Source: a virus. From it: a stretch of DNA of 23,367 nucleotides. The stretch covers positions 1-23,367 of the IMG/VR virus record IMGVR_UViG_3300025138_000374. One strand, written 5' to 3'. Numbering within the stretch: the stretch's first letter is position 1; every line of letters begins with the position of its first letter. Below are positions 1-23,367 of this stretch, in pieces. The position numbers were made by a program, and so were the translations under genes. The notes under the pieces are model-generated. The model was not told the origin of the DNA. It ran no database searches and saw only the letters and a program-made list of their open reading frames with translations.

Positions 1-2
1 TA

Positions 3-170
3 TTTAAAAATATTGTCAAATCTATGGTAAAAAATAGACAATTGGCTGCAAATGCAGAAGTTGCTAGACAACTACAACAACTTGGATTCTACGGAAGAGA
101 TGATGATTTAAAGCATATTATTATGCAATTAAATGATAGAACTTCTAAAGAATATGAAAAAAGATCTTAA
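3..170 (+). CDS. C-terminal end of an unidentified phage protein (5' partial)
   Basis: The frame is open from the left edge to a TAA at 168-170 and gives about 55 residues, ending in EYEKRS. The visible part is rich in Gln, Arg and Asn and looks helical (a stretch reads ANAEVARQLQQLGFYG). It is followed by a terminator, so it is probably the last gene of the upstream transcription unit. I do not recognise the family. It does not resemble UvsY, which accompanies UvsX functionally in T4. Codon use (AGA for Arg, A/T-ending codons) matches the rest of the window, which supports coding. The start lies outside the window. Confidence 0.6.
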   Translation, partial: FKNIVKSMVKNRQLAANAEVARQLQQLGFYGRDDDLKHIIMQLNDRTSKEYEKRS

Positions 171-175
171 ATATA

Positions 176-184
176 ACTATAATA
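176..184 (+). promoter_or_regulatory. possible -10-like element (ACTATAATA)
   Basis: The string ACTATAATA, containing a perfect TATAAT at 178-183, follows the stop codon of the first gene. The same element recurs before or near several other genes here (around 6608, 12417, 13106 and 17332), which suggests a shared promoter core. No clear -35 is seen. It lies immediately upstream of the terminator hairpin, so a transcript started here would begin inside the hairpin and might not form it. Function is inferred from recurrence only. Confidence 0.3.
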
Positions 185-211
185 AGAGAGGCATAAATTT
201 GCCTCTCTTTT
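185..211 (+). terminator. rho-independent terminator before uvsX
   Basis: A perfect 9-bp stem (AGAGAGGCA at 185-193 with TGCCTCTCT at 200-208) encloses a 6-base loop. The stem's last T plus the next three bases give a short T run (208-211). It stands between the stop of the first gene and uvsX and should end upstream transcription. The T run is short, so some read-through is likely. Confidence 0.75.
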
Positions 212-250
212 CAGTTAGCAACTGTAACTAAAACAGCTTAAGGATATATT

Positions 251-1315
251 ATGAATAATTTGCTAGATAAACTAAAGAAAACTTCTACTGTTAAACAAAC
301 TGCTGTACTTTCTAAAAGTACATTGTTTAATAAAAAAGATATGGTATCAACAGATATACCAATACTCAACATTGCATTGTCAGGTTCTATAGATGGAGGT
401 TTAACTCCAGGTCTATCTGTTATTGCAGGACCTTCTAAACATTTTAAATCTAATTTAGCATTAGTTATGACATCTGCATATCTCAATAAATTTCCAGATG
501 CTGTTTGTTTGTTGTATGATACTGAGTTTGGTATTACACCAGACTATTTAAAAGCTATGGACGTTGATCCTGATAGATGTTTACATACTCCTGTAGAACA
601 TGTAGAACAATTAAAGTTTGATATTGTTAAGCAGCTTGAAAATATTGATAGAGGAGACAAGGTTATAATAGTAATCGATTCTATTGGTAACTTAGCTTCG
701 AAGAAAGAGTTAGAAGATGCTATGAATGAGAAATCTGTAGCAGATATGTCAAGAGCTAAAGCATTGAAAGGTTTATTCAGAATTATTACTCCTTACTTAA
801 CTACAAGAGATATTCCAGCTGTTGTGATAAACCATACTTATAAAGAAATTGGAATGTTTCCTAAAGATATAATGTCTGGTGGTACTGGTGTTTATTATTC
901 AGCTAACCAAATATTCTTTATGGGTAGACAACAAGAAAAAGAAGGAACAGAAATATCAGGTTATAACTTTATGATGGGTATAGAAAAATCTAGATTTGTT
1001 AAAGAAAAAACCAGAATACCTCTTCAAGTAACTTGGGATGGTGGTATACAAAAATGGGGTGGCTTGCTTGATATAGGCTTAGCTTTAGGATGGGTTAATA
1101 AACCATCAAATGGTTGGTATGAAGCAGTCAATGCTAAAACTGGTGAAGTATTATCAGATAAGAAGAGAAAAGCTGATACTAACTCTGCAGAATTCTGGAT
1201 ACCATTATTTAAAGCTGGATTAGCTGATGCTATCACTAGAAGATATTCAATATCATCTGCTAAAGGAGTAGTTGAAGATAAGATTATTGAAATTGAATTA
1301 GACGAGAGTGAATAG
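251..1315 (+). CDS. uvsX: UvsX, RecA-like recombinase
   Basis: This is the phage strand-exchange protein. It coats single-stranded DNA and drives recombination-dependent replication and repair. At 354 aa it is slightly shorter than T4 UvsX (about 390 aa). The N-terminus resembles T4 UvsX closely (FNxKDxVxTxIPxxNIALSG). The Walker A motif GPSKHFKS lies at residues 60-67 and corresponds to T4 GPSKSFKS. Further matches are YDxEFGITPxYL, VIDSIGNLASKKE (Walker B region), AINHTY-like VVINHTY, and the GGTG loop. The ATG at 251 follows a short AAGGATAT leader, and the downstream gene starts right after the stop, so the two are translated together. The T4 order uvsX-40-41 is partly kept, with gp41 about 1.9 kb downstream. 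Confidence 0.97.
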   Translation: MNNLLDKLKKTSTVKQTAVLSKSTLFNKKDMVSTDIPILNIALSGSIDGGLTPGLSVIAGPSKHFKSNLALVMTSAYLNKFPDAVCLLYDTEFGITPDYLKAMDVDPDRCLHTPVEHVEQLKFDIVKQLENIDRGDKVIIVIDSIGNLASKKELEDAMNEKSVADMSRAKALKGLFRIITPYLTTRDIPAVVINHTYKEIGMFPKDIMSGGTGVYYSANQIFFMGRQQEKEGTEISGYNFMMGIEKSRFVKEKTRIPLQVTWDGGIQKWGGLLDIGLALGWVNKPSNGWYEAVNAKTGEVLSDKKRKADTNSAEFWIPLFKAGLADAITRRYSISSAKGVVEDKIIEIELDESE

Positions 1316-1540
1316 ATGACTGTCACTTACATGAAAGACGGATCATCCAAAGCTTGGGATAAGTCACTTAGAACATATGAAATTAAATGGCCAGATGGAA
1401 AGAAAGAAATCTGGAAAGATATCAATGCTCGTGATTGTCTAACAAAGTATGAAAATATGGATCCAAACGGTAATGGTTTACAACTTAGAGAAATTTTAGG
1501 CAAAGAACTACAACTACAAAAAATAATGGATAAGACATGA
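1316..1540 (+). CDS. small conserved-looking protein of unknown function
   Basis: A 74-aa protein begins at the base after the uvsX stop (TAG then ATG), so translation is probably coupled to uvsX. The first half reads like a beta-sheet tag or small-domain protein (TVTYMKDGSSKAWDKSL, YEIKWPDGKKEIW). The second half is helical and charged (LREILGKELQLQKIM). There is no signal peptide, membrane segment or motif I recognise. Its stop overlaps the start of the next gene (ATGA-type overlap at 1537-1540). Codon use fits its neighbours. Position in the recombination/replication operon suggests a DNA-metabolism accessory role, but this is inference only. Confidence 0.7.
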   Translation: MTVTYMKDGSSKAWDKSLRTYEIKWPDGKKEIWKDINARDCLTKYENMDPNGNGLQLREILGKELQLQKIMDKT

Positions 1541-1899
1541 TAGCAAGAAATATATATGATAGTTGGAATTCTGTTATGAACCATGACTATAATCCATTAA
1601 AGAACATACCTCACTTGAATACAAGACATTTAGTAATGCAACTTTTAGCATGGATGTGGTGTATAACATTTTCAATGTACTTTAGTAGTATGTGGATTTT
1701 TGGTATTACTACAATAGGACATATACTTCTTATATCTGCTATAGTTTTAACAGTATCTGTATTTGAAACTGCTAAAAATAATACATCTTTCTTTTTGAGA
1801 AAGGGATATCATAGTACAAGTAGATCAAGACAGCATATGTGGATAAATGGTAAAAAAATAAAATTGGATGATAATGATCCAGGTGGTGAACATGAATAA
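1537..1899 (+). CDS. two-helix membrane protein between uvsX and the helicase
   Basis: A 120-aa protein. It has a basic/aromatic N-terminal segment (residues 1-31), then two hydrophobic segments at about 32-56 and 58-78, and a polar, basic to acidic C-terminal tail ending DDNDPGGEHE. This predicts an inner-membrane protein with both ends on one side. The start overlaps the previous stop. In T4 the small membrane-associated gp40 (114 aa, involved in prohead initiation) lies between uvsX and gene 41. The size, membrane nature and position here are similar, but I see no sequence match, so gp40 equivalence is only a positional guess. Confidence 0.7.
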   Translation: MIARNIYDSWNSVMNHDYNPLKNIPHLNTRHLVMQLLAWMWCITFSMYFSSMWIFGITTIGHILLISAIVLTVSVFETAKNNTSFFLRKGYHSTSRSRQHMWINGKKIKLDDNDPGGEHE

Positions 1900-1911
1900 T
1901 GGAGGAACAAA

Positions 1912-2184
1912 ATGATGAAACCTAACCCTAAAATTTTTGAAGGATATGTTGATCCCAACAATGGAGAATGGATAAGGATAAAATCTGGAGCATTTGAAAA
2001 TACTATATGGAGACCTGCTAATATGAAATTGATTGAAGAAAAAAAAGGTGAAGTTGCATATAATATTGAATTGCTAAATGATGATATAAACAATTGGAAA
2101 GAGAGTCAAAAGAAAGTATTTTATAAATTGGCTGATGCTATTGTTTATGATATTTTAGGAAAAGGTATATCAGATGACAGATAA
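1912..2184 (+). CDS. 90-aa protein of unknown function
   Basis: The start at 1912 is preceded by a strong ribosome binding site (GGAGG, 6 bases upstream) and is a double ATG (MMKP), so 1915 is an equally possible start. The N-terminal half looks beta-rich (GYVDPNNGEWIRIKSG). The C-terminal half is a charged helix (NWKESQKKVFYKLADAIVYDIL). No motif is recognised. It overlaps the next gene by 11 bases, which implies coupled expression with the kdsB-like gene. Function unknown. Confidence 0.7.
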   Translation: MMKPNPKIFEGYVDPNNGEWIRIKSGAFENTIWRPANMKLIEEKKGEVAYNIELLNDDINNWKESQKKVFYKLADAIVYDILGKGISDDR

Positions 2185-2893
2185 AACTGCTATTATAATT
2201 CCTGCTAGGATTGATAGTACTAGATATCCTGAAAAAATGCTTGTTAAAGTAGATAATATGCATTGTTTAGTTCAAAGAGTAAAACATTGGTGTGATTGTG
2301 CACATGATCCTGATCATGTTTATGTTGCAACAGATAGTAAAAAAATAGCTAGTCTATTTCCAGACAATGTCATTATGACTTCTGAAAGTTGTAGAAATGG
2401 TACAGAAAGAATTGTTGAAGCAATGTATGCTCTAGAAAAAATGGGCAAACATTACAACAAGTTTATTAATGTTCAGGGAGATATGATTGATCCTCCAATT
2501 ACAACATTTCGTGATATTTCTAATTTGTTAGATTATAATGATGTAGTTACAGTAGTAGCTCCTATGGAAGATAAAGATAGAAATAATCCTAACTCAGTAA
2601 AAGCTATTCATAATGGACATCAAGCTCAATGGTTTTGTAGAGCACCTTTAAATTATGGGGATTGGCACTTAGGAATATATGGTTACACTAAACCTGCATT
2701 AGCTCAGTATCCATTTTTAGAAATAATGAGACCAGAATTAGAAGAATCATTAGAACAGTTAAGATGGTTAAACAATAATGTTAAAATTGCTATAACATAC
2801 ACAGAAGAAAATGCAGAAGAAATAAACACACCATTAGATTTGATTAATTGGAAGGATAAACAGAAAAATGACACCAAACCCACACTACGTTAA
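2174..2893 (+). CDS. kdsB: CMP-KDO synthetase-like nucleotidyltransferase
   Basis: A 239-aa protein close to the usual length of KdsB (about 248 aa). KdsB joins CMP from CTP to 3-deoxy-manno-octulosonate for lipopolysaccharide core synthesis. Signature motifs appear in order: IIPARIDSTRYPEKML (residues 8-23, nucleotide-binding loop), VYVATDSKKI, NGTERI, NVQGDM, HLGIYGY and LEQLRWL, then the C-terminal EINTPLDL, which resembles the VDTPEDL of KdsB. The usual NVQGDEP reads NVQGDMI here, so the second acidic residue is missing and sugar specificity may differ. Presumably the phage uses it to make or alter host surface sugars, or to activate a sugar acid for its own glycan. It starts inside the preceding gene. 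Confidence 0.85.
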   Translation: MTDKTAIIIPARIDSTRYPEKMLVKVDNMHCLVQRVKHWCDCAHDPDHVYVATDSKKIASLFPDNVIMTSESCRNGTERIVEAMYALEKMGKHYNKFINVQGDMIDPPITTFRDISNLLDYNDVVTVVAPMEDKDRNNPNSVKAIHNGHQAQWFCRAPLNYGDWHLGIYGYTKPALAQYPFLEIMRPELEESLEQLRWLNNNVKIAITYTEENAEEINTPLDLINWKDKQKNDTKPTLR

Positions 2894-2954
2894 TATGATT
2901 ATAAACTTTAGTATACTTGGAACATTAATTTATGTAGCTTTGCAGGTATCTTAA
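2868..2954 (+). CDS. possible 28-aa membrane peptide
   Basis: A short frame starts at an ATG inside the 3' end of the kdsB-like gene and ends at TAA 2952-2954. It reads MTPNPHYVNM followed by a hydrophobic run (IINFSILGTLIYVALQV). An AAGGA lies about 11 bases upstream. It would fill the 67-base gap before the next gene. Very short frames arise by chance in AT-rich DNA, so support is limited to the start context, the hydrophobic character and the tight packing of the region. Confidence 0.3.
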   Translation: MTPNPHYVNMIINFSILGTLIYVALQVS

Positions 2955-2960
2955 TTAATA

Positions 2961-3215
2961 ATGAGTACAGGTTTAATATTAGGATTAGGATTACTTTTGA
3001 TAGTAGTAATCTTTTATATAACTCTTAATTTTCCTAGTTGGATTATTGAATATAAAATAAGAAAAGGTAATAGAATGATAAAGGTTAAGAAGTATCACGA
3101 TTGGGTATATGAAGCTGATGATACTATGAATAAAAGTCTTAAATTTGTTATATATTGTACCTATGCTTATGGTGCATATATATTTTTTGCTGAGATGTGG
3201 GGGAAATTTAACTAA
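2961..3215 (+). CDS. 84-aa membrane protein
   Basis: The N-terminus is a long hydrophobic helix (residues 4-28, GLILGLGLLLIVVIFYITL). A basic stretch (YKIRKGNRMIKVKK) follows, then a second, weaker membrane segment near residues 60-79 (LKFVIYCTYAYGAYIFFAEM). A small inner-membrane protein is predicted. The stop overlaps the helicase start by one base (TAATG), so it is translationally linked to the helicase gene. No family recognised. Confidence 0.7.
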   Translation: MSTGLILGLGLLLIVVIFYITLNFPSWIIEYKIRKGNRMIKVKKYHDWVYEADDTMNKSLKFVIYCTYAYGAYIFFAEMWGKFN

Positions 3216-4588
3216 TGGCTGTTGACTCTAATGAGCTTAGAAAAGCTATACTTCACAATCTTGTAGTTAACGAAGAGTATTGTAGAAAAGTATTACCTTT
3301 CTTAGAGAAAGAATATTTCAACGATACATCTGAAAGAATAATACTTGAAGAAATTAACAAATATTATGTTAATCATAATGTTTCACCTCAATATCAAGCT
3401 CTAAAGATAGAAGTTGAAAGCAGAAATGATCTTACTGAGGGTGTGTATAAAGAAATAGATCAGTTTGTTGAAACAAGAGTTCCTGAGGTACCTAAAGTTG
3501 ATTGGTTAGTAAAGAAAACTGAAGACTGGTGTCAAGAGAAAGCTATTGTTAATGCTGTGTATAAAGCTGTTAATGTAATAGGAGGTGATGATAAGAAGAC
3601 TACACAATCAGAACTTCCAGATATATTAAGAGAAGCTATATCTACTTCGTTTGATAAATCAGTAGGTCATGATTTTATTGAAGATGTAGAAGAAAGATGG
3701 GAATTCTATAATAAGAAAGAAGAAAAGATACCTTCAGGTTTAGAACATTTTGATTATATCTTAAAAGGAGGTTTTCCTTCGAAGACTTTGGGTGTAATTA
3801 TGGCTGGTACTGGTGTTGGTAAATCTTTATTCATGTGTTCTATGGCAAGTGGTTTAATTGAGTCAGGTCATAATGTTTTATATATTACATTAGAGATGGC
3901 AGAAGAAAAGATAGCTCAAAGAATAGATCAGAATTTACTTAACTTATCTTCTGAAGATTTAGATGTTATTGGTAAAGATAGTTTCCTTAAAAGATTTGGT
4001 AATCTAAAAATGAAAACAAGAGGTAGGTTAATTGTAAAAGAATATCCTACTAAAACTGCTCATGCAGGTCATTTTAGAGCATTATTAAAAGAATTAGAAA
4101 TAAAAAAAGACTTTTTTCCTGATTTAGTGTGTGTAGACTACTTAAATATATGTACAGCTATGGGCGTAAGTAAGAATGCAAATAGCTACGAACAGGTAAA
4201 AGTAACTGCGGAAGAACTAAGAGCTTTAGCTATGGAATACAATCTACCAATACTTACAGCAACTCAAACGAATAGAGCAGGTTTTGCTGATGCTGATGTT
4301 GATATAACATCTGTGTCAGAATCTTTTGGACTTCCTATGACTGCTGATTACTTTTTTGCAATGACCTCTAACGATAAGTTAAGAGATGAAGGTATGGTGA
4401 GATTCACACAATTAAAAAATAGATATGGAGATCCTGCTGACAGAAGGAATTGGTTATTGAATGTTGATTATTCAAGAATGAAGATAACTGATTTAACTGA
4501 ACAGCCTGCGCATATTGATGCTTTAAATGAGGCTGAATCAAATAAACAAACTGATACTAAATCAATAATGGATATAAACTGGAATTAA
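3215..4588 (+). CDS. 41: replicative DNA helicase, gp41/DnaB type
   Basis: A 457-aa protein compared with 475 aa for T4 gp41. It is the hexameric 5'-3' helicase of the phage replisome, acting with primase on the lagging strand. The N-terminal helical domain (about 1-150) includes a DnaB-like segment (FLEKEYFNDTSERIILEEI). The RecA-like domain carries Walker A AGTGVGKS at 197-204, the ITLEM segment at about 224-228 with the catalytic Glu, Walker B LVCVDYLN near 304-311, and TATQTNR (motif 3) at about 348-354. The start uses the last base of the preceding stop. Identity as the replicative helicase is firm; the gene name follows T4 usage. Confidence 0.95.
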   Translation: MAVDSNELRKAILHNLVVNEEYCRKVLPFLEKEYFNDTSERIILEEINKYYVNHNVSPQYQALKIEVESRNDLTEGVYKEIDQFVETRVPEVPKVDWLVKKTEDWCQEKAIVNAVYKAVNVIGGDDKKTTQSELPDILREAISTSFDKSVGHDFIEDVEERWEFYNKKEEKIPSGLEHFDYILKGGFPSKTLGVIMAGTGVGKSLFMCSMASGLIESGHNVLYITLEMAEEKIAQRIDQNLLNLSSEDLDVIGKDSFLKRFGNLKMKTRGRLIVKEYPTKTAHAGHFRALLKELEIKKDFFPDLVCVDYLNICTAMGVSKNANSYEQVKVTAEELRALAMEYNLPILTATQTNRAGFADADVDITSVSESFGLPMTADYFFAMTSNDKLRDEGMVRFTQLKNRYGDPADRRNWLLNVDYSRMKITDLTEQPAHIDALNEAESNKQTDTKSIMDINWN

Positions 4589-4590
4589 TT

Positions 4591-5250
4591 ATGAGAAAAA
4601 AATCTACAACTATTGAAAATGAAAATAGTATAAAAGCTCCAATAGTAAAAAAAGATAGTGTTTTGAATTTATTAAAAAATAGATTGGAAATTGTAGAAGA
4701 TAGACTGACAGAGATAGCTTATCTTTTGGAATATGATTTCGAAACATTAGATGATAGTACAAGAACAGATATGCTTGAAAATAAGCTTAAAGAACAAATA
4801 GCTTTGAAGAAACAAAGAGAAGAAGAAGAAGCTCAGAGAGTAAGAGATCTTGAAGATAAAAGAATTGAAGAAGCTGCTCAGAGAATGTTAGAAGAGAAGC
4901 TTAAAGAAGAAGAAAATAAAAGAAAAATTCAAAGAGCAGCTACAGATTTACTTTTAAGACAAGCACAAGAAAAAGAAGAAGAAGAAAGAAAGCTTAAAGA
5001 TTTAGCAGAACAAGAAGAACTTCTTAGAATAGCTAGAGAGAAAGAAGAATCAGTTATTAAAGAAGCAGAAGCTGCAAAAGAGATACTTGAAGCTAAAGAA
5101 GAATTTGATATAAAGATACAATTAGAAGATAAGACTATCAAAGAAGCGAAAGATAAAGCTGCAGCAGATCCTGATGTTAATCCATATGCTAAAGGAACAA
5201 TAGAGAATGTTGTATGGAAAAGAAAACAACAAGCTAAAAAAAAACGTTAA
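4591..5250 (+). CDS. charged coiled-coil protein
   Basis: A 219-aa protein that starts three bases after the helicase stop. Residues about 65-190 are an almost unbroken run of Glu, Lys, Arg, Ala and Leu (for example LKEEENKRKIQRAATDLLLR), predicting one long coiled coil. The N-terminal 50 residues and a short C-terminal tail (NPYAKGTIENVVWKR, then basic) are less repetitive. The basic C-terminus could contact nucleic acid. Many GAAGAA-type codon repeats make this stretch low-complexity, so similarity hits could be spurious. Being next to the helicase suggests a replication or structural accessory role, but there is no direct evidence. Confidence 0.7.
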   Translation: MRKKSTTIENENSIKAPIVKKDSVLNLLKNRLEIVEDRLTEIAYLLEYDFETLDDSTRTDMLENKLKEQIALKKQREEEEAQRVRDLEDKRIEEAAQRMLEEKLKEEENKRKIQRAATDLLLRQAQEKEEEERKLKDLAEQEELLRIAREKEESVIKEAEAAKEILEAKEEFDIKIQLEDKTIKEAKDKAAADPDVNPYAKGTIENVVWKRKQQAKKKR

Positions 5251-5298
5251 ACTTGTATAGTCAAGTTAAATCGTATTTTAATTAAGGTTATTTTTATT

Positions 5299-5991
5299 AT
5301 GAATAATAGAATTTTTGATCCAACAATCACTTCTGATTGGAGTGTTGCAAAGAATGATATAACTCTTAAAAATGAATTTTACAAATTGAAAAAATTTAGT
5401 AAAAGACATGGAGGCAATGTATCAATAATAAACTATAAGAAGGAAGCTCTTTTAAAAGCATTTAGATTTGTTAGAGAATTTAATAATGCTATTGATGTTG
5501 GAGCTCATTATGGTTTAATCACATTTCACTTAGACTCATATTTTGCTAATGTAGATTGTTATGAGATAGACAGCAATATGAGAAATTATTTAAGAAATAA
5601 TATAAAAAACTTTCATATGGAAAATGTTACTGTTCATTCGTGTGGATTAGGAGAAATAAAGAAAGAAGTTAATCTAGTATTTGATAAAGTAGATTCACTT
5701 ATTACAAAAGTAGATCCTAGACCACATATTGGAGGAAAACATCTTATTAAAACTATTGATTCTTTTAACTTTGATAAATGTGATTTTATTAAACTTGATG
5801 TTGAAGGATATGAACCTTTTGTTCTTCAAGGAGCTGAAACAACTATAAAAAATTTCAAACCTGTTATTCTCATTGAAGATAAAAACTTAGAATCAAAATA
5901 TAATATGGTAAATTCAATTGATTTGTTAAGAACCTGGGGTTACAAGCTAGTAGATCAAGTTAAAAAAGATTCTATTCTTGCATGTTCTTAG
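5299..5991 (+). CDS. FkbM-family SAM-dependent methyltransferase
   Basis: A 230-aa protein with a Rossmann methyltransferase core. SAM motif I is IDVGAHYG (residues 65-72), preceded by FNNA. The acidic end of strand 2 is YEIDS (88-92). The FkbM hallmark FIKLDVEGYEP lies at 163-173, followed by VLQGAE and VILIEDK. Such enzymes methylate hydroxyl groups of sugars or other small molecules, and phages often carry them for glycan modification. The ATG follows an AT-rich 48-base gap with AAGG about 15 bases upstream. Together with the kdsB-like gene it hints at surface-sugar remodelling. The substrate cannot be read from sequence. Confidence 0.85.
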   Translation: MNNRIFDPTITSDWSVAKNDITLKNEFYKLKKFSKRHGGNVSIINYKKEALLKAFRFVREFNNAIDVGAHYGLITFHLDSYFANVDCYEIDSNMRNYLRNNIKNFHMENVTVHSCGLGEIKKEVNLVFDKVDSLITKVDPRPHIGGKHLIKTIDSFNFDKCDFIKLDVEGYEPFVLQGAETTIKNFKPVILIEDKNLESKYNMVNSIDLLRTWGYKLVDQVKKDSILACS

Positions 5992-6593
5992 ATGATACTG
6001 AAATGTTTTATAATGTCCATAACAATGATTTGTGGATTTATGATAAATTAATTCTCTCAAAAAAATTAGGTTATGTTTGTGGTCCTCATGGAGTAGATGT
6101 TCCTAGATATGGCAAATATATTGTAAGACCTTGTGTTAATTTTATGGGTATGGGAAGAGGAGCTTACTTTACAAGATTTTGGAAAAGTACAGAAGATAAA
6201 ATGCCTGAAGGAACTTTTTGGTGTGAAGTGTTTAAAGGAAGACATTTATCTGTTGATTATATAAATCAAAAACAATATTTGTGCGTTGAAGGAATCAAAA
6301 GCAAAAGAGAAACAAACCTATGGAGATGGTTAAAGTGGGTTAAAACAAAAGATAAAATTCCTTTTCCTAATATACTCAAACATCTTACAAAAAAATATAA
6401 ATATATCAATTGTGAATTCATAGATGGTAAACTTATTGAAATTCATTTAAGATTAAATGTCGATTGGCAATTACTGCCTCATGCACAAGAAATAGTACCT
6501 TTATTCAAAGGTGACATACTTGTTCCTCCTTCTGAAGATTACGAATTCATTAAATCAAAAGATTTTAAAAGATTAGGATTTTATTGGAAATAA
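5982..6593 (+). CDS. conserved-looking protein of unknown function
   Basis: A 203-aa protein overlapping the end of the methyltransferase gene by 10 bases. A second in-frame ATG at 6003 (MFYNVH) is an alternative start; neither has a clear ribosome binding site. Features seen are a Gly/Met-rich loop (CVNFMGMGRGAYFTRFW, about 49-65), WCEVFKGRHLSVDY, and a C-terminal LIEIHLRLNVDW. The order basic-Gly loop, Glu strand, then E-x-H-x-R-x-N recalls ATP-grasp enzymes, but the match is too thin to assign. I recall similar proteins in T4-like marine phages annotated as hypothetical. It may act with the upstream methyltransferase. Confidence 0.65.
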   Translation: MFLDDTEMFYNVHNNDLWIYDKLILSKKLGYVCGPHGVDVPRYGKYIVRPCVNFMGMGRGAYFTRFWKSTEDKMPEGTFWCEVFKGRHLSVDYINQKQYLCVEGIKSKRETNLWRWLKWVKTKDKIPFPNILKHLTKKYKYINCEFIDGKLIEIHLRLNVDWQLLPHAQEIVPLFKGDILVPPSEDYEFIKSKDFKRLGFYWK

Positions 6594-6613
6594 ATTCCAA
6601 AACTTACTATAAT
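6584..6613 (+). promoter_or_regulatory. putative promoter before the rnh-like gene
   Basis: A TATAAT (6608-6613) sits in the recurrent context TTACTATAATAATA. A weak -35 candidate TTGGAA lies at 6584-6589 with an 18-base spacer. Transcription from here would serve the nuclease gene, which has its own ribosome binding site (GGGAG, 7 bases before the ATG at 6641). This is a pattern call only. Confidence 0.45.
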
Positions 6614-6640
6614 AATACTAGAAATTGAAAGGGAGTTTTT

Positions 6641-7492
6641 ATGATATTATTAGACTATTCATCAGTGACTATGTCCTCGTTGATGACAAGAATAGACGAT
6701 TATGAAGATGATACGTCTTTACTACGTCATCAAATTTTTAATATTATTAGACTTTATAATGTTCAATTTCGAAGCGATTTCGGAGAGATGATTATTTGTA
6801 TGGATGCAGCGAATAATTGGCGAAGAGACCGTTATCCTTTCTACAAAGCCAACCGTCGTAAAAGCCGATCCAACTCAGTACATGATTGGAATAAAATATA
6901 CTCTGTCTTAAATGAAGTCAGAGATGAAATGACAACGATGTCCCCTTTCAGATGCGTGCGCATTGATCGTTGTGAAGCTGACGATGTCATAGCAGCTATT
7001 GTAGAAAAGAAACGACCTGATGAGCCATTATTAATCATCTCTCCTGATCGTGATTTTGTTCAACTTCAGAAATATTCTAATGTTAAACAATACAGTAATT
7101 TACAGAAGAAATGGATTGAACCTAAAGTCTCAGCTGAATACGATCTAAGAGAGAAAGTGTTGAAGGGAGATATGGGTGATGGTGTTCCTAATGTAATGTC
7201 AGATGATAATGTAATTATAGAAGAATCGTTAAGACAAACACCATTGAGAAAAGCTAAATTTGATTCCTTAATGAATGATCCAGAGTCATTAGGAACTGCA
7301 ATTGCAAGAAGAGTTATAAGAAATAGAGATTTAGTTGATCTAAACAGAACTCCTACAGAGTTAAAAGAACAAATATTAACTCAATTCAAAGAAAAGAGTG
7401 AAGGCTCTATAAATAGTTTAATGAACTTGTTGTCAAAATACAAGATGAAAATGCTATTAGAAGCACTCCCAGATTTTGAAACAAATAAATAA
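6641..7492 (+). CDS. rnh: T4 Rnh-type RNase H / 5'-3' exonuclease
   Basis: A 283-aa flap-nuclease-family protein, close to T4 Rnh (305 aa), which removes RNA primers and trims lagging-strand fragments. Metal-binding acidic residues are at D5 (LLDYSS), D55 (CMDAANNWRRD), E112/D114/D115 (CEADD), D136/D138 (ISPDRDF) and D177/D180 (KGDMGD), in the spacing of T4 Rnh. The arginine-rich KANRRKSR near 69-76 matches the T4 KKNRGKAR. The C-terminal half is shorter and helical. The first roughly 400 bases use CGT/CGA arginine codons and are visibly richer in G+C than the rest of the gene and most neighbours, which use AGA. Confidence 0.93.
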   Translation: MILLDYSSVTMSSLMTRIDDYEDDTSLLRHQIFNIIRLYNVQFRSDFGEMIICMDAANNWRRDRYPFYKANRRKSRSNSVHDWNKIYSVLNEVRDEMTTMSPFRCVRIDRCEADDVIAAIVEKKRPDEPLLIISPDRDFVQLQKYSNVKQYSNLQKKWIEPKVSAEYDLREKVLKGDMGDGVPNVMSDDNVIIEESLRQTPLRKAKFDSLMNDPESLGTAIARRVIRNRDLVDLNRTPTELKEQILTQFKEKSEGSINSLMNLLSKYKMKMLLEALPDFETNK

Positions 7493-7527
7493 AGCGGATC
7501 CAAAAAAAAGTTTAAAGGAGACTCCAT

Positions 7528-8184
7528 ATGGCTTACAGAAAACAAAACGTGTTCCACGGGAATGCTAATAATGAACTAAGTAATGGAAAGAGCTACGTCC
7601 CCGCAGTTGACCGTACAGGAAACGATTCTGAAAGTATTATTGCATTTAAAGGGGGTTTCGGTATTGGACAAGCCGTTTATGATAGGAGACAAGGTAAAGT
7701 CGTCTATTCATTTGAGGTTTTAGATGCTCTTCCAGGTACTATAATGACAGACTCAGATTATGTCACACAAAATGATGTAATTAATAAAACTGGTATTACA
7801 ATAGGTGAAAGTACTTCTATATCTTTCGATAGTGATAATTCAGAATTTGATATAGTGATGGGAACAATTGATTCAGATGCATTGACAGCTGTTAATGTTA
7901 ATAGATCATATGTCTGGTCACAAGAGTTTGGTACTGCAAATCATGTAATAGAAGGTTATGTAACAAAGATTCCTTCAACTGCAGACAATGCAGATGATTC
8001 AACTATCTCTGTTAAACCAACTTCATCAAGTGTAGGTTGGAAAGCAGCTATGGCTGACGGAACTATTACTATGATTCATGACGCTGCAAATAAAGTTATT
8101 GCTAGAGGAAAAACTATCAATGACGATAAGAATAGATATGCAGATGCAGATTCAGACTTTTTCTTCTCTGACAATGATGCTTAA
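7528..8184 (+). CDS. probable structural or highly expressed protein, unknown
   Basis: A 218-aa acidic protein with a strong ribosome binding site (AAAGGAG, 8 bases before the ATG). It is dominated by Gly, Asp, Ser, Thr and Val and has no long helices. The N-terminal 60 residues (FHGNANNEL, FGIGQAVYDRRQGKVVY) are followed by a beta-rich, Asp/Ser-rich middle (SISFDSDNSEFDIVMG) and a tail of Asp and Phe. This composition and the strong start suggest a virion protein such as a decoration or baseplate/tail component, or another abundant protein. I recognise no family. The 5' end is richer in G+C than the remainder. Confidence 0.65.
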   Translation: MAYRKQNVFHGNANNELSNGKSYVPAVDRTGNDSESIIAFKGGFGIGQAVYDRRQGKVVYSFEVLDALPGTIMTDSDYVTQNDVINKTGITIGESTSISFDSDNSEFDIVMGTIDSDALTAVNVNRSYVWSQEFGTANHVIEGYVTKIPSTADNADDSTISVKPTSSSVGWKAAMADGTITMIHDAANKVIARGKTINDDKNRYADADSDFFFSDNDA

Positions 8185-8190
8185 TTTATC

Positions 8191-8733
8191 ATGTCAATTG
8201 CGGTCTTTACATTTGGGAGACTAAACCCTCCTACCATAGGACACGAGAAGTTAATTAATAAAATTAGAAAGGTTGCTCGATTATCAAAAGGGCAACCTTT
8301 ACTTTTTTTATCTCACTCCCAAGACGATAAAAAAAATCCATTAGATTATTATTCAAAATTTAAATATTCCAAACTTTCTTTTGGAAATATTGTACAAAGA
8401 TCCAAATCTAACACTATAATAAAAGTAATGCAAGAGTTAGAAAAGAAATACAAAAAAGTTATTTTAGTAGCTGGATCTGATAGAGTTAAAGAATTTGATA
8501 CTCTACTACAAAAATATAACGGTAAAGAATACAACTTCGACAGCATTAAAGTTATGAGTGCAGGACAAAGAGATCCTGATGCTGATGGTGTAGAAGGAAT
8601 GAGTGCAAGTAAAATGAGAGAGTTAGCAAAAGATGAAGAGCTCCCTGAATTTACTAAAGGCTTACCATTAAAAGCACAAAGGCAAGCCAAAAATATTATG
8701 AATAGCGTAAGAAAAGGAATGAACTATGATTAA
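8191..8733 (+). CDS. nucleotidyltransferase of the NMNAT/cytidylyltransferase fold
   Basis: A 180-aa protein with the class-defining N-terminal motif FGRLNPPTIGHEKLI, in which TIGH (15-18) is the (H/T)xGH nucleotide-binding motif. The C-terminal signature MSASKMR (137-143) corresponds to the ISSTxxR motif. The middle carries VAGSDRVKEF. These enzymes transfer NMP to small phosphorylated substrates (NMN, pantetheine phosphate, glycerol or ribitol phosphate). Similar proteins are widespread in T4-like marine phages, and the exact substrate is not known to me. The gene begins 6 bases after the preceding stop without a clear ribosome binding site, which suggests coupling. Confidence 0.8.
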   Translation: MSIAVFTFGRLNPPTIGHEKLINKIRKVARLSKGQPLLFLSHSQDDKKNPLDYYSKFKYSKLSFGNIVQRSKSNTIIKVMQELEKKYKKVILVAGSDRVKEFDTLLQKYNGKEYNFDSIKVMSAGQRDPDADGVEGMSASKMRELAKDEELPEFTKGLPLKAQRQAKNIMNSVRKGMNYD

Positions 8734-9337
8734 ACTAAAAGATATGCAAGTTTTTGAAATCTTAACAAAGATGGAAGAAACTGTAGGAAGAACTAATAAG
8801 ATAGAATACCTAAAACAATTTAATGAACATATACCTCTTAAATATATTTTAAAGTTTAATTATTGTAAAACAATTAAATCAATCATACCAGAAGGTAATC
8901 CTCCTTTTAATGATCAATCAGAAGATGGTCCTAGTAAAGCATCATTGTGGCAATATCTTAGTATATTTCCTACTTTTGTTGAATCGAATCAATCTATGCA
9001 AACAAAACCTCTACAAAGAGAGAGAATTTTTATTGAAATGTTAGAAGCTGTTGCTGTTGAAGAAGCTAGAATGATTATTCTAGCAAAGGATAAAGACTTA
9101 GAAAAATTATATCCTAGTTTATCTGTTGAAATAGCAAGAGAAGCTTTTCCTGATATGGATATTCAAAATGATCTTCCTACTAAAACTTTGACAGAAAAAG
9201 AAATACAGAAAGATCTAACATCTGTAATAAAGCATAAAAAAGACGAGATTAAAAAACTTCAAGCAGAAGTTTCAAAATTAACAAAAGATATAAAGATTGT
9301 AAAAAATGAACCTAAATCAGATAATATTTCCATATAA
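8726..9337 (+). CDS. DUF6433-like phage protein
   Basis: A 203-aa protein overlapping the nucleotidyltransferase by 8 bases. The arrangement (short helical N-terminus, a Pro-rich loop PEGNPPFNDQ, a segment ending FxRERIFIEMLEAV, then EARMIILAKDKDLEKLYPSL and AREAFPDM) matches my recollection of a family conserved in T4-like cyanophages and pelagiphages and called DUF6433. The C-terminal 45 residues form a lysine-rich coiled coil (KHKKDEIKKLQAEVSKLTKD) that looks like an extension. Function is unknown. The family name is from memory and needs a profile search. Confidence 0.7.
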   Translation: MIKLKDMQVFEILTKMEETVGRTNKIEYLKQFNEHIPLKYILKFNYCKTIKSIIPEGNPPFNDQSEDGPSKASLWQYLSIFPTFVESNQSMQTKPLQRERIFIEMLEAVAVEEARMIILAKDKDLEKLYPSLSVEIAREAFPDMDIQNDLPTKTLTEKEIQKDLTSVIKHKKDEIKKLQAEVSKLTKDIKIVKNEPKSDNISI

Positions 9338-9812
9338 TATTCAAGAACTATCTCCGTGCATAAATGAAATTGGTTTTGATCTTCATTTTAATGGTGTGTA
9401 TAAACAACACGTTGATGATTTTAATAATAGTGTAGGTGATATTCCTTTCAATAAAGCTGGAGCATTTTTACACTCTACATACTTTGATAATATCAGAGAA
9501 TATAGACATGAAAATATTCCAACAGGAAGAGTGCTCCAAATAATTGAAAATAGATATGGCAATTATGATAAATTTATTATTACAGCAATTGATCAAGCTA
9601 CAAGGTTACAAGGTAATGGTTGGTTGTTTATGAATCATGCTGGTTATGTTAATATTATTCCAAATAATAGAATTGTAAATGATATTATTCTTATTATAGA
9701 TTTGTGGGAGCATGCTTATATTCCATCTCATGGTATAAATAAAACTGAGTATATAAAAACTCATATGAATATAATAAATTGGGATACAGTAAACAACAGG
9801 TTAATTAATTGA
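9306..9812 (+). CDS. Fe/Mn superoxide-dismutase-fold protein
   Basis: A 168-aa protein that aligns end to end with bacterial Fe/Mn SOD (about 193-205 aa). The N-terminal FPYNIQELSP matches LPYA...LAPH. The four metal ligands are visible at H27 (DLHFN), H56 (GAFLHSTYF), D132 and H136 (IDLWEHAY). IPTGRVLQII matches EPTGKVAEAI, GNGWLFM matches GSGWTWL, and INWDTV matches VNWEFV. Differences lie in the second shell: the gateway His30 and Tyr34 of E. coli SOD align with V31 and H35, and no active-site Gln is evident. It may be a real SOD, or a metal-binding protein that lost dismutase activity. The start overlaps the previous gene by 32 bases and the stop overlaps the next start. Confidence 0.85.
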   Translation: MNLNQIIFPYNIQELSPCINEIGFDLHFNGVYKQHVDDFNNSVGDIPFNKAGAFLHSTYFDNIREYRHENIPTGRVLQIIENRYGNYDKFIITAIDQATRLQGNGWLFMNHAGYVNIIPNNRIVNDIILIIDLWEHAYIPSHGINKTEYIKTHMNIINWDTVNNRLIN

Positions 9813-11056
9813 AATCATTCGAAGAATTATTTGAAGCAGCAGACAGCTCACAAAATTTACACATGACTCATGCTGATGAAGATCTGTTTGAGAGAGGTAA
9901 AGTTGGAGCTGAATTTGCTATTTCTACGTTAGAAGATGTTCTCAATACATTAGAGTCTAATAATACTTCTTCAGAAAATATTACAGTTAAATGGGATGGA
10001 GCTCCAGCTATTTTTTGTGGAACAGATCCTGAAGATGGAAAATTCTTTGTTGGTACAAAATCTGTATTCAATAAAAATCCTAAATTATATAAAACACAAC
10101 AAGAAATCACTACTGGAGAAGGTTCTGGAGGAAAAGCTGTTAAATTACAATATGCTTTAAAACATCTTTCATCAATAGGTATACCAAAAGATACTGTATT
10201 ACAAGGTGATATGATGTTTACTAAAGGCGATCAAAAGTATGAAACTATTGATGGTCAAAGATATATAACAGTTCACCCTAATACTTTGGTATATGCTTTT
10301 GCAGTTGATAGTCCTGTAGGAAAAGAAATAAGAAATGCAGACTTAGGAATAGTTTTTCATACTACTTATAAAGGTAGAACAAGTTTACAAAATTATAGAG
10401 CTTCATTTGGAGCTAATATAAACAAACTTAGAAAAGATAGAAGTGTTTGGATGGACGATGCTTTTTTTAAAAATGTATCAGGAACTGCAACCTTTACTTC
10501 ATCAGAGACTAATGAACTAAAAAAATATATAGCTAATGCAAAAAGAAATGTAAGTCCAAAATTTGATGACATTGTTAAGACAATGGCTATGATTCCTAAT
10601 GCAGCTGTAGGTTCACATATCAAATCTTATATCAATTCAAGAATAAGAGTTAATAAGTTTGATTTATCTCATAAAGAATATATAAAATATATGAAAACTT
10701 ATTGGGAAGATAAAGTTATTGCTAAAGTGAAAACTGATAAGAGTAAAGATTCAAAGAGAGCTGCATTAAAACAATTAGAAATAGAACTAGAAAAAATAAA
10801 ATCAGATGTAGATAAGTCATTTAATTTTGTTGAAGAAGTTAACAAAGCAAAAGTAATGATCATCAAAAAACTATCATCGTTGTTAAGTGGAAGAATATTT
10901 GCTCTTAAATCAAATGGTGATTTTGTTGCTACAGCTCCAGAAGGTTTCGTTGCAATAGGTAAAGACAATCAAGCAGTAAAACTTGTTGATAGATTAACTT
11001 TCTCAAGATTTAATTTCTCAGATGATTATGTCAAAGGTTGGCAAAGAGGAAATTAA
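9809..11056 (+). CDS. ligase-like nucleotidyltransferase (DUF6267-like) with capsid-targeting-like N-terminus
   Basis: A 415-aa protein read from a TTG start (TTGA overlap with the preceding stop). Motifs recall covalent nucleotidyltransferases (DNA/RNA ligases): KWDG at 61-64 with the candidate nucleotidyl Lys61 (motif I), VLQGDMMF near 130-137 (motif III), LVYAFAVD at 160-167, PEGFVAI at 377-383 (motif IV) and AVKLVD at 389-394 (motif V). An HMTHADED segment at 18-25 precedes them. I recall this architecture as the DUF6267 family of T4-like marine phages. The first ten residues (MKSFEELFEA, with L-F-E at 7-9) resemble the T4 capsid-targeting peptide MKTYQEFIAE and the gp21 cleavage consensus I/L-x-E. 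Ligase activity is unproven, and residues 305-350 are a lysine-rich helix unlike standard ligases. Confidence 0.75.
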   Translation: MKSFEELFEAADSSQNLHMTHADEDLFERGKVGAEFAISTLEDVLNTLESNNTSSENITVKWDGAPAIFCGTDPEDGKFFVGTKSVFNKNPKLYKTQQEITTGEGSGGKAVKLQYALKHLSSIGIPKDTVLQGDMMFTKGDQKYETIDGQRYITVHPNTLVYAFAVDSPVGKEIRNADLGIVFHTTYKGRTSLQNYRASFGANINKLRKDRSVWMDDAFFKNVSGTATFTSSETNELKKYIANAKRNVSPKFDDIVKTMAMIPNAAVGSHIKSYINSRIRVNKFDLSHKEYIKYMKTYWEDKVIAKVKTDKSKDSKRAALKQLEIELEKIKSDVDKSFNFVEEVNKAKVMIIKKLSSLLSGRIFALKSNGDFVATAPEGFVAIGKDNQAVKLVDRLTFSRFNFSDDYVKGWQRGN

Positions 11057-11522
11057 AAAGAAAATCTCCTATAACATATTCATGATTATAGATTTAGAAA
11101 TTATTGGTATTAAGAATAAAGAAGATGGCTTTCTTATTAGAGATACTATTGAACAAGCATTAATGACTCTTCTTCCTAGATGTAAGAGGTTAATAACTAT
11201 TACAGTCGAAATAGCTTTAGATGAAGATATGAAAGACACAAAAGCATTAATTCATTTAGAAGATGATAATGAATTTGTTATAGCTTTAAATGAAACTGTA
11301 CTCAAAGACAAGAATGATGTTATTCTTACATTATGTCACGAGTGTGTACATCTTAAACAACATATTTCTAAAGACTATTTTCAAATAGATGGAAATTTTA
11401 TTAAATTTAAGAATGAAATAGTTGATCTTAGTATTACAAATTATACAGATCTTCCATGGGAAAAAGAAGCATATGAATTAGAAGAAGGATTAGCTAATGC
11501 TCAAAAAAATTACTCAAGCTAA
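11022..11522 (+). CDS. small HExxH zinc-metallopeptidase-like protein
   Basis: A 166-aa protein with H106-E107-C-V-H110 in the segment LTLCHECVHLKQH, the zinc-binding helix of metallopeptidases. A downstream PWEKEAYELEEG (145-156) probably supplies the third ligand (Glu). This minimal layout recalls the small SprT/M78-like peptidase-fold proteins found in phages. No signal peptide is seen. The start is uncertain: the first ATG (11022) lies 35 bases inside the upstream gene, while ATGs at 11028 and 11082 would give 164 and 146 aa; none has a good ribosome binding site. The substrate is unknown. Confidence 0.75.
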   Translation: MIMSKVGKEEIKKKISYNIFMIIDLEIIGIKNKEDGFLIRDTIEQALMTLLPRCKRLITITVEIALDEDMKDTKALIHLEDDNEFVIALNETVLKDKNDVILTLCHECVHLKQHISKDYFQIDGNFIKFKNEIVDLSITNYTDLPWEKEAYELEEGLANAQKNYSS

Positions 11523-11901
11523 AATTTTAACTTGGCAAGAAATAGATAGTTATATAAACAACATAGCTGATACTATTTTTCTTCAAACAAACAATGAAAA
11601 AGTAATTAGTTATTCAGATTATAAAGATCAAATTCCAGCTGCAATATTATCTCAGAAGTTAGGATATCAATTATCAAACACTCCTTTGATTAATGATAAT
11701 CATTTTTCAATTTTTAGTGACTCAGCTAGGATACTTCAGAATAATTTAAGTGCTAATATATTTTGTTTTTATTTTTTAAGATATGAATTAGACAGCGAAT
11801 ATTTAAAAGATAAGACACCAAAGTCTAGTATTGAAGAGTTTGAGATTCCTAATGGAGAGACAGCTTTTAAATTAAGTTTACCTTGGGATAGTAGATGGTA
11901 G
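11497..11901 (+). CDS. degenerate phosphoribosyltransferase-like protein
   Basis: A 134-aa protein overlapping the metallopeptidase gene by 26 bases. The layout follows small phosphoribosyltransferases: LTWQEIDSYINNIADTI, then QIPAAILSQKLGYQLSN (compare the usual RGGLIPAVxLSxxLG), then a short FSDSARIL where the PRPP-binding loop (xxDDxxDTGxTL) should be, and a C-terminal KLSLPWDS (compare FPWE). Both the RGG and the PRPP loop are lost, so catalysis is unlikely; a regulatory or binding role would fit. The relation is by pattern and needs a structure-based search. Confidence 0.6.
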   Translation: MLKKITQAKILTWQEIDSYINNIADTIFLQTNNEKVISYSDYKDQIPAAILSQKLGYQLSNTPLINDNHFSIFSDSARILQNNLSANIFCFYFLRYELDSEYLKDKTPKSSIEEFEIPNGETAFKLSLPWDSRW

Positions 11902-11913
11902 TTAAATTAACTG

Positions 11914-11941
11914 TTGACTTTAGTTTTAAATGTATGATAAT
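11914..11941 (+). promoter_or_regulatory. sigma70-like promoter, copy 1 of a repeated cassette
   Basis: TTGACT (-35, 11914-11919) and GATAAT (-10, 11936-11941) are separated by 16 bases. The stretch from TTGACTTTAGT to the GAT is nearly identical to one at 20122, and both are followed by a TTAAT(A)ATTAAGGAGAGA leader. It lies in a 69-base intergenic gap and should start the transcript for the gene at 11971, whose ribosome binding site AAGGAGA is about 6 bases before the ATG. Confidence 0.75.
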
Positions 11942-11970
11942 AAGTAATAGTTAATAATTAAGGAGAGACT

Positions 11971-12384
11971 ATGTCAATGCATTTATTAGGTCCAATGTGG
12001 ACTACTACAAAATATAATAGCAAGCGAAAAAAAAATAATAATCAACGTGAATTGCTAGCAAAAGCAGAACACGACAAATGGTTAAAAAAGATGGGAGCTC
12101 ACCCAACTCAAAGATCTAAAATAGAGGATAAGTGTTACGGTAGCACAGCTGACTCCAACCCAGTAAGAGAGGGTTCAATTCCTTCATCCTCTGCCAAATC
12201 TTTTGTTCCTGTGTTCAATTTAACATCTAAGTTTCCTGTTGGTAACTTGACTACAAAACGAAAAGAGAATATTTATACTGGAGATCAACTTGTAGGTGTA
12301 GCTACTCTACATAAAAGTAATATGGTTCCTGTTAGAAAAGATTCTAATGATGCAAAAGAAATAGCAAGAATGAGAAGAGGATAA
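11971..12384 (+). CDS. conserved-looking phage protein containing a nested tRNA gene
   Basis: A 137-aa basic protein with a strong ribosome binding site (AAGGAGA). The N-terminus MHLLGPMWTTT, the basic helix RKKNNNQRELLAKAEHDKW and the C-terminus YTGDQLVGVATLHKSN...VPVRKDSNDAKEIARMRR follow a layout I recall from proteins of unknown function in many marine T4-like phages. Both ends look conserved, so the frame is probably real. Residues about 51-76 are encoded by the same bases that form a tRNA-Trp (12123-12196), in sense orientation and without interrupting the frame. Cutting out the tRNA would destroy the message. Function unknown. Confidence 0.75.
   Translation: MSMHLLGPMWTTTKYNSKRKKNNNQRELLAKAEHDKWLKKMGAHPTQRSKIEDKCYGSTADSNPVREGSIPSSSAKSFVPVFNLTSKFPVGNLTTKRKENIYTGDQLVGVATLHKSNMVPVRKDSNDAKEIARMRRG
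12123..12196 (+). tRNA. trnW: tRNA-Trp (anticodon CCA), nested in a protein gene
   Basis: A 74-base cloverleaf. The acceptor stem 12123-12129 pairs perfectly over 7 bp with 12186-12192. The D stem GTGT/GCAC (32-35, 43-46) holds a GG-containing loop. The anticodon arm is 12148-12152/12160-12164 with loop CTCCAAC and anticodon CCA at 12155-12157. The variable loop has 4 bases. The T arm GAGGG/CCTTC holds loop TTCAATT. The discriminator is G (12193), a known TrpRS identity base, and CCA is encoded (12194-12196). Oddities are A at position 8 and T at 14 instead of the usual T8/A14, and an A-C mismatch at the base of the anticodon loop (31-39). It lies on the coding strand inside the 137-aa gene at 11971-12384. 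Confidence 0.82.
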
Positions 12385-12560
12385 TGGAAAATTTTAAACA
12401 CATTTTAAAAATAGACTATAATAATAGGGTCGATGAATCTGCCGAAATCATTGACACGTGGATGAAAGCTAATATTGAAAACGCTTATGTTCAAAATTTA
12501 GGAAATATTTGGCTTAAAAAATTAATAAGGAGTGAACGTGAACGTATTCTGTTTAGATAA
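12384..12560 (+). CDS. 58-aa protein of unknown function
   Basis: The start overlaps the preceding stop (TAATG) and has an AGAGG ribosome binding site. The product begins MENFKHILKIDYNN and contains ESAEIIDTWMKANIENAYVQ, a charged, mostly helical small protein ending RILFR. It fills the gap before the next gene and overlaps it by 23 bases. It contains an ACTATAATAATA element that could be a promoter for the following gene, so the stretch may be dual-use. Family not recognised. Confidence 0.55.
   Translation: MENFKHILKIDYNNRVDESAEIIDTWMKANIENAYVQNLGNIWLKKLIRSERERILFR
12415..12425 (+). promoter_or_regulatory. possible promoter core ACTATAATAAT inside the 58-aa gene
   Basis: TATAAT at 12417-12422 sits in the context AGACTATAATAATAGG, matching the element seen before the rnh-like and dpdA-like genes. 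It is about 115 bases upstream of the start at 12538. No convincing -35 is visible (only TTTTAA near the right distance). The call rests on recurrence of the motif. Confidence 0.35.
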
Positions 12561-13086
12561 AAATCCTGCTACATCAGCTGAAATGATGTGTGATAAACAT
12601 GTAGTTAAAATGATTCTTGAATCATGTCAAATACTTTCAGCAGTTATTGATGAAAATTATATGGATAAGTATAGTGGTAACAATGATGTTAAACCTAGTA
12701 AAACTTTAGGATGTCCAGGATATCCTCCTGCTCATGTTAAACATCCATCAACAATGTGGGCGATTGAATCAAGAGGAAACGCTAAGTGGTTAATACGACA
12801 CCTTAGAGCTCTTAATATGGAATATTCTAAACGATATAAGAAGCAACACAAGTTAGCTGGTTGTACAATGATATACGAAGCTCAATTGCAATATCTCAAA
12901 TTTTCTAAACAAAAAAAAACTAAATTTACTCAAGCCATTACAAATAAAAAATGGCATGATAAAGATCCTATCCAAGCATATAGAAACTATTATAATATGG
13001 AAAAATTTATGTTTGCAAAATGGAAACTTGGTAACATTCCTTATTGGTACACAGGAGCTCCGGTGTATAATATTCAAATAGATTAA
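12538..13086 (+). CDS. widespread phage protein of unknown function
   Basis: A 182-aa protein read from the GTG at 12538. An AGGAG at 12528-12532 gives ideal spacing to this GTG, whereas an upstream in-frame GTG at 12532 overlaps the ribosome binding site. Conserved-looking blocks are CDKHVVKMILESCQIL near 18-33, HPSTMWAIESRGNAKWL near 76-92 and DKDPIQAYRNYYNMEK near 141-156. I recall this pattern as a common phage protein with no assigned activity. The abundance of His, Arg, Glu and Trp in conserved blocks suggests an enzyme, perhaps nucleic-acid directed, but this is a guess. Confidence 0.75.
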   Translation: MNVFCLDKNPATSAEMMCDKHVVKMILESCQILSAVIDENYMDKYSGNNDVKPSKTLGCPGYPPAHVKHPSTMWAIESRGNAKWLIRHLRALNMEYSKRYKKQHKLAGCTMIYEAQLQYLKFSKQKKTKFTQAITNKKWHDKDPIQAYRNYYNMEKFMFAKWKLGNIPYWYTGAPVYNIQID

Positions 13087-13103
13087 AAATATTCTGATTA
13101 TAC

Positions 13104-13114
13104 ATTATAATAAT
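13104..13114 (+). promoter_or_regulatory. putative promoter before the membrane protein and que genes
   Basis: ATTATAATAAT with TATAAT at 13106-13111 lies in the 45-base gap after the preceding gene and resembles the recurrent ACTATAATAATA element. It would drive the small membrane protein and the queE-queD-folE run up to the terminator at 15369-15419. No clear -35. Confidence 0.4.
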
Positions 13115-13131
13115 AGAGAGAGGAGTTATAT

Positions 13132-13302
13132 ATGTTCAATATTCAAGATAAAGATACTAGTAGAGGTCATTTCTACGTCAGTATAATTAAAAGCGTACTT
13201 AGATTATGTGCAGCTATTTTTCTAATAATGGGAAATTTTATTGCGGCAGGAGTATTTTTCTTTGTTGCAGAGTTATTAGGTATATTAGAGGAAATAGTAT
13301 GA
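13132..13302 (+). CDS. 56-aa single-span membrane protein upstream of queE
   Basis: An AGAGAGGAG ribosome binding site precedes the ATG at 13132. The product has a polar N-terminus (MFNIQDKDTSRGHFYVS), a hydrophobic segment at about residues 18-49 (a run reads LCAAIFLIMGNFIAAGVFFF) and ends EEIV. The stop overlaps the QueE start (ATGA at 13299-13302), so the two are translationally coupled. It is the first gene of the probable que transcription unit. No family recognised. Confidence 0.65.
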   Translation: MFNIQDKDTSRGHFYVSIIKSVLRLCAAIFLIMGNFIAAGVFFFVAELLGILEEIV

Positions 13303-14198
13303 GTGAAAAAGAATACTTATATTCAGAAGTATTTGATAGCATTCAAGGCGAAGGTACATATACAGGAGTGCATACTCTTTGGTTAAGATTCTTTCTGTGT
13401 AATTTACAATGTAATGGTTTTGGCCAGATGTTTCCAACTAAACCTGAGACATATGAATTACCTTTTGAAGATTTTGATGCTACTACTGTTAATAGAGTAG
13501 AAGATCTTCCTGTATGGGACAAAGGTTGTGATAGTTCTTATACGTGGAGTAAAAAGTTTAAACATCTAATGGGTAAAAAGACACCTAAAGAATTGTGTGA
13601 AGTAGTTAAGAAATGTGCTTCTAACGAAACTAATCCTGAAGGTACATTTTTACATCCTATAAGTAAAATGAAATCACATATGTGTTTTACAGGTGGTGAA
13701 CCTCTAATGCCTCATGCTCAGATGGCTAGTGTACAGATGCTGAGACATTTTTATGAAGATCATAATACACCTGGTTCTGTAACTTATGAAACTAATGGTA
13801 CACAAAAGTTGAGAGATGATTTTATTGAGTTCTGGAAACATGAAGCTCAGAATGAATTGTTTATGTCTCTTAGTCCTAAGTTATGGTCTGTTGCAGGTGA
13901 GAAGAGAGAGAAAGCTATAAAACCTGAACTAGTAAGTGTTTATAGAGAATTAACTGATCGAGGTCATTTGAAATTTGTATGTGGTTCGGATAATGAACAT
14001 TGGGATGAAATGGAAGAAGTGTTAGAATTGTTTAGAGCAGAAGGTGTAGATTATCCTGTATACATTATGCCTGTTGGAGCTAGAGAAGAAGAACAAACAG
14101 ATACAGCTGGAAAAGTAGCTGAAATAGCTTTCAAAAGAGGATATCATGTAAGTGCAAGAGTACATGTATATCTATTTGGTAACGCAATAGGAACATAG
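13299..14198 (+). CDS. queE: QueE, 7-carboxy-7-deazaguanine synthase (radical SAM)
   Basis: A 299-aa protein that makes 7-carboxy-7-deazaguanine (CDG) from 6-carboxytetrahydropterin. The start at 13299 is chosen over one 93 bases upstream because of the GAGG ribosome binding site, the ATGA overlap and the canonical beginning EVFDSIQGEGTYTG. The radical-SAM cysteines are C34, C38 and C77. The last lies in GCDSSYTW, matching the CDTxxTW of QueE, so 38 residues are inserted between C38 and C77. FTGGEPLM (130-137) is the SAM-binding GGEP motif. YETNGTQ, LSPKLW and LKFVCGS follow, as in QueE. Known bacterial QueE can have a modified cluster loop. It is longer than typical QueE (about 210-250 aa), partly from this insertion. 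Confidence 0.92.
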   Translation: MSEKEYLYSEVFDSIQGEGTYTGVHTLWLRFFLCNLQCNGFGQMFPTKPETYELPFEDFDATTVNRVEDLPVWDKGCDSSYTWSKKFKHLMGKKTPKELCEVVKKCASNETNPEGTFLHPISKMKSHMCFTGGEPLMPHAQMASVQMLRHFYEDHNTPGSVTYETNGTQKLRDDFIEFWKHEAQNELFMSLSPKLWSVAGEKREKAIKPELVSVYRELTDRGHLKFVCGSDNEHWDEMEEVLELFRAEGVDYPVYIMPVGAREEEQTDTAGKVAEIAFKRGYHVSARVHVYLFGNAIGT

Positions 14199-14206
14199 GA
14201 GAGAAA

Positions 14207-14668
14207 ATGATTTACTATAGTACAAAAACGTATGGACATAATATAGGTCTAAGTGCAGTGTTTCGTCAGCCTAATGCTGATCATTCACATTGTCATTTAT
14301 TACATGGTTATAGTCTACAATTTAAATTTACATTTGCATGTTATAAATTAGATAATAAGAATTGGGCTGTAGACTTTGGTGGTCTTAAACCTTTGAAAGC
14401 TTGGCTTGAAGATCAATTTGATCATAAGTTGTGCTTAGATCAAGATGATCCATTTATGAGAAAGTTTATTGAACTAGAAGATTTAGATTTAGTTAAAATA
14501 AGAACTTTTGCTGGAGTTGGAGCAGAGAAGTTTGCTGAACATGCTTTCCAGTTTGCTGATACTATGATAAGAGATAAAACTTTAAGTAGATGTTGGGTAC
14601 ATGCTGTTGAATGTGCAGAACATGGAGCTAACAGTGCAATTGTGAAAAAGGAATATATTAATGAATAA
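14207..14668 (+). CDS. queD: QueD-type 6-carboxytetrahydropterin synthase (divergent)
   Basis: A 153-aa T-fold protein, 8 bases after queE with a GGAGAG ribosome binding site. It would turn dihydroneopterin triphosphate into 6-carboxytetrahydropterin. Matches to QueD are C29 in HSHCHLLHGY (catalytic Cys, C-x3-H), AVDFGGLKPL (VxDFxxLK), FDHKLCL (LDHxxL) and VECAEHGANS at the C-terminus. Two of the three usual zinc histidines appear changed: the first (AxHR) reads AVFR and the third (HGH) reads HGY. I recall this SHC...HGY subgroup in bacteria and phages, so other histidines (H11, H26, H28, H30) may bind the metal. It overlaps folE by 8 bases. Confidence 0.85.
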   Translation: MIYYSTKTYGHNIGLSAVFRQPNADHSHCHLLHGYSLQFKFTFACYKLDNKNWAVDFGGLKPLKAWLEDQFDHKLCLDQDDPFMRKFIELEDLDLVKIRTFAGVGAEKFAEHAFQFADTMIRDKTLSRCWVHAVECAEHGANSAIVKKEYINE

Positions 14669-15362
14669 AAATGGTATCTCTGATGTTATTAAACAGAAAC
14701 TTGAAAAAGATGGTAAGCGATATTGGGCTGGTGATAATATATCAGAGTACGTTAATGAAGAAGATAAACAAGCCCTTATAGAAGAGTTAAAAGAAAAGTT
14801 TGAAGGTGTATTAGATAGTTTGTTAATAGATCGTCACAACGATCCTAACTCAATGGATACACCTCGTCGTCTTGCAAAGATGTATATTAATGAAATTATG
14901 GGTGGACGATATGAGAAAGCACCTAAAGTTACAGCTTTTCCTAATACAGATCCTGATACTCGATATGGAGGTATTATTGTTACAAGAGCAGAATTAATAT
15001 CAATGTGCTCTCATCATCACCAACCTGTTAAAGGTGTAGCTTATATTGGACTACTTGCAGGTGTTCAGGTAATTGGTTTATCTAAATATACTCGTATTGC
15101 TCAGTGGTGTGCTAATCGTGGAACATTACAAGAAGAACTTACTATGAGTATAGCTAATGAATTACAAAAGTATACAGGTACAAAAGACATAGCTGTTTAT
15201 GTACAAGCTACACATGGTTGTATGGAACACAGAGGTGTTCTTGCTCATAGCTCACTTACACAAACTACTGAGCTTCGTGGACAATTCTTTAATCCATCAG
15301 TAAAGAATGAGTTCTTAGACTATATAAAAATGCAACAAACATTTGCAGGTACAAGAACATAA
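14661..15362 (+). CDS. folE: GTP cyclohydrolase I
   Basis: A 233-aa protein that opens GTP to dihydroneopterin triphosphate, the first step of folate and 7-deazaguanine synthesis. Zinc ligands are C116 and H119 (CSHHHQPV) and C187 (HGCMEHRGV). GLSKYTRIAQWCANRGTLQEEL (read in parts GLSKYTR, RLQ-like TLQEEL) and NSMDTPRRLAKMYINE are the standard FolE signature blocks. The length fits the family (about 190-250 aa). It overlaps queD and is closed by a strong terminator, so it is the last gene of the que unit. It uses more CGT/CGA codons than neighbours, perhaps reflecting high expression or recent acquisition. Confidence 0.95.
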   Translation: MNKNGISDVIKQKLEKDGKRYWAGDNISEYVNEEDKQALIEELKEKFEGVLDSLLIDRHNDPNSMDTPRRLAKMYINEIMGGRYEKAPKVTAFPNTDPDTRYGGIIVTRAELISMCSHHHQPVKGVAYIGLLAGVQVIGLSKYTRIAQWCANRGTLQEELTMSIANELQKYTGTKDIAVYVQATHGCMEHRGVLAHSSLTQTTELRGQFFNPSVKNEFLDYIKMQQTFAGTRT

Positions 15363-15368
15363 CAGAAT

Positions 15369-15419
15369 AGTGAAGTATAGTTTACTCCTCTCTCACCTAA
15401 ACTATACTTCACTTTTTTT
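15369..15419 (+). terminator. strong rho-independent terminator after folE
   Basis: A perfect 15-bp stem (15369-15383 with 15399-15413, core GTGAAGTATAGTTT) has a 15-base pyrimidine-rich loop and runs into seven T residues (15413-15419). It cleanly ends the queE-queD-folE transcript. Confidence 0.9.
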
Positions 15420-15436
15420 ATAAAAGGAATTATATT

Positions 15437-15787
15437 ATGAAAATATTTTATATATTATGTGGATTAGTAGCTATAACAATGTTATCTAGTTTGTTCAATA
15501 AAGTACAATCAGGCTCTTGGAATGAAAAACCTGTCATGTGTGAACAAAAAGAAATAGCATTAGACACAGTACGCTCAAAAGGTGAGATTCCATTAATAAC
15601 AGGAGTACAAAGTGCTAAGGTTAGAACAACTGAAGGACTTGCACATGCTCCTGTACATATTCCATTACAAATATTTGTAAATTTAAAAACAAAAACATTT
15701 AGTATCTTAGAGTTTCATCCAAGTATTAATAGTGTTTGTATAATAGCTTACGGAGATAATTTTAAACAACTAGGAGCCAAGTCATGA
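15437..15787 (+). CDS. exported or membrane-anchored small protein
   Basis: A 116-aa protein with an N-terminal hydrophobic segment (IFYILCGLVAITMLSSLF, residues 3-20), either a signal peptide or an anchor. The rest is soluble: WNEKPVMCEQKE near 28-39, then a beta-rich domain ending LEFHPSINSVCIIAYGDNF. Two cysteines (C35 and C102) could form a disulfide in the periplasm. There is no lipobox. A weak AAAGGAATT ribosome binding site precedes the ATG. I recall similar exported proteins in marine phages with no known role. It overlaps the next gene by 4 bases (ATGA). Confidence 0.65.
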   Translation: MKIFYILCGLVAITMLSSLFNKVQSGSWNEKPVMCEQKEIALDTVRSKGEIPLITGVQSAKVRTTEGLAHAPVHIPLQIFVNLKTKTFSILEFHPSINSVCIIAYGDNFKQLGAKS

Positions 15788-16167
15788 AGAGTTCGAAAAA
15801 ATATATATGGGTTACATTTGATAAAGAAGGTTTTCATAAGTATCCAGCTGCATTAGATGATCCTAAGTTAGCTACAAAAGATGAATATGATGTATCATTT
15901 TTAGGATATATACACAGACACATCTTTAAATTTAAAGTACAGATTGAAGTGTTTAATGATGACAGAGATATAGAATTTATACAATTCAAAAGATGGTTAC
16001 AAAAATTATATGAAGGTGAACTACAATTAGACTATAAATCATGTGAAATGATATCAGATGAATTAGCTAACAATATAAATGATAAATATCCTGGAAGAGA
16101 TATAATTATTGATGTAAGCGAAGATGGTGAGAATGGAGCTCATTGTGTATATCCGAAATTCGGATAG
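15784..16167 (+). CDS. QueD/PTPS-like T-fold protein lacking the catalytic cysteine
   Basis: A 127-aa protein that I read as a distant 6-pyruvoyltetrahydropterin synthase/QueD relative. FHKYP (H18) matches the AHRLP zinc His, and IHRHIF (H44, H46) matches LHGHSF with both other zinc His. DIEFIQFKRWL matches the VIDFxxLK strand, SCEMISDELANNI matches TSENLAxxI, and VSEDGENGA matches the C-terminal VxExxxxxA. The catalytic Cys four residues before HxH is absent. It could bind pterin or 7-deazaguanine-type substrates, or pair with the QueD at 14207. It follows the exported protein with a 4-base overlap. This is a pattern-based call. Confidence 0.6.
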   Translation: MKSSKKYIWVTFDKEGFHKYPAALDDPKLATKDEYDVSFLGYIHRHIFKFKVQIEVFNDDRDIEFIQFKRWLQKLYEGELQLDYKSCEMISDELANNINDKYPGRDIIIDVSEDGENGAHCVYPKFG

Positions 16168-16188
16168 TTATATCTGAATAGAGGATAA

Positions 16189-17310
16189 ATGTTAGATTTT
16201 AGAGAATATATCAACGAAGCTATTAAAATATCTGCTAATAGAGGAGATGTTGCTGAAATAATATTAGGTGCAGCGGTCACAGCTAGATTTTTCAATGCTC
16301 CTCAAAAAACTACTATTATATCAAAACCTCATATATATGACATGTTGTCTAAAGTGTTAAGATCTCAAGATGTAACATTACATAGATCTGACAAATTATC
16401 TGGTACTGTAAAAGTAGATGATAATATAAGATTTAAAGTAGGTGTTCCAAAAAAAGCTTGGGAATTTATAAGTGATAAAAATAACTGGAAATTGGTAGAT
16501 GATTTATTTGATTCAGCTATAAGTTATGTTAACACTGAAAGAAGATTAAGAGGTCAATCACATGCATTATATGCTAATGGTAAGGTTGATGATATATTTG
16601 TAAACTCTGATGGTACAGGCGATCAAAAAGGTACTAAAGCAGATATTAAACTAATTATTAATGGAAAAGAAGCTCCTCAACAGATATCTCTTAAGGTTGA
16701 AGGAGGAGAACAATTTGGACAGGTAGCTGGTATGACTTTTGATAAACAAATTGAAATTTGGGGAAGACTAGGTATAAATGTTAAACCTATTGAAACTAAG
16801 TTTAATGATAAATTAAAAGATGTAGATTTAAAAGCTACTTTTTCTGATAGAGGTGCTATTGGAATGAAAGAAATTGAAGTAGCTATAAGAGCTGCAGCAG
16901 GCGAAGCATATAGTTATGCAACTAAACAATTAAATCAAAATCTTCCTGCAGATAAATTAATATCATTTCTCAAAACTGCTGCTAACAAAGGTGACTCAAG
17001 AATAGAGTTAATAAAGTTTACAAGTACAGGTTACAAGAAAGCAAAGTTTGGTAAAAATTTTGAAGAGAACCTTAAAACCTTATTTCCTAAATTGACTATA
17101 GAGTTTGAACAAACAACTGATTCAATAGTTCATATATATGATAAAAGTATAGGTCCTAGATCATCTTCAGCTGCAAGATTATTTAGAGTAAGAGGTTTTT
17201 TTCAAAGACCTAGTGCAGTAAAATCAACCGGTGAAAAATATTATAAAGCATACATGAGAAATATTATTGAAGCTGGTGATCTTTTATTTAAAATAGCTAC
17301 AGATAATTAG
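16189..17310 (+). CDS. nuclease-like protein with capsid-targeting-like N-terminus
   Basis: A 373-aa protein with an AGAGGA ribosome binding site. It begins MLDFREYINE-A, closely like the T4 internal-protein targeting peptide MKTYQEFIAE-A, with the cleavage pattern I-x-E at 8-10. Further on, E23 (RGDVAEIILGAAV), D152 (KADIKLII) and S167-L-K169 (QQISLKVEGGEQFGQV) have the order E...D...(S)xK of PD-(D/E)xK nucleases. The C-terminal half is mixed and ends in a basic segment (AARLFRVRGFFQR) and a helix. It sits 52 bases before the dpdA-like gene. Nuclease activity and packaging are both inferred; neither is proven by motifs alone. Confidence 0.7.
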   Translation: MLDFREYINEAIKISANRGDVAEIILGAAVTARFFNAPQKTTIISKPHIYDMLSKVLRSQDVTLHRSDKLSGTVKVDDNIRFKVGVPKKAWEFISDKNNWKLVDDLFDSAISYVNTERRLRGQSHALYANGKVDDIFVNSDGTGDQKGTKADIKLIINGKEAPQQISLKVEGGEQFGQVAGMTFDKQIEIWGRLGINVKPIETKFNDKLKDVDLKATFSDRGAIGMKEIEVAIRAAAGEAYSYATKQLNQNLPADKLISFLKTAANKGDSRIELIKFTSTGYKKAKFGKNFEENLKTLFPKLTIEFEQTTDSIVHIYDKSIGPRSSSAARLFRVRGFFQRPSAVKSTGEKYYKAYMRNIIEAGDLLFKIATDN

Positions 17311-17329
17311 AAAAAAATATTAAATTTCA

Positions 17330-17341
17330 ACTATAATAATT
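17330..17341 (+). promoter_or_regulatory. putative promoter before the dpdA-like gene
   Basis: ACTATAATAATT with TATAAT at 17332-17337 lies in the 52-base gap after the nuclease-like gene. It matches the recurrent element of this window. A GAGAGG ribosome binding site precedes the ATG at 17363. No strong -35 box is seen. Confidence 0.45.
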
Positions 17342-17362
17342 ATATAGTTTGAGAGGTATATT

Positions 17363-18205
17363 ATGATCGATTTTTGTCACATTTCACCAACACCACATTT
17401 AGATTTAGTAGATGGACGTCCTGTTCATCTTGTATTAGCACATTTAATAGAAGTAGACGATAGTTATACTCAATGGTATGTCAACCAGAAAGAAAAGTAT
17501 GACTGTAAAATAATTATGGATAACTCTGCATTCGAGATGTTTAAACAGAATAAACCTATGTATGATCCAAATAAGTTAATTGATATGGGTAAGAAGATAA
17601 ATGCTGACTATATTGTATTATCAGATTATCCTGGGGAAAGATCTGAAAAAACAATTGAAACAGCTAGTATTCAAGGACCAGTATTTAAGGATAGTGGCTT
17701 TGGAACTTTCTTTGTACCTCAAGGTAAAACTGGTGATGTTGAAGATTTAATTACATCTTATATGTTTGCTGCTCAATCACCTGAATTAATTGATTATATT
17801 GGAGTATCAATATTAGCAGCACCATTAGCTTATAATGTTGAACAAGGTAATAACTTACAGAGATTTACTTCAAGATTAAAATTAATGTATGAATTGAGAG
17901 AAAGATATTTCTTCCAAGATATTATGGATAATTATCAAAAGTTACATTTGTTGGGTATGGTTGATGGACCTAATGAAATACTATTTATGGATAGGTTTAA
18001 AAAATATATTGATACTTGGGATTCTTCTGCTGCTATATGGTTAGGATTAAACGATCAAAATTTTGATGGTTCACCTACAGGAAGAATGCAAGGAAAATTC
18101 GAAGAAGAAGTTAACTTTAATTTTAAAACTAATGATAACAAGTTAATGAAGAAAGCTAAAGAAAATATGTTGTATATAGATAAATTATGTGGAGAGATGA
18201 ATTAA
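17363..18205 (+). CDS. dpdA: DpdA-like DNA guanine transglycosylase
   Basis: A 280-aa TIM-barrel protein of the tRNA-guanine transglycosylase superfamily. DpdA enzymes exchange guanine in DNA for a 7-deazaguanine made by FolE, QueD and QueE, protecting phage DNA from restriction. Visible landmarks are IMDNSAFE (D53, like the TDSGGFQ base-binding Asp), VLSDYP (86-90), VPQGKTGD (like the VQGG loop), LHLLGMVDGPNE (194-205) and YIDTWDSSAAIWLG (D217, D220, one likely the nucleophile). The zinc-binding CxCxxC domain of tRNA-TGTs is missing, as in phage DpdA. Partner genes in the same window make the DNA role likely. It overlaps the next gene by one base. Confidence 0.85.
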   Translation: MIDFCHISPTPHLDLVDGRPVHLVLAHLIEVDDSYTQWYVNQKEKYDCKIIMDNSAFEMFKQNKPMYDPNKLIDMGKKINADYIVLSDYPGERSEKTIETASIQGPVFKDSGFGTFFVPQGKTGDVEDLITSYMFAAQSPELIDYIGVSILAAPLAYNVEQGNNLQRFTSRLKLMYELRERYFFQDIMDNYQKLHLLGMVDGPNEILFMDRFKKYIDTWDSSAAIWLGLNDQNFDGSPTGRMQGKFEEEVNFNFKTNDNKLMKKAKENMLYIDKLCGEMN

Positions 18206-18483
18206 TGACTGATTACAAGTATAATGAAGATAAAATAATTAAAGAAGTTAAAGATTATATATCATCAACTTATAGTAAACATTATGTAGGTAAGAATGAA
18301 GTTCAGACAATTGATGTTTGGGATTCAATAGGTATAGCAGAGAATACATGTATGGGTACTTTGATAAAGTATGCTATGAGGTTTGGTAAAAAAGGTAGTG
18401 AAGAAAATGCTAAGTCTGATTTATTGAAACTTATTCATTATGCTGTATTAGTATATCATTTTAGATTTATGGAGAAGAAATAA
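18205..18483 (+). CDS. DUF3310-like small protein
   Basis: A 92-aa protein starting at 18205 (TAATG overlap, GGAGAG ribosome binding site 9 bases upstream). An ATG six codons earlier lies within the dpdA end and is less likely. The segments IDVWDSIGIAENTCMGTLIKY and RFGKKGSEENAKSDLLKLIHYAV match the DUF3310/SaV-like pattern (V-x-D-x-W, N/T-x-IKYI-x-R-x-G-x-K, DLxKxxHY) seen in many phages, often beside nucleotide-metabolism genes. The molecular function is unknown. Confidence 0.75.
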   Translation: MTDYKYNEDKIIKEVKDYISSTYSKHYVGKNEVQTIDVWDSIGIAENTCMGTLIKYAMRFGKKGSEENAKSDLLKLIHYAVLVYHFRFMEKK

Positions 18484-18989
18484 TGATTCACTTAGGTTCA
18501 ATAAATTCAAATAGTAGTTTGTCTAAATGGATGTCTGAGACACAAATACAACCAAATGCTATGGATCTAAAGGTTGATAAGATTTTTAAGATCAATGAAG
18601 ATAAAGTATTTTTAATTGATGAAGATATGAAAGAACATAGAGGGGCTATAGAAATAGAACCTGACCTTAATAATTATTGGCATCTTACACCAGGTTGTTA
18701 TGAAATAATAATGGAAGGTAAAATAAAAATAGCTAAAGATGAAGCTGGATGGGTTATAACAAGATCTACATTAAATAGAAATGGTATATTTATTACATCT
18801 GGTCTTTATGATAGTGGTTATGAAGGTGTTATGGCAGGAGCTTTACATGTACATGTTAACGATGCTATAATTAAAAAAGGAACGAGAGTTGGCCAGTTTT
18901 TGTTATTTAAAGCTGAATCTATGAATATGTACGATGGAGACTATGGAACAGGAAAAGCTGATGAAACTATGTATAAGGATAAAAAATAA
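18483..18989 (+). CDS. dUTPase/dCTP deaminase superfamily protein
   Basis: A 168-aa trimeric-dUTPase-fold protein, chained to both neighbours by 1-base overlaps. Blocks visible are IQPNAMDLKVDKIF (22-35), WVITRSTLNRNGIFI (90-104), LYDSGYEGVMAGALHV (108-123) and KKGTRVGQFLLFKAE (131-145), ending YDGDYG. It would remove dUTP or deaminate dCTP to feed dTTP synthesis. The Glu of the usual LEL/LEF deaminase motif is replaced (MAGAL), while D110 sits where dUTPases have the catalytic Asp, so dUTP hydrolysis is the more likely reaction. The exact activity cannot be settled from sequence. Confidence 0.8.
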   Translation: MIHLGSINSNSSLSKWMSETQIQPNAMDLKVDKIFKINEDKVFLIDEDMKEHRGAIEIEPDLNNYWHLTPGCYEIIMEGKIKIAKDEAGWVITRSTLNRNGIFITSGLYDSGYEGVMAGALHVHVNDAIIKKGTRVGQFLLFKAESMNMYDGDYGTGKADETMYKDKK

Positions 18990-19222
18990 TGAGTGATAAT
19001 TTATATTTTAATGATTTAGAAGATAAAGTAGAAAATAAATTCGAGTTAGTAGTTTTAGCTGCTAGAAGATCTAGAGAAATGTCTCAACCTATTAATAGAA
19101 ACGAAGGAAGAAAATTTAAAAAAAGAACTTCAAGGTCACTTGATGAAATATTTGATGATAAAAGTGATATTGAAGGAATTAAAGAAAGATTAATTATTCA
19201 ATATCAAAAAGAAATAAAATAA
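18989..19222 (+). CDS. RNA polymerase omega-subunit homologue
   Basis: A 77-aa protein. Residues 16-31, NKFELVVLAARRSREM, match the omega (RpoZ) core of E. coli NRFDLVLVAARRARQM, with 10 of 16 identical and most others conservative. DLEDKVE before it corresponds to DAVEKIG. Downstream, RSLDEIFDDKSDIEGI resembles the omega TVIALREIEEGLI segment. Omega binds the C-terminal part of beta-prime and aids polymerase assembly. A phage copy could replace host omega or alter promoter choice. T4 itself encodes other polymerase-binding proteins but no omega. It is embedded by 1-base overlaps between the dUTPase-family and MazG-like genes. Confidence 0.82.
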   Translation: MSDNLYFNDLEDKVENKFELVVLAARRSREMSQPINRNEGRKFKKRTSRSLDEIFDDKSDIEGIKERLIIQYQKEIK

Positions 19223-19632
19223 TGCAGATTCCAACTAATGGATATACAGGATTATCTTATAGAGATGCAGTTGCTAAAAGAATTTCACAAGTGAGTGAGA
19301 TTCAAGCAACTAATCCTGTTGTAACTAATTATATTAATGAAGCTGCTGATCCTAACTCAAAAGTTAACACATTCAAGCCTGAAAAAGAATTATTTGTAGT
19401 TTTAGCAGAAGAATGTGGTGAAGTAATACAAAGTTGTATGAAATATCTTAGATGGGGAATGGATGAGAATAGACATAAAGAATTCAAACAAGAATTGGGT
19501 GACGTCTATTGTATGATTAAACTATTAGAAGAAGCTGGTGTACTTAGCAGAAAAGAATTAGTTGATGCTGCTACAAAGAAAAGACAAAAGCTTCAAGATT
19601 TAAAAGATTTAGAACTAGGAAAAATTCCATGA
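19222..19632 (+). CDS. MazG-like nucleotide pyrophosphohydrolase
   Basis: A 136-aa protein. The helical all-alpha NTP pyrophosphatase motif is visible as E63-E64-C-G-E67 (LAEECGEVIQSCMKYLRWG) and E91-L-G-D94 (QELGDVYCMIKLL), the EExxE...ExxD metal site. Such enzymes hydrolyse NTPs or dNTPs to monophosphates, or lower ppGpp in the infected cell as proposed for cyanophage MazG. The N-terminal 50 residues are poorly conserved in character. It overlaps the next gene by 4 bases (ATGA). Clustering with the dUTPase-family gene supports a nucleotide-pool role. Confidence 0.8.
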   Translation: MQIPTNGYTGLSYRDAVAKRISQVSEIQATNPVVTNYINEAADPNSKVNTFKPEKELFVVLAEECGEVIQSCMKYLRWGMDENRHKEFKQELGDVYCMIKLLEEAGVLSRKELVDAATKKRQKLQDLKDLELGKIP

Positions 19633-20102
19633 TAAGAAACATTAGCAGAAAACAATTTCTATTAAGAATGGATGATGATTCAGATAACTCTTTTGCTCAT
19701 ACTTTTCTTGAGAGATGTGATAAACAAAACTTGTGGCCAGATGCTATAGGTGAAATAAGTGATAATAAACTTATTGGAGGATATGTAGGTGAAATTCAAG
19801 GAACAGTATTCTCAATTGAGTTATTACATGTATTTAAAGATAGTAGACAAAAAGGATATGGAGACAAATTAGTTACTAATGCATTTTGGTATGGATATAG
19901 ATCTGCTAAGTACTTAAAAATTATAGCTAAAGCCAACAGTTGGAAATTTTATAGAAATTTAGGATATGAATCTCTTGGTGAATATAATGCTCATGGAGAT
20001 CATTTAATCTTAGGTAAATATAATAGAGGTATGAAAGTACATTACTTAGACTATGATAACGAAGATCCAATAATAAAAAGAATAATAAAAGAATATTATT
20101 AA
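19629..20102 (+). CDS. GNAT-family acetyltransferase
   Basis: A 157-aa protein with the acetyl-CoA pyrophosphate-binding motif R73-Q-K-G-Y-G78 preceded by a beta strand (SIELLHVFKDS) and followed by a helix. Motif B is AKANSWKFYRNLGYESLGEY, the typical FYxxxGF/Y segment. It transfers an acetyl group to an amine on an unknown target; phage GNATs may modify host proteins such as polymerase. It is the last gene before the promoter at 20122. Confidence 0.85.
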   Translation: MIRNISRKQFLLRMDDDSDNSFAHTFLERCDKQNLWPDAIGEISDNKLIGGYVGEIQGTVFSIELLHVFKDSRQKGYGDKLVTNAFWYGYRSAKYLKIIAKANSWKFYRNLGYESLGEYNAHGDHLILGKYNRGMKVHYLDYDNEDPIIKRIIKEYY

Positions 20103-20121
20103 AATTAAATGCATTTTAGTG

Positions 20122-20152
20122 TTGACTTTAGTATTAAATGTGGGATTATAAT
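20122..20152 (+). promoter_or_regulatory. sigma70-like promoter, copy 2 of a repeated cassette
   Basis: TTGACT (20122-20127) is followed by GATTAT at 20144-20149 (16-base spacer), aligned with the GATAAT of the copy at 11914; an overlapping TATAAT lies at 20147-20152 (19-base spacer). The sequence TTGACTTTAGTxTTAAATGT is shared with copy 1, as is the downstream TTAATTAAGGAGAGA. It should start the transcript of the gene set from 20179. Confidence 0.75.
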
Positions 20153-20178
20153 ACTATAAGTTAATTAAGGAGAGAAAA

Positions 20179-20529
20179 ATGCAATTAGAACTTTTTACAA
20201 ATTCATGGGGAATCAATAGTGGTTTCCAAAATATAGTTGATCAGCTTAATGATCGTTTGCCTTTTGAAGGTAGAGTAGAAAAATCTAGATCTTCTAACAA
20301 GAAGTTAGAGAAATTTAGAATAGCTCAAAACCTACTTCATGATTTATTCAATAACGCTCTTGGAAATAAGAGAGCTCATTTCAAAACATTCTTTGGTTTT
20401 GTTCCAATTAATACATCACAGTATTCATATCCTGTAACAGCTGATAGATGGACTCAAGTTGAGAATGAGATGTCTGAGCTTATGATTGATATAATATTTA
20501 ATGCAGCTTATGAACAAGGAGTTAAGTAA
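20179..20529 (+). CDS. 116-aa protein of unknown function
   Basis: It has its own promoter and a strong AAGGAGAG ribosome binding site. The product begins MQLELFTNSWGINSGFQN and continues with a helical domain (KKLEKFRIAQNLLHDLFNNALGN), an aromatic stretch (FKTFFGFVPINTSQYSYP) and a final helix (NEMSELMIDIIFNAAYEQG). No signal or membrane segment. As first gene after a dedicated promoter it is probably expressed early and strongly. No family recognised. Confidence 0.7.
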   Translation: MQLELFTNSWGINSGFQNIVDQLNDRLPFEGRVEKSRSSNKKLEKFRIAQNLLHDLFNNALGNKRAHFKTFFGFVPINTSQYSYPVTADRWTQVENEMSELMIDIIFNAAYEQGVK

Positions 20530-20732
20530 TGAGTATGAGTAGAACACTTCAGTTAGCTAAAGATGCTAAAAAATTATCTAACATAAGAATGTATGTTTTT
20601 GATGAGATTAACAAAATAGAAGAAGTTGTTAAGAGTTTAAAACATAGTGGAGATCATCTTAAAGGTTATGGTTTAGGTGAGTATACAGTTCTGAAGAAAA
20701 TATTTGAATTAACTCAAGGAGAAGATCAATAA
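20529..20732 (+). CDS. 67-aa helical protein of unknown function
   Basis: The start overlaps the preceding stop (TAATG). A second ATG two codons on (20535) is also possible. The product is charged and helical (TLQLAKDAKKL, EINKIEEVVKSLKHSGDHLKG) and ends ELTQGEDQ. Its codon use and 1-base overlaps on both sides support a real gene. Family unknown. Confidence 0.65.
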   Translation: MSMSRTLQLAKDAKKLSNIRMYVFDEINKIEEVVKSLKHSGDHLKGYGLGEYTVLKKIFELTQGEDQ

Positions 20733-21022
20733 TGTCATTATATCCTAATATAAATGAAATCAGTGTTAATAGATGCGTTCCTTATTATCTAATGAGTAGT
20801 TATTTGTATTACAAAGAAGACAAATATGTTCTTCATGATAATGATTATGATTTGTTATGTAAAAGAATAATCAAAGAATGGGATTCAATTACTCATTTCC
20901 ATAAACATTTTATTGATTTAGATTCATTGAAAGCTGGAACTGGTTTTAGTAATGAATATAATAATAGAATTGTATCAGCAGCTTGTACGTGGTATCATGA
21001 TTATGAGAAAGAAATAAGTTAA
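20732..21022 (+). CDS. small protein resembling the NAD-ligase Ia domain
   Basis: A 96-aa protein with 1-base overlaps at both ends. YYLMSSYLYYKEDKYVLHDNDYDLLCKRI resembles the N-terminal Ia domain of NAD-dependent DNA ligases (Y-x-Y-Y...sDxxYDxLxxxL), which holds NMN. HFHKHFIDLDSLKAGTGF follows. No adenylation domain is attached, so it is not a ligase itself. It may bind NAD or NMN, or simply share a helical hairpin. I recall similar stand-alone proteins in T4-like phages without assigned function. Confidence 0.6.
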   Translation: MSLYPNINEISVNRCVPYYLMSSYLYYKEDKYVLHDNDYDLLCKRIIKEWDSITHFHKHFIDLDSLKAGTGFSNEYNNRIVSAACTWYHDYEKEIS

Positions 21023-21252
21023 TGACAGAATATAATATGAATAATTCTATTCAAGTAAAAATAAAAGAAAGAATGGATATATTGCAAAGTTGGATGGAAA
21101 GTGATTATCATCTTTCTCGTCCATTAGTAGTTAAAGAACATATAGAAACTATATCTAAATTTTGGAGTGTTCTTCAAGAGGAAGATACAGATTATATTAA
21201 TGGTTCATTATATGCAATTGAAAATAAATTAAATTGGAAAGAGAATAAATAA
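21022..21252 (+). CDS. 76-aa protein of unknown function
   Basis: The start overlaps the preceding stop (TAATG). A helical, charged protein (IQVKIKERMDILQSWMESDYH, VVKEHIETISKFWSVLQEE) ending in YAIENKLNWKENK. No motif seen. It belongs to the tightly coupled small-gene run that begins at 20179. Confidence 0.65.
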   Translation: MTEYNMNNSIQVKIKERMDILQSWMESDYHLSRPLVVKEHIETISKFWSVLQEEDTDYINGSLYAIENKLNWKENK

Positions 21253-21255
21253 TCT

Positions 21256-21861
21256 ATGTTAAGTTTTAAATCATATCTAAATGAAAAAACTGGAAAAGGT
21301 TTAACTATCTTTGATATTGATGAAACTATGTTTATCACTAAAGCTAAAGTAAAAGTAATGAATGGTGATAAAGTAATTAAAACATTAGATAATAAACAAT
21401 TTAACAAATATAAACTTAAAAAAGATGAAGAATTTGATTTTGGTGAATTTAGATCAGCAGAACTATTTTACAAAACATCTACTCCAATAGGTAGAATGAT
21501 TGATAAAGTAAAAGCAATATTAAAAAATGCAGTTAGAGCTGGAAGTAAAGTTATTATAATAACAGCTAGACCTAACTTTGATAATAAAGATTTATTCTTA
21601 GATACATTTAGAAATCAAGGAATTGACATAGACAATATCTATGTTGAGAGAGCTGGAAACTTAGGTTCAGGTCCAGCAGCTGATAATAAAGTTGTCATCA
21701 TTAAGAAATATTTAGATCAAGATATATATAAAAGAATTAGACTGTTTGATGATGCTATGTCAAACATTAAAGCATTTCTATCTTTAAGAGAAGAATATAA
21801 CGACGTAGAGTTTGAAGGATATTTAGCAAACCACAGTGGATCAGTAAGGAGAATAAGATGA
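21256..21861 (+). CDS. HAD-family phosphatase with capsid-targeting-like N-terminus
   Basis: A 201-aa protein. HAD motifs are all present: I, FDIDET (D20 nucleophile, D22 acid/base, residues 19-24); II, IIITAR with T103; III, K145 in ADNKVVIIKKYL; IV, LFDDAMSN with D165-D166. The fold resembles the phosphatase half of T4 polynucleotide kinase, so a 3'-phosphatase or nucleotidase role is possible. The first ten residues MLSFKSYLNE resemble the T4 capsid-targeting peptide MKTYQEFIAE, with L-N-E at 8-10 matching the gp21 cleavage consensus. Such a protein may be packaged in the head and injected. It starts three bases after the previous stop. Confidence 0.8.
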   Translation: MLSFKSYLNEKTGKGLTIFDIDETMFITKAKVKVMNGDKVIKTLDNKQFNKYKLKKDEEFDFGEFRSAELFYKTSTPIGRMIDKVKAILKNAVRAGSKVIIITARPNFDNKDLFLDTFRNQGIDIDNIYVERAGNLGSGPAADNKVVIIKKYLDQDIYKRIRLFDDAMSNIKAFLSLREEYNDVEFEGYLANHSGSVRRIR

Positions 21862-21887
21862 TTGAAGTATGGATTAGAAGAGTATAA
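21858..21887 (+). CDS. possible 9-codon minicistron linking two genes
   Basis: An ideal ribosome binding site (TAAGGAGA) precedes an ATG at 21858 that overlaps the HAD gene's TGA. The frame reads MIEVWIRRV and stops at TAA 21885-21887, whose last base is the first base of the next ATG (21887). The layout ATGA...TAATG suggests a short leader that carries ribosomes from one gene to the next. The peptide itself need not have a function. Confidence 0.35.
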   Translation: MIEVWIRRV

Positions 21888-22084
21888 TGGAAACATTACT
21901 ATACATGTTATTAGGAATTGGAATGCTCATTGTTCTAATTGTTATCTATCAATTTATATGGTCTTTGTATAAAGATAGAGAATGGAGATTGAATAATCCA
22001 GATGAACATGCAATATTTGAACAAATAAAGAAAAAACAAGTTTATTATTTATCAGGAAAAGGAAAAACTAAAAATGGGACCTGA
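21887..22084 (+). CDS. 65-aa single-span membrane protein
   Basis: The N-terminal hydrophobic helix LLYMLLGIGMLIVLIVIYQF (residues 4-23) is followed by a basic-polar cytoplasmic-type tail (KDREWRLNNPDEHAIFEQIKKK). It is probably an N-anchored inner-membrane protein. Its ATG shares a base with the stop of the 9-codon frame, and its own stop overlaps the next gene by 11 bases. No family recognised. Confidence 0.65.
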   Translation: METLLYMLLGIGMLIVLIVIYQFIWSLYKDREWRLNNPDEHAIFEQIKKKQVYYLSGKGKTKNGT

Positions 22085-22304
22085 ATTTGCAGAATATATA
22101 CCTCAATTAGCAATGTGTGAGTCATTATCATTACATAGTTTATTAGAGCCATCAATCTCTCAATATTGTGAAAGCATTCATAATTTTATATTAATAGATG
22201 TGTTTGATAGTAACGAAACACATTTTAACAAATGGTGGGATATTAATGTAGTTCCACTTGTTTCAGAATTTTATTACATTTTACACAATAGAGGCATCTC
22301 ATGA
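22074..22304 (+). CDS. 76-aa protein of unknown function
   Basis: Starts 11 bases inside the membrane-protein gene and overlaps the VOC-fold gene by 4 bases (ATGA). A largely helical, acidic protein rich in Leu, Ser, His and Trp (LAMCESLSLHSLLEPSISQY, NKWWDINVVPLVSEFYYI). No signal peptide, motif or known family is seen. Confidence 0.6.
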   Translation: MGPEFAEYIPQLAMCESLSLHSLLEPSISQYCESIHNFILIDVFDSNETHFNKWWDINVVPLVSEFYYILHNRGIS

Positions 22305-22795
22305 GTAATTGTTTTCATTTAGCAATAGAAGGAGGAAGATTAGAAACTACTCTTCCTTTCTACACTGATTTATTAATGTGTAAACTTGGTCCATTTGAAA
22401 AAGGTAAATGGCAAGATATAGATTTTTATGGTAATGAACTAACTCTTCATGAATCAACTCCAAGAAGATTTAAATCTCATGAAAGAACATTACATAATGT
22501 TGATATGGGAGCTGTGTGTGTTCCTCATTTTGGTATACATCTTCCATGGAATATATATTCAGAAATAAAAACAAGAGTAAAACAAACTGATCATTTTAAT
22601 AGTTTCTATGATGCTCCGTATGTTAGATTTGAAGGTGAAGATACACAACAAGAAACGTTTTTTGTTGAAGATCCTAATTTTAACATGTTAGAAATAAAAA
22701 GTATTCAAGGAACTTACTATAACAATGAAGACATTGATAGTTTTAATAATAAAACACAAAAAGATATTTTACAAGGTGAGTTATGGGAATCATAA
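22301..22795 (+). CDS. VOC-superfamily (glyoxalase/dioxygenase fold) protein
   Basis: A 164-aa protein. FHLAIEGGRLETTLPFYTDLLMC (read as FHLAI then FYTDLL) is the first beta-alpha-beta-beta unit of VOC proteins. WQDIDFYGNELTLHES follows. The second unit has VPHFGIHL and ends FFVEDPNFNMLEIKSI, the typical DPxGNxxE ending. The candidate metal site is H6, H76 and E131, the usual two-His-one-Glu set. Close bacterial relatives in memory are unassigned glyoxalase/bleomycin-resistance/dioxygenase proteins. A detoxifying, fosfomycin-like or dioxygenase role cannot be distinguished. It overlaps both neighbours. Confidence 0.8.
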   Translation: MSNCFHLAIEGGRLETTLPFYTDLLMCKLGPFEKGKWQDIDFYGNELTLHESTPRRFKSHERTLHNVDMGAVCVPHFGIHLPWNIYSEIKTRVKQTDHFNSFYDAPYVRFEGEDTQQETFFVEDPNFNMLEIKSIQGTYYNNEDIDSFNNKTQKDILQGELWES

Positions 22796-23094
22796 TAGAT
22801 TTTAATACTAGAAAAGAATTAGACTTTGATGACACTAATGTAATATTTCTAAAAAGAGATAGAATGTTTAAAGTATATTTTAATTGTCCTGGAAATTCTG
22901 TTACAATGGATAGAAATGAATTTAATTCTGATATAGCTTTAAGCATTTGGAAAGAACCTATAGAAGGAGAAATGATTCAATTAGGAGTAGCAGTTATTCC
23001 AGCAAAAGATATAGATGAAGCTGCTGAAAGATTAAATGAATTGATTGCATTTGCGACAATAGAAGAAATAGAACTAATGAGGGAAAATATATAA
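22783..23094 (+). CDS. 103-aa protein of unknown function
   Basis: Overlaps the VOC-fold gene by 13 bases and the next gene by one base. The N-terminal half is beta-rich (GIIIDFNTRKELDFDDTNVIFL, read IIIDFNTRKEL). A GVAVIPAKDIDEAAERLNEL segment and an acidic helical end (EEIELMREN) follow. No motif recognised. Codon use and the overlap pattern support it as a real gene. Confidence 0.65.
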   Translation: MGIIIDFNTRKELDFDDTNVIFLKRDRMFKVYFNCPGNSVTMDRNEFNSDIALSIWKEPIEGEMIQLGVAVIPAKDIDEAAERLNELIAFATIEEIELMRENI

Positions 23095-23367
23095 TGTATG
23101 CAATAAAAGTTTATTTGAAGAAACCTAGAGCTTCAGGATTAAAAACTAAAGGGAATTATTTCCTTTCTTCAGATTTAGAAAGAAATTTTTATTTAATGAG
23201 AGATATGAATGATAATATAGTTCATATATATACTGATAAACAAAAAGCTCAAAATGTAGCTGATCAGCTACAATTACAAAATAGTAAAAGTTTAATTACT
23301 ATTACATCAGATATTCCTGCTTCTGCTTTATCAAGAGGATTACAGAAGTTAGGAATTAAAAATGAGA
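23094..23367 (+). CDS. unidentified protein, 3' end beyond the window
   Basis: A frame starting at ATG 23094 (TAATG overlap) stays open for 91 codons to the right edge. It begins MYAIKVYLKKPRASGLKTKG and contains a lysine/asparagine-rich segment with TDKQKAQNVADQLQLQ, suggesting a small alpha/beta domain. The remainder is outside the window. No family recognised. Confidence 0.6.
   Translation, partial: MYAIKVYLKKPRASGLKTKGNYFLSSDLERNFYLMRDMNDNIVHIYTDKQKAQNVADQLQLQNSKSLITITSDIPASALSRGLQKLGIKNE

Follow-up and report, generated by a model that had tools for sequence, protein, structure and literature searches.

The window analysed here, a stretch of 23,367 nucleotides covering positions 1 to 23,367 of the IMG/VR virus record IMGVR_UViG_3300025138_000374, raises the question of what an Fe/Mn superoxide dismutase (SOD) homologue does in a marine T4-like phage when several of its gateway residues have been replaced. 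The gateway of Mn/Fe SODs has been studied for decades with point mutants, mostly of the human enzyme, and nearly all of them are slower. The original prediction, made from the sequence of this locus, was that the gene codes for either a variant dismutase or a repurposed metal protein. This turned out to be the right pair of hypotheses, and the evidence leans towards a variant dismutase.

The gene and its surroundings

The SOD open reading frame has 168 codons and overlaps the genes on both sides, by 32 bases upstream and 4 bases downstream, as in an operon.

9306..9812, + strand: compact Fe/Mn superoxide dismutase homologue, 168 aa, ATG to TGA (PF02777, AlphaFold2, VIA-align)
8726..9337, + strand: upstream DUF6433 gene (PF20025, Pfam), overlapping the SOD gene and found directly before it in 45 loci
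9809..11056, + strand: downstream DUF6267 gene (PF19782, Pfam), which starts with TTG and shares 4 bases with the end of the SOD gene

The DUF6267 gene is the first or second gene after SOD in 40 loci, and about 41-45 loci of the T4-like subclade share the order nucleotidyltransferase, DUF6433, SOD, DUF6267. Among cultured phages, the region is closest to Pelagibacter phage HTVC008M and cyanophages, and the DUF6267 protein is closest to Methylophilales phage Melnitz. Both HTVC008M and Melnitz carry the DUF6267 gene, but no SOD is annotated beside it and neither gave a SOD match, which indicates that SOD is an accessory gene occupying a conserved site. The protein would be made from the replication-gene region during infection.

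Homology and fold

Pfam analysis matched the protein to the entire Sod_Fe_C profile (PF02777; E=5.3e-17, 62.2 bits against a cut-off of 20.9), while Sod_Fe_N matched residues 8-43 below its cut-off (E=2.5e-4, 21.9 bits against 27). The top phmmer match in the PDB was 1b06, a Sulfolobus Fe-SOD (2e-16). An AlphaFold2 model built from an alignment of 17 phage sequences had a mean pLDDT of 94.6 and a pTM of 0.89, and Foldseek retrieved 256 PDB chains with it at E<=0.001, the best 50 of which were all Fe/Mn SODs. The protein has the SOD fold, a helical hairpin followed by an alpha/beta domain, in the model and by VIA-align. Structure prediction had been proposed as a check on the SOD assignment, and the model does superpose on solved Fe/Mn SODs (VIA-align with Listeria SodA 9twc: Z 24.2, rmsd 1.6 A, 167 of 168 residues). 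The predicted alignment with Fe/Mn SOD does run the whole length, but it has to bridge a stretch of ~20 residues that is missing between the first and second ligands.

9327..9425, + strand: N-terminal arm and first helix, residues 8-40 (Sod_Fe_N match; model helix 21-40)
9441..9488, + strand: second helix, residues 46-61 (model helix), with the hairpin ~20 residues shorter ahead of it
9519..9800, + strand: C-terminal alpha/beta domain, residues 72-165, Sod_Fe_C (Pfam)

More specific family models did not recognise the protein. The NCBIfam SOD equivalogs NF007832, NF008177 and NF041312 gave 33-45 bits and did not reach their cut-offs of 300-363, and PHROGs had no family for it at E<=0.01; one of the 17 relatives weakly matches an unnamed PHROGs family.

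Metal site and second-sphere residues

Residues were mapped to E. coli SodB and SodA. Ligands 26/73/156/160 of the E. coli enzymes correspond to H27, H56, D132 and H136, so that mapping and profile alignment both bear out the four ligands first proposed, which are predicted from the alignment to converge on one Fe or Mn. The same mapping agreed with the proposed replacement of His30 by Val31 and of Tyr34 by His35, and added that of His31 by Tyr32; the motif at the HXXXHH place is HFNGVY. The Gln69 site of Fe-SODs is G52 and the Trp77 site is F60, whereas Trp158 and Glu159 are retained as W134 and E135. In canonical SODs, Tyr163 bonds His30 across the dimer. Here Tyr163 is I139, and neither the His30-Tyr34 gateway nor the His30-Tyr163 cross-dimer bond has its residues, V31, H35 and I139 standing in their place.

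9327..9425, + strand: first helix with ligand H27, V31 (His30 site), Y32 (His31 site) and H35 (Tyr34 site), by mapping
9441..9488, + strand: second helix with ligand H56, G52 (Gln69 site) and F60 (Trp77 site), by profile alignment
9663..9668, + strand: Asn121, the water-coordinating Gln/His site, by hhalign of the family against canonical SODs
9693..9722, + strand: I130 (two before the Asp ligand), ligand D132, W134, E135 (dimer Glu bridge), ligand H136 and I139

The water-coordinating site required a different approach, because the MAFFT column against long SODs was shifted; it was set by profile-profile alignment, in which the invariant N120 aligns with a conserved Asn and Asn121 falls at the place of Gln146. 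The original prediction had found no obvious active-site Gln, and there is indeed no Gln, but the position is not empty: it holds Asn121 here and His in the close relative L017.

A compact clade of phage proteins

Scans of IMG/VR yielded first 36 loci and then 80 that were kept, each of the 80 carrying the short form, whole or in part, from a second scan with at least 592 confirmed SOD-related stretches. With the window protein included, the compact set comprises 84 loci and 63 distinct proteins. In this clade 28-29 residues lie between ligands 1 and 2, whereas long SODs have 43-60 there. All three His ligands occur in 84/84 and the Asp ligand in 82/84, and W134, E135 and W106 are each found in 84/84. 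The His30 site is Leu, Ile or Val in 84/84, the G52 site (Gln69 of Fe-SODs) is Gly in 84/84, and the Tyr163 site is Tyr in none of the 84. The window protein shares the 28-29 spacing, the aliphatic 30 site and a residue other than Tyr at the 163 site. Two before the Asp ligand it has Ile, where the clade has Leu, Ile or Val. Purifying selection on the clade is strong, with omega of 0.03-0.19 between close relatives.

Two positions vary across the clade, the Tyr34 site (Tyr, His or Leu) and the water-coordinating site (His, Asn or Tyr). Among the 63 distinct proteins, the pairs at sites 35 and 121 are Tyr/His (34), His/Asn (16), Leu/Tyr (7), Tyr/Asn (5) and His/His (1); His thus stands at site 121 in 35 of the 63 and at the 30 site in none. 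The deep members of the clade keep Tyr34 and the C-terminal His. The pairs look coupled, but only suggestively so: on a tree built without these two columns the sites changed 6 and 3 times (7 for the pair), which is too few to test for covariation. The combinations look like a retuned relay rather than decay, since they fall mostly into three pairings, and in each of them at least one of the two sites carries a polar or aromatic group.

In two relatives, L064 and L065 (SOD gene at 5992), Asn has replaced the Asp ligand (INCWEHAY); they belong to the subclade whose 34 and 146 sites are Leu and Tyr. In the Leu35/Tyr121 subclade, about 20 loci, a large protein without a Pfam match is encoded directly after SOD (L060, 972-2354). 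In L023 and L026 (5182-6690) a SOD domain lies within a phage protein of 502 aa that extends far beyond it on either side, and BFVD also holds a 501-aa 'superoxide dismutase', A0A6J5L953.

Phylogeny, spread and other genomic contexts

The compact clade forms one side of a branch with an SH-aLRT of 99 (97/84 in the careful tree) and is monophyletic and apparently phage-only. Its sister group consists of divergent long cellular SOD homologues (support for the union 100/96), on long branches that make this placement provisional. L116, L124, L130, L134, L138 and L163 are cellular long homologues of this kind, from Parcubacteria, TM6, Chlamydiota and Thorarchaeota MAGs. Like the compact proteins they have no His30 or His31, carry Phe at the Trp77 site and are without Tyr163 where the site aligns; they differ in their longer hairpin, cellular origin and long branches. 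A scan of 84,980 species genomes with two short peptide patterns gave no compact form in the 80 loci kept, only long SODs or fragments, and would miss rare compact cellular forms without these patterns. The best cellular matches with long alignments were about 20-35% identical, and in the plasmid collection the only SOD matches, among the matches listed, were of long-form length and 24-27% identity.

It had been proposed that such a gene is unusual in a T4-like phage. This is correct for cultured phages, since among 50,697 records the short form was confirmed only in the PA5oct group and Vibrio phage 2.275.O, but not for uncultured ones, where it is common, as the SOD-related stretches in IMG/VR attest; its place is fixed in about 41-45 T4-like contigs.

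A second, sister subclade has a quite different neighbourhood. SOD directly follows the gene for translation initiation factor IF-1 in 12 loci, and an Fe-S A-type carrier gene (PF01521) lies within two genes after SOD in 11 loci (IF-1 before and PF01521 after SOD, in L021, L022, L067, L080, L087, L090 and others). Fe-S clusters are attacked by superoxide and are its classic target; a neighbouring Fe-S carrier therefore fits superoxide defence.

Comparison with known SODs

The compact proteins resemble Fe/Mn SODs (SodA, SodB; PF00081 and PF02777) in fold, four ligands, the W134/E135 of WEHAY and the Trp of GxGW. In contrast, the phage hairpin is about 20 residues shorter, His30, His31, Tyr163 and Trp77 are replaced, and the water-coordinating Gln/His is Asn in the window protein and Tyr in one subclade. 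At the water site, the subfamilies SodFM1-5 all have either Gln or His; the paper that defines them contains neither 'bacteriophage' nor 'viral' in its text (PMC10172142). SodFM1 and SodFM5 are set apart by a C-terminal Gln, where the window protein has Asn121 at the Gln146 place, and SodFM2 by an N-terminal Gln, where it has Gly52 at the Gln69 place. SodFM3 carries HXXXHH and SodFM4 the motif minus its last His, both with a C-terminal His, sometimes Gln (PMC10172142); Asn121 differs from the His/Gln at 146, and HFNGVY from the motif. Most SodFM3/4 proteins do have Tyr34 and a C-terminal His, a likeness to the deep members of the phage clade (PMC10172142). By its residues the compact clade fits none of SodFM1-5, because many members have Asn or Tyr at the water site and all lack His30 and Tyr163.

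Phage SODs have already been annotated and discussed. The 'SodB' of PA5oct-group Pseudomonas phages and the 'manganese/iron superoxide dismutase' of Vibrio phage 2.275.O belong to the same compact clade with the same gateway losses; they are about 30% identical to the window protein and differ from it in their 34 site (Tyr), their water site (His) and their neighbours, which are ClpS/IbpB or ribosomal-protein genes instead of DUF6433/DUF6267. A0A6J5L7W0, named 'superoxide dismutase' from an uncultured Caudovirales phage in BFVD (182 aa, 35% identity, TM-score 0.95 to the model), means that a compact-sized phage form was already on record; no active-site analysis of it was found. Among the papers searched, none gave biochemistry of a phage-encoded Fe/Mn SOD, and we found no description of a compact SOD subfamily with a rebuilt second sphere.

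Function

The best reading of the window protein is an active but kinetically altered dismutase, encoded by an auxiliary gene directed against superoxide. We consider it fairly probable that it is a metal-dependent phage SOD of a compact, phage-restricted subfamily that shields both the cell during infection and the replication of the phage against superoxide, and the unusual form, which many other phages share, probably clears superoxide from infected cells along an altered route. What favours a dismutase is that the metal shell is retained together with E135, W134 and W106, that deep members retain Tyr34 and the C-terminal His, and that an Fe-S carrier gene is a neighbour. The whole-chain fold match, the low omega and the pairings at sites 35 and 121 also speak for it. 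Judging from homology and the model, H27, H56, D132 and H136 would hold the metal, and the bridge Glu135-His136 across the dimer has probably persisted, since E135 is invariant, while the residue pair of the second bridge, His30-Tyr163, has been lost. Protons may be delivered through another second-sphere set, Asn121 (His or Tyr in relatives) and His35 (Tyr or Leu in relatives), with a turnover expected to be lower than in SodA/SodB. Use of Fe, or cambialistic use of metals, is expected from the aliphatic residue that stands two positions ahead of the Asp; in characterised SODs, Val at this position accompanies a preference for Fe, and the SodM of S. aureus, which has Leu, is cambialistic (PMC10172142, PMC13008324).

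Data from the human enzyme show what such replacements may cost. Single mutants of human MnSOD have k1 of ~0.005 (H30V) and 0.07 (Y34H) nM-1 s-1 compared with 1.5 nM-1 s-1 in the wild type, so that even H30V retains near 0.005 nM-1 s-1, that is 5e6 M-1 s-1 (PMC9208312), whereas Q143N has a kcat of 0.3 vs 40 ms-1 and traps Mn in the reduced state (PMC12576686). The window protein combines three such damaging changes with the loss of Tyr163, and this, together with the relatives L064 and L065 that have Asn for the Asp ligand, speaks against a dismutase. The slow human mutants thus leave either a slower, rebuilt dismutase or a redox protein with another task. For the latter, the altered second sphere would lock the oxidation state or admit another substrate, such as peroxide, quinol or an oxidised cofactor, and the protein would be no dismutase in the cell. 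The clade-wide loss of His30, His31 and Tyr163, the change of Gln/His to Asn or Tyr in many members and the frozen, reduced Mn of human Q143N (PMC12576686) are in line with such a repurposed metalloprotein, but the ligands, E135, W134 and W106 show roughly the conservation seen in cellular SODs, and neither the SodFM3/4-like deep members (PMC10172142) nor the Fe-S carrier of the sister subclade would be expected from it. We regard this explanation as unlikely, though it is the strongest rival.

The other explanations are less probable still. Some mitochondrial ribosomal proteins use the SOD fold non-catalytically, and a structural or adaptor role, for example in binding replication-region neighbours, could account for the short surface hairpin and the fixed place between DUF6433 and DUF6267 in about 41-45 loci. 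Such a role would have no need of four ligands and second-shell Trp/Glu, with the three His invariant in 84/84, and the other subclades have quite different gene neighbourhoods, which makes it distinctly improbable. An ordinary host-derived SOD decaying after capture would explain why residues that hardly vary among cellular SODs have been lost, but it is barely credible, as it is refuted by selection (omega 0.03-0.19, with frames intact in 84 loci) and by the tree, in which the clade is deep and monophyletic with no close cellular donor (best about 20-35% identical).

The role against an oxidative burst in infection that was proposed at the outset is plausible. A T4-like Campylobacter phage had an EOP of 0.30 on a sodB host mutant (PMC6024767), which implies that host SOD capacity can limit infection, and phage-carried SOD as a defence against ROS has been proposed in general for freshwater phages (PMC6802176) and also in PMC12542629. 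We further put forward, tentatively and as a possibility that we would not yet call probable, that the compact clade is a sixth SOD subfamily in which the proton relay was rebuilt around an unchanged metal site, with dismutation proceeding without the His30-Tyr163 bridge and the 34/146 partners changing together (Tyr/His, His/Asn, Leu/Tyr), one form having Tyr at the opposite position.

The clade is a large natural family in which several gateway residues have been removed or swapped together and kept under purifying selection, and if the sixth subfamily holds true, its members are natural multi-site mutants of a textbook enzyme. If active, they would show what the real need for the gateway is and offer ready-made variants for tests of proton-coupled electron transfer; if inactive as dismutases, they would mean that phages have put the SOD fold to a new use. 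Aquatic phages commonly carry the gene, which is relevant to the way phages deal with superoxide during infection of a cell.

Other genes in the window

The replication-gene region also contains genes for a CTP_transf_3 cytidylyltransferase (KdsB-like, 2174-2893) and an FkbM-type methyltransferase (5299-5991). A SprT-like metalloprotease-type protein, barely over the Pfam cut-off, is encoded at 11022-11522, and a UV-repair gene with a pyrimidine-dimer DNA glycosylase domain (PF03013) lies at 12532-13086. At 13206-15362, neighbouring genes code for a QueE-like radical-SAM protein (a weak Pfam match), a QueD-like 6-pyruvoyl-tetrahydropterin synthase and GTP cyclohydrolase I; together they probably make up a cluster for a 7-deazaguanine or queuosine precursor.

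Follow-up and report, generated by a model that had tools for sequence, protein, structure and literature searches.

tRNA genes of varied identity nested in frame within the linker of a conserved phage gene

The tRNA-Sec gene (selC) that lies inside selB in Alphaproteobacteria has been presented as the first case of a tRNA nested within an open reading frame (ORF) of bacteria, and it was hypothesised that the protein and the tRNA are alternative products (Mukai 2021, PMC8124441). A further precedent comes from mitochondria of Armadillidium vulgare, whose cox1 contains a tRNA-Lys for which alternative processing was proposed (Doublet 2015, as cited in PMC8124441). The phage gene analysed here, referred to below as gene X, resembles selB–selC in that an entire tRNA lies in sense inside an ORF, that alternative products can be proposed and that remnants and losses are found in relatives. 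However, selC supplies the codons of a C-terminal extension shortly before the stop codon, in a gene to which it is functionally linked. The tRNA of gene X is instead placed mid-protein with conserved protein on both sides; moreover, gene X occurs in phages, its tRNAs are interchangeable, stacked and of many identities, and the identity varies between relatives. As cited there, cox1 of A. vulgare also contains a full tRNA in direct orientation inside the coding region, but this is a 60-nt tRNA in an animal mitochondrion, with no recurrent cassette site. The tRNA clusters of T4-like and marine phages hold the same tRNAs, with encoded CCA and the same 4–6 nt spacers, as gene X, but are located between genes rather than inside one. 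In the open-access papers searched, no report of a phage tRNA nested in an ORF was found, the only related account being PMC8124441. What is new relative to the selB–selC precedent is the mid-protein position, the exchange of one tRNA identity for another and the stacking of two or three tRNAs in an array.

The window, the whole stretch of DNA that was analysed, is a 23,367-base record in a virus collection (IMGVR_UViG_3300025138_000374) and contains T4-like genes, for example those for a UvsX-type recombinase and a DnaB-type helicase. Gene X is a 137-codon ORF on the plus strand (11971–12384) that matches family phrog_27048 over its full length (E 9.7e-13, residues 1–136 on profile positions 1–127 of 127). 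The PHROGs entry reads only 'unknown function', while about half of the distinct copies in our set bear tRNAs; neither Pfam, NCBIfam nor PHROGs assigned a function. Five bases 5' of the ATG, a Shine–Dalgarno-like AAGGAG can be read (11960–11965, +), and a consensus scan gives a candidate sigma-70-like promoter, TTGACT-16-GATAAT, upstream (11914–11941, +). We note that this promoter-like sequence is held in a 37-nt direct repeat (11907–11943 and 20115–20151, 84% identity) which lies upstream of two genes and is possibly an early promoter shared by them. Also in the window (14207–15362 and 2174–2893), a 6-pyruvoyl-tetrahydropterin-synthase-like gene (PF01242) adjoins a GTP cyclohydrolase I gene (PF01227), a pairing reminiscent of 7-deazaguanine pathways, and there is a cytidylyltransferase gene (PF02348) resembling sugar-nucleotide enzymes. 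Homologues of gene X share an N end consisting of M[ST]MHL..., a lysine/arginine-rich stretch and a helix, and a C end of the form YTGD.L.G...LHKSNMVP.RKDSNDAKEIARMRRG; the linker between them differs in sequence and length and is the site of the tRNA. Based on homologue alignment and AlphaFold2, the N half in the window (11971–12122, +) begins MSMHL... and has the basic stretch and a predicted helix at residues 25–41 (pLDDT about 90). The C half (12199–12384, +) ends in ...YTGDQLVGVATLHKSNMVPVRKDSNDAKEIARMRRG, and its terminal part is near-identical to tRNA-free homologues; of the approximately 61 codons 3' of the tRNA, the last 36 are strongly conserved. Residues 55–66, which the tRNA encodes, were modelled with pLDDT below 50, in a model that is poor as a whole (pLDDT 61).

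ARAGORN detected a single tRNA in the whole window, a tRNA-Trp(CCA) at 12123–12196 (+) with its anticodon at 12155–12157, a G discriminator and an encoded CCA tail. The only Rfam match in the window was that of RF00005 to 12123–12193, which runs end to end (model 1–71) and, at 48.5 bits (E 9.6e-8), is far above the gathering score of 29. The tRNA begins at the third position of a codon (phase 2), the 137-amino-acid frame stays open throughout, and the cloverleaf is present in the predicted fold of the gene X mRNA. A preliminary description, made from the letters of the window, had claimed a complete tRNA in sense inside an intact gene whose protein ends are conserved on either side, and both points were borne out; the two ends align with those of tRNA-free homologues, which encode other, variable linkers with different residues, and the nesting in the window exceeds chance. 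It had also pointed to A8/T14 in place of T8/A14 and to one mismatched pair in the anticodon stem. Both are present, the mismatch being A·C; its suggestion that they may reflect decay or mimicry was not supported by comparison with other phage tRNAs. The U8–A14 tertiary pair that A8/T14 replaces is a usual, rather than a defining, feature of the Rfam tRNA family. The A8/T14 combination occurs in all 39 common standalone phage tRNA-Trps as well as in all 15 nested ones, and the anticodon-stem mismatch in 7 of these 15. As standalone members score between 47 and 54 bits, the 48.5 bits of the window tRNA are no mark of decay. This A8/T14 family (L040, L047–L165) is common in marine viral contigs, and among 84,980 bacterial and archaeal species genomes none matched its search pattern exactly; capture of the tRNA from a host was rejected on this basis.

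An open frame across a tRNA is by itself weak evidence, since 33 of the 39 standalone tRNA-Trps are also open in phase 2, and 74% of the free tRNAs in the loci are open in some phase. Stop avoidance was considered as a sign of selection and dropped, phase 2 being open in 14/15 nested versus 33/39 standalone tRNA-Trps (Fisher p 0.36). Likewise, A8 as an adaptation to coding, whereby T8-A9-G10 would be a TAG stop in phase 2, was rejected as the standalone tRNA-Trps share A8/T14. The comparison indicates instead that A8/T14 predates the nesting and allowed phase 2 to be used. Canonical U8-A9-G10 reads TAG in that phase, and canonical nested tRNAs are therefore found in phases 0 and 1. In L204–L206, the nested tRNA-Trp is read in another codon phase, which in L204 is likewise in frame; read in its usual phase, the tRNA would contain a TGA.

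A first scan for relatives of gene X returned forty loci, nearly all without a tRNA in the gene. The N and C halves were then searched separately in IMG/VR and paired, so that broken copies would also appear. This yielded 163 distinct copies; in 85 of them this same linker is occupied by between one and three tRNAs. The carriers are four Melnitz isolates and otherwise metagenome contigs. Many of the 163 copies are closely related, and at 86% identity the set used for the tree comprised 35 tRNA-bearing and 40 tRNA-free rows. The nested identities include Trp, Arg(TCT), Pro(TGG, CGG), Ala(TGC), Met(CAT), Asp(GTC), Thr(TGT) and an Ile-like tRNA, with lengths of 74, 76, 77 and 78 nt. Tandems of Ala+Pro, Arg+Ala, Arg+Met and Arg+Pro with spacers of 4–6 nt occur in single gene X ORFs, as do two triples, L333 (Arg+Met+Pro) and L402 (Arg+Pro+Thr), in which all tRNAs pass the Rfam threshold. 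Scores of nested tRNAs reach 73 bits, and many identities and tandems exceed Rfam thresholds. The nest in the window was confirmed, and the class proved far larger than the single case first described: in many phages this linker hosts other tRNAs, alone or as tandems. One ORF (L280, 2225–2316) contains, between two good tRNAs, a tRNA-like element with a long variable arm that scores 30.5 bits to tRNA-Sec, under the cutoff. As a control, only one of 334 distinct tRNAs outside gene X in the fetched loci lay inside an ATG-started ORF with at least 30 amino acids on each side; chance nesting outside gene X is rare.

The frame is kept in 84 of the 85 tRNA-bearing copies across different insert lengths, and all 78 tRNA-free copies are open. 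Automatic scoring had returned 82/85 as in frame and open; two of the exceptions (L232 and L233) are artefacts in which the C match overruns the gene's own stop codon. L328 (1199–2081) is the one tRNA-bearing copy with a true interruption, there being about 580 bases of other DNA between the tRNA and the C half. In the Melnitz clade, pN/pS was 0.12 for the N half and 0.29 for the C half; the clade with Arg/Ala/Met/Pro arrays gave 0.21 and 0.27, and the Pro clade 0.19 and 0.21. These values indicate that both protein halves are under purifying selection in tRNA-bearing relatives. Third codon positions dominate the differences 3' of the tRNA (169/160/617 and 55/42/464), and the third-position excess is much smaller inside it (305/384/483); for the corresponding control with ORFs other than gene X, L158 was the only true case. 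One explanation for the nesting is that only the tRNA matters and that the frame through it is accidental, as tRNAs are often open in one phase. This is very hard to reconcile with the pN/pS values of 0.21–0.29 downstream of the tRNA, with the retention of frame despite varied insert lengths and with two copies (L357 and L378) from which former tRNAs appear to have been deleted in frame, leaving scars, and we consider it the least credible of the alternatives. Another possibility is that the halves are translated separately, with re-initiation 3' of a tRNA that could block ribosomes; conservation of both halves would be expected in this case also. However, separate units need no common frame, yet one is kept with tRNAs of four lengths and with tandems, and no conserved start 3' of the tRNA was seen in the gene X alignments, which leaves re-initiation highly improbable.

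Selection was also evident on the tRNA layer. Among the 15 distinct nested tRNA-Trps, 97.8% of cells were paired, both sides had changed in 11 of 21 pairs, and stem covariation was as high in none of 500 shuffles; these patterns indicate that the nested tRNAs are under structure-level selection. It could be argued that only the protein matters, the cloverleaf being either a relic that decays or mimics a tRNA or a control element that acts in cis when an aminoacyl-tRNA synthetase binds it. The A8/T14 swap and the mismatched pair of the window tRNA would be in keeping with this, and decay does occur; L311 has a tRNA of 34.8 bits with 3 of 7 acceptor pairs broken and 21 differences from its sister tRNA-Arg. 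Nevertheless, the compensatory stem changes, the encoded CCA, the scores of up to 73 bits, the varied amino-acid identities and the tandem arrays, spaced as in ordinary tRNA clusters, make such a protein-only explanation improbable.

A tree of gene X, built with the tRNA columns removed, requires seven changes of presence or absence and 25 changes of tRNA content, all in the linker of one gene; these counts are approximate because few columns were available and many forks are unresolved. A single clade of all tRNA bearers was rejected (p-AU 1e-5), as was a single clade of all Trp nests (2e-5). The copy in the window falls inside a group of 36 rows (100/100) of which no other bears a tRNA, and the phylogeny indicates that its tRNA was gained separately within a clade that lacks them. 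The nearest relative of this tRNA is the nested tRNA of L129 (three differences), with the nearest standalone tRNA at six differences. The L129 protein belongs to a different clade from gene X of the window, which makes it likely that a tRNA cassette was transferred from one gene X lineage to another. These events could also be accommodated if the tRNA is a tolerated passenger, such that nesting and dual coding are real, the disordered linker tolerates tRNA landing without any regulatory use, and the need for the protein eliminates all but in-frame events. The linker is indeed variable and predicted to be disordered, some relatives with no tRNA inside gene X have one just beside it (L025, Arg, 10 nt 3'; L020, Leu), and the frame was retained where the tRNA was lost (L202 and L327) or has decayed (L311). 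Set against this is the concentration of so many presence and content changes in one linker, compared with 1/334 elsewhere, a pattern that needs a cause of its own, be it a hot spot or a benefit. We regard tolerance without use as having an even chance of being correct; it parts from the explanation that we prefer only on the usefulness of the arrangement, and our confidences in the two overlap.

The above comparisons demonstrate that the tRNA is nested, that the frame is retained, that both halves are under selection as protein and that the tRNA is under selection for its structure. Building on these results, we propose, with a probability of about 0.77, that one linker hosts swappable tRNAs through which the frame runs, and that a transcript gives either protein or tRNA. 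The gene X protein would be small and, as predicted, mostly disordered, with its middle linker as the landing and swap site for tRNA genes. The gene would be transcribed once, with each transcript taking one of two fates. If a ribosome traverses it, the cloverleaf would be unfolded and a full protein with a tRNA-encoded linker made. Maturation of bacterial tRNAs involves RNase P at the 5' end and 3' trimming to an encoded CCA; should folding of the cloverleaf come first, these steps would release a usable tRNA, with destruction of the mRNA, and this tRNA may then add to phage translation. Because excision must cut the mRNA and translation must unfold the cloverleaf, a given transcript would yield protein or tRNA, and we infer that the two processes should be mutually exclusive. 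A bolder version of this proposal, which we consider rather unlikely, is that gene X is a purpose-built carrier whose translation gates tRNA maturation, with cassettes swapped as hosts change; if so, the tRNA supply of the phage would be set by how frequently ribosomes pass over the array. An attenuation-like loop through Trp codons 5' of the tRNA (W10 and W37 in the window) was also considered and is unsupported, L129 having none. A functional RNA that overlaps the interior of a conserved protein in many lineages, and with different tRNAs, offers a natural test of how the ribosome and RNase P share one transcript, and provides an example of a protein linker that may serve as an exchange site for tRNA cassettes.

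The arrangement is also present in an isolated phage, Methylophilales phage Melnitz EXVC044M (host OM43, strain H5P1), in which a tRNA-Trp (68570–68643 of MZ577097.1) lies inside gp124, a gene X homologue, at a place and in a codon phase identical to those of the window. Peptides predicted from gp124 across the tRNA region include CYGSTSDSKPLGR and GSIPCSPAIR. This is the only tRNA-Trp of Melnitz, its other three tRNAs being intergenic, and therefore, if functional, it must be excised from the gp124 mRNA. The passages found of the Melnitz paper list gene 125 among four tRNAs, report no match of the tRNA-Trp to host or phage tRNAs in the set used there, and make no mention of its nesting (PMC9004378). 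In the deposited record (MZ577097.1, 68376–69065; locus L043), locus tag _125 is absent and the overlapping protein gene _124 is retained. The arrangement is probably concealed by annotation practice, as with Melnitz _125; such practice may conceal nested tRNAs in general, and other nested RNAs may be missed likewise. A separate observation on the same genome concerns 74645–74721 of MZ577097.1 (L408, 2146–2222), where ARAGORN predicts a tRNA-Arg with anticodon ACG; in the passages found, the Melnitz paper calls both tRNA-Arg genes TCT.
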